Below, piece after piece: positions 1 to 64,000 of a DNA stretch of 64,000 bases (its first letter is position 1; each line of letters opens with the position of its first letter). A program made the position numbers and the translations under genes. This DNA is from Thermoanaerobaculia bacterium. GTDB taxonomy: Bacteria; Acidobacteriota; Thermoanaerobaculia; Gp7-AA8. Below the pieces are notes generated by a model, which saw only the letters and a program-made list of their open reading frames with translations, ran no database searches and was not told where the DNA came from. The stretch lies in contig JADGNY010000001.1 of the NCBI GenBank assembly GCA_017883235.1, forward strand, positions 124,001-188,000, written 5' to 3'.

Positions 1-100
1 CTCCGAACCACTACGTGGCAAGGTGCCGAACAAGTTGGGCAGGAAATGCCGGCGTTTCTTCTGGAGAGTTGTTGAGCCGATAGCGGCAACAGCGGATCCC

Positions 101-1141
101 TCAGCGTGAGCAGACATCGTGAACGATCGATGACTGGTCACTGAGAATGATCGCTTCCGCTTCGAGTAGCAAGCCGGCACGGCAGATGTCGCTCTCCAGT
201 ACGAGCAGCGACGCTGCCGGCGCGGACTCACGAAACCGTTCCACGATGCGCGCGGCGCCGGCGGCGTGGCGTACGTAGAGCTTCAGTGCCTGCGCCTCGC
301 CAAGCGAGCGGCCACACTCCACGGCGATCCGATTGAGGTTCGCTATCGTCTCCTCCAACTGACCTTCGACGTCGCCCGCATGCAACGTTTCGTGGCCGCG
401 GACGCTCGAGGTTCCGGAGATGAAGACGCTGCCGTCATGCGCAATCGTCGCCCGCGCGAAGGAGGGGCTGCGCGGTCCGTACTGCCGCGGATACTCGTAC
501 GCGCTCACCTGCCGCGGATTTTCCGCGTTGCGTCCTCGTTCGCGCGACGCGAGAAAGTGAATGCTGAGATTCCCACCCCGCATGCCGACAGCGCTGGCTG
601 CCGGAAAATCAGACTTCGTCAGCCCTGCGGCGACGAGCGCATCGTGCCTTCCGGCCGAGAAACACTTGTAGCGCTCGCGGTCCCCGTCAGCCTGCCGATC
701 CTGAGATTCACCATCATGATCGAGAGCCGCAGAGTGACACTGTGCGTTCAAGTCGCGAACGTGATTCCAGATGCGCAGAAAGAAAGGGAATCCTTCGGCG
801 CGCATGACGCCTACGATCGCGCCGTACGCGACGCGCGCGGCACGTTCGACGTTCGGATCAGAGGACGCGATGGCACCTGCCAGAACGTGCTCGTCGTGCG
901 CGAAGGCGACCGCGCCGCGCGTGCCGCGAGTCACGGGCAGGCGAGAACGCCACACTTCGGTATCCACGGAACCGAGCGGTCGAATGGCCAACGTGACGTC
1001 CGTGTCCGTGAGGGAGACATGATCGGCGTAGTGCACCGCCGCAATCACCTCCGCGGCGCACGAGCATTTGTCCGATGTGAGTTTCAAGCGCGAAAGCTTT
1101 CCGATCCGGGTTTCAGGAAATCTCGAGCACGTACCTCTCAT
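101..1141 (-). CDS. Chorismatase-like protein (FkbO/Hyg5/XanB2 family, RidA-like fold)
   Basis: C-terminal half of the 690-aa ORF has 'GMRGGNLSIHFLASRERGRNAENPRQVSAYEYPRQYGPRSPSFARATI', typical of the FkbO/Hyg5 chorismatase family. ATG at 1141 overlaps the upstream stop (ATGA). Confidence 0.75.
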   Translation of the reverse strand: MRGTCSRFPETRIGKLSRLKLTSDKCSCAAEVIAAVHYADHVSLTDTDVTLAIRPLGSVDTEVWRSRLPVTRGTRGAVAFAHDEHVLAGAIASSDPNVERAARVAYGAIVGVMRAEGFPFFLRIWNHVRDLNAQCHSAALDHDGESQDRQADGDRERYKCFSAGRHDALVAAGLTKSDFPAASAVGMRGGNLSIHFLASRERGRNAENPRQVSAYEYPRQYGPRSPSFARATIAHDGSVFISGTSSVRGHETLHAGDVEGQLEETIANLNRIAVECGRSLGEAQALKLYVRHAAGAARIVERFRESAPAASLLVLESDICRAGLLLEAEAIILSDQSSIVHDVCSR

Positions 1142-2640
1142 CCTTCGCCGCGCGTCACCTTGTGAAAGACGCTCGGGAATCGCGCCAGGAACGCGATGAC
1201 CGTATCGAACTCCCGCGAATCGACGTTCTCGCCGATCTTGTGCGTGTTTTGTTCGACGCCGGGGCCGATGCCGAACATCGCCGGATACCGATAGTCGCCG
1301 TCGTGGATCCAGCGCTTCGCAGGCGGTACTTCGAGCGTTCGCGTCGGGAATCCGACTCCGTCCGTCGAGAAGATCCAGCGGGCCACGCGCGGCTTGCGGG
1401 CGGCGACACGTGTGTATGCGTCTACGGCGGCAACGATGGACGGATGCGTTTCGGGCGTGACCCATCCCGGATAGACCTGCGGGTTGTTGAGCCGATAGCC
1501 GCGCCAGGTCGGGTCGGTGTAGAGCGGCGCGCGGATGTCGATGCGCAGGCCGTCGGCGATTGCCTTGGCCACGGAGGGAAGAGAGCGCACATCGTCGAGC
1601 GCGCGTTCGGGAATCTCGCCGGCGGTGAGCCGGCGATCGAAGCGGAACGTGAATCGCTCGGGAACGGCGCAGTCGCTCGGTGTGGCCAGTGTGGCCCAGC
1701 TCGCGGTGCGCGTGCCGCCGCCGAGGAACGGGTCCCCCGCAAACCCTTCGCCATCGCGATATCGCTGCGCGGCTTCCACGATCATGGCCGCACCGTATTC
1801 GAGCGGGTTGAGTCCTTCCCACGGCATCGAGCCGTGACAGCTCCTGCCGGTGACTTCGACCTCGATCTGCATCCTTCCCCGTTGTCCACGATAGATGCCC
1901 AGCGGTCCGAGTTTCGCGCAGCCGGTTGCCTCGGTGAGGATCACCACGTCGGGGATGTGCTCCTGCGCCGCGGCCGGAAAGACATCGCGCATCAGATACA
2001 TCGGTCCGCCGCCGTCGTTGTCCTCCTCTGAGATCGTGCCGTAGGCCCGCACGATCACGCCGCGCAGCGCGCCTTCGTTGCGCAGCTCGTTGAGGATCTT
2101 CGTGGCCACGATCTGACAGACCACTCCCGCGAGCTGGTCCGCCGATCCGCGGCCCCACACCAGATGCTCCCATTCACTTTCCGGCGGGAGATACCCGAGC
2201 TCGTGCGCCAGGAAGGCGCGATCGACTTTCGTTCCGTCGATCCAGCCGTAGTACGGATCGATTCCGCCGCCGATGGCCTCGTGCCAGCGATCGCGCAGGG
2301 CGTTGACCGTGTCGGTGTGACCGTCGAGCATGATCACGGCTTTCTCGCCGGCGGGAATGCCATCCAAACGATCTTCGACGCTCCAGACGAGATTGCCGAA
2401 GGCGTCGAAGGCGACGTCCTGCTCGCGCTCCACCGCGCCGATCTCACCTATCACTTTGCGGAGATACTCGAGCCGGGGCTGCTCGTGACCGGAGAGTCCG
2501 CAGCGGGGATCGGAATCGAGATGGTCGGCCGGAATGCGGATGGCCTCTCGAAGGATGCGGATTGCGAGCGGGCGGTACTGACGCGCCAGCGCCGCGGTGC
2601 GCTCATCGAGCTTCGTGGTGAGTTCGGTCGAGATCGTCAT
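1138..2640 (-). CDS. ygeY: M20-family hydrolase, YgeY type (selenium metabolism-linked hydrolase)
   Basis: 'MLDGHTDTVNA..', 'VWGRGSADQLAGV', 'GTISEEDNDGG', 'GYRLNNPQVYPGWVTPETHP' as in the YgeY/M20 family; start MTISTEL. Confidence 0.8.
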   Translation of the reverse strand: MTISTELTTKLDERTAALARQYRPLAIRILREAIRIPADHLDSDPRCGLSGHEQPRLEYLRKVIGEIGAVEREQDVAFDAFGNLVWSVEDRLDGIPAGEKAVIMLDGHTDTVNALRDRWHEAIGGGIDPYYGWIDGTKVDRAFLAHELGYLPPESEWEHLVWGRGSADQLAGVVCQIVATKILNELRNEGALRGVIVRAYGTISEEDNDGGGPMYLMRDVFPAAAQEHIPDVVILTEATGCAKLGPLGIYRGQRGRMQIEVEVTGRSCHGSMPWEGLNPLEYGAAMIVEAAQRYRDGEGFAGDPFLGGGTRTASWATLATPSDCAVPERFTFRFDRRLTAGEIPERALDDVRSLPSVAKAIADGLRIDIRAPLYTDPTWRGYRLNNPQVYPGWVTPETHPSIVAAVDAYTRVAARKPRVARWIFSTDGVGFPTRTLEVPPAKRWIHDGDYRYPAMFGIGPGVEQNTHKIGENVDSREFDTVIAFLARFPSVFHKVTRGEG

Positions 2641-3764
2641 GCGTTCTCCAATGCCTCGCGCAGGCGGCGCACTTTGGCGACCGCGAGCAGGGCCATGATT
2701 ACGTAGAGTTTTTTGTTTGCCTCGCGCGCGACCGAAAGCCGGGCGCGCTCCATTACCTTGGCGCTCACTTCCGCGCCGATGTCGGCGGGAAGGCAGTGCA
2801 TGTAGAGCGCGTTGCCGCCGCGCGTTCGCGACATCAGGCTCTCGTCGCAGATCCATTGCTTGTGCTCGAGATTGCGCGCCAGCGCGGCGGCCTCGATCTC
2901 TTTCATCCGTTGCGGCTCGCGGCGGCGCTCGAGCATCAGGTCGAACGGTCCCCAGCTTTTCGGGTAGACCACATCCGCGTCCGCGAAGGCCTCGGACATG
3001 TCATTCATGATGGCGAAGCTTCCCCCCGATTCCTTCGCATGCGCCGCCGCACTCTCCGTGCATTGCGGCATCAAGTCGTAGCCGGGAGGATGTGCCAGTC
3101 GGACGTTCATGCCGAATCGGGTGAGCAGCGTGATCAGTCCTTGCGGAACCGACAGCGGTTTGGCGTAACTGGGCGAGTAGGCCCAACTCACGGCCACTGT
3201 CTTTCCGGCCAGTCCATCCGGGAAGCGCTCGCGCAGCCAGCAGAGGTCGGCGAGGGTCTGCGTCGGATGATCGATGTCGCACTGCAGGTTCACCACCGGA
3301 ACGACGCGATCGTCGGCGCGCTCACGGAGGTAACTCTCGATGCCATCCTTCACACCGCGCATGAAGCGATTGCCCTCGCCGAGGATGAGATCGTGACGGA
3401 TGCCGAGGGCGTGCGCGTTCATCCCCAGCATGGCCCCCGTCTCTTCGGCGGTCTCGCCGTGCGCGACCTGTGTCGACGAGCCGTCCACGACCATCGGGGT
3501 GGCGCCGAGGCGCACGGAAGCGCCGGCCCAGCTCGATTTCGTGCGCGTCGAGTTGTCGAAAAAGAGACCGTAGTGCAGCTCGCCGCGCAGGAGCGGCGGA
3601 ACCTTGCCACGGCGATCGAGACCCTCGAGCATCGCGGCGACGCTGCACAGCGTTTCGATCTCTTCGCGCCTCCATTCGTCGGTCAGCAGCATGCTGCGGC
3701 CATGTAGCGCGCCCAGGATGGAATCATCGATCAAGTTCAGAAGCGTTGGTTCACAAATGGTCAT
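2637..3764 (-). CDS. ygeW: Knotted carbamoyltransferase YgeW-like
   Basis: Transcarbamoylase motifs 'FFDNSTRTKSSW', 'CDIDHPTQTLADL', 'MHCLPADIGAEVS'; ATGA overlap with ygeY. Confidence 0.85.
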   Translation of the reverse strand: MTICEPTLLNLIDDSILGALHGRSMLLTDEWRREEIETLCSVAAMLEGLDRRGKVPPLLRGELHYGLFFDNSTRTKSSWAGASVRLGATPMVVDGSSTQVAHGETAEETGAMLGMNAHALGIRHDLILGEGNRFMRGVKDGIESYLRERADDRVVPVVNLQCDIDHPTQTLADLCWLRERFPDGLAGKTVAVSWAYSPSYAKPLSVPQGLITLLTRFGMNVRLAHPPGYDLMPQCTESAAAHAKESGGSFAIMNDMSEAFADADVVYPKSWGPFDLMLERRREPQRMKEIEAAALARNLEHKQWICDESLMSRTRGGNALYMHCLPADIGAEVSAKVMERARLSVAREANKKLYVIMALLAVAKVRRLREALENA

Positions 3765-3770
3765 CGTTCC

Positions 3771-5459
3771 TCACCCCAGTGCATTGATGTAATTGATGTA
3801 CGAGCGGTCCAGCGCGGCGCGGCGGGCGTACTGCGCGAGCGGATGCGCCGAGCCGTCGTCGTGCTCCACTCCGTCGATCCGTGCCCGCGTGATGCCGGCG
3901 CCGATCCAGAATCCGTCGAGCGGTGCGTTGCTTCGCCACGACTCTTCGCTGCCGAAGAAGCGCATCTTCGTCCGCTGTGGCGCGCCCAGGTCGGGACAGA
4001 CGATCTCGCAGTTCCCGCAGTCGTTGCAGAAGTCGGCGAAATTCGCAATCTGATGCTTGCGCGTAAAGGGGATGGCGCAGTCGAGCGAGCGCAGACGCAT
4101 GTTCGCGTCGGTGGGGCATGCGGAGATGCAGAGATCGCACGTCGAGCAGTCGAAGAGACCGAGCGGAAGCCCGGTCTTGTGCGTGACGTGCTCGACTTGT
4201 TCCTGCCGATAGCGCGGGTCGCGATCGAGCGACTCGACGTAAGCGTCGATGCCGGCGTGCGCGAACTCGGCCACTGTTCGCGCGCCAGCGGCTTCCATGC
4301 GCCGCACGAGCTCAGACCCGTAGGCGTGTAGCCGCGTGTAACCGCCTGGCTTGAGGAGATCCGTACAGACCGTGACCGGCGCCAGGCCGAGGGCCACGGC
4401 GTCGGGATAGTTGCGGCGGTCGATGCCGGCGGAGAACGAGATCGGAAGCGAATCGCCGAATGTGTGCCGGAAGCGGCGGACGAGATGCATCGCCAGGACG
4501 TGCAGCGGCGGGCCGGAGAGATAGGCGAGTTTCTCGGACGCCGGAAGAAATTCGCTGTGGTTTTCCACGACGAGCGTGTTCGTCAGCTTCACCGCGAACG
4601 AGCGGCCAAGCTCACGCGCGCGGATGCGCAGCCGCCCGACGATCTCCGCGGCCTCGTCCCAATCGGGATCGTTGTCGAATGCGCCTGGCGGCACTTGGAT
4701 CGTGGAGTAGCCGAGGCCGTCGTGCAGAATCTCGAGCAGAGGAGCGCGGCCGAGCAGCGTCGGGTTGAGTTTGATCGCGCAGTCGAGGCCGATCTCCGAC
4801 ATTAGAAAATCAGCGATCCGCTCGATCTCCGAGACCGGACAGCCGTGAAACGTCGAGAGCGTTACGCTGCCCGAAACGGCCGTTTCAAAGTCGAAATCAC
4901 GCCATGGGGGCGGAAGCTCGCGGCGAAGACGGTCGATCGTCCCGCGCGCATCGGCGAGACCGCGCATGAACGCCACCATGCGATCGCTGCGCACGCCGTC
5001 GAGGTCGTATCCGACGCTCATGTCGAAGAGACATCCAGGCGCGACCCCGAAGTGCCGAGCAAGGATCTCGATCAGCATGGCCGCCTTGACGTACTCTTCG
5101 AGCGACTGTTCGATGCGCAGCTCCTGCGACCACTCGACATTGAGGCCGATGCCCCGCACGTCGATGCAAGGCCGCGGGATGCGCAGCGTGTCGTTGCACT
5201 GCACGGTCTTGAGCTCGATGAACCGTCCACCGCCGAGCCAGGAGAGAACGATCCCTTGCGCCAGTTGTGTGTGCGGTCCGGCCGAGGGCCCGAGCGGTGC
5301 GCCGGCCGTGCGGCCGTGAATCGTGACGCGCGTGTCGACGTCTCCCTCGCCAAGCGAAAAGCGATGCGACGGAAGGTCGAAGATGCTGCCGTTCTGTTCG
5401 AGCTCCGCGAACGCACGCGCGAAGAGGCCCGCGAGCGGATAGGGAGCCAGATGGGCCAT
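3771..5459 (-). CDS. ygfK: YgfK-like Fe-S oxidoreductase (putative selenate reductase subunit), short form
   Basis: Begins MAHLAPYPLAGLF; DHOD-like region; two Cys clusters CSTCDLCISACP and CNDCGNCEIVCP near the C-terminus; operon with ygeW/ygeY. Confidence 0.75.
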   Translation of the reverse strand: MAHLAPYPLAGLFARAFAELEQNGSIFDLPSHRFSLGEGDVDTRVTIHGRTAGAPLGPSAGPHTQLAQGIVLSWLGGGRFIELKTVQCNDTLRIPRPCIDVRGIGLNVEWSQELRIEQSLEEYVKAAMLIEILARHFGVAPGCLFDMSVGYDLDGVRSDRMVAFMRGLADARGTIDRLRRELPPPWRDFDFETAVSGSVTLSTFHGCPVSEIERIADFLMSEIGLDCAIKLNPTLLGRAPLLEILHDGLGYSTIQVPPGAFDNDPDWDEAAEIVGRLRIRARELGRSFAVKLTNTLVVENHSEFLPASEKLAYLSGPPLHVLAMHLVRRFRHTFGDSLPISFSAGIDRRNYPDAVALGLAPVTVCTDLLKPGGYTRLHAYGSELVRRMEAAGARTVAEFAHAGIDAYVESLDRDPRYRQEQVEHVTHKTGLPLGLFDCSTCDLCISACPTDANMRLRSLDCAIPFTRKHQIANFADFCNDCGNCEIVCPDLGAPQRTKMRFFGSEESWRSNAPLDGFWIGAGITRARIDGVEHDDGSAHPLAQYARRAALDRSYINYINALG

Positions 5460-5539
5460 GTAACACGATGTCACGCTGTTTTCACGTGAGGTTGTGTGGG
5501 ACGACACAAGAGGATGTGACGGCCTCCGATCATGGATGA

Positions 5540-5749
5540 CTGTCCAACCTCGAAAAGGTCTGGTACACATGCCAGTCCCAGACGGCCGGGGATGTCTGCT
5601 ACCAGATCAACTTCCAGATCGTGAAGGGGCCGCGCTACTCGTTCGCGGACGTAAGTCGCGCCACGGGCTCGAACGCGACCGTTAAGGCGGTGATGGAAAC
5701 GCTTCGCAAGAACTTTCCCCGCGCACCCTTCGGCGCATCGGACCACTGA
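5540..5749 (+). pseudogene. Orphan C-terminal gene fragment without a start codon
   Basis: In-frame translation LSNLEKVWYTCQSQTAGDVCYQINFQIVKGPRYSFADVSRATGSNATVKAVMETLRKNFPRAPFGASDH*, protein-like, preceded by a stop and no start. Confidence 0.4.
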
Positions 5750-5805
5750 GCCCGTTACCTCGAGAGCGGGATGAGGTCATGAATCCCGGTGGTACCGGAT
5801 GACAG

Positions 5806-7635
5806 TCAGATAATCCTCCGCTTGCCCCCGGTGGCAGGGTTCCAGGAGACGATGTGGTTCTTGCGATCGCTGTAGTCACCGTAGAAAACATCGCGCAGCG
5901 GCTCGATCGGGGGACGCGGATCGAGCGTCCCGGAAGGTACCCAAACCACCTTGTCCACTCGCTGCGCAATCACGCCACGATTGAGATCGACGGCGATGAG
6001 CTGGCCAACCCCTGCTGCGGTTTCGACCGCCAGGACGCACCGCGTGCCGTCATCCCCGACGAAGATCGACGATCTCGCAGGGCCAAGTGGAATGTCGCGC
6101 TGCGGAGCACCGGCGGCCGAAAGGATGTGCAGGACGGTAGCGGAGTCCGGTCCGTCGACGATGGCGATGCGTCCGTCGCGAAGGAACCGCGCTGTCTTCA
6201 CCTGCGTACCGCTGGCGAGTGTGGTGATGAGCGCACCGGTGCGGGCGTCATTGAGCGTCACGACGTCCGCGCCGCGTTCCGGCCTGACCAGCATGTGCGC
6301 GGCGGGCGCATCCGGATAGATCCGGGCGAATGTGGCCGTTGCCAGGGAGCCGGTCTCGCGCAGGCCGCGAACTCTCACATCGAGCTCCACGATCTTCAGT
6401 TTCTCTTTGGTATTGAGATAGAGACGCACCACATCCGGTGACACGAAAAAGGCACGCATATAGCGGCCGTCAGGCAGCCTCACCGAGGCCAGCGAACGCT
6501 TTTGCGCGACGTCGTAGACCGAGAGAATGTTCAGACTCGAAAGAGTGGCCACCCGTCCGCCATCGTCGGAGACAAAGAGGCCTTGCGCTTCAACGGTCAG
6601 CCCGATATCGATCGGTTTTTTCAAATCGCGCCGATAGATCCACAGATTTGCTACGCCACCCTCCATGCGAGGCACGATGACGCTGCGGCCATCGCGCGTA
6701 TACACGACCGCCGAGAGATTGCCGATGCGGACCGACGAGCCGTCGTCGGTATTCAGAAGGAATCCGGCATGGTAGTCGCCACGTCCCGGGCTTCTGCCTG
6801 TGATCATGGCGAATGGTCCGCTCGTGGAGCGCGTGGCATGAAAGTCGATGCTGAGATCACCCGGCGTTACCGACAACACCCATCCGACATAGCCAGCCGC
6901 GAGGAGAAGCGCAGCCGCCATCGTTCCCCACAGGAACTGGGACAGTGCCAGGTGGTTGCGGCGCCGGTCAGTGCGTCCACGCTCGAGCTGCCATGCGCCG
7001 CCGGCGACGATGCCAACCGCCAGTGCCAACGCCAACGCGGTCGCCGTCCACTTCATGACCTCGACGGCCCAGCCGGTGGCCAGGAGAACTATGAGGTAGC
7101 GGATTGCCAGACCGCAGACGACCGCCGCGGCGAAGTCGATGACGATCAGCGGTGACCGCGAGCGCGCGAAGGTACTGATGACGTGTGTAATCAGGAAAAG
7201 CGCGAGCGCAATCGTCAGAACGTACTTTGTACTTTCGGCGAGTGTCAGGCTCCAGAAGCTCTTCCAGAACTCGCCCACCACCAGCCAGGCCGGCGCGATG
7301 ATGACGGCGAAGCAGCCGACGACCATCAGAAGCCCCGCCGTCAGCTTGCCGAACCAGATCGATGCGGACGCCACCGGGCGTGAGAAGTAGAACGACATCC
7401 GGTTGTCGGAGAGATCGCGGCCGACGAAGCTGGCGCCGGACATCACCGCCAGGGCGACGCCGAAGCCGGTGGCGAAAATCAGCGATGACAGCGCGATCGT
7501 TTCCTGCGGCGACCTGCCGTTGATCCCCGGAATCACGCTGAGTATGAAAGGAACGATGGCGAAAGCCACCGCCGCGTAAGCGACGAAGCGCTTCTCCTCG
7601 AATTCTCTAGCTGCAATGGCGAGCGCGTTTCTCAT
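5806..7635 (-). CDS. ABC transporter permease with C-terminal beta-propeller-like domain
   Basis: Starts MRNALAIAAREFEEKRFVAYAAVAF; ~6 TM helices, then repeated beta-rich sequence (DGRSVIVPRMEGG.., DGRYMRAFFVSPD.., DGRIAIVDGPDSATV..). Overlaps ATPase stop (ATGA). Confidence 0.8.
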   Translation of the reverse strand: MRNALAIAAREFEEKRFVAYAAVAFAIVPFILSVIPGINGRSPQETIALSSLIFATGFGVALAVMSGASFVGRDLSDNRMSFYFSRPVASASIWFGKLTAGLLMVVGCFAVIIAPAWLVVGEFWKSFWSLTLAESTKYVLTIALALFLITHVISTFARSRSPLIVIDFAAAVVCGLAIRYLIVLLATGWAVEVMKWTATALALALAVGIVAGGAWQLERGRTDRRRNHLALSQFLWGTMAAALLLAAGYVGWVLSVTPGDLSIDFHATRSTSGPFAMITGRSPGRGDYHAGFLLNTDDGSSVRIGNLSAVVYTRDGRSVIVPRMEGGVANLWIYRRDLKKPIDIGLTVEAQGLFVSDDGGRVATLSSLNILSVYDVAQKRSLASVRLPDGRYMRAFFVSPDVVRLYLNTKEKLKIVELDVRVRGLRETGSLATATFARIYPDAPAAHMLVRPERGADVVTLNDARTGALITTLASGTQVKTARFLRDGRIAIVDGPDSATVLHILSAAGAPQRDIPLGPARSSIFVGDDGTRCVLAVETAAGVGQLIAVDLNRGVIAQRVDKVVWVPSGTLDPRPPIEPLRDVFYGDYSDRKNHIVSWNPATGGKRRII

Positions 7636-8528
7636 GACTTCCCTCCGGATATGGCGATGAAGATCTCTTCGAGCGACATCGCTTCGACTTCCGCCGCGCC
7701 GATGTTGCTGGCGCTGCGCATCCGCTCGAAGGCCAGATCGTCGTAGTTGCTGACGATCGCCTCCGCGCCGGCGCCCCAGCTCCGCATCACGGTCGTCCGG
7801 AGCACGGCCGTATCGATCGCCACCGGCTGCGTGGCGAAGCGGATGCGGCGGAAGCGCGACTTGAGCGCGTCGACCTCTTCGTCGAGGACCAGCCGGCCGT
7901 TCTCCATCATCCCCACCCGATCCGCGAACGTTTCGACGCCGGAGAGGTCGTGCGTGGTGATGAAGATGGTCGTGCCGCGGTCTGCCAGGTCGCCGATCAC
8001 TTCCTCGAACAGCGACCGGCGGGCCACGACGTCGAGGCCGAGCGTCGGATCGTCGAGCACCAGCAGCTCCGGTGAATTCGCCAGCGCCAGTGCCAGCGAC
8101 ACCTGCTTCTTCTGGCCTTTCGACAGACTCCCGAAACGGCTGGACATCGGCACGCCGAACGTCTGCAGCCGCGTCTCGACGCTTCCCTGATCCCATCGGT
8201 CATACAGCCGGGAGCAGAAGCGGGCGATGGACGACACTTTCATCTCCGGCGGTGCGTCTGCCTCTTCGGTGACGATACCGATGCGCTGCATGAGTGCCGC
8301 CCGGTGTGACCAGGCATCTTCGCCGAGCAGCATCGACGTTCCGTGCTCCGGTTTCTGCTCGCCGAGGAGGCAGCGGACCAGAGACGACTTCCCGGCGCCG
8401 TTGCGGCCGACGAGCGCGTAGACGCTCCCTTTGGCGACACTCAGCGAAACCTGGTCGACGGCGAGCGTGCGGCCGTAGCGCACGGTGAGATCGCAGATCC
8501 CGATGGCGTTGTCAGTCATGCTTGTCAT
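7632..8528 (-). CDS. ABC transporter ATP-binding protein
   Basis: Walker A VGRNGAGKSS, signature SKGQKKQ, Walker B LLVLDDPTLGLD. Confidence 0.95.
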   Translation of the reverse strand: MTSMTDNAIGICDLTVRYGRTLAVDQVSLSVAKGSVYALVGRNGAGKSSLVRCLLGEQKPEHGTSMLLGEDAWSHRAALMQRIGIVTEEADAPPEMKVSSIARFCSRLYDRWDQGSVETRLQTFGVPMSSRFGSLSKGQKKQVSLALALANSPELLVLDDPTLGLDVVARRSLFEEVIGDLADRGTTIFITTHDLSGVETFADRVGMMENGRLVLDEEVDALKSRFRRIRFATQPVAIDTAVLRTTVMRSWGAGAEAIVSNYDDLAFERMRSASNIGAAEVEAMSLEEIFIAISGGKS

Positions 8529-8920
8529 GCTTTTCTCCTGTGCTCGCGCACTACGCGCTGGTACGCCGTTTCGACTTCATCGACGGCATCCTCGAGCGCG
8601 GAGCCGACGGCGATGGCGGTCGATGCATAGCGGACTGCCGCGTCGCGCAGCGCTCCGTTCCGTTGCGCCTTCTTCGGCTGCGGCTGCTCGTCGGCCACGT
8701 ACGTCCCCTCTCCCCTCTTCACCAACAGCACTCCCCCCTCGGCGAGACGCTGGTAGGCGCGGGCGACGGTGTTCGGGTTGACGCGGAGATCCTTGGCAAG
8801 GTCGCGGACGGACGGCACCGAGGCGCCGGGCTGCAACGCGCCGAGGGCGATCAGCCGCCGGACACCTTCCTCGATCTGCCGCCAGATCGGCGCGGGATCG
8901 GCCGGGTTGATGGCGAACAT
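8525..8920 (-). CDS. GntR-family transcriptional regulator (YtrA-like)
   Basis: Short (131 aa) wHTH: PIWRQIEEGVRRLIALGALQPGASVPSVRDLAKDLRVNPNTVARAYQRLAEGGVL. Confidence 0.92.
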   Translation of the reverse strand: MFAINPADPAPIWRQIEEGVRRLIALGALQPGASVPSVRDLAKDLRVNPNTVARAYQRLAEGGVLLVKRGEGTYVADEQPQPKKAQRNGALRDAAVRYASTAIAVGSALEDAVDEVETAYQRVVREHRRKA

Positions 8921-8943
8921 GGCCTTTGAGATCCTCCGTACCT

Positions 8944-8965
8944 GTGTATTAGCTATCTAATACAC
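8944..8965. promoter_or_regulatory. Predicted GntR operator palindrome
   Basis: GTGTATTAG-CTAT-CTAATACAC: perfect 9-bp arms, 4-bp spacer, 24 bp upstream of the gntR start. Confidence 0.8.
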
Positions 8966-9021
8966 TAAGTCGGAGAAGGCGGATTGTCAAGCGTCGCTGT
9001 CAGAAGGCTGGTATGGGGAGC

Positions 9022-9132
9022 AATGTGGCACAGACACTCTTGTCTGTGCCGGCTCTCGCCATGACTTAGATCGCAAGCACTCCCAGCCAGCGGCTCCGGC
9101 CGGGGCACAGACAAGAGTGTCTGTGCCACATT
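9022..9132. repeat. Palindromic dispersed repeat, copy A (29-bp perfect terminal inverted repeats)
   Basis: AATGTGGCACAGACACTCTTGTCTGTGCC (9022-9050) and its exact reverse complement (9104-9132). Confidence 0.95.
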
Positions 9133-9317
9133 AGTCTCCGGCTGTGGCAGCAGGCACGGCTGGAGCGGACGAGGAGTCCGCTACTTCCATCTCGAGGTAA
9201 CAGTTGCCGGCAATCTCATTAAGAAGGTGCTCGAGTCTCCGCAGGAATGCGCGCCGGTGCGAGGCACCCTTGCCTGCGCCCACCCCCGATGGCACGGCGC
9301 TTGAGTTGTCAGAAAGC

Positions 9318-9851
9318 ATGAGAAAGAACCAGAAGCTAGCTATCGCAATCGCGGCGATCATCGCCGTCGCTGGTATGACTTCCATCCTCGTGCGGCACGG
9401 AGGGAGCGCGTCGACAGCGAGAACCAATCGCGCGCAGGTCATGACGCCGCAGGTTCCGGATGCGCAGATCGTCAAGGCCATCCAGAACGCCAACGTCCGG
9501 ATTGACGGGCTCAGCGCGACGAATGTCGGCGGGATCGTGGTGCTCAAGGGCTATGCTGACCCGGCTGCGGCACTCCAGGCAGCGACGGTGGTGAAGCAGC
9601 TCGGCTTCGCGCGCGTGGCCAATCTGATCGTGGCGCAAACCGCCGCGGACGACGAAGGAATCCGCCGCGTGGCCGAACGGAACCTCGCCTCAACGCGCGG
9701 CCTCGACGGATGCGATCTTCGCGTGAGCTGCTTGAAAGGCATCCTTCGCGTCGAAGGCACCGCCTACAGCGACCTGCAGGTCGACCTGGCCCGCAACGTC
9801 CTCCGCAGCGTTGGAGCGTCGGAAGTACAGATTGCGCTGAAGAGGCTGTAG
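9318..9851 (+). CDS. BON-domain membrane/periplasmic protein
   Basis: MRKNQKLAIAIAAIIAVAG TM segment; two BON-like repeats (VRIDGLSATNVGGIVVLKGYADPAAALQAATVVKQL.., LRVSCLKGILRVEGTAYSDLQVDLARNVLRSV). Confidence 0.75.
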   Translation: MRKNQKLAIAIAAIIAVAGMTSILVRHGGSASTARTNRAQVMTPQVPDAQIVKAIQNANVRIDGLSATNVGGIVVLKGYADPAAALQAATVVKQLGFARVANLIVAQTAADDEGIRRVAERNLASTRGLDGCDLRVSCLKGILRVEGTAYSDLQVDLARNVLRSVGASEVQIALKRL

Positions 9852-9925
9852 GTTTTTGGGTTGCTGGGTTGCAGAGTTGCTTGGTTGAGCTCACACCACC
9901 CGCCAGCAACGCAGCAACCAAAGAA

Positions 9926-12900
9926 CTACCCTACCGTCGCCGGCTCCAACTCCTCATCCACCTTCTCCACCTTCCGCGACCTCATCCTCTCCTGCAGATC
10001 ATCGAAGAGTGAGTAGGCCACCGGCGTCGCCAGCAGCGTCAGCAGCAGCGCCAGACTCTGGCCGCCGATGATGACCGAGCCGATGGCGCGGTTCGTGGCC
10101 GCGCCGGTTCCGCTCGATGCTACGAGCGGCAGCATGCCGGCGACGAAGGCCAGCGTCGTCATCAGGATCGGACGGAGACGATCGCGGTTGGCCTCGCGGA
10201 TCGCCTGCGCGCGCGGCAGACCGTGCGCACGAAGTCCATTCGTGTGATCGACCTGGAGGATGCCGTTCTTTTTCACGATGCCAAACAGCACCAGGATTCC
10301 CAGCATCGAGAAGATGTTGAGAGACTGGTTCAGCACCAGGATCGAGAAGAGCGCGAAAGGAACCGTCAGCGGAAGAGCGAGCAGGATCGTCACCGGGTGA
10401 ACCCAGCTCTCGAACTGCGCCGCCAGGATCAGGTACATGAAGATGATCGAGAGCAGGAAGGCGAACATGAAGTTCGTGAACGCGCGGCCCTGCTCGCGGG
10501 AGCGGCCGGTGAACCCTGACGAGTACTCCGGCGGCATGTTCAGCTTCTTCGTCTCCGTGACCAGATTGTCCATCACCGTCTGCGCGGACGTTCCCGGGGC
10601 CATGTTGGCGGTCAGCATGACCTGCCGCTGCCGTTGAATGCGGTTGATCGAGGCCGGACCGGCGCCGGGAGACATCGTCACGACGTCGCGCAACTGCACG
10701 ACCCGCGTGCCGACCGACGGCACCTGCGCCTGCGTGATCCCCTGCGGATCTTTGCGGTACTCGTGCTCGGCACGGACATGAACCTCGTACTGCTCGCCCC
10801 CCTCGTAGTAGTCGGTCACCTTCAGACCGCCGACGAGGACGTTGAGGGTGGAGGCGATGTCCTGCACCCGGACGCCCATATCCGAGGCCTTGTCGCGGTC
10901 GATGCGGACGCCGAGCTCCGGCTTGCCGGTGATCAGGTTCGTATCGGGATCGATGGCACCGATTGATCTCATGCCGCGAAGGTTGGTCAGCAGAGTGTCG
11001 GAATACTTCGAGAGCTGGTTCAGATCGGGCCCGCCGACCCAATACATGATGTCGGCGTTGACGCCGCCGCCGAAGGCGTTGACCGGCCCTACCGACGTGC
11101 GGAGATTCAGCCGCTGGTACTGCGGCATGAGGTTGTTGCGAACGTCGGCCATGACGGCGAACTGATCGCGCTTCCGCTTGTCGACCGGCACGAGCTTGAC
11201 GTAGACCGTGCCGAGGTTTTGCGTGACCTGGGGATCGTCGCCGATGGTGACGACCGTCGTCTCCACCTCGGGCATCCTGCGGACGCGGGCGGCGATCGAT
11301 TCCATGATCGTCTGCGTGGTCTGCAGGCTGGCTCCCTCGGGGACGCGGGCCTGCACCTGGAACTGCGACTCGTCGTCTGCAGGCAGGAAGTTCTTGTTCA
11401 CAGCCATGCCCAGCGGCACGATCGAGAAGAGCGCGAAGAGCATCGACAGCACGATCACCCAACGGTGGGCCATTGACCAGTCGAGCATTCTCAGGTAGAC
11501 GCCTTCGATCCGGGCGTAGACCCCGTGCTCGCGCGTCGATCCCTCGTGCGAGAGGTCCTCGCGCCGCAGCCAGCGCGCCGACATCATCGGCGTGAGCGTG
11601 AACGAGACCAGCAACGAGACGGCGATGGCGATGGCCATGGTCACGCCGAACGAGTGCATGAAGCGGCCGACGATGCCGGCCATGAACGCCACCGGAAGGA
11701 AGACGGCGATGAGCGAAAGCGACGTGGCCAGAACGGCCATGCCCACTTCCTTCGTCCCTTCGACTGCTGCTTCCGCCGGCGGCATCTTCTTCTCTTCCAT
11801 GAATCGGAAGATGTTCTCCAGGACGACCACGGCGTCGTCGATGACGATGCCGACCGCCAGCGTCAGCGCCAGAAGCGTGATGACGTTCAGCGTGAAGTTC
11901 TCATAACGCATCGCCGCGAAGGTGGCGATGATCGAGCTGGGAATGGCCACGGCGGCGATGACCGTCGGGCGCGAGCGCCGGAAGAAGTAGAGCAGCATGC
12001 CGAAGGCCACCAGCGCGCCGGCCAGCCGGATCGGATTGATGGGAACGACGCCGCCCTTCGGTACGAATGCGGCGATGGCGAAAGCGAGGACGGCCCCGCC
12101 GACGCGGTACGCGAACGGAAGCTGTTTCCTCGACGCCCACCAACTGACCAGACCGAACAGGATGACGAAGGCCGGGATCGAGACGTGAAGCAGAGGTGCG
12201 CGCGCGGCGATGTCGTTGACGCCGAAGAGCAGCGTGTACGTCGTCAGCGTCGCCGCCAGCATGATCACCGCCTCGCGCAGTTTCGGCGAGGAGAGGAAGA
12301 ACCAAACGATCAGCGCGGCGAAGAGCGAGCCGAGGATCAGATGCTCTTTCACGGCATCAACCGCGGCCACGATGTAGTCCGACTGGTCGCGGACGATCTG
12401 CATCGTCCACCCTTTCGGCAGGTCGGCCCTCACCAGACCGAGCTGTTCCTTGAGGCGCTCGATGACCTCGACAGTGTTGGTTCCCGACTGCTTGCGGATG
12501 TTCATGACCACCGCGGGTTTTCCATCAACAGTGGCGATCGATTCCGGCTCGGCCACGCTGTCTTCGATGTGGGCGACGTCGCCGACCTTCACCACATAGC
12601 CGTTCGAGGTCGTGAGCGGGATGTTCGCGAAATCAGCCGGCGACTGGACGCGGCCGTACGTGCGCAACGTCAGATCGCGCAGACCCTGCTCGACCTTGCC
12701 GCCGGGAATCTGCACGTTCTGCGATTGCAGCGCGGCCACGAGCTGCGCCGTAGTCATTCCGACCGCGGAGAGTTTGGCGGAGTCGACCACGACGTTGATC
12801 TGGCGCGGGCGTCCTCCGACGATGAGCGCCTGGCCGACACCGTCGATCGACTCGATCCGCCGGCGAAGCTTCTTGTCGGCGAATTCGGTGATGTCCCGAA

Positions 12901-13348
12901 TCGGCGCCGGGCCGGAAAGGGCGATGCCGAGGACAGGAATGGCGTCCGGATCGATCTTCAGAATGATCGGAGGATCGGCGTCCTTGGGGAGGTCGCGCAG
13001 GATGGTGTTGATCTTGTCGCGCACTTCCTGCGCGCCCACATCGATGTCCTTCTCCAGCACGAAGCTGACGATGACCTGCGAGGTCCCCTCGGAAGAGATC
13101 GACTGCAACTGGTCGATGCCGCTGATCGTGTTGACGGCCTCTTCGACCTTGTCGGTGATGTCGGTCTCGATCTCTTCCGGCGCCGCGCCGACGAGCCGCG
13201 TGGTGATCGTGATCGTCGGGATGTCGACTTTCGGGAAGCGATCGACGCCGAGCTGCAGATACGCGAACCAGCCGACGACGACGAGCGAGAGAACGATGAC
13301 CGTCGCGAAGATCGGACGGCGGACGCAGAGTGCGGCGAGTTTATGCAT
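9926..13348 (-). CDS. RND efflux transporter permease (AcrB/MexB-like)
   Basis: 1140 aa; '[38 protein letters not shown]', '[20 protein letters not shown]', '[15 protein letters not shown]'. Confidence 0.95.
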
Positions 13349-13384
13349 TTACTGCTCCTTCGGAGCGTTGTCTGCGCGGCTTCG

Positions 13385-13943
13385 CCGCGCGTTGTCGGTT
13401 ATCTGCGGCTTCGCCGCGTTGTCGGGTGCCGGAAGTGTCATTTGTCGGTCACCGGTGACGATCGTCGGCTGAGAACCGGGAACCGAACACCGACAACCCG
13501 CGCCAAGACGCGCAGACAACGCCGCGTCAGCGGCAACAAGACGGTAGCCAGGGGTGCGAGCGCTTTTTGCGAGCACCCCTGGTAAAGGGATCTCATGGTT
13601 TGGTGCCGCGCCAGCGGCACTGGAGCAATCGGGGACTCCATCCAGTGCCGCTGACGCGGCACGCTTCCAAGAGACAACGCAGACCAGGGGTGCTCGCAGA
13701 AAACGCTCGCACCCCTGGCTACCTTCTTGAGCCGCTATCGCGGCGTCGTAACGTCCAATCTCCAGTGCGCGCGTCTTGGCCGCGCGTTGTCGGTTATCTG
13801 CGGCTTCGCCGCGTTGTCGGGTGCCGGAAGTCATTCGTCGCTCGCCGGCGGTATTTTTCGGCTGAGAACGGGGATCAGACCACCGACAACGCGCGCGAAG
13901 ACGCGCACACAACGCGCGAGGCGCAGACAACGCCACGTCAGCG
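13385..13943. repeat. Composite block of nested palindromes and direct repeats
   Basis: Direct repeats GCGCGTTGTCGGTTATCTGCGGCTTCGCCGCGTTGTCGGGTGCCGGAAGT near 13388 and 13790; nested inverted repeat 13543-13723. Confidence 0.9.
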
Positions 13944-14861
13944 GCCATTTGACCCCATCTCCACTCTCGCAAACATCCCCGGCCGCAACTTGCCGTCGCG
14001 GTTCGGGAACTCGGTTTCCACCGTGAACGAACGGGTTACGGGATCGACGACACCGCCGACCACAGCAACTTTCCCCTGGAAAACATCGCCGGGATAGGCG
14101 TCAACCGTTGCTCTGACGTTCTGGCCGTTGCGGACGCGCGGGAGCTCTTTTTCCGGGACGCGGAAGCGGAGCTTGAGCGGCGAGGTCTGCACGACCACGA
14201 GCGCCACGGTGGCATCGCCGAGGCGTTGGCCGACATCGGTACGCTTCTCGGCAACGACGCCGTCGATCGGCGAACGGAGCGTGGAGTCAGCGATCTGCTG
14301 GCGGAAGATGGACGCCTGGGCCTGCATCGACTGTTTCATCGCGCGAGCCTGATCGAACGCCGCTTGTGAACGGTCGTACGTCGACTGCGGGATCGACTCC
14401 TTGCCGATCAGCTCTTTCTTGCGGTTGAGGTCGCGCTGCGCGTCCTGCTCCACCGATTCGGCGCGAACAATATCCGCTTGCGCCTTCTCGAGATTGAGAC
14501 GCGGATAGTCAGTCTCGAGGTCGAGCAGCGGCTGACCGCGGGTGATCCGCGATCCTTCATCGACGTACATCTTTGCCACCCGCCCCGGAAACTTGACCGC
14601 GAGCTCCGAACGCACCGGCGCAACGAGCTCGCCCGTGGCCACGATTGTCCCGCCGGATTCCGAGGACGAAGCCGGCGCCGTCTGTGTCGCGCCCGTGGTC
14701 GCCGCCGTCGAAGCGGCCGCCGCGACCCCCTGCACGTCGCCCGGCAGCGCCGGCGCCGCCTTGGTCGTCGTCGCCGGCGCGCCGGTGTCCTTCTTCGCGC
14801 AGCCGAACGGCAGCGCCAGAATCAAAATCGAAATCGTGATGATGGATGAACGCTTCGTCAA
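13938..14861 (-). CDS. RND efflux periplasmic adaptor subunit (HlyD-like lipoprotein)
   Basis: Lipobox ALPFGC; 'ELAVKFPGRVAKMYVDEGSRITRGQPLLDLET', 'LRSPIDGVVAEKRTDVGQRLGD'. Confidence 0.92.
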   Translation of the reverse strand: MTKRSSIITISILILALPFGCAKKDTGAPATTTKAAPALPGDVQGVAAAASTAATTGATQTAPASSSESGGTIVATGELVAPVRSELAVKFPGRVAKMYVDEGSRITRGQPLLDLETDYPRLNLEKAQADIVRAESVEQDAQRDLNRKKELIGKESIPQSTYDRSQAAFDQARAMKQSMQAQASIFRQQIADSTLRSPIDGVVAEKRTDVGQRLGDATVALVVVQTSPLKLRFRVPEKELPRVRNGQNVRATVDAYPGDVFQGKVAVVGGVVDPVTRSFTVETEFPNRDGKLRPGMFARVEMGSNGR

Positions 14862-16150
14862 TGTGTCGCTCCCACGCCAACGGCCTCTTTGATCGCGCCG
14901 GCGGCATACCAGACGCGGAGTTGTGCAAGGTTGTGATTCAAGGTCTCCGAGGCCACGGCGCGCCGCGCATCGGCAAGCGAGACCTCGGAGGTCGCCAGAT
15001 CGAGCGACGTCGATTCCTGCGCCCGATACAGCTCGAAGACCTGCGCGTACTCGGCCTCGGCGGCGGCGAACTGCTCCTTCGCCAGTTGCAGCGTCGTGTC
15101 AGCCGCGTGCAGGTCGGTGATCGCTTTGTGCACGTCCTCGCGCGCGGCAACCTTGGCGTCCTCGAGCAGCGACCGCGCCTGCAGCTCGCGATCCTTGGCC
15201 GAGGCAATGTGCGACGAAACCTGTCCCGATTGCCAGATCGGCACCGAGAAGCGGAACGCGCCGTAACCGTAGCGGCTGGCCGGGAAGGCGGACTTCTGAT
15301 CGATGTAACCGGCGTCAAACGTGACCACCGGATAGTAGGCGCCGCGCTGCTTCAGAACCTCCAGCTCGGCAACGCGGATGTTGTTCTGGGCGATAGCGAT
15401 GTCGGGACGGCTGGCCTGGGCCCTGGCCACCAGCGTCTGCTCATCCGGCAGCGCATCGAGGGTTGGGGCGGACGAGGTCACGGCGATGTCGCCGGTCAGA
15501 TCGAGATCGGCGCGTAGCGCGCTCTCCGCCGCCTCGCGCTGCTGTTGCGCGGTGGCGAGCAGGCGTTGCGACGCTTTGATCGCCGTCTCGGCGCGGAGCA
15601 CATCGACCTTCGTCACTTCGCCGGCCTGATAGAACGCCGTCGACTGCGTGCGCCGCTTCTCGGCGATGTCGATGTTCTTCTGCTCGATGATGATGTTGGC
15701 GTCGGCGTTCGCCACGTCGAGGTAGTTCGAGGCCACGCGAAGCAAGATCGCGTCCTCGGTCTCGCGCACGCCCTGCCGCGCGATGACGACCCCGAGTTTG
15801 GCCTGGTCGTAGGCGCGCTTCTCGCGCCAACCGGCATAGACCGGCTGCGAGAGAACGACGCGGTAGTTCCAGTCGTTCTCCGGAAGGATGACGCGCGCAT
15901 CGGCGCCGCTGCCGAACGACACCTGGGTCGTGTTGCGGATCGTCGAGCCGGTCAGGTTCACCTGCGGCAGGATCGATGACAGCAACTGTTTCCGATTCTC
16001 CTCGGCGACGTTGACGTCGACGCGCGAGCGATCGATGGTGTTGTTGACCTGCAGCGCGCGCGCGAGCGCTTCCTGCAGGGTCAATGTCGTCTGCGCCCCG
16101 GCCACTGCCGCCGGCAGCATCAGCATCAAAGTAAGGACTGCACGTTTCAA
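14858..16150 (-). CDS. TolC-family outer membrane efflux protein
   Basis: Signal peptide; TLTLQEALARALQVNNTI...; 430 aa; ATGA overlap with adaptor. Confidence 0.92.
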   Translation of the reverse strand: MKRAVLTLMLMLPAAVAGAQTTLTLQEALARALQVNNTIDRSRVDVNVAEENRKQLLSSILPQVNLTGSTIRNTTQVSFGSGADARVILPENDWNYRVVLSQPVYAGWREKRAYDQAKLGVVIARQGVRETEDAILLRVASNYLDVANADANIIIEQKNIDIAEKRRTQSTAFYQAGEVTKVDVLRAETAIKASQRLLATAQQQREAAESALRADLDLTGDIAVTSSAPTLDALPDEQTLVARAQASRPDIAIAQNNIRVAELEVLKQRGAYYPVVTFDAGYIDQKSAFPASRYGYGAFRFSVPIWQSGQVSSHIASAKDRELQARSLLEDAKVAAREDVHKAITDLHAADTTLQLAKEQFAAAEAEYAQVFELYRAQESTSLDLATSEVSLADARRAVASETLNHNLAQLRVWYAAGAIKEAVGVGATH

Positions 16151-16163
16151 TGTGAGCTCCGTT

Positions 16164-16781
16164 TCATTTCGGGATGGCGATGCCGCTCAGCAGCGTGGAG
16201 ACGATCAACTCGACGTCCTCACTCTCCGGCGGCGGCGCGTCTTCGCTGAGCCGTTCCAGGACGATGGCGGTGCTGGTCTCGATGAGGATCAGCGCAAGGC
16301 GGTTGGGATCGAGCGGCCGTATCTCACCGGCATCCATCGCTTCTTTCAGAGCAGTGGCCACCCGTTCGACACGCGCACGGAACTGCGGCTGGCATGTCCT
16401 CTTCTGCCGGCGCTGCTGCGAGACGTTTCCTTCCGGCATCTTCAGCGCGTGGTAGAGGCGGAAGAACTGGCGATTCTGGTTGAAGAAGGCCAACTTGGCC
16501 GTGGTCATCGCGCGCAGCCTCTGCTCGAATGTTCCCTCGCTGTCGAGCGCGGCGTCGACCTGCTTGTGCAGCTCGCCGATGGCAGTCTCGAAGGTCTTCT
16601 CGACCAGCTCCTCGCGGTCGCGGAAGTAAAGGTAGATGGTCCCCTTGGCGACCCCCGCCTCCTCCGCGATCTCCTGCATCGTCGCCGAGGCCATTCCCTT
16701 CCGCGAGATGACCCGGATGGCCGCCTCCTGAATGGACTGAACACGAAACTCCTGAACGACGTCTTCCTTGGATTTAGGCAT
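16164..16781 (-). CDS. TetR/AcrR-family regulator
   Basis: 'QSIQEAAIRVISRKGMASATMQEIAEEAGVAKGTIYLYFRDREELVEKTF'. Confidence 0.95.
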   Translation of the reverse strand: MPKSKEDVVQEFRVQSIQEAAIRVISRKGMASATMQEIAEEAGVAKGTIYLYFRDREELVEKTFETAIGELHKQVDAALDSEGTFEQRLRAMTTAKLAFFNQNRQFFRLYHALKMPEGNVSQQRRQKRTCQPQFRARVERVATALKEAMDAGEIRPLDPNRLALILIETSTAIVLERLSEDAPPPESEDVELIVSTLLSGIAIPK

Positions 16782-16925
16782 AAGTCACCGCGCTGAACCT
16801 ACGGTCAGTTGGGGAGAATTCCAGGTCATTCGGCAGAAGGCTTATCCGCAGATGACGCAGATGAACGCAGATAAGAGCGAGGGTAGGATCGGCATAAGTG
16901 GAGATTTCCCTGCTTCTCACTTCAC

Positions 16926-17135
16926 TGTCATCCTGAGGCTGCCGGAGCCGCTGAGCGAGCGTAGCGAGCGAAATGCGCGGAGGACGCCGAAGGACCCCCT
17001 CCCTGAAACCCGGGACGGGCGGGGGTTCCGTCGACTTTTCCACCGCCCTTCCCTGGTTTCAGTCTGGGGGTCCTTCGACCGTCCTACGCTGCTTCATCGC
17101 TTCGCGACTCACAGCTCCGGCGGCTCAGGATGACA
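16926..17135. repeat. Large imperfect palindrome (TGTCATCCTGAGG...CTCAGGATGACA)
   Basis: Left arm TGTCATCCTGAGGCTGCCGGAGC...GAAGGACCCCCTCCCTGAAACC pairs with GGTTTCAGTCTGGGGGTCCTTCGACC...GCTCCGGCGGCTCAGGATGACA. Confidence 0.85.
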
Positions 17136-17296
17136 ATTTGGCGTTGATGGGCCGAGATTTTTCATAGCTCCGCGTCACCGATGCCCCGGTAGGAGCTGAG
17201 GACGACGCAGGATGACAGTGATGCGGGCGTCGCGCGCCATGGCTGACCGACGACGAAACCTTGATTAGAGGTAGTAGATGCGCCAATCGCGAGACC

Positions 17297-17407
17297 GATG
17301 TGGCACAGACACTCTTGTCTGTGCCGGATCTCGCCACGACTGAAGATGCAAGCCCTTTGCGGCGGCGGCTCCGGCCTGAGCACAGACAAGAGTGTCTGTG
17401 CCACATC
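17297..17407. repeat. Palindromic dispersed repeat, copy B
   Basis: GATGTGGCACAGACACTCTTGTCTGTGC / GCACAGACAAGAGTGTCTGTGCCACATC; interior alignable to copy A. Confidence 0.95.
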
Positions 17408-17436
17408 GGCCCTGGGTTCACCCGTCACCCGTCCCC

Positions 17437-18195
17437 TCACTGCGGCGTGATCATCGTGAGCTCCTGCGTCACGTTGTTCGTCACCGAGACCATCGCCCAG
17501 AGTCGTTGCGAGGCATTGGTCGGGGAGATGCGTACCCGGATTCGATCGATACCTGCCAGTTCAGTCGCCTGTCCAAACTGGTCGAGCTGTACGTATGCTG
17601 GCGTGAGCAAATCTTTCGATTGCGGCGCAAGCATCGCAAGCTGAGAATCCTTCAGCAGCCGGCCCGTCACCATGTCAAAAAACTGCACGCGAACGCCGCT
17701 TCCGGCTCTATCTTCGAAGTCGTAGATGCGGAGGGTCTGGCGGAAACGCGACGGCAACGGAACATTGAGCAGGTCGAACGAACTTTGGAATGCACGGCTC
17801 TCCCGTACGACCGGCACTTCCGTACCCCACGAGTCGCTTTGCCGCGACACATCACGGACGCGCAGTCCAAACTCGAACTCGTCTATCGACTCATTCGGCA
17901 CGTAGATAAACGCCGCGGGCACGGTTGATCCCGTCAAAATCGCCACATCGAGGGCCTCGGAGGAGTGCACGACAACACCTGGGATGCACAACGTATCGCA
18001 GCGATGCGAGTAATCGATCACGACAGGAGCAGTTGAGGCGTTGAACGCCACGACCTCCGAGGTCCATTGAGAATCAAACGCTCCGCTGACTCCGGTTGCC
18101 ACGATCGGTACGAGAACGCGAGTCGATTGGGCAGACGCGGGTAACGCGGCAAGGATGATGATGACGACGAGCAGAAACGTTTTGAGAGTGCGCAT
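17437..18195 (-). CDS. Secreted hypothetical protein (tandem paralogue 1)
   Basis: Signal peptide MRTLKTFLLVVIIILAALPASAQ; near-identical to the downstream 252-aa ORF. Confidence 0.85.
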   Translation of the reverse strand: MRTLKTFLLVVIIILAALPASAQSTRVLVPIVATGVSGAFDSQWTSEVVAFNASTAPVVIDYSHRCDTLCIPGVVVHSSEALDVAILTGSTVPAAFIYVPNESIDEFEFGLRVRDVSRQSDSWGTEVPVVRESRAFQSSFDLLNVPLPSRFRQTLRIYDFEDRAGSGVRVQFFDMVTGRLLKDSQLAMLAPQSKDLLTPAYVQLDQFGQATELAGIDRIRVRISPTNASQRLWAMVSVTNNVTQELTMITPQ

Positions 18196-18206
18196 AGTGG
18201 CAGGGT

Positions 18207-18965
18207 CTACTGCGGCGTAATCATCGTGAGCTCCTGCGTCACGTTGTTCGTCACCGAGACCATCGCCCAGAGTCGTTGCGTAGCATTGGTCGGCGAGATG
18301 CGTACCCGGATTCGATCGATACCTGCCAGTTCAGGCGCCTGTCCAAACTGGTCGAGCTGCGCGTACTCTGGCGTGAAAACATCGTTCGATTGCGGCGCAA
18401 GCATCGCAAGCTGAAAATCCTTCAGGGGCCGGCCCGTCACCATGTCAAAGAACTGCACGTGCACGCCGCTTCCGGCTCTGTCCTCGAAGTCGTAGATACG
18501 GAGAGTCTGGCGGAAACGGACCGGCAGCGGAACGTTGAGCAGGTCGAACGACCTTTGGAATGCACGGTTCTCCCGCACGACCGGCACTTCCGTACCCCAG
18601 GAGTCGATCTGTCGCGATACGTCACGAACGCGAAGACCGAATTCAACTGCATCGATCGACTCATTCGGGACGTAGATGAAGGCCGCGGGCACGGTCGATC
18701 CCGAAGTGACGTGCAGATCGCCGCCCTCGGCTAGGCCAAAGACGACCCCCGCTCCGCACTCTGTATCGCAGCGATGCGGATAGAGAATCAAGACCGGAAC
18801 CGCGGAGTTGTTGAACGCTTCTGCTTCCGAGGTCCACAGCGAATCAAACGCGCCGCTCGCGCTGGTTGCCACGATCGGCACGAGAACGCGAGTCGACTGG
18901 GCAGAGGCGGGTATCGTGGCCAGAACGGTGGCGATGACGACAAGAAGTCTTTTGAGTGTAGGCAT
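18207..18965 (-). CDS. Secreted hypothetical protein (tandem paralogue 2)
   Basis: 252 aa, same length and mostly identical to 17437..18195. Confidence 0.85.
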   Translation of the reverse strand: MPTLKRLLVVIATVLATIPASAQSTRVLVPIVATSASGAFDSLWTSEAEAFNNSAVPVLILYPHRCDTECGAGVVFGLAEGGDLHVTSGSTVPAAFIYVPNESIDAVEFGLRVRDVSRQIDSWGTEVPVVRENRAFQRSFDLLNVPLPVRFRQTLRIYDFEDRAGSGVHVQFFDMVTGRPLKDFQLAMLAPQSNDVFTPEYAQLDQFGQAPELAGIDRIRVRISPTNATQRLWAMVSVTNNVTQELTMITPQ

Positions 18966-19113
18966 AAGCCATCATTCCATGGTGATGGACAGAGAGAGTC
19001 GGGCAGAGCGTAGAGGGCACCTATGTGCGCGCGCACACTGACGTGTGACGTCGGCTACCGCCATCGTGACGACACCAGTCGAATCGATTAAACGTCATCA
19101 GCGGCTGGCTGCA

Positions 19114-19884
19114 CTACCAGAATGAGCCCACTCGGCGATCCATCTCCATTGGCGAGATGTAGTGATCCATCCCGTTGCGAAGGATGAAGCAAAACCGGAT
19201 GTCTTCTTCGCTTGCCCGCAGAAGGGCCTGTTCCATCGCACGCAAGTCTTCACCCAAAAGGATTTCTTCATGCACCGCGGCCATCAGCTCACGGATTGTC
19301 AGCAATCCCTCAGACGCGTCGTACCAGACCACGCGCTCCCCTCGGATATCGTCCGCGAATCCGAATGATGAGATCGGACGCACTCCACGTGCGAGGCATA
19401 ACTCATCGAGGGAGGCACAACGCCGGGCAACTACGGCTCCGTGTCTGAACGCATCGTGCCTTCCGATCCGGGATTCGAAATAGGGAACGATGCGCGCGCG
19501 CATCGAGTCACGGACACCACCGATGACCATCCCATACCCGAAGCAGAACGTGAAGTACCCGGCAAATAGAACGCCGAACAGGTTGAACGGAGATCGTGTT
19601 GCCGGTGTCAACAGTGCTGTTGCGGAAACCCACAAGGCGCTCAACGGCAAGTCCCGTGAGAGGAAGCCCGCAGCCAAGCGACCCCGCCACGCCGACGATG
19701 GCCGTCCGCAAGTGACGCCGAGGATAACCACCGATGTACCAAAACTCACTCCTCGTTCGACGATCGATCGCGTTTCGTCGTTACATCGACTTCGGGTGGT
19801 TGGGAGTGAGAAATTGCAACCCGCGAAGGGCCTGCTACTCAAGCACGAAACGACGGATACCTGCCACGCGATCAAAGCCGGCAT
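19114..19884 (-). CDS. Hypothetical membrane protein (start uncertain)
   Basis: TM-like 'SPFNLFGVLFAGYFTFCFGYGMVIGG' then soluble domain ending 'GMDHYISPMEMDRRVGSFW'; N-terminal ~45 aa may not be coding. Confidence 0.55.
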   Translation of the reverse strand: MPALIAWQVSVVSCLSSRPFAGCNFSLPTTRSRCNDETRSIVERGVSFGTSVVILGVTCGRPSSAWRGRLAAGFLSRDLPLSALWVSATALLTPATRSPFNLFGVLFAGYFTFCFGYGMVIGGVRDSMRARIVPYFESRIGRHDAFRHGAVVARRCASLDELCLARGVRPISSFGFADDIRGERVVWYDASEGLLTIRELMAAVHEEILLGEDLRAMEQALLRASEEDIRFCFILRNGMDHYISPMEMDRRVGSFW

Positions 19885-20239
19885 CGAACGTGGCGATCCA
19901 CTCGATGCCGCGATTCAGCATAACGGCCGCGTGCACGGCATCGCGAGCGGATAGGCCCTGATGCTCCGCCAAGAGGTCGCGCGCACGATTCGTATCCGCA
20001 AGCGTGACGTCGAAGACCTTCGGACAAATGGCTACGAAGAGGTCGTAGACCTCGCGCCCCAGATCTAAACGGTGCAACTCAGAGTAGCGATAGAGAATCT
20101 CCTGGAGGACCTCGGTGCTCGTACAACCCTCAATTTCGTTTCGACGCACGGATTCAAGGAAGCGCAAGGAAGGCTCGCGATGCGGGTGTTCGCGTCCCGC
20201 CACGTACATCGGGATGTTCGCATCGATGAAAACGATCAC
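19835..20239 (-). CDS. PIN-domain (VapC-like) toxin
   Basis: MIVFIDANIPMYVAG..., 'LSARDAVHAAVMLNRGIEWIATFDAGFDRV'. Confidence 0.9.
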   Translation of the reverse strand: MIVFIDANIPMYVAGREHPHREPSLRFLESVRRNEIEGCTSTEVLQEILYRYSELHRLDLGREVYDLFVAICPKVFDVTLADTNRARDLLAEHQGLSARDAVHAAVMLNRGIEWIATFDAGFDRVAGIRRFVLE

Positions 20240-20451
20240 CGGCGTCCGGCTGCGATCTCTGCGAGCATCTGCTCAATGTCGGCCGTCGGTGCGTTCAGAG
20301 CGGCGAGCCGCGCCAGTGGATCGAAAGCGTCATCCGTCTCGATCGAGACGCGAACCATAGCGTGATCGCTCACGCCCGTCAGAGGCTCAACCAAGCGGAG
20401 CGTGTTTTCGCTGGCGTCATACTCGGCAACGATAGCGCGTGACATCGACAA
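20236..20451 (-). CDS. Cognate antitoxin of PIN toxin
   Basis: 71 aa, immediately upstream, ATGA overlap with PIN gene. Confidence 0.7.
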   Translation of the reverse strand: MSMSRAIVAEYDASENTLRLVEPLTGVSDHAMVRVSIETDDAFDPLARLAALNAPTADIEQMLAEIAAGRR

Positions 20452-20462
20452 CTATTGTAACC

Positions 20463-22241
20463 CTACGTCTCCTCCCTTTCCCGCCTCATGACCACAATCA
20501 TCACGCTCGCCGAAACCACCAGCGCTCCTCCGAAGATTACGATCTGACGGGGATTGCGGAAGATCACCGCGCCCGTGGTGAACATGATCGAGTAGACCAT
20601 CACCACCCCCGCCGCCCACGCCAGGGCATTGCGTGACAGCTCGCCGGGAATCGGTGAAATCCCGCTCTCTCGCGCGATCACCCCCCACCCCGGCCCGGCC
20701 GGCCGCACCTTCTTGTAGAACGCATCGAGCGTCGCGCGCGGCTCCGGGCGCGTCAGCATTGTCACGCTCAGCCAGACCACCGTCGTCGCGAGCGTGGTGA
20801 TGATCAGACTGATGGCGAAGCCCTTCGGCGACGACCCGTCGATGAAGTTGCGCAGCGTCAGCGAGACCACCAGCGCCGCCGCCATCGCGCTCACTTCCGA
20901 CCATGCGTTAATTCGCCACCAGTACCAGCGCAGGATGTAGACCAGTCCGGTCCCCGCGCCAAGCATCAGCAGGAACTGCCAGGCGTGGCTGATCTGATCC
21001 ATGAACTGCGTGGCGATGAGTGAGAGCACCAGCGTCAGCGCCGTCGCCAGTCGGGCGGCCAGGACGTAATGCCGCTCCGTGGCGTCGCGCTTGATGAAGC
21101 GCCGGTAGAGGTCGTTGACCAGATAGCTCGATCCCCAGTTCATCTGCGTCGCCTGCGTCGAGCTGAAGGCGGCCACGAACGACGCCAGCATCAATCCGCG
21201 AAGACCGCCCGGCAGAAGGTCGACCATGGCCCGCACGTAGTTGATCCCGGGATCGCCCTCATGCACCGCCCCGCCGTACATCACCAGCGTACACAACGCC
21301 GTGATCACCCACGGCCAGCTTCGGAGCGCGTAGTGGGCGATGTTGAAGAAGAGCGCTGCGCTGCGCGCCTCCTTTTCATTGCGGCAGGCCAGCATGTTCT
21401 GCACGACGTAGCCACCGCCGCCCGGCTCCGAACCGGGATACCACGACGCCCACCAGTTCAGGCAGAGCAGCGCGGCCATCATGATGGTCGGCACCATCCA
21501 GACCCCGTCGCCCGAGGGCCAGAACGACATCGCGGCCGCGGACGTCCCGAACGTCGTCCCCGGCGGCGACCCCGCCGGATGGGCGAAGGCCAGCTTTGCC
21601 TTCAACACGTTCACGCCACCGACCGCGCTCAACGCCACCACCGCCAGGATGATCGCCCCGGCCATTTCAAATAAGTACTGCACGCCGTGGGTCGTGGCCA
21701 CGCCCCAATAGCCGGAGTAGACGGTGTAGGCGAAGACGATGATCAGGCAGGCGAAGAGCGCGCCGCGGTTGGAGATGCCGAGAGTCCCCGCCAGCACCTT
21801 GGCCATGCCGAGGTTCACCCAGCCCATGACGATGATGTTCGCGATCAGGCCGAGGTAGGCGGCGCGGAAACCGCGGAGGAAACCGGCGGGGCGGCCGGCG
21901 TAACGCAACTCCGTCAGCTCCACGTCGGTCACCACTTCGGCGCGGCGCCAGAGGCGGGCGAAGAAAAAGACGGTGAGCATGCCCGATCCGAGCATCGACC
22001 ACCACAGCCAGTTCCCCGCCACCCCGTTCTTCACCACCATCTCCGTCACCGCCAGCGGCGTATCGGCGGAGAACGTCGTCGCCACCATGGCCGTGCCGGC
22101 CAGCCACCACGGCATCGAGCGGTGGGAGAGGAAGTAGTCGAGCATCGAGCGCTTGGCCTTGCGCCCGAAATAGAGGCCCATCCCGATGATGAGCGCGAAA
22201 TAGGCGGCGACGATGGCGTAGTCGATCGTTCCGAGATGCAT
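20463..22241 (-). CDS. Sodium:solute symporter (SSS) family transporter
   Basis: MHLGTIDYAIVAAYFALIIGMGLYFGRKAKRSMLDYFLSHRSMPWWLAGTAMVATTFSADTPLAV. Confidence 0.93.
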   Translation of the reverse strand: MHLGTIDYAIVAAYFALIIGMGLYFGRKAKRSMLDYFLSHRSMPWWLAGTAMVATTFSADTPLAVTEMVVKNGVAGNWLWWSMLGSGMLTVFFFARLWRRAEVVTDVELTELRYAGRPAGFLRGFRAAYLGLIANIIVMGWVNLGMAKVLAGTLGISNRGALFACLIIVFAYTVYSGYWGVATTHGVQYLFEMAGAIILAVVALSAVGGVNVLKAKLAFAHPAGSPPGTTFGTSAAAMSFWPSGDGVWMVPTIMMAALLCLNWWASWYPGSEPGGGGYVVQNMLACRNEKEARSAALFFNIAHYALRSWPWVITALCTLVMYGGAVHEGDPGINYVRAMVDLLPGGLRGLMLASFVAAFSSTQATQMNWGSSYLVNDLYRRFIKRDATERHYVLAARLATALTLVLSLIATQFMDQISHAWQFLLMLGAGTGLVYILRWYWWRINAWSEVSAMAAALVVSLTLRNFIDGSSPKGFAISLIITTLATTVVWLSVTMLTRPEPRATLDAFYKKVRPAGPGWGVIARESGISPIPGELSRNALAWAAGVVMVYSIMFTTGAVIFRNPRQIVIFGGALVVSASVMIVVMRREREET

Positions 22242-23999
22242 CAGCGTGTGATCCCGGTGCCGCGTGGAGCGAGTCCCGGAATGGTGACCGGCAGCTTGCC
22301 GGTGACCGGCGCCTCGCCGAACAGCGCTTGCACCGCGGCGAGCTGCATGACCGGCTGAATGCCGTACGCGCAAACATACGTGCCGACGGTGGGGATCTCG
22401 CGAAGAAGGTAGGGGGTTCCGAAGGAGATGGCGATCGTCGGAACGCGCGGCGCCAGCTCGGCGAGCAGCTTCGATGCAACCTCGGGGACCGCGATCGAGC
22501 CCGAGCCGGAGCGGGCACGCACGGCAAGCGCGAAGACGACGACATCCGCATTCTTCGCGGCAGCAGCGATCGGGGCCACATCCGTCGTCCGCGAGTCGAC
22601 CAGGAAGGTCTGCGGCGGATCCGTAACGCGTTTCCGCATCTCGCGCTCGAAGTCCGGCAACGGCGATACGGTCTCCGGAAAATCGCTGACGGTGACGATG
22701 ACGACGCGTGCGCTTTTCTTCACCGGCAGCGACCCGCTCTGCTCGCGCACGAGCGTGAGGGCGCGGCGGGCGATGTTCGCCGCCAGGTCGCGATGCTCCT
22801 TCGTGTCGATGCCGCTGAAAATCTCATCGTACGTTCCGATGGGGGCTCCGGCGAACGACTTTGCGTCGAGGATGCGCCGCACCGACTCATCGATCCGCGC
22901 CTCGCTCAGCCGCCCGCTCTTTACCGCCGCCTTCACCGCCGCGACGGCCGCATCGACGTTCGGCGACATCAGGATCTGGTCCTGCCCCGCCTCGATGGCG
23001 CGGATGGCCGCCTCGCCGGCATCGAAGTGTTCGGTGATGCCGCCCATGTCCATGGCGTCGCTGACGACGAGGCCGTCGAACTTCATGTCGCGCCGCAGCA
23101 ACTGTCCGACGATCTTCTTCGATATCGTCGCCGGCATGGTCCCGTTCTGCGGCACCTCGGATGCCGCCGTTCCGTACGGGTTCTCCCCCGCCCCATACTG
23201 ACGAACCGGCACGACCTCATCGTCCAGCGACGGCACGGCAAGATGCCCGATCATGATCGACCGCACGCCCGCATCGATGGCCGCGCGGAATGGCAGCAAC
23301 TCGACCCGATCGAGCCGGGCCCGGTCGACGCTGAGGATCGGAAGCGAGCGATGCGAATCGACGTGGGTATCGCCATGTCCCGGAAAATGCTTGGCCGTGG
23401 CCAGCACATGCTCCGCCTGGATGCCCTTTATAAAACTCACCACGAACCGGCTGACCTCGGCCGGATCCTCGCCGAAGCTGCGCGTATTGATCACCGGATT
23501 GTCGGCATCGACATTCACGTCCGCGATCGGCGCATAGATGTGATTCACCCCCACCAGCCGCGCCTCCCGCGCCACCACCCGCCCCTCGGCCTCGGCAAGC
23601 GCCGGATCCCCCGTCGCCGCCACCGCCATCGCCCCCGGCCAGTAGGTGGTGTCGAGGAATCGCATCCCCATCCCCGACTCGAGATCCGCGCTGATCAGCA
23701 GCGGCACCCGCGCCTCCGCCTGCAGCCGCCCGCTCAGCACCGCCGTCTCGTAGACGTTCGACATCGACCAGATCACGCCGCCGACATGGTTCTCCCGAAC
23801 CTGGTGCATCAGCTCCTGATACCCCCACGACGACTCCGCCATGAAGACGCCGCGCCCCTGAACGACGAACAGTTGCCCGATCTTTTCATCGAGCGAGAGG
23901 TCATCAACTTTCGGAATGTGATGCTGCGGGACCGACGCACACATCGAGCCCAGAAAGCCTAGCACGGCGATGACAAGTGTTCGGACGCGTGACAAACGC
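22241..23999 (-). CDS. Glycoside hydrolase family 3 (NagZ-like beta-N-acetylhexosaminidase)
   Basis: 'LSLDEKIGQLFVVQGRG', 'LATAKHFPGHGDTHVDSHRSLP', 'FDGLVVSDAMDMGGI'. ORF extends to 24169 through repeat DNA; start probably near 23999 (TTG) or the internal ATG. Confidence 0.9.
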
Positions 24000-24071
24000 G
24001 AAAGGATAACCCGCGACGCGCCGGAGGCGCCGTCGGACCGGAGCGCTGGCGTCTCGCCGGCTGCTGAGCGG

Positions 24072-24194
24072 CTGCCAAGCTCCGGCACAGACAAGAGTGT
24101 CTGTGCCACATTCGGCCCGGCAAGACTCCACCATGCTGCTACTACCGACGGCCAATGTGGCACAGACACTCTTGTCTGTGCCGGAGCTTGGCAG
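24072..24194. repeat. Palindromic dispersed repeat, copy C (inverted arrangement, 41-bp arms)
   Basis: CTGCCAAGCTCCGGCACAGACAAGAGTGTCTGTGCCACATT and its reverse complement 24154-24194. Confidence 0.95.
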
Positions 24195-24220
24195 ACTCCA
24201 ACTCCGCGAGCCGCTGCCGC

Positions 24221-24488
24221 CTACTTCGAAACCGACTTCTCAGCCATTCGTTCCTGAACCCAGAGATTCAAAAGCGTCTCCGGCGAGACACCCTGAGCAT
24301 CCGCTGCTGTCCGAAGTTGTTCGGCCAGATCTCGCTGCAGTGGAAGTAGATCGACGAGCTCCGAAGGTCGACTTCAAACTCCGCTGGGTTCGTCTGATCC
24401 CAGTGGTCGCTCAGATCGTATCGTCCCAGTACTCACCGACGGCCTCGTGAGACGAGGAGCCCGAGATAGGTGTTTTACGTTCGCACAT
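24221..24488 (-). pseudogene. Decayed CopG-family antitoxin (two frameshifts)
   Basis: Frame pieces: MCERKTPISGSSSHEAVGEYWDDT / DLSDHWDQTNPAEFEVDLRSS / LVDLLPLQRDLAEQLRTAADAQGVSPETLLNLWVQERMAEKSVSK*, together one CopG/BrnA-like antitoxin. Confidence 0.75.
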
Positions 24489-24514
24489 ACACGATCCGCG
24501 CCGCGACGATGACG

Positions 24515-25693
24515 TCAAATCTCGTTTACGGCCACGCTGGTTCGAACATGTGGAGAGTGTGGCAAGCCCGAAGCGACGTCAGGCAAGGCCTGCCGGATGG
24601 TTTCGGTAAGTAGCGCAATGCGGACGCCGACCAAGACTTCGAGCCTCTGCCACCATTCGATCGTTAAGGCGATGACCTGAGGTCGAGCCGTTTGATTGTC
24701 GATCTCCTCGAAGGTACCAAGCTTAAAGACCGGCCCGCCGCTCATCCCATATGGTTCAGGGACGGCAACGATCTTCCCGAAACGATCCACCATCCGTTCT
24801 CTCTCGAATGACATGATGAAGTGCGTTCGAGGATCGTAGCCGAGGCGCTCATACTTGTCTCGCCCTGACGGCTGGCCGCCGTAATAAACCGTGCTTTGTT
24901 GAAACTTGAAGCCAGGCAGCGGTCTATTCTCGGAGCCGGGAAATCCGACAAAGCCATATGAAGTCTGGCTTGCCGGCAAATCGCCGACATCGAGGTCTGA
25001 TGGCGACAGCGGTGGAGTACCTGGTGGCTCCAGCATTGCGGCTGTGTCAAGAACGAGAAAAGCGATGTCGTGCTCGAAATCTGGCGTGCCAGTGTCCCGC
25101 GAAGGCCCCGTTGAATATGCAACCCCACCGAAAGGAACGATCCTCGTTTGGCCGGGCATCTGGAGGTTGAATTGGTTCCGCGCGTGAAGAACATGCGCCG
25201 CCGTAACGAGTATCAGTCTCTCGTGGAGCTGAAGGAGAAACCCTGATCCGATCGGTGCTCCCTCGTCCCCACGGACTCCGTAGATTGGGCAGACAAACTG
25301 TTGCACTTCATGCTCGAGCCCAGCCAAAGTCGCATGAAATCGCCTCACCCTATCGTCAGCCCCGTAAGGCGGCGCCGATGCCACAGCACTGACAAGGGAC
25401 TCGGCTCGTTTCTGATTAATCGATACGGGCGCGGAACGAGGGGCGACACCTGGTTCACCGCGGAGAAAACCGGCGATGCTAAGATCTTCGTCAAGCTCGG
25501 GCCAATGAAGACCTACACCATCTCCGATTACCTCGACGTTCTGGCGTTCGGCAGGTGAAGCAGCGAGCAAGCGCGGGAACCATGCAATGGGTACGGATAT
25601 GGTTCGACCGTCCGCGATACGAACGACGATGTCCGACTCGGTAACAGAGGCGTCGACCGCGCGCTGGTCAGTTTCGATAGCTGAAGTAGTCAT
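24515..25693 (-). CDS. DUF2442-like domain fused to trypsin-like serine peptidase
   Basis: N-term 'VTESDIVVRIADGRTISVPIAWFPRLLAASPAERQNVEVIGDGVGLHWPELDEDLSIAGFL' (DUF2442); C-term 'GSGFLLQLHERLILVTAAHVLHA...HDIAFLVLD...GMSGGPVFKLG' (trypsin-like His/Asp/Ser). Confidence 0.8.
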   Translation of the reverse strand: MTTSAIETDQRAVDASVTESDIVVRIADGRTISVPIAWFPRLLAASPAERQNVEVIGDGVGLHWPELDEDLSIAGFLRGEPGVAPRSAPVSINQKRAESLVSAVASAPPYGADDRVRRFHATLAGLEHEVQQFVCPIYGVRGDEGAPIGSGFLLQLHERLILVTAAHVLHARNQFNLQMPGQTRIVPFGGVAYSTGPSRDTGTPDFEHDIAFLVLDTAAMLEPPGTPPLSPSDLDVGDLPASQTSYGFVGFPGSENRPLPGFKFQQSTVYYGGQPSGRDKYERLGYDPRTHFIMSFERERMVDRFGKIVAVPEPYGMSGGPVFKLGTFEEIDNQTARPQVIALTIEWWQRLEVLVGVRIALLTETIRQALPDVASGLPHSPHVRTSVAVNEI

Positions 25694-25910
25694 TCCACTC
25701 ATCGACAAACTCATCACGGTGCCGGAGCACATGGATTGCGATCCGGTTCAACTCGTGCGAAGCAAATCCCGCACATGATGCCAGTTCCACCGGCTCTAGC
25801 CAAAACTTCGCATGCTTACGTCCCTCGCGGACGTGAATGTGAGGAGGCTCTCCGCGCTCGTTGCTGTGAAAATAGAATCGGTAAGGACCGATCGTTACGA
25901 TGCCTGGCAA
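25668..25910 (-). CDS. DUF4160 domain protein
   Basis: MPGIVTIGPYRFYFHSNERGEPPHIHVREGRKHAKFWLEPVELA: canonical DUF4160. Confidence 0.9.
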   Translation of the reverse strand: MPGIVTIGPYRFYFHSNERGEPPHIHVREGRKHAKFWLEPVELASCAGFASHELNRIAIHVLRHRDEFVDEWNDYFSYRN

Positions 25911-25943
25911 GGTTCATCCTCGCATTCACATTTGATCGTTCCC

Positions 25944-26795
25944 CTACTTGATCACCGCCCGCACCCCGATCGTACCCGTCGCATTCGGATCGTCCTTGGA
26001 GGAGACCGCGATCTTCTCATCCAGCGCGCCGGCCTTCGCCCGTGCGCCGTCGACGGTCACCGTCAGCGCCTCTTTCCCCTTCGCCGGCAGCTTCCTCTTC
26101 GCGTCGTACTCGTAGTAGAGGCACTTGCACGCCGAGCGCGCTACCGTGATCGACAACGGCGTCGATGTCAGATTCGTGATCTCGAACTGCCGCACCGCCC
26201 TCGTCCCCTTTCGAATCGCCCCGTAGTCCGCAACCTCGGGGGCGATCCTGATCGATGCCGCGACAGGCACTGGAACCGGTATCCCCGCGGGGGCCGCCGC
26301 CGTGTCCGGGCTCGTCGTCGACGCCGGCTGCTCGATGACCTGCGCCGAGGCCGGCTTGTGATCCGAGCTGGCCCGCCAGATCAGCCATCCGATGACGCCG
26401 AGGACCACCACACCGATGACCAGCATCAGCAGCACGCGCGACCCGTTGCCTGACGGGCGGTCGACCGGCACGTCGTAGTTCGCGATCCCGTGATCCGTCA
26501 CCGGCTCGGACGGAACCAGCGGACGGTTCCCCGGCGTCGTCCCCATCCTCTGCGTCTCCCCGAACCCTGGCGCCGTCGCGCCGGTCCCTCGCCCCTCCAG
26601 CTCGCCGAGCTTTCGAAGCGCGTCATCGATCGACGCCACCAGCCTCTGATACTCCGCTGCCAACTGCTCGTTCGGCGCATCCGGAATCATCCGCGTGAGC
26701 GCGTCGCGATGCGTCCCGTAACGCTGCCGGACCACCTCGATCTCCCGCGCCCGATCCCCCCGTTTGACATTCACCGTCCCAAAATCGTCAGACAT
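25944..26795 (-). CDS. DUF1573-like membrane-anchored protein
   Basis: Single TM (VLLMLVIGVVVLGVIGWLIW) followed by Ig-like 'APEVADYGAIRKGTRAVRQFEITNLTSTPLSITVARSACKC'. Confidence 0.65.
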   Translation of the reverse strand: MSDDFGTVNVKRGDRAREIEVVRQRYGTHRDALTRMIPDAPNEQLAAEYQRLVASIDDALRKLGELEGRGTGATAPGFGETQRMGTTPGNRPLVPSEPVTDHGIANYDVPVDRPSGNGSRVLLMLVIGVVVLGVIGWLIWRASSDHKPASAQVIEQPASTTSPDTAAAPAGIPVPVPVAASIRIAPEVADYGAIRKGTRAVRQFEITNLTSTPLSITVARSACKCLYYEYDAKRKLPAKGKEALTVTVDGARAKAGALDEKIAVSSKDDPNATGTIGVRAVIK

Positions 26796-26863
26796 CCATC
26801 ACCTCGGAGTGGACATCTTTGCAAAATCCGGGCGGGGCGACAAATGGGGACGGAACGAACGCC

Positions 26864-27598
26864 TCAAAAGCCGGTGGGCGACATCGCCGGGAAGTACGTC
26901 GGATCGGTGGTGCTGTTGTCGATCACCGATGCGTAAACGCCGAGGCCGACGTCGCTCTGGAAGATGACTCGGGCATCGCTCAGATCGGCGTTGCCGGCAT
27001 CGAAGAAGAACCCCGAGGTGATGCTCGTCGGGCCGATGATCCCGTAGGGCTGGATGGTCATCGTCCCGTCGCTGACGTGGTTGCCGTTCTTGTCATACAG
27101 GCTCCACGTGACGTGCGCCTCCGCGTTCTGCAGGTTCACGGCCCCAATGTTCGTGCGGAACGAGGCGTCCGAGCGCAACTGGATCAGGATTCCGTTCAGC
27201 AGCAGATTGCCCGTCCGCTCCGCGTGGAACCCCTGACCGAGCGTTCCGTTGGCGGTCTGCGCGTAGATCCTGCTGGTGACGATCAGCGGCGTATCGGCCT
27301 CGATGGAGATCGCCCCGAGTCCGGTCTTCCCGAAGATCGTAGCCACCGCATCGTCGTAGGCCACCCCCTGCCCCTTCGGAATGACCTTGTGGACGCTGTT
27401 CGCGAAGGCCGCGCCGTTGTTCTGATTCCCGACCGGAACGAACACGAGCGAGACGTTGGAGTCAGACGACGACGGATTGAAGATCCGAACATCGGTCCGA
27501 AAGACGCCGACGCTCCCGGCGATGGTCAGGTAGTAGCTGTCGGCGGAAGCAGCAATGGGGAAGGCAAGCAGGCAAAGCAGGGCCAGACGAAGACGCAT
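26864..27598 (-). CDS. Secreted hypothetical protein
   Basis: Start MRLRLALLCLLAFPIAASADSYYLTIAG; beta-rich protein. Confidence 0.75.
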   Translation of the reverse strand: MRLRLALLCLLAFPIAASADSYYLTIAGSVGVFRTDVRIFNPSSSDSNVSLVFVPVGNQNNGAAFANSVHKVIPKGQGVAYDDAVATIFGKTGLGAISIEADTPLIVTSRIYAQTANGTLGQGFHAERTGNLLLNGILIQLRSDASFRTNIGAVNLQNAEAHVTWSLYDKNGNHVSDGTMTIQPYGIIGPTSITSGFFFDAGNADLSDARVIFQSDVGLGVYASVIDNSTTDPTYFPAMSPTGF

Positions 27599-27746
27599 GA
27601 AATTTGGAACCTCCGGGGGGCATGTTAGTCGAACGCCGAACTCGCTTCCCCGCGAAATTCTGACTAAACTCCATCCGTTTGGCGCGTTTCTTCCACTTCC
27701 TCGGGCGCTGCGGAATGCCGCCTTGTTACGCGGGGAATGAACAGAC

Positions 27747-28349
27747 ATGACTGACATACGCTTCCGCTTTCAACTTCCCAAGGTCCTCAACGCGCTGGCG
27801 TACTTCGCCTCGCATGGCATCCGTGATCTCACGAAGTTGAAAGCCGCGAAGTTGCTCTACTACGTGGACAAGTATCACCTCTTGAAATACGGACGGCCGG
27901 TGCTCGGCGATCACTACGTCTGCATGGACTTCGGACCCGTTCCCTCTGACACTCTCAACTTCCTGAACAATGCCCTGGGCCGCGAAGTCGAGTACGGACC
28001 CAAGTTCGAGCCCGTCCGCGAGCTGTTCGAGCGGACGTTGAGGATCGAGCCTGGGAAGAACCCGGTACTGGCAGCGGCGTCCGAGCCGGATACGTCGGTG
28101 TTCTCCGCCTCCGATCTCGAGGCGCTCGACCACGTCATCGAAAAGTACGGAAAGTACTCAGCGAGTGAGTTAGTCGACCTCACCCACGCGGATGCCACGT
28201 GGCAAGTTCCTGATCGTGTACGAGAGGCTGGCGGAACCGAGGAGATCCCGTATCAGCTCTTCTTCGAGAATACCGACGAAGACCTGCTCAAGTTCGTCGA
28301 GGCCGAGCAGGAGGATCGCGACTTCCTGTTGGCGCTGCAGCGGGCGTGA
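27747..28349 (+). CDS. Panacea-domain (SocA/GepA-like, DUF4065) protein, putative antitoxin
   Basis: 'KVLNALAYFASHGIRDLTKLKAAKLLYYVDKYHLLKYGRPVLGDHYVCMDFGPVPSDTLNFLNNAL'. Confidence 0.85.
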   Translation: MTDIRFRFQLPKVLNALAYFASHGIRDLTKLKAAKLLYYVDKYHLLKYGRPVLGDHYVCMDFGPVPSDTLNFLNNALGREVEYGPKFEPVRELFERTLRIEPGKNPVLAAASEPDTSVFSASDLEALDHVIEKYGKYSASELVDLTHADATWQVPDRVREAGGTEEIPYQLFFENTDEDLLKFVEAEQEDRDFLLALQRA

Positions 28350-28777
28350 TCCAGTTCCCAAAGAGTCTCGTCCTCGACCGGCTCAAAGAGCTGCGGCGAG
28401 GGTCAGTCTGCCGATGGTGGCACCCGGAGATGGATAAGGGGCGTGGACGCCACAAGTTCGCTGTGATCCTGAACCGCGAGTGGCCACCGGACGACGGCGT
28501 GGTCTTCTTTGCGCTTGCCACCTCGAAGACGAAGCACTTCGAATCGCGGTTCATGCAGGACTCCATCATTCGCATTCCTGGTCAGCGCTACTCCTTCCTG
28601 CCACTCGATACGATCGTGAAGTTGATGGAGATATCAACCATCGACATGCAAAGCCTGGCGGAAGCCACGAACCTGGAAATATCAGGCGATCTGACTGGGG
28701 ATGACATCGGCAATATCGATGGCGTGCTGAGTCGATCGAGGGTGATCGATGAGGCGATACTTGGTCGGATTCGATGA
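28346..28777 (+). CDS. Putative toxin partner, PemK/MazF-like fold (GTG start)
   Basis: Overlaps Panacea gene by 4 nt; 'GSVCRWWHPEMDKGRGRHKFAVILNREWPPDDGVVFFALATSK'. Confidence 0.55.
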   Translation: MIQFPKSLVLDRLKELRRGSVCRWWHPEMDKGRGRHKFAVILNREWPPDDGVVFFALATSKTKHFESRFMQDSIIRIPGQRYSFLPLDTIVKLMEISTIDMQSLAEATNLEISGDLTGDDIGNIDGVLSRSRVIDEAILGRIR

Positions 28778-28960
28778 CGGCGACCTCGGGCCGCCTTGAG
28801 TACGATGGCTCGAAACCAATCTTGCTTGTACGAGGGCACCTCATCCTACCGTCCAAGTGTCCCGAGGCCATCGGACGGTCTCGAAGACAATGATCTACAC
28901 TTACGTCCTTCAGCTGGCCACCACCAGGTGCGAAGCCTCGTGACGGGCAAGGGAGGTCCG

Positions 28961-30271
28961 ATGGAATGGAAACAACACTGTTACCGCGTTGGAAGCCATT
29001 CGGGAGGCTGGGACGATCTTCCTGCCGAGCCCGACGAACTAGACGCACTTATCTCAGCTTCGCGAAAACGCATTGAGCCTTGGCTATCGGCCGTATTCCA
29101 GGCAGAACACCTGAATCTTTTGTTGGGCAGTGGCTTCACTGCCGCCGTCGGATACATGTCGGGTGCTCCGGCCGCGAGTATGGCGACGGTGAAGTTCGGG
29201 ACAACGTACGATGCGGCCATCGACGCGCATGCGGAAGCTGGTGCCAAGGGAATGAAAAGGGCACCTGCGAATATCGAGGATCAGTTTCGCAGTGCCATTG
29301 CATTGCTGGAAGGGCTGGAGATAATCAACACTGGCGGCGCGGCCAAACTGCTCAAAACCGCCATAGGCACACAGATGTCCGCGTTCTTGGCGTCTTTGCT
29401 GAAGACAGAGAGCGGCATCGCAAAAGGAAAGGACCCGCCTTCCCGCGAGAAAGCCCAGGCTGCGCTTCAATCCTTCCTGTTGAGTTTCGCTAGCCGCGCC
29501 GCCTCTCGCGAACGACTCCACGCGTTCACCACCAACTATGACCGTCTGATCGAGCACGGATGCGATCTAGCCGGACTGCGTATCATCGACCGATTCGTCG
29601 GCGCGTTGAATCCCATTTTCAGAGCGTCCCGGGTCGAGGTGGACGTGCACTACAACCCGCCTGGCATTCGGGGTGAACCGCGATTCATGGAGGGCGTGAT
29701 CCGTCTCACCAAGCTGCACGGCTCGCTGGACTGGTTCTTCGACAAGGACGAACGGCGGATTCACCGCAAGGGGATCCCGTTCGGCGCGCCTGCTGACCAC
29801 ACCGACGTACCGAAGGAGCCTTTTGATACGGTGATGATTTATCCGAACGCAGCGAAGGACGTGGAAACCACGCAGTACCCCTACGCAGAACTGTTCCGCG
29901 ACTTAGCGGCTGCCGTCTGCCGTCCTAACGCCGTTGTGGTGACCTACGGGTACGGGTTTGGTGACGACCACGTCAACCGGGTCCTGCTGGACATGCTGAC
30001 GATTCCGTCCACGCACTTGGTCATCGTCGCGTACACGGGCAATGACCGCTTGAAGGCTTTCTGCGCGAAGACCCGAGACGCGCAGGTGTCGCTGCTGGTT
30101 GGTGAGCATTTTGCCGATCTTGGCACCTTGGTCGAGAACTACCTTCCCAAACCGGCGCTGGACTACATCACCGCTCGCATGACGGAGTTGATGAAGCATC
30201 GCCCAATTGACACAAAACCGGACGACCCATCGCCTTTTGTGGTCCCCCCGATAGGTGGCGGCGCGTGTTGA
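28961..30271 (+). CDS. SIR2-family NADase-like defence protein
   Basis: 'NLLLGSGFTAAVGY', 'FTTNYDRLIEHGCD', 'RLTKLHGSLDWFF', 'VVTYGYGFGDDHVNRVL'. Confidence 0.88.
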   Translation: MEWKQHCYRVGSHSGGWDDLPAEPDELDALISASRKRIEPWLSAVFQAEHLNLLLGSGFTAAVGYMSGAPAASMATVKFGTTYDAAIDAHAEAGAKGMKRAPANIEDQFRSAIALLEGLEIINTGGAAKLLKTAIGTQMSAFLASLLKTESGIAKGKDPPSREKAQAALQSFLLSFASRAASRERLHAFTTNYDRLIEHGCDLAGLRIIDRFVGALNPIFRASRVEVDVHYNPPGIRGEPRFMEGVIRLTKLHGSLDWFFDKDERRIHRKGIPFGAPADHTDVPKEPFDTVMIYPNAAKDVETTQYPYAELFRDLAAAVCRPNAVVVTYGYGFGDDHVNRVLLDMLTIPSTHLVIVAYTGNDRLKAFCAKTRDAQVSLLVGEHFADLGTLVENYLPKPALDYITARMTELMKHRPIDTKPDDPSPFVVPPIGGGAC

Positions 30272-30278
30272 GGCAAAT

Positions 30279-32373
30279 ATGACGACCCCCATCGAGCGAT
30301 TGGCGAATCTTGTGGTAGGCGCAGTCGAGTCCGTGTCCGGACGAAGTTCGCGTACTGTTGGACCTCGACGCGCCACACGCCACGGCGTTGAACACCGGCA
30401 CACCCTCGGCCTTTCCACGCCTGAATGGGTACGTTCTCATACCGAACGAAGCCGGAGCGACCGTCGCGTATATCGTCTGGATCGGCATCGAACGCTCGCC
30501 GTATCCAAAGCGGGCGGGGCTCAAGGACTTCGGCTTGATCGATCTCCCGTTCCCGCTGCGCAAGATGTCAGTGTCGCCAGTCGGGACGTTGACCTCTCGG
30601 CCCGATCGGGCGTTAGGTACTACGAAGTACGAACTGTCGCGCGGTGTGGTGGCCTTTCCCTCTGTCGGTGACCAAGTCCTGATCCCGACGCCGGAGCAGG
30701 TGGAGGCTATCGTCGGGGGTAAGGACAGCGACAAGCGAGTGCGAATCGGCGCTTCGCCCATGGCGTCCAACGCCTCTATCGTTGTGGACCCTGACAAGCT
30801 CTTCGGGCGGCATCTTGCAGTGCTGGGCAACACTGGAAGCGGGAAATCCTGCACGGTTGCCGGACTGATACGGTGGTCCATGGATGCTGCGAGGAAAGCT
30901 ATTCGGGACGAGGGGAAGATAGGCGTACCGAATGCGCGCTTTATCGTGCTCGACCCGAACGGCGAATATGCCACGGCGTTCGCAGACCAAGGGGACAAGT
31001 TACGCTTGTTTCGTGTTCCTCCAGTGGTCGGTGTCGAGCGCCCGCTGGACGTTCCCGCCTGGTTGTGGAGCGGGCATGAATGGACTGCTGTGGCTCACGC
31101 ACAACCTGGGGCGCAACGTCCGCTGCTCATGCAGGGTCTTCGCGAGCTGAAAAGCGGGCAAATGGAAGGCGTACCACGCGAGGCTACTATTCGCCGATAC
31201 TTGGTGTCGTACTCAACTCGGATTTCTGCATTGCTGAGCACGGGAACGCAGACATTCGCGGGTGGTCCGCGCCCGAGATTCGACTGCGCTCATTTGCTTG
31301 AAGCGATTGCGCACGACTGCGCGCAGTTCGCTGAAGAAGTAGAGCATCCAACCAGCGACCAACTCTTAGCGATAGATAGACAGACGACCGAAGTTATTAA
31401 CGCACGTAGGAGTAAGGGCAATCCTAAGTTTTTTGACGACTTCATGATAACTGACCTTGAGGAGGTCCGAAGGAGTCTCGACGCGCTAGCCAGGACACTA
31501 CCTGACTTGGGGAGCGCAGCACCGATCGGTGAAGATGCGCCGATATTCTTCGACGTGAACATGCTTGCAGAGCATTTGAATAGGGTTGCGACCGAGCAGG
31601 GAGGCAACGTTGCAGGGTTCATCTCGACACTGGGATTACGTATCCGCGGAATGCTAGCTGACCCACGCCTCGGGGCCGTGATTGGGCGCGATCCGCCAAC
31701 GACCTTCGGTACTTGGCTGAAAGACTACGTCGGTGACAACGGTTCAAGCAACGGTCAACTTGCTGTAGTCGATCTTTCACTAGTCCCTTCGGAGGTCGTC
31801 CACATCGTCGTTTCCGTTCTGGCCCGATTGATATTCGAGTCATTGCAGCGATACCGGCGTAGTCATCCAACGGGGCAGACCTTACCCACGGTGCTAATTC
31901 TCGAAGAGGCACATACGTTCGTTCGGCGAGGTAGAGACGACGATGGTCCGGCAGAGAATCCGAGCCACCTCTGCCGCGAAACATTCGAGCGCATCGCACG
32001 CGAGGGCCGTAAGTTTGGCTTGGGGTTGGTGCTATCTTCGCAGCGACCTTCGGAATTGTCACCAACAGTGTTGGCCCAATGCAACACGTTTATTTTGCAT
32101 AGGATTGTCAACGACGCCGACCAGAATCTCGTTGCCCGCTTGGTACCCGACAACGTAGGTGGATTGCTCCGAGAGTTGCCTAGTCTCCCGTCTCGACAAG
32201 CTATTCTGTTGGGTTGGGCCACGCCGATTCCAATGCTGGTAGAGATCGAGGAACTTCCTTACGAACACCGCCCACGATCCGCCGACCCTGATTTCTGGGA
32301 CGTTTGGACCTTGGCGGAAGAGCGAACGGTGGATTGGAGTGCAATCGCTAAGAACTGGTCAGGCGAGAGCTAA
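30279..32373 (+). CDS. HerA-like ATPase (DUF87), apparent frameshift near codon 22
   Basis: Walker A 'VLGNTGSGKSCTVAGLI', Walker B 'TVLILEEAHTFV', 'LVLSSQRPSELSPTVLAQCNTFILHRI'. N-term MTTPIERLANLVVGAVESVSG is in another frame from DEVRVLLDLDAPHATALN.... Confidence 0.88.
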
Positions 32374-32398
32374 CGATGAGCGTGAAGTTGATCAATTG

Positions 32399-32659
32399 TT
32401 AGCGGCGCGGCTTAAGCGCTCGCGTCGGCTTCCGATCGAACACTGCAACAAGAACGCACATCGTGCACTCTAGCCCTTCGGCGAGCCGAATGAGCATCGA
32501 GAGGCTTGGGATCTTCACCCCGCGTTCGAGGTTGCTGATGAACGGCTCGTTCGATTCACAGCGATCGGCGAGCTGCTTTTGAGTGAGGCCGCGCGCGGAG
32601 CGGAGAGCGCGAAGATGAGCGCCAAAGACGTTGCCTTCTGAGCCGCGTTTTGACGGCAT
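32399..32659 (-). CDS. XRE-family HTH regulator
   Basis: 'FGAHLRALRSARGLTQKQLADRCESNEPFISNLERGVKIPSLSMLIRLAEGLE'. Confidence 0.9.
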   Translation of the reverse strand: MPSKRGSEGNVFGAHLRALRSARGLTQKQLADRCESNEPFISNLERGVKIPSLSMLIRLAEGLECTMCVLVAVFDRKPTRALKPRR

Positions 32660-32733
32660 GTTACGAGTGTCTCCACTTGACAAACGCTGCCTGCGAACAT
32701 ATCCTAGTGGATAGATTAACGCGGAGGCATTCG

Positions 32734-33184
32734 ATGCAATCACCCACCCCCCACGACATCCGCCGCATCTTCCTCACCCCTCGTCCCAACGTCGCGCTCA
32801 TGACGGCGGCCGATCTGCTCGGAACCACGCTGAAGGAGCTGAAGCGGGACATTGATGATGGGGTGATTGTAGCGGTTTCGACTCCGCTCGGGCCGCGGCT
32901 GAGCAAGGAAGAGCTGATCGCGGCGGCGATGCAGCGGTGGGAGCAGTCCGTCATCGAGGATGCGCTGGGGGATGACGCGGCGTCCGTGCTTCCGGAGGCG
33001 GTCCGGCTGGTGGAGTTGCGGGCGCGGGTGCCGCGGTATCAGCGGGACGTGTTGCGGGAGCTGGCGCGGCGGGGGGGGGACTTCGGTCGATGCGGTGCTG
33101 GCGCGGGAGCTGGAGGATGTGGCGTCCGCGCATGCCGAGGAGCTGGCGTCGGCGCTGCCGGAGCTGCGGGCGGCGATGGGGTAA
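32734..33184 (+). pseudogene. Small helical/HTH-like hypothetical protein, frameshifted in a G9 tract
   Basis: MQSPTPHDIRRIFLTPRPNVALMTAADLLGTTLKELKRDIDDGVI...RYQRDVLRELARRGG | GTSVDAVLARELEDVASAHAEELASALPELRAAMG*: the two halves lie in different frames, meeting at GGGGGGGGG (33071-33079). Confidence 0.65.
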
Positions 33185-33231
33185 CGGAGCGCTTCGCGCG
33201 TTGTCGGTTGTCGGTCGATTGCGGCGCGGTT

Positions 33232-33464
33232 ACGCGCGCGGAGGCGCGCCGGACAATCCAGCCTCGCGCTTGGCGCGGGGTACGTTCGTGGTCCAGGAAT
33301 TGCGGCCGCGGAGGCGGCCGCGACAAAACCGTCGGCAGGATACGTCGCAATCACCTCGATCGCTCGACCTTTGCAGCGGCCGCCTCCGCGGCCGCAAATC
33401 CGGGTCGCACCCAAACCCCGCGCAAAGCGCGGGGCTGCTTTGTCCGGCGCGCCTCCGCGCGCGT
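33232..33464. repeat. Giant imperfect palindrome
   Basis: CGCGCGGAGGCGCGCCGGACAA...GCGGCCGCGGAGGCGGCCGC / GCGGCCGCCTCCGCGGCCGC...TTTGTCCGGCGCGCCTCCGCGCG. Confidence 0.88.
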
Positions 33465-33545
33465 GTCGCACGGCGTCGCGGTCCTGCCGAAGCTCCTATC
33501 TCCAGCTCCGCCGGACACCCTGCCCATCTCGTTAAAGACTTCGAT

Positions 33546-33957
33546 TCCCTCGGTAGGGGACTTCGTACCCCTCGGTAGGGACTCCGTTCCCCTCGGTAGA
33601 GGCCCCTGCTCCTCTCGATAGAGACCCCTGCTCCTCTCGATAGAGACCCTTGCCCCTCTCGATAGAGACCCCCGTCCCTCTACGTAGAGACCCTTGCCCC
33701 TCTCGGTAGAGACCCCCATCCCTCTACGTAGAGACCCTTGCCCCTCTCGGTAGAGACCCCCGTCCCTCTACGTAGAGACCCCTGCCCCTCTACGTAGAGA
33801 CCCTCGCCCCTCTACGTAGAGACCCCTGCCCCTCTACGGAGAGACCCCCGTCCCTCTACGTAGAGACCCCCGTCCCTCTACGTAGAGACCCTTGCCCCTC
33901 TACGTAGAGACCCCGCCCCCTCTCGGTAGGGACTTCATCTCGTTTGAAAGGGACTTG
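33546..33957. repeat. 22-bp-period tandem array (~17-19 units), each unit a short palindrome
   Basis: Unit CCTCTACGTAGAGACCCYYGYC with core variants CTCTACGTAGAG / CTCTCGGTAGAG / CTCTCGATAGAG. Confidence 0.95.
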
Positions 33958-34431
33958 GCTCGCTTACAAGGCCCACAAACTTTCTGCCGCCGGATACGGC
34001 ATCCGTGAGGAGAGGTGGAAAATTGCTTTGCATATCAATGGCTTACGTGCGTCCTCAACAAATCACTTGACTGTCGAGCCCGGTGGATATATATTTCGAG
34101 TTACGCGGAGGCGACACTTGAGCCATGGTGTCCGATTCCCGAGCGAGAGACCGGTGGGATGTTGAGGACCGTTCTCGAATGAGGTGCTGAGTCCGTCGAG
34201 CTTGAGCAAGGGCAAAACGGAGCCAGATACAAGTGGAGTTGAGCGGTAGCTCCTCCAGCCTCGTCAAAACATCCGTTCCTCCGGGGTTCGCGGCCTTCGG
34301 GGGCAGTCGACGGACGGTATGCGACGTCCGCTCTTTGGCATCTCACCCGGTACGGCGTCCGGTCTGCGCACACAGCCCGGAACGCCGTCCCATAACCGAT
34401 TGCCCTTTACAGGGCAGGAAAGGAGTTCATC

Positions 34432-34998
34432 GTGTTAGACAAGAATGCAGTCAGTCAAACAAACGCCGCCACGGCGGCAGAAGATCCGGCTATGACGCCG
34501 GAAGCGATCGTGGAGCAGCTTCGCGTGTTGCAGGGTCATATCCCCAACTACGTGCAGTTGTCGGTCCCCGACGCGGCGACGCTCCGGACCGCGTCGAACG
34601 TCCACCCGGACTTTTCGCAGTCGGCCATCGACGCCGTCGGCGCATCGCCGAGGCTGGAGGCGACCGTCGGTCAGAGCGCCGAGACGTTACAGGGTATGGC
34701 TGAGACGGCCGCTCGTCTGGCGAAGGTCGAAGAGGAATTGCGGGCCATGCTGGACGGCGTTTCCTCGTCAATCCTGACGCTTCGCCACAGCGTCGGGCAT
34801 GCAGCACTGCTGGCGTACGAGGTCAGCAAGCGGCTCGTCAAGGAGCCGGAGCACGCCAACCTGCTGCCGCACGTGGCCAGCATGCGGAAGGCCAACCGTC
34901 TGGGACGGAACCGCAAGGCCAAGGCACAGACGCCGGCGCCTGCACCCGCTCCGGAACCGGTACCGGCACCTTCGCCGGCACCAGTACCTCACGTCTGA
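34432..34998 (+). CDS. Hypothetical helical protein (paralogue 1 of pair)
   Basis: GTG start with AAAGGAG RBS; 'YEVSKRLVKEPEHANLLPHVASMRKANR' and Pro/Ala-rich tail. Confidence 0.75.
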   Translation: MLDKNAVSQTNAATAAEDPAMTPEAIVEQLRVLQGHIPNYVQLSVPDAATLRTASNVHPDFSQSAIDAVGASPRLEATVGQSAETLQGMAETAARLAKVEEELRAMLDGVSSSILTLRHSVGHAALLAYEVSKRLVKEPEHANLLPHVASMRKANRLGRNRKAKAQTPAPAPAPEPVPAPSPAPVPHV

Positions 34999-35031
34999 GA
35001 CAATAACCCCCGGTCGGCCGGGCGCGCCTTC

Positions 35032-35484
35032 GTGGCGCGCCCGGCCATTTGGAGGATTCGTATGAGCAAACCCAAACCCAAACCCAAGCCCAAACCCAAA
35101 CTCAAAGTCGACGTCGAGGGCATCCTCGAGACGCTCTCCTCGATACGCCAGAAGATTCCGATGCTGGCCAAGAACCCCGCGAAGCCAAAGCCGCCGGCCG
35201 AGGATACAGTGGCCGATATGGGGGCCTTCGTCGCCGGCACCCCGGAGGAGATGGAAGCGTTCGAGATGGAGACGCTGGCCGACGCCCTGGAGTCGTTCGC
35301 CGATGAGCTGTCGGAGTCGATCGAGACGGCCCAGCAGAGGGCGATGGAGCAGGCGATGGAGATCTATTACGCGGCCGAGAAGCTGTCCAAGGACCCGGAG
35401 CATGCGCATCTGATCCCGTATGTCGAGGAGATGCGGAAGGTTTACCGCCGCGATTTCGGGAAGGACATTCCGAAGAAGAAGTAA
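35032..35484 (+). CDS. Hypothetical helical protein (paralogue 2 of pair; KPKPKPK N-terminus)
   Basis: MSKPKPKPKPKPKPKLKVDVEG...; 'YYAAEKLSKDPEHAHLIPYVEEMRKVYRR', homologous to the C-term of 34432..34998. Confidence 0.8.
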   Translation: MARPAIWRIRMSKPKPKPKPKPKLKVDVEGILETLSSIRQKIPMLAKNPAKPKPPAEDTVADMGAFVAGTPEEMEAFEMETLADALESFADELSESIETAQQRAMEQAMEIYYAAEKLSKDPEHAHLIPYVEEMRKVYRRDFGKDIPKKK

Positions 35485-35485
35485 C

Positions 35486-35821
35486 TGCGCTGCGCGCGTT
35501 GTCTGCGGCTTCGCCGCGTTGTCGGTTGTCTGCGCTGCGGCGCGTTGGGGATTCGCGCGGCTGCGCCGCAGGGCACAGACAAGAGTGTCTGTGCCACATT
35601 TGATCTGCGGCTTCGGCGGGCTGCTGGGTTGTCGCCGCGGAGAGCGGGCGTCTCGCCTGCTCTCCGCGGCGATAACCGGCAACACGCACGAATCGCGCAG
35701 ACAAATGTGGCACAGACACTCCTGTCTGTGCCCAGCGGCGCAGCCGCGCGAAACCCCGGCAACGCGCCGCAGCGCAGACAACCGACAACGCGGCGAAGCC
35801 GCAGACAACGCGCGAAGCGCA
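35486..35821. repeat. 336-bp giant nested palindrome containing copy D of the GGCACAGACA element
   Basis: TGCGCTGCGCGCGTTGTCTGCGGCTTCGCCGCGTTGTCGGTTGTCTGCGCTGCGGCGCGTT...GGGCACAGACAAGAGTGTCTGTGCCACATTT and complementary arm ending ...CGCGCGAAGCGCA. Confidence 0.95.
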
Positions 35822-35835
35822 TAAACTTCCCCCGG

Positions 35836-37488
35836 ATGAAGATCTACATCGCCCAGCTCAATCCCACCGTCGGCGCGCTGGCGGCGAATGCGGAGATGAT
35901 CCGGCGGGCGTATGCGGAGGGGGTCGCGGCGGGGGCGGACGTCGTCCTGGTGACGGAGCTGGCGGTGACCGGGTATCCGCCGCTGGATCTGCTCGACCGG
36001 GAGATCTTCGTCAACGCGGCGCTGGAGACGCGCGACGCGCTGGCGTCGATGACCGGCGACGTCACGCTCGTCTTCGGCTGCATCACCCGCAACGCATCGT
36101 GGTGCGGCAAGCCGCTGCACAACGCGGCCATCGTAGCCCGCAGCGGGAAGATCATCCTCGAACAGCACAAGTCGCTGCTGCCGACGTACGACGTCTTCGA
36201 CGAGCTGCGCTACTTCGAACCGGGGCGCAGCGTCGGCGTCGTCGAGATCGCCGGCGTCCGGGCGGGGATCGCCATCTGCGAGGATTTCTGGTTTGACGAC
36301 GAGATCCTCGGCACGAAGATCTACTGCCGCAATCCGATCGATGAGCTGGCGCGGCAGGGGGCGCAGGTCATCCTGAACATCTCGGCGTCGCCCTTCAACA
36401 GCGGCAAGCGGCGTTCGCGCTACGACCTCTTCTCGCGCATCGCCACGCGCTACGACGTGCCGCTGGTCTACGTGAATCAGGTGGGCGGCAACGACGAGCT
36501 CCTCTTCGACGGCTCGTCGATCGTCATCGACGCCAAAGGGCGGACGATCTACTGCGCGCCGGCGTTCGAGGAGCACAGCGCGCTGGTCCAGCTCGAGGGC
36601 GCGCCGTGCGAGTCGGTTCTGGTATTGCCGATCGACGCTGAGATCGGGATGGCGCTGAACCTTGGATTACGCGACTACATCCGCAAGTGCGGATTCAAAG
36701 ACGTCGTCATCGGACTCTCCGGCGGCATCGACTCGGCGGTCACGGCCGCCATCGCCGTCGAGGCGCTCGGCGCGGAGCACGTCACCGGCATCGCCATGCC
36801 GTCGCCGTTCTCGTCGCAGGGCTCGGTCGATGATGCGCGCGTCCTCGCGGAGAACCTCGGGATCGCCTTCCACACGGTCCCGATCGGGCCGATCTATCAA
36901 CCGTACGAGGATGCCTTCAACGCGCTCTTCGGCAATACGACTTTCGACCTGACGAACGAGAATGCCCAGGCGCGCATCCGCGGCAACATCCTGATGGCGT
37001 GGTCGAACCGAACATGGTCGAACGGTACAAGGGCGATGGTCCTCTCCACCGGCAACAAGTCGGAGCTGGCGGTCGGCTACTGCACGCTCTACGGCGACAT
37101 GGCCGGCGGCCTGGCGCTGCTGGGCGATGTCTACAAGACGATGGTCTACCGCCTGGCGCGCTGGCTGAACCGCGGCCGCGCCGTGATCCCGGAGTCGTCG
37201 ATCACGAAGCCGCCCTCGGCGGAGCTGCGTCCGAATCAGACCGATCAGGATTCGCTGCCGCCCTACGACGTGCTCGACGGGATCCTCAAGCTCTATATCG
37301 AGGAACGGCTGGAGGTCGACGCCATCGTCGCCGCCGGTTACGACCGCGAGCTGGTGGTGCGAATCCTCAGAATGGTCGATACGAACGAATTCAAGCGCCG
37401 TCAGGCGGCGCCGACGCTGCGGGTGTCGAACAAGGCCTTCGGCAGCGGACGGCAGATGCCGATCGCGCAACGGTGGAGAAGAGAATGA
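35836..37488 (+). CDS. nadE: NAD(+) synthase, glutamine-hydrolysing
   Basis: Start MKIYIAQLNPTVGALAANAEMI; 'VVIGLSGGIDSAVTAAIAVEALG', 'STGNKSELAVGYCTLYGDMAGG'. Confidence 0.97.
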   Translation: MKIYIAQLNPTVGALAANAEMIRRAYAEGVAAGADVVLVTELAVTGYPPLDLLDREIFVNAALETRDALASMTGDVTLVFGCITRNASWCGKPLHNAAIVARSGKIILEQHKSLLPTYDVFDELRYFEPGRSVGVVEIAGVRAGIAICEDFWFDDEILGTKIYCRNPIDELARQGAQVILNISASPFNSGKRRSRYDLFSRIATRYDVPLVYVNQVGGNDELLFDGSSIVIDAKGRTIYCAPAFEEHSALVQLEGAPCESVLVLPIDAEIGMALNLGLRDYIRKCGFKDVVIGLSGGIDSAVTAAIAVEALGAEHVTGIAMPSPFSSQGSVDDARVLAENLGIAFHTVPIGPIYQPYEDAFNALFGNTTFDLTNENAQARIRGNILMAWSNRTWSNGTRAMVLSTGNKSELAVGYCTLYGDMAGGLALLGDVYKTMVYRLARWLNRGRAVIPESSITKPPSAELRPNQTDQDSLPPYDVLDGILKLYIEERLEVDAIVAAGYDRELVVRILRMVDTNEFKRRQAAPTLRVSNKAFGSGRQMPIAQRWRRE

Positions 37489-38057
37489 ATCAAAACCAGA
37501 AACCAGAAAGGCAAAACCAGAAACCAGAAACTAGAAACCAGAAACGGAGGCGGAGCGCAGCATTCTGGTTTCTGGTTTCTGGTTTCTGGTTTTGCGTTGC
37601 CTGCAACCGGACGAACATCGATCGTGCAGAATGGAAGTCGATGCCGGCGAACGAGAAGACGTTCTATGTCCGCACGCTCCTCGGGCACGAGAAGGCGAAA
37701 GAGGCGAAGGGCGGCAATGACCGCGTCTTCACGCGGAGCGCGGATGACTATGTGAAACGGATCGACGATGCCTACGCCCACCGCGACCAGCGCAACGTCG
37801 ATGCGATCTTCGAAGAAATGGGGAGAATTAAAACCAGAAACCAGAAACTAGAAACCAGAATGCTCCGCTCAGCCGCCGTTTCTGCTTTCTGGTTTCTGGT
37901 TTCTGGTTTTGCAACGACCAGAATGCTCCGCTCGGCCGCCGTTTCTGGTTTCTGGTTTCTGGTTTCTGGTTTTGCAACGACCAGAATGCTCCGCTCGGCC
38001 GCCGTTTCTGGTTTCTGGTTTCTGGTTTCTGGTTTTGCAACGGGGAGCCCTCACTGA
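37485..38057 (+). CDS. Small putative lipoprotein with repeat-derived N- and C-termini
   Basis: ATGA overlap with nadE and TGATG overlap with ubiE. Core 'NRTNIDRAEWKSMPANEKTFYVRTLLGHEKAKEAKGGNDRVFTRSADDYVKRIDDAYAHRDQRNVDAIFEEMGR'; N-term MNQNQKPE..KRRRSAAFWFLVSGFWFCVAC. Confidence 0.7.
   Translation: MNQNQKPERQNQKPETRNQKRRRSAAFWFLVSGFWFCVACNRTNIDRAEWKSMPANEKTFYVRTLLGHEKAKEAKGGNDRVFTRSADDYVKRIDDAYAHRDQRNVDAIFEEMGRIKTRNQKLETRMLRSAAVSAFWFLVSGFATTRMLRSAAVSGFWFLVSGFATTRMLRSAAVSGFWFLVSGFATGSPH
37857..38045. repeat. 63-bp tandem repeat, 3 units (in frame, 21 codons)
   Basis: AGAATGCTCCGCTCGGCCGCCGTTTCTGGTTTCTGGTTTCTGGTTTCTGGTTTTGCAACGACC at 37857, 37920, 37983. Confidence 0.95.
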
Positions 38058-38788
38058 TGGCCGTCGTCCCGCATCCGCCGCTGGTTGACTATTACGAAGC
38101 GCCGGAACGGCGCGAACGATTCGTGCGCGATCTCTTCGACGACACGGCGCCATGGTACGACTGGTCGGTGGCGTTCCTCAGCTTCGGCTCGGGCGGGCGC
38201 TATCGCCGCGATGCGCTGGCGCGCGCCGGCCTCACGCGCGGCCAGCGCCTGCTCGACATCGCCACCGGCACCGGCGTGGTGGCCCGCGCGGCGCTGCCCA
38301 TCATCGGCAGCACGAGCGACATCATCGGCATGGATCCCTCCATCGGCATGCTCCTGGCCGGCCGGGAGAAGGAGCACTTTCCGCTGATCGAAGCGGGAAG
38401 CGAGCATCTCCCCTTCCGCGACGAGTCGTTCGACATGATCACCATCGGCTTCGCCCTGCGGCATTTCGCCGATCTCGATGCCGTCTTCCGCGACTGCCGC
38501 CGCGTCTTGCGACCCGGCGGCCGCATCCTGATCATGGAGATCACCGCCCCCGCATCACGCGCCGCGCGCATGTTCCTCGGCGCGTACATGGGGGGCGTCG
38601 TGCCGGCGATGGCGACGGTGATCACGCGCAGCCGCAAGGTGGGACGGATGCTGGCCTACTACTGGGCCACCACGCGCGATTGCGTACGGCCGGAGGTGAT
38701 CCTCGCGGCGCTGCAAGGCGCCGAGTTCGCGGATGCGAGCCGGCACGTCGAGCTGGGGATGTTCAGTGAGTACACGGGGAGGCGGTGA
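38057..38788 (+). CDS. ubiE: Ubiquinone/menaquinone biosynthesis methyltransferase (UbiE/MenG-like)
   Basis: 'DLFDDTAPWYDWSVAFLSFGSGGRYRRDAL', 'LLDIATGTGVVA', 'GFALRHFADLDAVFRDCRRVLRPGGRILIMEI'. Confidence 0.9.
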   Translation: MAVVPHPPLVDYYEAPERRERFVRDLFDDTAPWYDWSVAFLSFGSGGRYRRDALARAGLTRGQRLLDIATGTGVVARAALPIIGSTSDIIGMDPSIGMLLAGREKEHFPLIEAGSEHLPFRDESFDMITIGFALRHFADLDAVFRDCRRVLRPGGRILIMEITAPASRAARMFLGAYMGGVVPAMATVITRSRKVGRMLAYYWATTRDCVRPEVILAALQGAEFADASRHVELGMFSEYTGRR

Positions 38789-38829
38789 TCCCACGGACAT
38801 AGTGTCGATGCCCAGATCGGCGCTGCTCA

Positions 38830-38930
38830 AGGATGAAGGCGGAAGGATGAAGGATGAGCAGAAGCGATCGTTCATTCATCCTTCTGACTTCATCCTTCAT
38901 CCTTCGAATTTCATCCTTCTTCCGCTGCCG
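38830..38930. repeat. GGATGAAGG-type inverted repeat (convergent intergenic)
   Basis: GGATGAAGGCGGAAGGATGAAGGATGA...TTCATCCTTCTGACTTCATCCTTCATCCTTC. Confidence 0.85.
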
Positions 38931-39291
38931 CCGCCTCGTCCTGCTTCTCCTTCAGCCGCGCGATCTGGATCTGCAGGAACTCGCGCAGGGGGTCCCGTTG
39001 CTCCGGTTCCATGTCGGCGAAGGAGATTGCCGAGCGGAAGACGTACTCGGGGCCGTCGCCGGCGCGGCGCACCTGGACGAGGGAGCGCAGGACTTTGCAT
39101 GGGATGTAAATGCCGCCGTAGCTGGGGAAGACCAGCGTGGCCGGCGCCCCGGCGCTGACAGGCGAACGATGGATGACCGCGGCACCGCTGAGGCTGAGGT
39201 CGATCAATTCGCCGTCGATGTCGGAAAGCTGCACGGGAATCGACGCCGTCGGGAAACGCTCAGAGCGACGTCGGTCTCGGCCGGAGGGCAT
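38911..39291 (-). CDS. PilZ-domain protein
   Basis: 'RRRSERFPTASIPVQLSDIDGELIDLSLSGAAVIHRSPVSAGAPATLVF'. Confidence 0.8.
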   Translation of the reverse strand: MPSGRDRRRSERFPTASIPVQLSDIDGELIDLSLSGAAVIHRSPVSAGAPATLVFPSYGGIYIPCKVLRSLVQVRRAGDGPEYVFRSAISFADMEPEQRDPLREFLQIQIARLKEKQDEAAAAEEG

Positions 39292-39367
39292 GTTCCTATT
39301 CTACGTGACTGCGCTTCGCGCGTTGTCTGCGGCTTCGCCGCGTTGTCGGTTGATTGCGCTTCGCGCG

Positions 39368-41059
39368 TTACTTGAGTCGGGGCGACATGATTTCCAGGAA
39401 ATCATGCGCGATCTTCGCCCCTGCCAGCTCGGCGGGACCGGCATCCTCGGCGATGATTCCGAAGGCGATGCGGGGGGACTCGGCCGGGGCGAAGGCGAGG
39501 ATGACGCCGTCGAGGCCGTTCTTTCGTTCGCCGGCGGTGCCGGTTTTCATGGCGATCGAGATTCCCGGGACCTGCGCGCGGCGTCCCGTCCCCTTGGCAT
39601 CGGTGACGACGGCCTGCATCGCGTGCACCATCGCCTCGGCGGCGGCGGGGGATGCCAGGCGCACGCTGCTCTGCGGCTGCGCCTTGGCGACGACGTCGCC
39701 GAGGATCGAGCGGCGCTGCACGAGCAGCTTCGGCGTGGTCAGCTCGCCGCGGTTGGCCATCATCGAAGCGATCATGGCCACGTGCAGCGCGGTCATCGAC
39801 TCGTGCTTCAGACCGATGGCCAGGAAGGCGGTCTCGAAGCGATCGGGAATCGGACCGATGATCTTGCCTAGCGGCACGCGGAACACGCCGAGGTCGGTGT
39901 CGCCGTCGAAACCGGCGGCGGTCATGAAGCTCTTCAGGCGATCGGCGCCGAGGCGGAGACCGAGGTCGGCGAAGAAAATGTTGCAGGAAACAGCGAACGC
40001 ATCATCGATCGATTGCAATGCACCGTGCCCGGCGGGCACCCAGTCGGCGAAGCGGCGGCCGTCGACGTCGAGCGCGCCTTTGCAGGTGTAGGGAAAGAGC
40101 GGTGCGACATCGGCAGCGCCGTTCTCCGCATTCAAGCCGGTCAGCACCTTGACCACCGATCCCGGCTCGAACTGATGCTCGAGGGCGATGTTGGCCGGCG
40201 TTCCTTTGCCGCGGCTGCTGGCGATGGCCAGGATCTCGTTCGTCCGCGGATCGATGGCCACGAGGGCGCCGCGGACGTCGCCGAGCGCTTTGAGCGCGGC
40301 TTTCTGCACGAATGGATCGAGCGTGGTCTCGATGGTGGCGTTCGTGCCGAGGCGGGGCAGGTTTGCGCCGATCGTCAGCGCGCCGGCGTCGCGGTTGATG
40401 AGCGGTGCGAAATCATCGTCCGTGGCGATGGCGTCGTTGGCTCGGATGGCACCGATCGTTGCGCCATTCCGATCGAGGACGTATGGCACGTCGCCGCTCG
40501 CGCGTGCAGCCACGGCACCCTGCAACGCCGCGTAACGTTTGGCGTCGACGTGCATCCTGTCGATCGATGCCAACGCCTTCCGCCCCTCGGCCAGGCGATT
40601 CGCCGCGACCAGCGCCGCGGCGCGGCAGAGCGGGACGTCGGCGCTCTCGCGCTGATCGCGCGACGCGGCGTCGTACGCGAGAAAATCGTCGTAGCGGCCG
40701 CGCGCGAAAAGGCGGCGCGCCATCTCTTCCTTCGGGATGACGGAGAGCCGCACGCTGCCGATCGCGCCGAGGTGCTGCCGCGCCGCAGCGGCATCGCCGG
40801 AGGTGAGATAGGCAGCGGCGAGGAGCTGGTTGTACTGCGCCGGCCAGAGGTGAAAGCGCGACCACCTCTCGCCGATGGCGATGGCCTCGTCGTCGCGGCC
40901 GCGCAGCCAGGCATCGCGGCCTTGCACCAACGGAGTCCATGCCACGGCGAACAGCGCCGCGATGAGAATCACCAGCGCGATCAGCAGCGGCAGGACGAAC
41001 CGCCGGACGCCGCCGCGCGCCCGAGGTACTTCGCGTGACTGGATGTAGTCAGCCGTCAT
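39368..41059 (-). CDS. Penicillin-binding protein (transpeptidase)
   Basis: 'FEPGSVVKVLTGLNAE' (SxxK), 'SCN', 'MKTGTAGERKNGLDGVILAFAP' (KTG); N-term TM plus TPR-like region. Confidence 0.88.
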   Translation of the reverse strand: MTADYIQSREVPRARGGVRRFVLPLLIALVILIAALFAVAWTPLVQGRDAWLRGRDDEAIAIGERWSRFHLWPAQYNQLLAAAYLTSGDAAAARQHLGAIGSVRLSVIPKEEMARRLFARGRYDDFLAYDAASRDQRESADVPLCRAAALVAANRLAEGRKALASIDRMHVDAKRYAALQGAVAARASGDVPYVLDRNGATIGAIRANDAIATDDDFAPLINRDAGALTIGANLPRLGTNATIETTLDPFVQKAALKALGDVRGALVAIDPRTNEILAIASSRGKGTPANIALEHQFEPGSVVKVLTGLNAENGAADVAPLFPYTCKGALDVDGRRFADWVPAGHGALQSIDDAFAVSCNIFFADLGLRLGADRLKSFMTAAGFDGDTDLGVFRVPLGKIIGPIPDRFETAFLAIGLKHESMTALHVAMIASMMANRGELTTPKLLVQRRSILGDVVAKAQPQSSVRLASPAAAEAMVHAMQAVVTDAKGTGRRAQVPGISIAMKTGTAGERKNGLDGVILAFAPAESPRIAFGIIAEDAGPAELAGAKIAHDFLEIMSPRLK

Positions 41060-41766
41060 TTGGAAACGATCGAGACCCGATCGCCGCGGCCCAAGTGGAG
41101 GAGCGACGCCGCGCTGCCGTTGGCGACGGAGATCTCGATGCAGCCGGTCGAGCCGATGATGATGAATGCGACACTGCCGGTGTAGGCCGTGCGGAGGTCG
41201 TCGATGCGCTTGCCTCCGGCCACGACGGCGAACGATCCCTCGGGCGGAACGAGATCGGTGATGCAGTTGCCGAAGCGGTCGATGCGGATGATGCACCCCG
41301 GCGTGTAGTCGAGCGCCACGCGGTCATCGATGCGCGGTCCGAGCTGTCCGACCGGCAGACCGTTCGCCAGCGCTGCCGCAACGGGGGCGAAACGGTCGCG
41401 CCCGTGAAACGTCGTCGAGCCATGCGCAAGAAAGAGCGACTCGTTCGTGACGACGTAGGCATCTCCTTCGATGAAATGCAGCAGTCCGTTGTCTGGCGCG
41501 AGAAAGATCCGCCTCTCCGACTCGACCGCGATGATCCGCCGCGCCGTCCCGACACCCGGATCGACGACACAGACGAAGATCGTCCCCTCGGGCCAGTAGC
41601 GAACGACGTCGCGCAGAAAGAAGGCCGCTTCCCACACATCGAACGGCGCAATCTCGTGCGTCAGATCGACGATGCGCGCCTGGCAGCGCGACGCGATCAC
41701 GCCCTTCATCGCCGCGACGTACGGATCGCGCGTGCCGAAGTCGGTGAGGAGGGTGATGGCGGACAT
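41056..41766 (-). CDS. SAM hydroxide adenosyltransferase family (DUF62)
   Basis: MSAITLLTDFGTRDPYVAAMKGVIASRCQARIVDLTHEIAPFDVWEAAFFL...VVDPGVGT..APDNGLL. Confidence 0.93.
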   Translation of the reverse strand: MSAITLLTDFGTRDPYVAAMKGVIASRCQARIVDLTHEIAPFDVWEAAFFLRDVVRYWPEGTIFVCVVDPGVGTARRIIAVESERRIFLAPDNGLLHFIEGDAYVVTNESLFLAHGSTTFHGRDRFAPVAAALANGLPVGQLGPRIDDRVALDYTPGCIIRIDRFGNCITDLVPPEGSFAVVAGGKRIDDLRTAYTGSVAFIIIGSTGCIEISVANGSAASLLHLGRGDRVSIVSK

Positions 41767-41784
41767 GGGGTGTATGGGGTGCTG

Positions 41785-41862
41785 GGTTGTCGGTTGTCGG
41801 TTGTCGGTTATCGGTTGTCGGTTGTCGGTTATCGGTTGTCGGTTGTCGGTTATCGGTTGTCG
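41785..41862. repeat. GTTGTCG 7-bp tandem repeat with 21-bp higher-order period
   Basis: (GTTGTCG GTTGTCG GTTATCG)n. Confidence 0.9.
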
Positions 41863-41913
41863 GTTGCCAACGTCAGTTCTAGTCGGCGAACAACCAAAAC
41901 TATACTTCTCCCA

Positions 41914-42561
41914 GTGTTCCCCACCGTCCCTCCTCCCGCGCAGCGTCTGCTCGTGTTCGCGCGGTTGCCGGAGATGGGGCGGGTGAAGACGCGGCTGGCG
42001 GCGTCGATCGGCGATGAGGGTGCGCTGGCGGCGTACGAGACGATGTTGCGCGATCTGCTGGCGTCGATCGGAGACGTATCCGCCGAGACAGAGATCGAGA
42101 TCCTCTGGGCGCCGACCGAGTCCGCTGACGGGGCGGCGCTGACGCGCGCGTTCGGCGACTTCCCCACGGCCATGCAGACCGGCGCCACGCTCAGCGAGCG
42201 CCTGTCGATGGCGTTTTCGGAGCGCTTCTTCTTTCACGCCACGCAAAAGATCATCGCCATCGGCGTCGATGACCCGAGCCTTCCGCGAGCCCTGATCGAC
42301 GACGCCTTCGCCCTCCTCGACTCCTGCGAATGGGTCATCGGTCCGGCCGAGGATGGCGGGTATTACCTCATCGGCTGCCGGGCCGCGGCGTTCGATCCGA
42401 TGATCTTCGAGGATGTGGCGTGGGGGACGTCGTCCGTCTTCGCCACGACAATGGGAAAGATCGTCGAATTGCAGAGCAGCGTGGCCGTGCTTCCGGTGCG
42501 GTGGGACGTGGATGTGGCCGAGGATTGGGAGAGGTATGTCAGCCGCGGCGTATCTCAGTGA
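41914..42561 (+). CDS. TIGR04282-type glycosyltransferase (DUF2064)
   Basis: 'RLLVFARLPEMGRVKTRLAASIGDEGALAAYETMLRDLL', 'VIGPAEDGGYYLIGC'. Confidence 0.85.
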   Translation: MFPTVPPPAQRLLVFARLPEMGRVKTRLAASIGDEGALAAYETMLRDLLASIGDVSAETEIEILWAPTESADGAALTRAFGDFPTAMQTGATLSERLSMAFSERFFFHATQKIIAIGVDDPSLPRALIDDAFALLDSCEWVIGPAEDGGYYLIGCRAAAFDPMIFEDVAWGTSSVFATTMGKIVELQSSVAVLPVRWDVDVAEDWERYVSRGVSQ

Positions 42562-42631
42562 TCCGGTCGCGCGACCATTCGTTTGAGGCCGTCGATGTCA
42601 TGGCAACGAGACGGTGCTACAGTGGCGCGTC

Positions 42632-43051
42632 ATGAAGCGGCTCGTTCTGTTTCTGCTGCTCGTCCTGGCGTACTGTTCGACCTCCGTCCCGGTTCATTTT
42701 GGTCCTCACCGGGGGGCTGCATCGGTGGTCGCGATCTCGAATCCTGATCTCGAAGAGGGAAATTCGCTTGCCGGACGGCGCGCGTTCATCGCTCTTCAGT
42801 GCATCGATTGCCATCGGGTCGAAGAGGATCCCGCCCTCCCGCGCGGACGGCGCGCGATTGCAGGACCGTTGCTCAGTGGCCTGAATCGCTACTCATCTCG
42901 TGACGTGGCGAACCGCATCACCAGCAGCAAGACGGGCACCGGCCAGGAGCTCTTCGACCGGACGATGAAGGATTACGCCCAGCCCATGACAGCCCGCCAG
43001 CTTGTCGACATCGTGGCCTATCTGCGCAATCCAAAGGCACCGCACGATTAG
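42632..43051 (+). CDS. c-type cytochrome
   Basis: Signal peptide; heme motif CIDCH; distal Met region 'QPMTARQLVDIVAYLRNP'. Confidence 0.85.
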   Translation: MKRLVLFLLLVLAYCSTSVPVHFGPHRGAASVVAISNPDLEEGNSLAGRRAFIALQCIDCHRVEEDPALPRGRRAIAGPLLSGLNRYSSRDVANRITSSKTGTGQELFDRTMKDYAQPMTARQLVDIVAYLRNPKAPHD

Positions 43052-43075
43052 ACCGCGCTTCCCCCCTTACCCCCT

Positions 43076-43174
43076 CACAACTTCTCCTATCAGATGCGCG
43101 ACGACAAGCGCGCCATCAGCCGGGCCTGGAAGGCCATCGAGGATCGGTTGGAATCGGTGCGGGCGGGACGTTAA
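43076..43174 (+). pseudogene. Orphan C-terminal fragment
   Basis: HNFSYQMRDDKRAISRAWKAIEDRLESVRAGR* protein-like, no upstream gene body. Confidence 0.3.
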
Positions 43175-43244
43175 CCGTCAGGTAGACAACCTTTCTCCCC
43201 TGCCTCCGTAGTACGTGTCACATCGATCCTCCGAAGGAGAAGCC

Positions 43245-44156
43245 ATGCTCGAACTGCGCATCGAAGGTCTTTCCAAGACGTACCCCAATGGGGTCAAGGC
43301 GCTGCAGGATGTCTCGCTGACGATTCCGACCGGCATGTTCGGTCTGCTCGGACCGAACGGGGCCGGCAAGTCGACGCTCATGCGGACCATCGCTACGCTG
43401 CAAGAGGCCGACGCGGGAGCCATCACACTAGGTGACATCGACGTCCTTCGCGAGAAGGACAAGGTCCGCCGGCTTCTCGGCTACCTGCCGCAGGAGTTCG
43501 GCGTCTACCCGCGGATCACCGCCGAGGCGATGCTCAATCACTTCGCGGTCCTCAAAGGGATCGGCAATCCGAAAGAGCGGCGTGAGATCGTCGGCGCGCT
43601 GCTCCGCCGGACGAACCTTTACGAATCGCGCAAGCAGAACCTCAGCACCTTCTCCGGCGGCATGCGCCAGCGCTTCGGCATCGCCCAGGCGCTGCTCGGC
43701 AATCCGAAGCTGATCATCGTCGACGAGCCGACCGCGGGTCTCGACCCCGAGGAGCGGGTGCGGTTTCACAACCTGCTCGCCGAGATCGGCGAGAACGTCG
43801 TGGTCATCCTCTCCACCCACATCGTCGATGACGTCAGCGACCTCTGCTCGCAGATGGCCATCATCTCCGGCGGGCGGGTGCTGATGAGCGGCGACCCGCA
43901 GGCAGCAGTCCGCGAGCTGGAAGGGAAGGTGTGGCGGCGCATAGTCGCCAAACAGGATCTCGACGACTTCCAGCGCCGCTTCACCATCATCTCCACGAAA
44001 CTCGTGGCCGGCCGGACGGTCGTTCATGCCGTCGGCGACAGCCAGCCAGACCCGAGCTTCGTGCCGATCAACGCCTCGCTGGAAGATGTCTACTTCCGTT
44101 ACACGAGAGCAAACGGCCATGACGCCCATCCCGAGCAGAAGGGTCAGGCGGCCTGA
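43245..44156 (+). CDS. ABC transporter ATP-binding protein
   Basis: 'LLGPNGAGKSTLMRTIATL', 'LSTFSGGMRQRFGIAQALLGNPKLIIVDEPTAGLDP'. Confidence 0.96.
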   Translation: MLELRIEGLSKTYPNGVKALQDVSLTIPTGMFGLLGPNGAGKSTLMRTIATLQEADAGAITLGDIDVLREKDKVRRLLGYLPQEFGVYPRITAEAMLNHFAVLKGIGNPKERREIVGALLRRTNLYESRKQNLSTFSGGMRQRFGIAQALLGNPKLIIVDEPTAGLDPEERVRFHNLLAEIGENVVVILSTHIVDDVSDLCSQMAIISGGRVLMSGDPQAAVRELEGKVWRRIVAKQDLDDFQRRFTIISTKLVAGRTVVHAVGDSQPDPSFVPINASLEDVYFRYTRANGHDAHPEQKGQAA

Positions 44157-44157
44157 C

Positions 44158-47100
44158 ATGACCTGGGAGATCTTGAAGTTCGAGCTGAAGTACCACCTGC
44201 GCCAGCCGCTGTTCTACATCCTCTTCGTCATCTTCTTTTTTCTGACGTTCGGCGCCGTGACCTCGGACGCCGTGACGATCGGCGGCGCGCTCGGTAATGT
44301 AAATCGCAATGCGCCGTTCGTGATCATGCAGCTCCTGCTGGTCATGTCGATCTTCGGTGTGCTGACCACGACCGCCTACGTCGCCAGCGCCATCAACCGC
44401 GACTTCGAGTACAACACCGACTCGCTCTTCTTCTCGTCGCCGATCAAGAAGGGCCAGTACCTCTTCGGCCGCTTCAGCGCCGCGTTCATCGTCTCCGGCC
44501 TGATCTACCTCGGCGTGATCACGGCGATCATGATCGGATCGAAGATGCCGTGGCTGGACAAGGAGCGCCTCGGGGCGTTCGTCTTCAAGCCCTACGTCTT
44601 CTCCTATTTCGCGCTCGTCCTGCCGAACCTTCTGCTGTTCGGCGCCATCTTCTTCGCGGTTGCCGCGCTGACGCGAAGCCTGATGGCGACCTACACCTCC
44701 GTGGCGGCGTTCTACGTCGCCTACGTCATCTCCCGCATCTCGCTGCGCGACATCGAAAGCGAAAAGCTCGGCAGCCTCCTCGATCCGTTCGGCTTCGCGC
44801 CGTTCACGCGCGCCACGCGCTACTGGACCGTCTTCGAGAAGAACACCAGCATCCTGCCGCTCGATGGGATCTTCCTCTGGAACCGGCTGCTGTGGCTCGG
44901 CCTGGCCATCCTGCTCCTCGGTCTCACCTTCGTGTTCTTCAAGATGGAAACCGGCACGGCGGGTGGGAAAAGGAAGAAGAGAAAGACTGCCGAATTGGAA
45001 GTGCCGCTCGACCACGCGGGCCTCGCTCTGCCGAAGGTCACCCAGCGCTTCGACGCCTCGACCTCGTGGAGGCAGTACGTCACCACCATCCGCGTGGAGA
45101 CCCGGTCGATCCTCAAGAGCCTGCCGTTCTTCGTCATCCTGCTGCTGGCCGTCCTCAACACGGTCGGCGGCGCGTCCTTCGCCAACCCCATCTTCGGCAC
45201 GTCGTTCTATCCGGTGACGTACGTGATGACGGGCGTGATCGAGGGCAACTTCCTCTTCTTCGCCGTCATCATCGGCGCCTTCTATGCCGGTGAAATCGTC
45301 TTCCGCGAGCGGATGCTCAAGCTCAACGAGGTCACCGACACCATGCCGGCGCCAACGTGGTCGATGTGGGCCGGAAAACTGACGGCCCTCTTCATCACCC
45401 TCTACATCGCATTGACCGCGGCCGTGCTGACGACGATCGCGGTGCAGGCCGCCAAGCACTATTACAACTTCGAGCTCGGGCTCTACTTCCGCGGCGTCTT
45501 CCTGGTCCTGGGCATCCAGCTCCTGATGATCACCGTGCTGATGTTCTTCGGCCAGATCATCACGAACAACCGTTACGTCGGCTTCCTGATCGCGCTTTTT
45601 TTCATCATCTCCCAGAGCGTGATGCAGGCCCTTCACTACGAACACCGGCTCTACTCCGTCTTCAATCCGCCAGACATGACCTACTCGGCCATGAACGGCT
45701 ATGGCCATTTCACGCGGCCCTTCGAGTGGCTCAGTCTCTACTGGACGATCTTCGCCGCCATCCTGCTGATCGCAGGACATCTCTTCTGGGTCCGAGGCAC
45801 GGAGACGGCGATGAAGATCCGGATGCGCGTGGCACGCGGGCGTTTCGGCAAGCCGGTCTTCGCCACGCTGGCACTGCTCGTGGCCGCCTTCGGCGCCACC
45901 GGCTGCTACATCTTCTACAACACGAACGTCCTCAATCACTACACCACCGAGGATCAGAGGGACAAGCGCGCGGCGGAGGCGGAGAAGCTCTACAAGAAGT
46001 ACGACCGCATTCCGCAGCCGCGCATCACGGACGTTCAGGCCGACGTCGACATCCATCCCGACAAGCGGTGGGTCGACATCCGCGGTACCTACACGCTGGT
46101 CAACAAGACCGCGCAGCCGATTCGCGATCTGCACGTGGTCATGACGCCGGAGATGGCGACGACGATCCGCATCCCGGGCGCGACGCTGGCGCAGAACGAT
46201 CCGATGCACGGCTACTTCATCTACCGTCTGGCCCAGCCGCTCGCCCCCGGAGCGACGCTGCCGATGTCGTTCACGGTACAGATCCATCATCGGGGATTCG
46301 AGAACACCAGCCGCGACAACACCATCGTCGAGAACGGCACGTTCTTCAACAACTTCGCCACCTTCCCGCACCTCGGATACAACCCTGGGGCCGAGCTGCA
46401 GGAAGCGCATAAGCGCCGCAAATACGGGCTCGCTCCCGTCGTGCGCATGGCGAAGATCGATGACCCGAAAGCGCGGATGGACAACCAGATCACCCGTGAC
46501 GCGGACTGGATCAATCTCGATACCACCGTCAGCACCTCGCCCGACCAGATCGCCATCGCGCCCGGCTACCTGCAGAAGGAGTGGACATCGAACGGGCGCC
46601 GCTACTTCCGCTACAAGACCACCTCGCCGATCCTGGCCTTCTGGGCATACCTCTCGGCGCGCTACGAGGTGAAGCGGAGCTCCTGGAAGGGTATCCCGAT
46701 CGAGATTTACTACGACCCGCAACACGCCTACAACGTCGACCGGATGATCTATGGCGTGCAGAAGTCGCTCGACTACTACACCGCCAATTTCTCGCCGTAT
46801 CAGCACAAGCAGGTGCGCATCCTGGAGTTCCCGCGGTACGCACAATTCGCGCAGTCGTTCCCGAACACGATCCCCTTCTCGGAGTCGATCGGCTTCATCG
46901 CCGATCTCCGCAACAAGGAGGCGATCGACTACGTCTTCTACGTCACCGCGCACGAGGTCGCGCACCAGTGGTGGGCACATCAGGTGATCGGCGCGGACGT
47001 GCAGGGGGGAGCGATGCTGGTCGAGACGATGGCCCAGTACTCGGCGCTGATGGTGATGGAGAAGGAGTACGGCCGCGACAAGATGCGGCGCTTCCTCAAG

Positions 47101-47727
47101 TACGAGCTCGACCGCTACCTCGCCGGCCGAGGCGGAGAGCTGGTGGCGGAAATGCCGCTGATGCTCGTCGAAAACCAGCCCTATATCCACTACCGCAAGG
47201 GCAGCCTGGCCATGTACGAGTTGCGCGACGAGATCGGCGAAGAGAAGGTCAACGCCGCGCTACGTCAACTCATCCACGACCACGCATTCGAACAGCCGCC
47301 CTACGCCACGACGCGCGACCTCATCGCCGACTTCCGCGCCGTGACGCCGCCGGAGAAGCAGTCGCTGATCACGGACCTCTTCGAGACCATCACGCTGTAC
47401 GACAACAAGACCACCGAGGCCACGGCGAGCAAACGTCCGGACGGTAAGTACCTGGTCACGGTGACGATCGAGTCGAAGAAGTTCCGCGCGGACGACCGTG
47501 GCAAAGAGACCGCCGTCCCGGTCGATGACTGGGTCGACATCGGCGCCCTCGGCAGCGCGAAGACCAAGGGCAATGAGCCGGTGCTGGCACTGGAGAAGCA
47601 TCACCTCACCACGCCAAAGGCAACGTTCTCTTTCGTCGTCGCCACAAAACCCGATCGCGCCGGGATCGATCCGCTGAACAAGCTGGTCGACCGGAATCCG
47701 GATGACAATACGAAGAAGGTGGAGTGA
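44158..47727 (+). CDS. ABC transporter permease / M1-family aminopeptidase fusion
   Basis: N-term multi-TM ABC-2-like; C-term 'VTAHEVAHQWWAHQV' (HEXXH-type zinc site, M1). Confidence 0.92.
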   Translation: MTWEILKFELKYHLRQPLFYILFVIFFFLTFGAVTSDAVTIGGALGNVNRNAPFVIMQLLLVMSIFGVLTTTAYVASAINRDFEYNTDSLFFSSPIKKGQYLFGRFSAAFIVSGLIYLGVITAIMIGSKMPWLDKERLGAFVFKPYVFSYFALVLPNLLLFGAIFFAVAALTRSLMATYTSVAAFYVAYVISRISLRDIESEKLGSLLDPFGFAPFTRATRYWTVFEKNTSILPLDGIFLWNRLLWLGLAILLLGLTFVFFKMETGTAGGKRKKRKTAELEVPLDHAGLALPKVTQRFDASTSWRQYVTTIRVETRSILKSLPFFVILLLAVLNTVGGASFANPIFGTSFYPVTYVMTGVIEGNFLFFAVIIGAFYAGEIVFRERMLKLNEVTDTMPAPTWSMWAGKLTALFITLYIALTAAVLTTIAVQAAKHYYNFELGLYFRGVFLVLGIQLLMITVLMFFGQIITNNRYVGFLIALFFIISQSVMQALHYEHRLYSVFNPPDMTYSAMNGYGHFTRPFEWLSLYWTIFAAILLIAGHLFWVRGTETAMKIRMRVARGRFGKPVFATLALLVAAFGATGCYIFYNTNVLNHYTTEDQRDKRAAEAEKLYKKYDRIPQPRITDVQADVDIHPDKRWVDIRGTYTLVNKTAQPIRDLHVVMTPEMATTIRIPGATLAQNDPMHGYFIYRLAQPLAPGATLPMSFTVQIHHRGFENTSRDNTIVENGTFFNNFATFPHLGYNPGAELQEAHKRRKYGLAPVVRMAKIDDPKARMDNQITRDADWINLDTTVSTSPDQIAIAPGYLQKEWTSNGRRYFRYKTTSPILAFWAYLSARYEVKRSSWKGIPIEIYYDPQHAYNVDRMIYGVQKSLDYYTANFSPYQHKQVRILEFPRYAQFAQSFPNTIPFSESIGFIADLRNKEAIDYVFYVTAHEVAHQWWAHQVIGADVQGGAMLVETMAQYSALMVMEKEYGRDKMRRFLKYELDRYLAGRGGELVAEMPLMLVENQPYIHYRKGSLAMYELRDEIGEEKVNAALRQLIHDHAFEQPPYATTRDLIADFRAVTPPEKQSLITDLFETITLYDNKTTEATASKRPDGKYLVTVTIESKKFRADDRGKETAVPVDDWVDIGALGSAKTKGNEPVLALEKHHLTTPKATFSFVVATKPDRAGIDPLNKLVDRNPDDNTKKVE

Positions 47728-47741
47728 ACGAAAAACCTATC

Positions 47742-47874
47742 ACCACAGAGGCACAGAGAACACAGAGAATAAGGGATGAAAATTCGAAGGATGAAGGATG
47801 AATGTGCTGTTTGTTTCATCCTTCATCCTTCCGCCTTCATCCTTTGTCCTCTGTGTTCTCTGTGCCTCTGTGGT
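47742..47874. repeat. Intergenic nested inverted repeats (ACCACAGAGGCACAGAGAACACAGAG + GGATGAAGG families)
   Basis: ACCACAGAGGCACAGAGAACACAGAG and CTCTGTGTTCTCTGTGCCTCTGTGGT flank a GGATGAAGGATGAA...TTCATCCTTCATCC hairpin. Confidence 0.9.
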
Positions 47875-47890
47875 TCAATGATTTGAAGCA

Positions 47891-49411
47891 ATGCACATCC
47901 TCACCTCGGATCAGATGAAGTCGATCGACCGGCGGGCCACGGACCGTTTCGGGATCCCGTCGATCGTGCTGATGGAGAACGCGGCGCTGGCGGTCGTCGA
48001 GGCCATCGGCGAGCACTACCCGGACTGCGACCGGGCAGCGATCTTCTGCGGGCTCGGGGCAAACGGGGGCGACGGCTTCGCGGTGGCGAGACATCTGGAA
48101 CAGCGAGGCGTCGTGCCGAGCGTGTTCATCGTCGGCGACCGGAAGAAGATCCGCGGCGATGCGGCGGCGAACCTGGCCATCTGCGAGCAACTGGCGTTGC
48201 CGTTGTACGACATCACCGACGACGAGTCACTCAACGAAGCGCTCGTCCACGCCGCGGATGCCGACCTCGTCGTCGACGCCATCTTCGGCACCGGCCTCGA
48301 TCGCGCGCCGGAGGGGTTGTACGCGGAAGCCATCATCTCGATCGGCGAGCTGGGCCTGCCGATCGTCGCCGTCGACCTCCCCAGCGGCGCGAACGCGTCG
48401 ACCTCTGAGCCGTTCCAGCCGTGCGTGCACGCCGCCCTCACGATCACCTTCGCGGCGCTGAAGATTTGCCACGTCTTCGAGCCGGCCGCGGTCTTCTGCG
48501 GTGAGGTCGTCGTGGCCGAGATCTCCATCCCCAGTGCGGCCATCGAGGACGAGAACGTCACGCTGGCGCTGACCACGCCGACGGATGTCCGCCCGCACTT
48601 CGCGGCGCGGCTGTCGACGACCCACAAGGGGACGTACGGACACGCGGCCATCATCGCCGGATCACCAGGCCGAAGCGGAGCGGCAGTTCTGGCCGCGCGC
48701 GGCGCGATCCGCAGCGGCGCGGGGCTGGTCAGCGTGGCCACCGATGCCGATACCGCAACGCTCGTCCACGCCGGCTCGATCGAGTCGATGACGTTCTTCG
48801 GCGACGATGTGGCCGCCTTCGTGGCCAACAAAGACGCGGCCCTCATCGGCCCCGGCCTGGCGGACGACGAGGAAAGCTATGCGCGTATCCGTCTGCTCGT
48901 CGAAGCGATCGAACTGCCTCTTGTCATCGACGCCTCGGCGCTGAACGCGTTTGCGTTGCGCGCGACGGAGCTGAACCCTCACCGGCGCCCGCGTGTCCTG
49001 ACGCCGCATCCTGGCGAGCTGGCCCGCCTCATCGGATCGACGGCAAAGGACATCAACGCGCATCGTATCGACGCCGCGCGCGAGGCGGCACGCGCCACCG
49101 GCTGCGTGGTCGTCCTGAAAGGCTTCCAGTCGCTGATCGCGGAGCCGGACGGCCATGTGAACGTCAACCCCACCGGCAATCCCGGCATGGCCAGCGGCGG
49201 CATGGGCGACGTCCTCGGCGGCATGATCGCCGCGCTCCTGGCCCGAGGCATCGACCCCTTCCACGCCGCCACCGCCGCCGTCTACCTGCACGGCTTCGCC
49301 GGTGACTTGCTGAAAGAGGAGATGGGCGACATCGGACTGACCGCGGGCGATCTCGCGGAGCGGATTCCGTTTGCGGTCAAGCGGCTGAACACCGCGACAG
49401 AGAAAGGATGA
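47891..49411 (+). CDS. nnr: Bifunctional NAD(P)H-hydrate epimerase / ADP-dependent dehydratase
   Basis: 'MHILTSDQMKSIDRRATDRFGIPSIVLMENAALAV', 'GLGANGGDGFAVARHL', 'NPTGNPGMASGGMGDVLGGMIAALLARG'. Confidence 0.96.
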   Translation: MHILTSDQMKSIDRRATDRFGIPSIVLMENAALAVVEAIGEHYPDCDRAAIFCGLGANGGDGFAVARHLEQRGVVPSVFIVGDRKKIRGDAAANLAICEQLALPLYDITDDESLNEALVHAADADLVVDAIFGTGLDRAPEGLYAEAIISIGELGLPIVAVDLPSGANASTSEPFQPCVHAALTITFAALKICHVFEPAAVFCGEVVVAEISIPSAAIEDENVTLALTTPTDVRPHFAARLSTTHKGTYGHAAIIAGSPGRSGAAVLAARGAIRSGAGLVSVATDADTATLVHAGSIESMTFFGDDVAAFVANKDAALIGPGLADDEESYARIRLLVEAIELPLVIDASALNAFALRATELNPHRRPRVLTPHPGELARLIGSTAKDINAHRIDAAREAARATGCVVVLKGFQSLIAEPDGHVNVNPTGNPGMASGGMGDVLGGMIAALLARGIDPFHAATAAVYLHGFAGDLLKEEMGDIGLTAGDLAERIPFAVKRLNTATEKG

Positions 49412-49477
49412 AGGCGGAAGGATGAAGGATGAATCAAATGCGCATTCATCCTTCATCCTTCAGATTTCATCCTTTGG
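49403..49477. repeat. GGATGAAGG-type inverted repeat between convergent genes
   Basis: GGATGAAGGCGGAAGGATGAAGGATGAA...TTCATCCTTCATCCTTCAGATTTCATCCTT. Confidence 0.88.
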
Positions 49478-51865
49478 TCACCCCGTCACCAGCGCCCCTT
49501 GCTCAAGCCAATGCGCGACGAGGCGGCGCACGCGGAAGGAGTCCGTTGCGAGCTGGCGCTCGCATTCGGCGATGTTCGAGCCGGACGAGGCCTTGATCCA
49601 CACCTCCCGGACCAGCGCCGGATCGTCCTCCTCCGCGTGCGGCGTCGGCTTGACGCTCGTCTTTGTGAACGTCATCTCATCCGGAACGAGGGCGATGAAG
49701 CGCTGCAGTTCGTCATTGCGGCGCATTCCTTCGAGGAGCAGCTCCAGGACGTCGCGCGGCACGCAGTCGCTTTCCAGCTTCTCCGCCGGATACGGCACGA
49801 ACGCGAACGTGCCTGTCACGGGGCGCTCCAACGCCTGATAGAACGCCTCATCACCGAGTATCTGGCCCAGTTGCGCGGTGAGGAACTTGCCTTCGAGGAA
49901 GACGAGCTTCGCCACCGGTTGCTTCTGTCTGGTGGTGAGCGTGAGCATCCCTGAAGCGCGCATTTCGGCAAGCGATTGGACGATGGTGGGTAAACCGAAG
50001 AACTCCAGCTCCCCGGTGAGTGTGGCTGCAGATTGGGCCCGCGCGACCGGTTTGGCGGGCGCCCACTTCGCCAGCACTTGCGCCGCCGTGCGGCCGGCGT
50101 CGTGATCGGGGAACCGCTGCGCGATATCGCGAAGCACTGCCTCGGTTTCGTCCGATGGCGTTCCTGAGAGCGCTTCGATGAGACGAACCGTCGAATCCTG
50201 TTTCTTTGGCAGCAGGCGGCCGAGGAGCTTGCCGGGGATTTCCTCGCGTAACGCCTTGAGCAGGACGTTGACAGTGTCTTCATCGAACGAGAGATCGTGC
50301 TGCGCGAGCGCGGCCAGGCGCGCCCGGGTATCGCCGAGCAGCGAATTCGGCCTCATCCCATGCCGGGCGATTGTCAGAAGTGCCGCAGGCGTACCGATCC
50401 GCCCGAGCGCGCCGGTGATCCTGTCGAGGAGTTTCTGCATCTCGCCGACCGGATACAACGAGGTGTCGTTGCGAAACAGCATCGCTTCGAATTCAGCCAG
50501 CCGGGTGGTCAGCAGCCTCACGGAGGCGTCGGTGCGGATCAGACCGAGGGCGGTCGCCGATTCCTTGATCACGTAGATGAGGTTGCCCGGCTCCGATGAT
50601 TTCGCGAGTGACGCCAGCTCGCGGCCGATGGTCTCGTCCGATTCGCGCGCGATGCGATGCGTCAGATAGACGAGGTTGCGAAGATAGTACGTGAAGTGTT
50701 CGTCGCGCTCCAGCTCCTGATCGAGCTCATCGAGTGCCGCATCGCGGCCGACCGCGCCGTACGCTTCGATGAAGCCGAGAAGACTCCGCCGCCGCTCGGC
50801 GCTACTTTCGACGCGGAGCTGTCCAAACAGCGCGCCAAGACGAAGCGTCGGAAAGAACTCCAGCGCGATCTTCACCGCCGCATGCCGCGATTTGTTCTCC
50901 GCGAATTTCCGCAGTTGCGCGGCGCTGATCATCTCGACGGCCTCCGCGCGAATCTGGTCGACCACGGTCAGGTCGAGCCGTTTTTCAGGAATCGAATCCT
51001 CGGCCACATCGAGCATCCACAACGCCGCGCCGAGCGCCCCCTGGTTGAACTTCTCGACGGCCGCTGTAAGGATCTCGCGAAATCGTTTGATGGCGATCTC
51101 GGGACTCTCCGCCAGGTCAAAGATCTTCTCCATCGCGCCAACCTGCGACGGCGGCCTCGCGGCGCCGGGAACGAAGTTCGCGATGTCCCACGACGGCATC
51201 GCGCCGCCTAGGATGACGAAGACATTCTTTTCACCGAAGCCGGAGAGCGGTCTGAGCTGCTCGAGATACTGATTCAACTGATCGGCGGTCTGGGACCGCG
51301 TCGCCGCCATCGCCAGGAGCTGCGCGATCGCCTGAGGATCAGCGTCCACTCCTTTCGATCCCGCTGCCTCTCGCTCACGGATCAGCCGATCGAAAATCAG
51401 CGAGTACTGTCTGGTTGCCTGCACTTCAACGTCGTTCAGGGGAGCAACTGCAGCCGGTATCCGCGGCGGCGACGTTTCGTGCAGTGACGCCGAGGTCGTG
51501 CGCGACTGGCGCATCACCGTCAGGTCGTTGCGCAACTGATCGCGGCTGGCGTCCGGACAAAGCCGCAAGGCCACGCCGGTCACGCGATCGAGATAGTTGG
51601 CGACGGCTTCCCGGTCGAGGAGCTGCAACTCCCCCGTGACGTAGATCTTCGTCAGCGCGTGCAGCAGAAGCCGTCCGACCGGCATTGAGCGAGCCCTGCT
51701 CTGACCATCCGCCCACGTGGCCACCCGCTGCATCAGCACGTCAGGCGGTTGCGCCATCAGCGTGGCCAGCGCGTACGAGGCAGCAGCCGGCGGTATCTCC
51801 TCGTCGAGATACCGCTGAAACATAGACAGTGCCGCCGCGACCGTTTCGGACATTCCCTCCGCCAC
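49478..51865 (-). CDS. HEAT-like repeat protein with C-terminal DUF4388 domain
   Basis: 'LTGELEFFGLPTIVQSLAEMRASGMLTLTTRQKQPVAKLVFLEGKFLTAQLGQILGDEAFYQAL' (DUF4388); alpha-helical N-terminus. Confidence 0.8.
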   Translation of the reverse strand: MAEGMSETVAAALSMFQRYLDEEIPPAAASYALATLMAQPPDVLMQRVATWADGQSRARSMPVGRLLLHALTKIYVTGELQLLDREAVANYLDRVTGVALRLCPDASRDQLRNDLTVMRQSRTTSASLHETSPPRIPAAVAPLNDVEVQATRQYSLIFDRLIREREAAGSKGVDADPQAIAQLLAMAATRSQTADQLNQYLEQLRPLSGFGEKNVFVILGGAMPSWDIANFVPGAARPPSQVGAMEKIFDLAESPEIAIKRFREILTAAVEKFNQGALGAALWMLDVAEDSIPEKRLDLTVVDQIRAEAVEMISAAQLRKFAENKSRHAAVKIALEFFPTLRLGALFGQLRVESSAERRRSLLGFIEAYGAVGRDAALDELDQELERDEHFTYYLRNLVYLTHRIARESDETIGRELASLAKSSEPGNLIYVIKESATALGLIRTDASVRLLTTRLAEFEAMLFRNDTSLYPVGEMQKLLDRITGALGRIGTPAALLTIARHGMRPNSLLGDTRARLAALAQHDLSFDEDTVNVLLKALREEIPGKLLGRLLPKKQDSTVRLIEALSGTPSDETEAVLRDIAQRFPDHDAGRTAAQVLAKWAPAKPVARAQSAATLTGELEFFGLPTIVQSLAEMRASGMLTLTTRQKQPVAKLVFLEGKFLTAQLGQILGDEAFYQALERPVTGTFAFVPYPAEKLESDCVPRDVLELLLEGMRRNDELQRFIALVPDEMTFTKTSVKPTPHAEEDDPALVREVWIKASSGSNIAECERQLATDSFRVRRLVAHWLEQGALVTG

Positions 51866-51903
51866 ATCCGCCGATAGAGGAGGGAGTGTAGCGCCAACCT
51901 ACA

Positions 51904-52347
51904 ATGACCGGCGTGACAAGGACGTACATCTGCCGCGACGAGTCCGAAACGGAGGCCGCGGGCCGCGAGATCGCGCGCTCGCTCGCTCCCGAGGCCGTCG
52001 TCCATCTCGTCGGCGATCTCGGCGCGGGGAAGACCTTTCTGGCACGTGCAATCGCGGCGGAGCTGGGTGCGAACGCCATCGAGGTGGCCTCACCGTCGTT
52101 CGCCATCGTCCACGAATACCCGATCGCCGGCGGCGCCCCGATCATCCACATCGACGGTTACCGTCTCTCCGAAAACCGCCGCGAGTGGCTGGAGATCGGC
52201 ATCCCCGAGCTGCTGCAGGGGCCGGGGGTGAAGCTGATCGAATGGCCGAAGAGGGATTTTGATGAGTTCGAGGATGGGCACGTAGAGATCGCGATCCGTG
52301 TGAATGAGGACGAGAGCCGGGTGATTGAGGTCAGCGGCGCCGGTTAA
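51904..52347 (+). CDS. tsaE: tRNA threonylcarbamoyladenosine biosynthesis protein TsaE
   Basis: 'LVGDLGAGKTFLARAIAAELG', 'VASPSFAIVHEYPI', 'HIDGYRL'. Confidence 0.95.
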   Translation: MTGVTRTYICRDESETEAAGREIARSLAPEAVVHLVGDLGAGKTFLARAIAAELGANAIEVASPSFAIVHEYPIAGGAPIIHIDGYRLSENRREWLEIGIPELLQGPGVKLIEWPKRDFDEFEDGHVEIAIRVNEDESRVIEVSGAG

Positions 52348-52350
52348 GTC

Positions 52351-53163
52351 CTATTGGGCGAAGAAGACACCTGTTTCGCCGGAGATGTTGTCGGTTGCGC
52401 TTGCGAAAGCCCAGTACCGCGCGTTCGGGTCGGATAGCTCGATCGATACCGTGAGCGGGTAGTCATTGCACGTGCTCCCGGTGGGCGCGGTGATGCAGAG
52501 GTCCGGCAACGAGATGTCCGCGTAATAAGGGTAGCTGGGATCTTCGGCGTCCCGTGCGGTGACCGGCAACTCATACCTGGCGAACGGGCCGTAAGCCTCC
52601 AGCCCAGGAACGGTGACCTGAACCGTTGCGACCAGAGCGCCCGTATTGTCGACGTCATAGATGCGTACGTGGTTGCGCGCGTTGAATCCGATCACTTTCG
52701 GCGGAAGCCCACCTGAGAAGTCATATTTCGGGCCCGTTGTAAGACCGAGAATGGTGGAGGCGCCATGTTCGAAGCTGCGCTCACGAACGACGGGAAGAGT
52801 CGACCGGTGGACCGAACCATCGTGGCCTGTCACAGCAAGCTCAAAGAAAAGACGAAGTTTGTCTGCCCCGGTGCGGTCGAAATACAGCAAGCGTCCAGCA
52901 GCGTGGGGCGTAGCTTCAAAGAACCGGACAAAATCGATTCCAGCGGGCTGAGCACCGAACGAAGCATTGGCGTTGGATGGCGTGGGGTAGAAAGCGACGG
53001 GCTCCGGGGTGAACGCCTGCAGGCGAGTCTGGAAGCTCGTATCGTTAGCCCCGTGCAGCGATGCCGCGGAAAGAACCGGGAACAAGATCTTTTCGAACGT
53101 TCCCAGATCTTGTGCGCGGGCAGAGCTGGCGAGGAACAGAAGCGCGGCTAGAAAGGGTCTCAT
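52351..53163 (-). CDS. Secreted hypothetical protein related to the 17437/18207 family
   Basis: MRPFLAALLFLASSARAQDLG; shares 'STLPVVRERSF...VRIYDVD...V.V' layout. Confidence 0.75.
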   Translation of the reverse strand: MRPFLAALLFLASSARAQDLGTFEKILFPVLSAASLHGANDTSFQTRLQAFTPEPVAFYPTPSNANASFGAQPAGIDFVRFFEATPHAAGRLLYFDRTGADKLRLFFELAVTGHDGSVHRSTLPVVRERSFEHGASTILGLTTGPKYDFSGGLPPKVIGFNARNHVRIYDVDNTGALVATVQVTVPGLEAYGPFARYELPVTARDAEDPSYPYYADISLPDLCITAPTGSTCNDYPLTVSIELSDPNARYWAFASATDNISGETGVFFAQ

Positions 53164-53200
53164 GATAGTTATTGTTACGGCGAGAGCAGCCGCTGCGTCT

Positions 53201-53273
53201 AGGCCGGCACGGCCGGCGGCGTTGGTTGCCCAAGGCTCGGCCACCATCTTCGCTCTATCGCTCTGCCGCGCAG
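53201..53273. repeat. Dispersed direct repeat (copy 1; copy 2 at 57476-57552)
   Basis: AGGCCGGCACGGCCGGCGGCGTTGGTTGCCCAAGGCTCGGCCACCATCTTCGCT..ATCG.TCTGCCGCGCAG. Confidence 0.85.
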
Positions 53274-53357
53274 GCCCCTAGCCTCGTATAGCCTTCATTT
53301 TCTCTCACGATGACTGGAAGCGCTGGAAGTTAGACCGGGCGGTCTTTTCTGATGCTC

Positions 53358-54269
53358 TCACTGAGGACACGTCAGTGATGCTACGTTGACATGGCGCTGC
53401 ACATCGGTGCCAGACCAAGCGATCATACACGTCCCGGCTACTGCTGCCACAGCAGGACCGTCCGTGCTGGTTTGAGCCGAAGTATTCTTGCCACCCCAAC
53501 TGTAACCATGGTCTTTGCTTACTAGTACGTTGACTAAATTGTTCCCCACGCCTTGCCAAACAAGTCCCGCAAGAACGCCTGAAGAGAGGAGAGCGGGCCT
53601 CGACAGCGTCGTATCCTTTAAGGTGTTGTTCCCCGAGACGGTCTTGAATCCTGTGTTACTGCGTATAACCCTCAATTGATTGCTGCCCGCGTCGCGCCAT
53701 GCCATTATAAGCAGACCGTTGCTAAGGGAAGTAATAGCTGGACCCGAAGTGGTGGTAGCCGGCAGGGTTACCTTGTTTTGCCAGGACTGGCCGTCGAGAC
53801 TACTCATGACGTTCAATTGGTTGTTGCCGACACCACGCCAGGCGACATACAGTAATCCGTTCGACACAGTTAGAGCCGGCGCCGATGCTGACGTGTCGGC
53901 AAGTGTAGCCTTACTCGTCCAATTCACTCCGTCCTGCGACTGCATGACGTTAAGCTGGAGGTTTCCTACGCCAATCCACGCCACGATGAAGCGACCGTTG
54001 AAGTAGGCCAATGCTGGCGCCGCAGCTGATCGCTCTGCCGATACAGTTTTAGGACCCCAGGTTCCCTTGGAGTGGATCTGAAAGTTCAGATTGAGGTTAC
54101 CCGTGCCCGTCCAGGCAAGAAGGTAGCCAGTCCCAGAGGAAAAGAAAACGATTGCGGGGCTGAAATCGCTTGTCTCACCGAGCGTGAAAGGAGCCCCGAC
54201 GACATCGGCATTTGACCTGGCCGAGATGATAGTGAGGCATAAGAAGGTGACTAGGATAAGCTTGCGCAT
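53358..54269 (-). CDS. Secreted beta-propeller-like (sialidase-like repeat) protein
   Basis: Signal peptide MRKLILVTFLCLTIISARSNA; ~45-50-aa repeats 'APALTVSNGLLYVAWRGVGNNQLNVMSSLDGQSW'. Confidence 0.75.
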   Translation of the reverse strand: MRKLILVTFLCLTIISARSNADVVGAPFTLGETSDFSPAIVFFSSGTGYLLAWTGTGNLNLNFQIHSKGTWGPKTVSAERSAAAPALAYFNGRFIVAWIGVGNLQLNVMQSQDGVNWTSKATLADTSASAPALTVSNGLLYVAWRGVGNNQLNVMSSLDGQSWQNKVTLPATTTSGPAITSLSNGLLIMAWRDAGSNQLRVIRSNTGFKTVSGNNTLKDTTLSRPALLSSGVLAGLVWQGVGNNLVNVLVSKDHGYSWGGKNTSAQTSTDGPAVAAVAGTCMIAWSGTDVQRHVNVASLTCPQ

Positions 54270-54462
54270 AAGCTCCTCAGGCGACCGGTGCTTTTCAGTA
54301 GCGAACAAACTTCGTCACCAGAAGGAGTGACGTGAGAGCCTGTTCCCCTACCATCAATCTTAGAATATCAGATTTGCGTTCCTTCTTCGTTCGAGCAGCG
54401 GGCTCGTCTAACCCAAGGCCTGCAAATTGACGACCGGGCGAGCGAGATTTTCGTCGCGAAGC

Positions 54463-55158
54463 TCATCCCAGGAACTTGTACCCGAAGCCATGCACCGTGA
54501 CGATGTACTCCGGCTTCGACGGATTCGCTTCGAGCTTCTGGCGCAGTGACGCAACATGCACGTCGACCGTGCGCGTGACCGGGGTGGCGTCGTAGCCCCA
54601 GACCTTGTCGAGCAGCTCGTCGCGGGCCAGGACGGCGCCGCGGTGCTCGACGAAGTAGCGCAGCAGTTTGATCTCGAGCGTGGAGAGCTCGATCGGCGTC
54701 CCTTCGCGCCGCACCTCGGCGCTGCGAAAGTCGACGTGAACGGGGCCGAAGGCGTAGGAATCCGAGGCGTTCGCGGCCATCGTCCGCGAGCGGCGCAGCA
54801 GCGCTTCGACGCGCGCCAGCAGTTCCATCATCTCGAAGGGTTTGGTCAGGTAATCGTCGGCGCCGAGTTTCAGGCCGACGACGCGGTCGACGACCTGGCC
54901 GCGCGCGGTGAGCATCAGGACGGGCGTCTGGATGCCGCGCTGGCGGAGATCGCGGCAGACGTCGAAGCCGTTCTTCCGCGGCAGTGCGACGTCGAGGACG
55001 ATCAGGTCGAACGGCGTGCGCGTGCCGGTGGCCAGGGCCGATTCGCCGTCGCTCTCGACCGTGACCACGTAGCCCTCCGACTCGAAACGGTCGCGCAGCG
55101 TGAGGATGAGGCTCTCTTCGTCTTCGACCAGCAGAATGCGGCGTTGCAATTCAGGCAT
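54463..55158 (-). CDS. OmpR-family response regulator
   Basis: Receiver 'ILLVEDEESLILTLRDRFESEGY..DLIVLDVALP' plus winged helix. Confidence 0.96.
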   Translation of the reverse strand: MPELQRRILLVEDEESLILTLRDRFESEGYVVTVESDGESALATGTRTPFDLIVLDVALPRKNGFDVCRDLRQRGIQTPVLMLTARGQVVDRVVGLKLGADDYLTKPFEMMELLARVEALLRRSRTMAANASDSYAFGPVHVDFRSAEVRREGTPIELSTLEIKLLRYFVEHRGAVLARDELLDKVWGYDATPVTRTVDVHVASLRQKLEANPSKPEYIVTVHGFGYKFLG

Positions 55159-56881
55159 GCTGCGCGATCTCCGGCGCCGCTACCGCCGCCGCGCGGGCCG
55201 GAAGGCGGAGCGTGAAGACAGCACCGCCTTCGCGCCGCCTGTCAACGGCCACGCTACCGCCATGCGCGGCGGCGATCTGCTTGACGATCGTCAATCCGAG
55301 GCCGCTGCCACGAACACGGTCGGCGCCGCGGCCGCGATAGAAAGGCTCGAAGAGATGCGGAAGGTCGCGGGCGGCAATGCCGGGACCGCGGTCCTCGACC
55401 GAGATGACGACGCCGCGATCGCCGGCCGAGGCGCGGATGGCCACCCATTTGCCGGCCGCGCCGTGACGGATGGCGTTGGCGAGCAGGTTCTGCACGGCGC
55501 GCGCGAGCGAGGCCGCGTCGCCGTCGACGAACGGTAGGTTGCGGTCGACGTCCGTTTCGATGACCACCGCCTGCTCATCGGCCATCCAGCGGCAGGCCGC
55601 AATGGCTTCCTCGATGACGCCGGCGATGGCGACCGGCGTGAGCGGGAGCTTGCGGCGCGACTGCATGCCGCCGTAGGCCAGTACCTGGCCGATCATCTCC
55701 GTCAGCCGGCGCGATTCCTTGACGATGGCCGCTCCGTAGCGGGCCACCTGCGACGGCTCAGTGATGATGCCATCGGCGAGATTCTGTCCGGCGGATGACA
55801 GGGCGGCCACGGGCGTATTCAGCTCGTGCGTCACGCCGGCGACGAACTCGAGCTGCTGCAGACGCAACCGCTCCGCTCCGCGCAACATCGCCACGAGGGC
55901 GAGCACGGTACCGGCGAGGACCGCCAGGATGCCGCCGGTGAGGATGAGGTTGCGGCGCCGCGTGGCGCCTACGACTTCCTCCAACGGTCCGGCGTGGTAC
56001 CGAACCTTGAACTGCCAGCCTGCCTGCGCGGGAGGAGGCGCCAGCAGCATCGGGCCGTCGAACGGCTCACGGCGCAGCGGATGTACGCTGAATATCGGCA
56101 GAACGAGATCGGCGTGGAACGGCGCGGAGCGGTCGTCCGAGCGATAGAGCACATCGCCGGTGTCCGAAGCGGTGACCTCAACCTCGTACTGGCGGCCTTC
56201 CGGCGTATCGAAGTAACGGCGCGTGAGATCGGGCAGCATCACGCGGGTGATGTAGTCGCGATCGAGCTCGATGACCATGAAGGCGGAGGACGGCATCGGG
56301 TGCATCATCATGACTTTCTGTTGCAGCCCCGTCGGCAGCCCCGTCATCAGGGCCATTTCCTGGTGATGGCGCTCCATGACCATGCGCGGTATGCCGCACG
56401 GGACGATCATCGCCATCGCTCGCGGGACGATCGGCCTGGTGGGTTGACCTCCTGCGATTTCGGCAGCGAGCAACGGCCGGACGGTTGCAAGCGTCGCAGG
56501 CCACGGCACCGGACGAACCGTGCGTGCGGCCGGATCGACGAGCTGAAGCGTGTCGAGCTGGTTGGGCGGTACGAAGTAGATGGCCTTGACCATATGCGGA
56601 TCGCGCGAGGAGGCCGCCCATTCGTCGTAGCGATGCAGCAGCCGCTCCGGAGTGGCCTCGATGGGCGCAATCTGGAAGGAGAAAAACATCCGCGTCAGCT
56701 CGTGATCGAACTCGTCGCTGTAATGGTGCGCGGCGAACTCGATCCCCGCGCGCATCCGCTGGCGCTCGGCATCCGCCATCTGTCCGATCCAGCGGTATTG
56801 CAGCGTTCCCAGGACGACGAGCGCCGCGCCGAGAATCACGAGCGAAATCAGCGCTGCGGCGGCGCTGCGGCTCCCCTTCAT
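55151..56881 (-). CDS. Sensor histidine kinase
   Basis: 'FVAGVTHELNTPVAAL', 'NLLANAIRHG', 'VEDRGPGIA', 'GSGLGLTIVKQIAAAHGGSV'. Confidence 0.96.
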   Translation of the reverse strand: MKGSRSAAAALISLVILGAALVVLGTLQYRWIGQMADAERQRMRAGIEFAAHHYSDEFDHELTRMFFSFQIAPIEATPERLLHRYDEWAASSRDPHMVKAIYFVPPNQLDTLQLVDPAARTVRPVPWPATLATVRPLLAAEIAGGQPTRPIVPRAMAMIVPCGIPRMVMERHHQEMALMTGLPTGLQQKVMMMHPMPSSAFMVIELDRDYITRVMLPDLTRRYFDTPEGRQYEVEVTASDTGDVLYRSDDRSAPFHADLVLPIFSVHPLRREPFDGPMLLAPPPAQAGWQFKVRYHAGPLEEVVGATRRRNLILTGGILAVLAGTVLALVAMLRGAERLRLQQLEFVAGVTHELNTPVAALSSAGQNLADGIITEPSQVARYGAAIVKESRRLTEMIGQVLAYGGMQSRRKLPLTPVAIAGVIEEAIAACRWMADEQAVVIETDVDRNLPFVDGDAASLARAVQNLLANAIRHGAAGKWVAIRASAGDRGVVISVEDRGPGIAARDLPHLFEPFYRGRGADRVRGSGLGLTIVKQIAAAHGGSVAVDRRREGGAVFTLRLPARAAAVAAPEIAQHA

Positions 56882-57018
56882 GCGAACGAGTCTAGCATCG
56901 GCGTTCGCGCGGAAATGGCGGCCGGACGCGGGTTTTACATCTCTTACAAACAGCTTGCGTGCTGTTGATCACTCGGCGGCGTAGGATGCGTACATTGCTC
57001 CACGAAAGGAACCACAAC

Positions 57019-57477
57019 ATGAAACGAATCGTCATCGCACTCTCGGTCGCTCTCGTCGCCACTCTCGCACTTGCCCAGGAACCGCGCCGCGTCTTCATCC
57101 ACGGCGGAATGGAAGGCGAGGGGATCGTCTCGGCCCTCAATCTCTCCACCGATCAGAAGGTGCAGTGGGACTCGATCCATCAACAGCTCGGTGCGTCCAT
57201 GCAACCGTTGATCGACCAGCATCGCGCCGCGGAGCAGCAGTTGAACACGGCCGCCAACGCCTCGAACCCGGACGCCACCACCGTCGGCCAGGCGTATCTG
57301 GCAATGCGCGCTCTCGACAAGCAGATCAAGGCCGCGCACGAGTCGGCCAAGTCGCAGATCGACGCCATCCTGACGCCCGATCAGAAGGCGAAGTTCGACG
57401 CCATCCACGCCAAGATGGAGGGCGAGCACGGACCGATGATGCTGAAGATGCACAATCCCGAAGGCAGCCGCGAATAG
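57019..57477 (+). CDS. Spy/CpxP-like periplasmic protein
   Basis: Signal peptide MKRIVIALSVALVATLALAQ; LTP-type motif 'ILTPDQKAKFDAIHAKME'; divergent from HK/RR. Confidence 0.7.
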   Translation: MKRIVIALSVALVATLALAQEPRRVFIHGGMEGEGIVSALNLSTDQKVQWDSIHQQLGASMQPLIDQHRAAEQQLNTAANASNPDATTVGQAYLAMRALDKQIKAAHESAKSQIDAILTPDQKAKFDAIHAKMEGEHGPMMLKMHNPEGSRE

Positions 57478-57552
57478 GCCGGCACGGCCGGCTGCGCTGG
57501 TTGCCCAAGGCTCGGCCACCGTCTTCGCTTCATCGTTCTGCCGCGCAGACTC
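57476..57552. repeat. Dispersed direct repeat copy 2
   Basis: AGGCCGGCACGGCCGGCTGCGCTGGTTGCCCAAGGCTCGGCCACCGTCTTCGCTTCATCGTTCTGCCGCGCAG. Confidence 0.85.
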
Positions 57553-57576
57553 GTAGATCATCAACCTGCCGTTTGC

Positions 57577-57606
57577 AAAGGCCGCCGCCGAGGCGGCCTT
57601 TTTTTT
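57577..57606 (+). terminator. Rho-independent terminator
   Basis: AAAGGCCGCC-GCCG-AGGCGGCCTTTTTTTT: GC stem plus T8. Confidence 0.9.
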
Positions 57607-57620
57607 GACAGAATCGGCCC

Positions 57621-59891
57621 ATGAACGAGCCGCGCATCACCCCCGAGGTCATCGCCTCGCATGGACTCAGCCCCGACGAGTACCAGCGCATCGAGCAAAT
57701 CCTCGGGCGCGCGCCGAACTACACCGAGCTCGGCATCTTCAGCGTGATGTGGTCGGAGCACTGCTCGTACAAATCGTCGCGCGTCCATCTCCGCAAGTTT
57801 CCGACGACGGGGCCGCGCGTCGTGCAGGGTCCCGGCGAGAACGCCGGCGTGATCGATATCGGCGACGGCTGGGTGGCGGCGTTCAAGATGGAGTCGCACA
57901 ACCATCCGTCGTTCATCGAGCCGTACCAGGGAGCAGCGACCGGCGTGGGGGGAATCCTGCGCGATATTTTCACGATGGGGGCGCGTCCCATCGCCTGCCT
58001 CGACTCGCTCCGCTTCGGCAACCTCGACGCACCGCGCATGAAGTACCTCGTCGACGGCGTCGTGCGCGGCATCAGCGGCTACGGCAACTGCATCGGCATC
58101 CCGACCATCGGCGGCGAGACGTCCTTTCACCGCTCCTACAACGGCAACATCCTGGTCAATGTCTTCGCCCTCGGCGTGACGACGCGCGACCGCATCTTCA
58201 CCGGCACCGCCAGCGGCGTCGGCAATCCGGTCATCTACGTCGGCTCCAAGACGGGACGCGACGGAATCCACGGCGCCACCATGGCCTCCGCGGAATTCGA
58301 TGAGGCGTCGGAGGAGAAACGGCCCACCGTGCAGGTCGGCGATCCGTTCACGGAGAAGCTGCTCCTCGAAGCATGTCTCGAGATCATGGATTCTGATGCC
58401 GTGGTCGGCATTCAAGACATGGGGGCCGCCGGTCTGACGTCGTCATCATTCGAAATGGCCGGCCGGGCCGGAACCGGCGTGCGGATGGATCTCGACCGTG
58501 TGCCGGTTCGCGAGAGCGGCATGACGCCGTACGAGATCATGCTGAGTGAGTCGCAGGAGCGGATGCTGATCGTGGCCAAGCGCGGCCGCGAGGACGAGGT
58601 TGTCCGCACGTTCGAGAAGTGGGATCTCAACGCCGCCGTCGTCGGCGAGGTCACGGACGACGCGTTCGTTCGGCTGATCTGGCACGGTGAGGAGGTCGCG
58701 GCGATTCCAGTCGACCCCATCTCGACCGAGGCGCCGGTGTACGAGCGTCCGATGTCGGCTCCGCAACGAGTGATCCCCGCATCGCTCGATCGTCAACATA
58801 TCGGCGATGGCGACCTGACCGAGGAGCTGTTCCATCTCATCGCCTCGCCGAACCTCTGCTCGAAGCGCTGGATCTGGGAGCAATACGACACGACCGTACG
58901 CACGAATACGATCGCGCGTCCGGAGCGGCGCGACGCGGCCATCGTTCGCGTCAAGGGCACCGGCCGCGCGCTGGCGATGACGAGCGATGTGAATCCGGTC
59001 TATTGCTCTCTCGATCCCTACGAAGGCGGCAAACAGGCGGTGGCCGAGGCCGCGCGCAATATCGCCGTCAGCGGCGGACGGCCGGTGGCGATCACCGATT
59101 GCCTCAACTTCGGCTCGCCGGAACGGCCGGAGATCATGTGGCAGTTCGCCGAGTGCATTCGCGGCATCAGCGACGCCTGCGTTGCCCTTGGCACGCCGGT
59201 CGTTTCCGGCAACGTATCGTTCTACAACGAGACGGAGGGTCGCGCCGTTCTGCCGACGCCGACCGTCGGCATGGTCGGCATCCTGGAGCACGACACTGAC
59301 GGCCGCGAGATCGCCTTCGCCGAGGCGGGGCTGGACATCGTCCTGATCGGGGAAACCCGCGATGAGCTGGGCGGATCGGAATGGCAGCAACGCACGATGC
59401 CGGACGCGGTCGCTGCCCCGCCACGCGTCGACCTCGATCGCGAGAAGTCGATGGTCGCGTTTTTCCTGACGGCGTACGAACACCGCCTGCTGCACAGCGC
59501 GCACGATCTATCGAACGGCGGTCTTGCCGTGGCGTTGACCGAGTGCGCCATGGACGGCATCGGCTGCCACGTCGAGCTGGCCGGTCACGCCGACGCCATC
59601 GACGCCATCGCCCTTCTCTTCGGCGAGTCGCAGGCACGTGCGATCGTGACGACATCCCAGCCCGACGCGGTTCTTCGCATCGCTCACCAGCATGGCCTCG
59701 CCGCCATGCGCATCGGCCGCACCGAGGTAGCCACCTTCCTCATCGAACGAAACGGCGTCCCGCTGATCCGAACCTCGACGCCGGAGCTGGGACGTATCTG
59801 GCGCTCAGCGTTCGCGCTGCTCCTCGGGGGGGACAGAATCGAGGATGTCATCCGCGGCGTCGGCGAAGAAGTGCAACTCCTCAGCCCATGA
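57621..59891 (+). CDS. purL: Phosphoribosylformylglycinamidine synthase subunit PurL
   Basis: '[83 protein letters not shown]'. Confidence 0.98.
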
Positions 59892-60020
59892 TTTGCGCAC
59901 ATCACAGCTCGGTAGCGATCGTTCCACTTCACTGACAATGAGTTGAACCTATTCTATTTCTCAGACCGTTCGCAAAGGAGGCGCACTGCCTCGAATCCAC
60001 GAGATTTGCTCGATAGCGGT

Positions 60021-60818
60021 TCACGGGAAGTGCGTATTAGTACAGTCGATACTATCGCCCTTTCCATTGCCTCTGCCAATCGCACCGGGGTCGAAGATGT
60101 GTGTGCTTGGACAAACGTCCCCAGGTGCCCAGGTGCCTGCGTTATCGGCGTTCACCAGCTTAGCGTATTCCCCAAAATGACTCGGCATGCCAGACGTAGT
60201 TGGCAGATTTGCGAAATAGATCTTGGCAGGTGCGGTTCCCGTTAGGCTAACTCGCAGGTGGTGACCAGTCGAGCTAACGAACTCTATAACGTCTCCCACT
60301 GTGTGGCCGCTATACTGAACCAGACTCGGGACGCACTCCGCCGTGGTCATCGTGGGTGTATGCTTCCCCGTGTATTTATAATACCCTGCGACGCTGAGTT
60401 GCCCACCACCCTCCAACTCAACAAAGGCCGATACATCAGAGAAAGTCTCGTCGAGAACGTGCTTGGCAAGTTTGTGGTGCCCAGTCGCCTCGCTTAGACT
60501 CCGCACGTTATTCCTGAAATCTGGCGACCATTCGTCCATTGACACAGTCGAGAGACCCAACACACGAACAACCCCGACACCCGAAAGATCATAGTAAAGC
60601 AGATCCGGCATATCGCCGACCTGCGGAGGCGAAGATTTAAATGGATTCACGGATGACAGAACCGCTGACTTGCTTACGATTAGTTCTGCCCGATGATTCG
60701 GCGTCTGATCCTCGTTCTCCGAAACGACAAGGGCCGCAACCTCCATCTTGAACGGACCCTGGGGCGGGCTAAGAGTGAAATGAGCGATAAGTCCAACGAA
60801 ATAAATAATCACAGTCAT
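60021..60818 (-). CDS. Hypothetical protein, N-terminal hydrophobic segment
   Basis: 265 aa, ends 28 bp from the CHAT gene, same strand; MTVIIYFVGLIAHFTLSPPQGPFKMEVAAL. Confidence 0.65.
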   Translation of the reverse strand: MTVIIYFVGLIAHFTLSPPQGPFKMEVAALVVSENEDQTPNHRAELIVSKSAVLSSVNPFKSSPPQVGDMPDLLYYDLSGVGVVRVLGLSTVSMDEWSPDFRNNVRSLSEATGHHKLAKHVLDETFSDVSAFVELEGGGQLSVAGYYKYTGKHTPTMTTAECVPSLVQYSGHTVGDVIEFVSSTGHHLRVSLTGTAPAKIYFANLPTTSGMPSHFGEYAKLVNADNAGTWAPGDVCPSTHIFDPGAIGRGNGKGDSIDCTNTHFP

Positions 60819-60845
60819 GCTTCGTCTCCTTCAATTTGACAGTCG

Positions 60846-63800
60846 CTACATACCAGACCCGTAAACCTGAAACGCGCTCCATGTTCGGATCTCGCGTAAT
60901 TCCGGACCACCGCGATGTATTGCGCTGACCTGTGCCTCCCGCAGTGCGCCGGCGGCTGGGATGCCGGCACGGAGCGAGCGATGAATGGCCAGTGAGAACT
61001 CGGACGTGCTGGCATCATCGATATCCCAGAGCGAACCGATGACGCTGCGGCTGCCGGCGACAAGAAACGCCAGCGCGATACTACGAATGCTGTCTGAAGC
61101 CCTGGTAACTGCTCCCGTGCCACACCCTGCGAGCACGAGCACGGGGTGCCGAGGCAACCGCAAGGCGGCGATGTCGTGAACAGACAGCGCGCCTGGCAGA
61201 TCGCCCGCGCGACCGAAAATAAGGGACGAGAGCGTGGCATCAGACCGCTCGGCAATCCCGTGTGTTGCGATATGAACCACGTCGCATTGAGGAAGGTCAT
61301 GAACAATCCGGGTCACGGAGGCGTCGGCTCCCGTCAACGGCCGCGTTCCGTAAAGCGCGGCGATCGAACGTGCTTCTTGCACAGCCGATGGCAGCGCCGC
61401 GAGGTTCGGATACGCGATTGCGTCGATTGAGGGCGCTCCTACGATCATCGCCTCGCTCAACGGGTGAGGACGGAACGCTTGAAGGCCGCGCATGTAAGTC
61501 GAAGCGCTCGGCGTGAGAACGATCGGAACCCGCTCAACCAGGAAACCCGACCGGCCGTCTGAGAGCGCCGCGAACGGGATGCCCGAGGTGACCTCATTCG
61601 GAACGATGACAAGGATGCGAGCTTTCGACAGTTCGACCTCCATCGGTGCAATCAATGATCGATATATCGTCGCCGACTCCTCCCTGATGTCACCGCTACG
61701 ATCCGCATCAATTGCTCGCACCAAACGGGCCTTTTGTTTCTCTATCTCGGCAACGGCCACAGGAAGCCGAAATGCACGGACCCCAGAGCGGCTGAGAGTA
61801 AACAGCACCAGGTGATCATCGATGGAGACGTAGGAGGCGATCAGCGTATCGGTCCCCATGGAGCCGACGATCGCCGTCATGCTCATCGGTCCAGCCTCTG
61901 GCCCCGAGCGATCGGACGCCGTTTCTTCCGGTATCCGGCGAGAGCGCAGCCGTTCAGAGGCGTTGAAAGCGCCCTCGCTTTCGCCTCGATCGAGCAGGAC
62001 ATCGATGAGTCGCTCGTACGTCTGCGACGCCGTGTTCAGCAGCGTGTCTCGCAGGTCCGCTTCGCCGATGCCGGTGCGACGCTTCTCGATAACGTCGGCT
62101 GCCTGCTCGAGATCGGCCACTGCGTGGCCGGTGTCTCCGGAGGAACGGAATGCCTCCGCACGGTGAAACAACGCCAGAGGCAGAATCGTCATCTGCTGTT
62201 TTCGATTCGCGAAAGAGATGACCTCGGTCAACGCATCGGCCGCCGCACGCGGATTGCGATCGCTTTCGATCATTCCCTCCGCAAGTCGAAGCTGGATCAT
62301 CGTCGCTTCTCGTAGCGCTGGATCAGTGATGAGGGGCACGGACGCGCGCGCTGTCCCGAGGTCGGCCGTAGACGTCTCTCCGCTTCGCCAAGCGGCGAAG
62401 GCACGCCATAGTAAAGCCGCAACTCGCTGGCGCGCACTCTGTTGGCCGGCGGCAAGAGCAACGGTGAGAATCGATGAGGCGACATTCCACTGCTGCTGAC
62501 GCATTGCCTGACGCGATGCCGTCTCGAGCGCGTACTGCAAACGTGATTCATCCCCGGATGCCGACGCCTCCGCGAATCCGGCAACGCGCAGCCTCCACGC
62601 TTCCCGCGTCCGGCCCAGCAGAGAGAGCGCAATCGCAACGTTGTCCCGCATCGTCGAAGCGTTCTCGGCCTCTTTCATTTTCTCGAAAGTGGCCGATGAC
62701 TGCTGATATGCATCGAGCGCCGAACGGAGCTGACCCTGATTGAGAAGAATGGTCCCTTCTGTCCACTGAAGTTGTGCCTGGGTCGCCCGAAAGGTTTCGG
62801 GCGTTTTCGCAAGGATCGAACGGATCAGCGAGAGTGCCTCATCCGATCGGCCGTCGTCATAGAGAACGTTAGCGCGGTAGTAACCCGCGAGGAGCGACAT
62901 AGGAGTCTTTGCGGCATCGAAGCCGCGCTGCGCGTCATCGAACAGCGGAGACGATTCGGCGACGCGACGCTGGGAATAGAGCGCCCGCCCTTCGCGGAAG
63001 GCGTGGTGAGCCGCGGCGAGCGACGTCTGCGCTAACTTTGACGAGGTGTCGACGGAAGCCACCGCGTCATGAAGCAGGTGCTCGCCGTTCGTCGCCGGCA
63101 GCGCGCGACCGATTGCTCGCGCGAGCCGGAGCTTCGTTGCGGCGAGCGTGTCATCGCCGTGAAGAACCGCCAGCGCCCAGTCGTTCAGAAACTCTGTCTC
63201 GCCCCACGACCGCGCTTGTTGAGGAAATGCGGCAACGAGTCGAGCCACCGTCTTGTCATCCCCGGCAGCTGCGGCGGCCGCGAGTCCAGGCATCTCCTGC
63301 CGCCATTCGTCCTCTCGCGTCGGACGCTCGAGATTGCCGAGCCGGCGACGCGCATCGACCGCCCACGGCGACCCTCTGTCAACGTCGAGATAGTGCTGCC
63401 ATGCCGCACGAGCCGCCTCGTTGAGATGCAACGACTCCAACGCGAGAGCGCGGTTGAATCGCGCGGCACCCGAGGTTGGATCGCCTCGCAGCGCTCGATC
63501 GGCAGCACCGAGCGCCGCTGCGGTGTCTTCTGGGTTGTCGTCGTGGCGTCCACGCTCAAGCAAAGCTGCCGAGAGATCATTCCAGTTGCGCGCCGGCACC
63601 TGGGCACCTTCTACGGACTTCTTCAACAGTTCGACTGCTTCATCGATCTGTCCTGCAACGAGGCTCGCCACGCCCGCAGCATCGCGACTGACTGTGTCGG
63701 CTTTTCCGCTCGTCTGCTCAAGTACTCTCCCGGCCGCTGAAGCCAGTTTGAGCTGGGAAGCGCCGGAGCCACGCGTGGTCGTTGGCATCGGCAAACCGTC

Positions 63801-63971
63801 GATGCGGCCAGCCAGCGTTACTCTTGCGTCCTTCGCAACGGTAAACAGCTGAGAGAGAGGCTGTTCCTGATGAATCGGGCGGAGCAACAGGAGAAGTATC
63901 GTAGCGACACTTACAGACGCGAATGCGAATGCAAACCATCGACGCCACGATGTCTCGTCTGCCGTTTTCAA
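60846..63971 (-). CDS. Membrane-anchored TPR protein with C-terminal CHAT domain
   Basis: N-term TM; TPR-like helices; CHAT motifs 'CDVVHIATHGIAE' (His) and 'VLVLAGCGTGAVTRASDSIRSIALAFLVAGSRSVIGSLWDIDD' (Cys). Confidence 0.9.
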   Translation of the reverse strand: MKTADETSWRRWFAFAFASVSVATILLLLLRPIHQEQPLSQLFTVAKDARVTLAGRIDGLPMPTTTRGSGASQLKLASAAGRVLEQTSGKADTVSRDAAGVASLVAGQIDEAVELLKKSVEGAQVPARNWNDLSAALLERGRHDDNPEDTAAALGAADRALRGDPTSGAARFNRALALESLHLNEAARAAWQHYLDVDRGSPWAVDARRRLGNLERPTREDEWRQEMPGLAAAAAAGDDKTVARLVAAFPQQARSWGETEFLNDWALAVLHGDDTLAATKLRLARAIGRALPATNGEHLLHDAVASVDTSSKLAQTSLAAAHHAFREGRALYSQRRVAESSPLFDDAQRGFDAAKTPMSLLAGYYRANVLYDDGRSDEALSLIRSILAKTPETFRATQAQLQWTEGTILLNQGQLRSALDAYQQSSATFEKMKEAENASTMRDNVAIALSLLGRTREAWRLRVAGFAEASASGDESRLQYALETASRQAMRQQQWNVASSILTVALAAGQQSARQRVAALLWRAFAAWRSGETSTADLGTARASVPLITDPALREATMIQLRLAEGMIESDRNPRAAADALTEVISFANRKQQMTILPLALFHRAEAFRSSGDTGHAVADLEQAADVIEKRRTGIGEADLRDTLLNTASQTYERLIDVLLDRGESEGAFNASERLRSRRIPEETASDRSGPEAGPMSMTAIVGSMGTDTLIASYVSIDDHLVLFTLSRSGVRAFRLPVAVAEIEKQKARLVRAIDADRSGDIREESATIYRSLIAPMEVELSKARILVIVPNEVTSGIPFAALSDGRSGFLVERVPIVLTPSASTYMRGLQAFRPHPLSEAMIVGAPSIDAIAYPNLAALPSAVQEARSIAALYGTRPLTGADASVTRIVHDLPQCDVVHIATHGIAERSDATLSSLIFGRAGDLPGALSVHDIAALRLPRHPVLVLAGCGTGAVTRASDSIRSIALAFLVAGSRSVIGSLWDIDDASTSEFSLAIHRSLRAGIPAAGALREAQVSAIHRGGPELREIRTWSAFQVYGSGM

Positions 63972-64000
63972 GGCTGCGCCTCTCTCTGCGCAAACTACGC

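Follow-up and report, generated by a model that had tools for sequence, protein, structure and literature searches.

A probable DhiTA-type toxin-antitoxin module whose antitoxin is fused to a trypsin-like serine protease

DUF4160 and DUF2442 proteins form tested toxin-antitoxin (TA) modules in two bacterial systems. In Dickeya dadantii, the DUF4160 protein encoded by dhiT is toxic in E. coli and the DUF2442 protein encoded by dhiA relieves that toxicity; the toxin gene comes first, and the pair represses its own promoter, a property demonstrated for dhiTA only (PMC8198452). The same pair makes up the Thermus PEM module, in which a DUF4160 toxin of 87 aa precedes a DUF2442 antitoxin of 92 aa. 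The second PEM ORF neutralises the first, the module stabilises plasmids and improves their persistence, and a Thermus plasmid without the second ORF failed to become established (PMC12724237). Trypsin-like proteases are known from other conflict systems. In Hachiman and AVAST, such a protease activates a pro-effector encoded immediately upstream (PMC12799240), and in the effector-associated-domain/Trypco systems trypsin-like peptidases are joined to small adaptor domains (PMC7159879).

The locus described here lies in a 64,000-nucleotide stretch of a Thermoanaerobaculia bacterium contig (the window, to which coordinates refer unless another locus is named), and it resembles dhiTA in both domains, in the toxin gene being first and in the overlap of the two genes. 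A DUF4160 gene (25668-25910, minus strand; 80 aa from a TTG start) is situated immediately 5' of, and overlaps, a DUF2442 gene, which is the canonical TA geometry. Whereas DhiA is a stand-alone antitoxin, the corresponding protein in the window continues for another 310 residues, which include a protease. A single uninterrupted frame (24515-25693, minus strand; 392 aa counted from a conserved ATG) encodes the DUF2442 antitoxin-type domain (25451-25693; aa 1-81), a linker and helix (25334-25450; aa 82-120), and a trypsin-like serine protease domain (24518-25333; aa 121-392) that has a chymotrypsin fold with its His, Asp and Ser residues intact. The domains and their order are also those of Thermus PEM, which, unlike the window locus, lacks a protease and is plasmid-borne. 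We estimate a probability of about 85% that the locus is a DhiTA-type module with a fused protease, with the toxin and antitoxin roles taken from the literature on dhiTA and PEM. This kind of TA module is already known; what is new is the intact antitoxin-protease fusion, which is unique so far in the data searched.

Reading the fusion frame from an upstream ATG at 25732 (24515-25732, minus strand) yields a protein of 405 aa, but we place the start at the ATG at 25693, which is conserved among related DUF2442 proteins. With this start, the overlap with the DUF4160 gene that had been noted in the preliminary description shrinks from 65 bp, as given by the mechanically called ORF, to 26 bp; it is 3 bp in dhiTA. 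As read from the sequence, the TTG start of the DUF4160 gene follows shortly after an in-frame stop and has a GAGG ribosome-binding-like site just 5' of it. Since a same-strand DUF1573 gene ends only 33 bp before this start, there is little space for a promoter of the operon's own, and transcription may occur by read-through from the DUF1573 gene.

Both TA domains that had been proposed are confirmed. The DUF4160 protein matches Pfam PF13711 (E 7.6e-18) and keeps the consensus of its family in all but three of the alignment columns conserved to 80% or more. It is homologous to the NCBIfam family toxin_DhiT (E 4.7e-7, 30 bits) yet falls below the narrow equivalog cut-off of 100, and so we call the pair DhiTA-type rather than DhiTA. 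Its AlphaFold model has a mean pLDDT of 92.5 and finds no PDB match at E<=0.001 that would point to a toxin mechanism. The DUF2442 domain (PF10387, aa 32-94 of the 405-aa ORF, E 2.3e-19) likewise differs at only three of the columns conserved to at least 80%, each change being hydrophobic for hydrophobic, and its structural relatives include PDB entries 3k8r and 2x8n. Across the same genome and its phylum, a DUF4160 gene is found directly 5' of DUF2442 in 27 of the 32 DUF2442 loci examined, and in most of these loci the domain hits overlap by 17 bp, exactly as in the window. The preliminary description had correctly seen the pair as TA-like, but had cast DUF4160 and DUF2442 as a sensor or inhibitor that gates the protease. 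Because in both tested systems DUF4160 acts as the toxin and DUF2442 counteracts it (PMC8198452, PMC12724237), the locus is better read as a TA operon with a protease-bearing antitoxin than as a DUF4160-gated protease.

The proposed fusion to a trypsin-like protease is borne out by the continuous frame, by the catalytic residues and by the predicted structure. In Pfam, Trypsin_2 (PF13365) aligns with aa 162-337 of the 405-aa ORF at E 6e-6 and 27.5 bits, marginally missing the cut-off of 27.6, and the score in a genome-wide search is 28.2, which is above it. His167 (VTAAHV; codon 25193-25195), Asp209 (HDIAF; 25067-25069) and Ser318 (GMSGG; 24740-24742), all on the minus strand, are invariant in an alignment of the fusion and 25 relatives. 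The AlphaFold model places residues 121-392 in a chymotrypsin fold with confidence mostly about 90-97, and its PDB matches include factor XII, urokinase and HtrA1 (4xe4, E 3e-8; HtrA1 8sdp, E 1.7e-7). By its residues, the domain is a catalytically complete and apparently active trypsin-like protease. It also retains the N-terminal helix of its family, and thus both halves of the fusion look complete. The connecting linker is modelled at low confidence (pLDDT about 30-52 over residues 81-110), and cleavage might occur within aa 82-120. A weak match of the protease to the PADLOC model LmuA (E 0.0017) is too generic to mark it as a defence protease, since this model gives about 1e-9 for two of the genome's three ordinary HtrA-like proteases. 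We also rejected a recent copy of a local protease as the source of the domain, given that the genome's paralogue (contig C100) is only 30% identical.

The fusion differs in several respects from the nuclease-protease pairs of Hachiman, AVAST, Lamassu and DRT (PMC12799240). The protease is N-terminal in those pairs and C-terminal here; their partner is a metallo-beta-lactamase-fold (MBL) pro-nuclease rather than a DUF4160 protein, and the fused protein is HamA, Avs1a or LmuA rather than DUF2442. No MBL-type pro-nuclease lies upstream of the window fusion, where the first gene encodes DUF4160 and the next DUF1573. The joining of a trypsin-like peptidase to a small domain recalls the effector-associated-domain/Trypco systems. 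However, the main text of PMC7159879 makes no mention of DUF2442, and Pfam detected no Trypco, EAD, vWA or MoxR domain in the ten genes scanned around the locus.

The two genes, and only these, make up an insert of approximately 1.45 kb that is missing from two congeneric genomes. The flanking genes are 1,933 bp apart in the window and 437 and 407 bp apart in these genomes (G401 and G254). Because G254 aligns with positions 24368-24489, we place the insert at about 24490-25943. Alignment of the edges revealed no clear target-site duplication. GC3 is 0.59 for DUF4160, 0.53 for DUF2442 and 0.61 for the linker and protease, compared with 0.82-0.87 for the flanking genes. This low GC3, together with a single insert common to all three parts, indicates that DUF4160, DUF2442 and the protease were probably acquired as one unit, and, on the most parsimonious view, the fusion predates the arrival of the operon. 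An assembly chimera or frameshift is unlikely, given one frame for both halves, one clean insert and a similar composition.

The surroundings of the insert only partly match what had been described. A SIR2-HerA island is indeed nearby (PADLOC E 1e-199 for SIR2 and 2e-297 for HerA), but SIR2 starts at 28796, 2.9 kb rather than 2 kb away, and on the other strand. An adjacent TA pseudogene was not found; the nearest TA-like genes, encoding a Panacea/SocA antitoxin (27747-28349, plus strand) and a weakly PemK/MazF-like protein (28346-28777, plus strand), are open frames. These two genes form a tight same-strand run with SIR2 and HerA (27747-32373, plus strand), in which a Panacea TA pair stands directly before SIR2-HerA, and this arrangement has no alignment in the syntenic regions of the two same-genus genomes. 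Further away on the minus strand, an intact PIN-domain VapC-like toxin gene (19835-20239) and a small overlapping upstream gene (20236-20451) are probably a VapBC-type pair. In addition, the palindrome GGCACAGACAAGAGTGTCTGTGCC, a REP/BIME-like element, occurs as inverted pairs in four places in the window (9027-9127, 17302-17402, 24072-24194 and 35572-35732), with none expected by shuffling, and two of its copies bracket the stretch that holds the operon and the SIR2-HerA island.

How rare the fusion might be was judged from searches of about 1,550 genomes (drawn, with partial redundancy, from five phylum-level sets, the family of the organism and 12 individual genomes), 72,556 plasmids and 50,697 phage records. 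The query was the full fusion; the best few candidates were scored in each genome, and for the plasmids the best 20 matches were considered along with a count of records covering 80% of the query, which was zero. Among the matches listed in these collections there is no second DUF2442-trypsin fusion; every other match spans DUF2442 or the protease alone, never both.

DUF2442 is nevertheless joined to other C-terminal regions elsewhere. Behind a DUF4160-type gene, one locus (L138, 1287-1998, minus strand; the same place as L014) encodes DUF2442 fused to a LuxR-type HTH, and another with a DUF4160-type gene in front (L141, 1399-2359, plus strand) encodes DUF2442 with DUF6998. In a third (L132, 1149-2412, minus strand), DUF2442 is followed by a 240-residue region without a known domain, and the upstream gene is, judged by eye, remotely DUF4160-like. 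A long in-frame extension of DUF2442 at L140 (1444-2226, minus strand) looks PIN-like by eye where Pfam is silent, and an MMVCE-like string in it also occurs in the preceding gene; this is possibly an antitoxin-toxin fusion. Other long DUF2442 frames were not counted as fusions, either because they look like chance open frames (L127, L130, L131, L133 and L136) or like a broken module (L129). Together with the fusions to LuxR HTH, DUF6998 and others, the window protein appears to belong to a rare theme of C-terminal fusions, in which DUF2442 is a modular antitoxin domain and this protein is one of its rare forms.

The relatives of the protease are stand-alone, single-domain proteins, mostly of 250-300 aa (L046-L063, L035-L040 and L004), from proteobacterial, verrucomicrobial, Flavobacterium, Gemmatimonadetes and other genomes and from plasmids. 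They belong to the same family as the window domain and share its triad, but lack DUF2442 and DUF4160 and are 19-28% identical over the aligned fusion. The preliminary description had envisaged a conserved DUF2442-protease defence system. Homology to the DUF2442 HMM is strong, but neither DUF4160 nor DUF2442 is found near any of 28 protease relatives, and this, with the failure to find a second fusion among the matches listed, speaks against such a system. An all-against-all neighbour comparison also revealed no gene common to the stand-alone proteases, and the idea of a conserved partner was dropped.

Some of these relatives do adjoin defence genes. In Desulforhopalus singaporensis (L050, 4170-6729), a retron RT of the RT-Toprim_I-C type overlaps the protease gene by 8 bp, which points to a possible retron-protease association. 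Elsewhere the protease gene is directly 3' of Drt3b (L063, 3826-6765), of a long SIR2-pAgo (L056, 2424-6735) or of an HmaB methylase (L036, 1195-4765), and there is a restriction-enzyme-like neighbour at L046 and two PADLOC candidate genes at L048 and L057. Defence-gene neighbours were thus counted for 7 of 20 relatives and for about 8 of 75 stretches elsewhere on the same contigs (one-sided p about 0.014), where the comparison was made after the fact and the control count of 8 is a reading of the family tally rather than a direct protein count. With the four strongest cases alone (4 of 20), the difference is not significant (p 0.22). The enrichment is weak and modest, and a defence role for the fusion locus is possible on the basis of these neighbours. 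On plasmid pAltI4 (L039, 1037-2113), an MBL-fold hydrolase is encoded near a stand-alone protease on the opposite strand, an arrangement that recalls the MBL nuclease-protease pairs.

What the protease might do for the module can be framed as follows. The DUF2442 half would bind and silence the DUF4160 toxin, as in dhiTA, until infection, stress, clustering of the complex or a similar trigger switches the protease on. The active protease would then cut the antitoxin, its linker or the toxin complex, the toxin would be set free, and growth would stop. We put this triggered release forward tentatively, at somewhat less than even odds; that the protease attacks the TA complex is inferred, as are the trigger and a possible role against phages. 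The precedent of a trypsin-like protease that activates a pro-effector encoded upstream (PMC12799240) counts in its favour; against it are protease relatives that do without DUF2442 or DUF4160 and the modest defence enrichment. A more specific form of this best explanation, in which an infection-activated protease releases DUF4160 and the locus belongs to a set of self-triggered modules whose DUF2442 carries interchangeable C-terminal domains (protease, LuxR HTH, DUF6998 and others), is as a whole rather unlikely. The best explanation itself further draws on the domain matches, the frequent placing of DUF2442 behind DUF4160, the toxin-first order of dhiTA and PEM, the conserved toxin and antitoxin residues, the fold and triad, GC3, the insert, the other DUF2442 fusions and the defence genes beside several protease relatives.

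The main rival, whose probability is not much below that of triggered release, is that a mobile protease gene of the stand-alone kind inserted in frame downstream of a dhiTA module, and that the halves are independent with no action of the protease on the TA pair. Because the data contain only one DUF2442-trypsin fusion, conservation lends no support to a functional coupling of the halves. The lone occurrence among the listed matches, stand-alone relatives with no shared neighbour, and a protease that keeps its family's helix so that both halves seem complete all speak for this rival. Nonetheless, the reading frame is unbroken, the triad and both domains are complete, all parts share one composition and one insert, and the other C-terminal domains borne by DUF2442 hint at a tolerated or useful architecture. 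Overall, we find this passenger origin possible, if doubtful.

Closest to the idea of the preliminary description is a second effector: the protease would be tethered through DUF2442 to DUF4160 and quieted by the TA complex, the loss of which would free both toxin and protease against the cell. Conflict systems in which a protease is joined to a sensor or an adaptor domain (PMC7159879), and the defence genes beside some relatives, are consistent with this arrangement. However, DUF4160 is a toxin rather than an inhibitor in the tested relatives (PMC8198452, PMC12724237), and the missing DUF4160 linkage noted above weighs further against it, which makes it unlikely. The low-confidence and hence possibly exposed linker, together with the plasmid persistence conferred by PEM (PMC12724237), could also fit constant self-cleavage without sensing, which would keep the antitoxin short-lived and make the module an addiction element, but the locus lies on a chromosomal contig with conserved genes on either side, and we consider this improbable. 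Such self-cleavage would replace turnover by Lon or Clp and would agree with proteolysis being the usual means by which type II antitoxins are controlled.

The destruction of type II antitoxins is usually attributed to the Lon or Clp proteases of the cell. With a serine protease built into the antitoxin, this step would become testable in one small protein, and if triggered release is true, the fusion could free its own toxin on a trigger. The interest of the locus would be greater if the protease proves to control the toxin. The predicted fold of the DUF4160 toxin is without a significant PDB match, and its target is worth finding. The other DUF2442 fusions, in turn, suggest a modular platform in an antitoxin family that has received little study.
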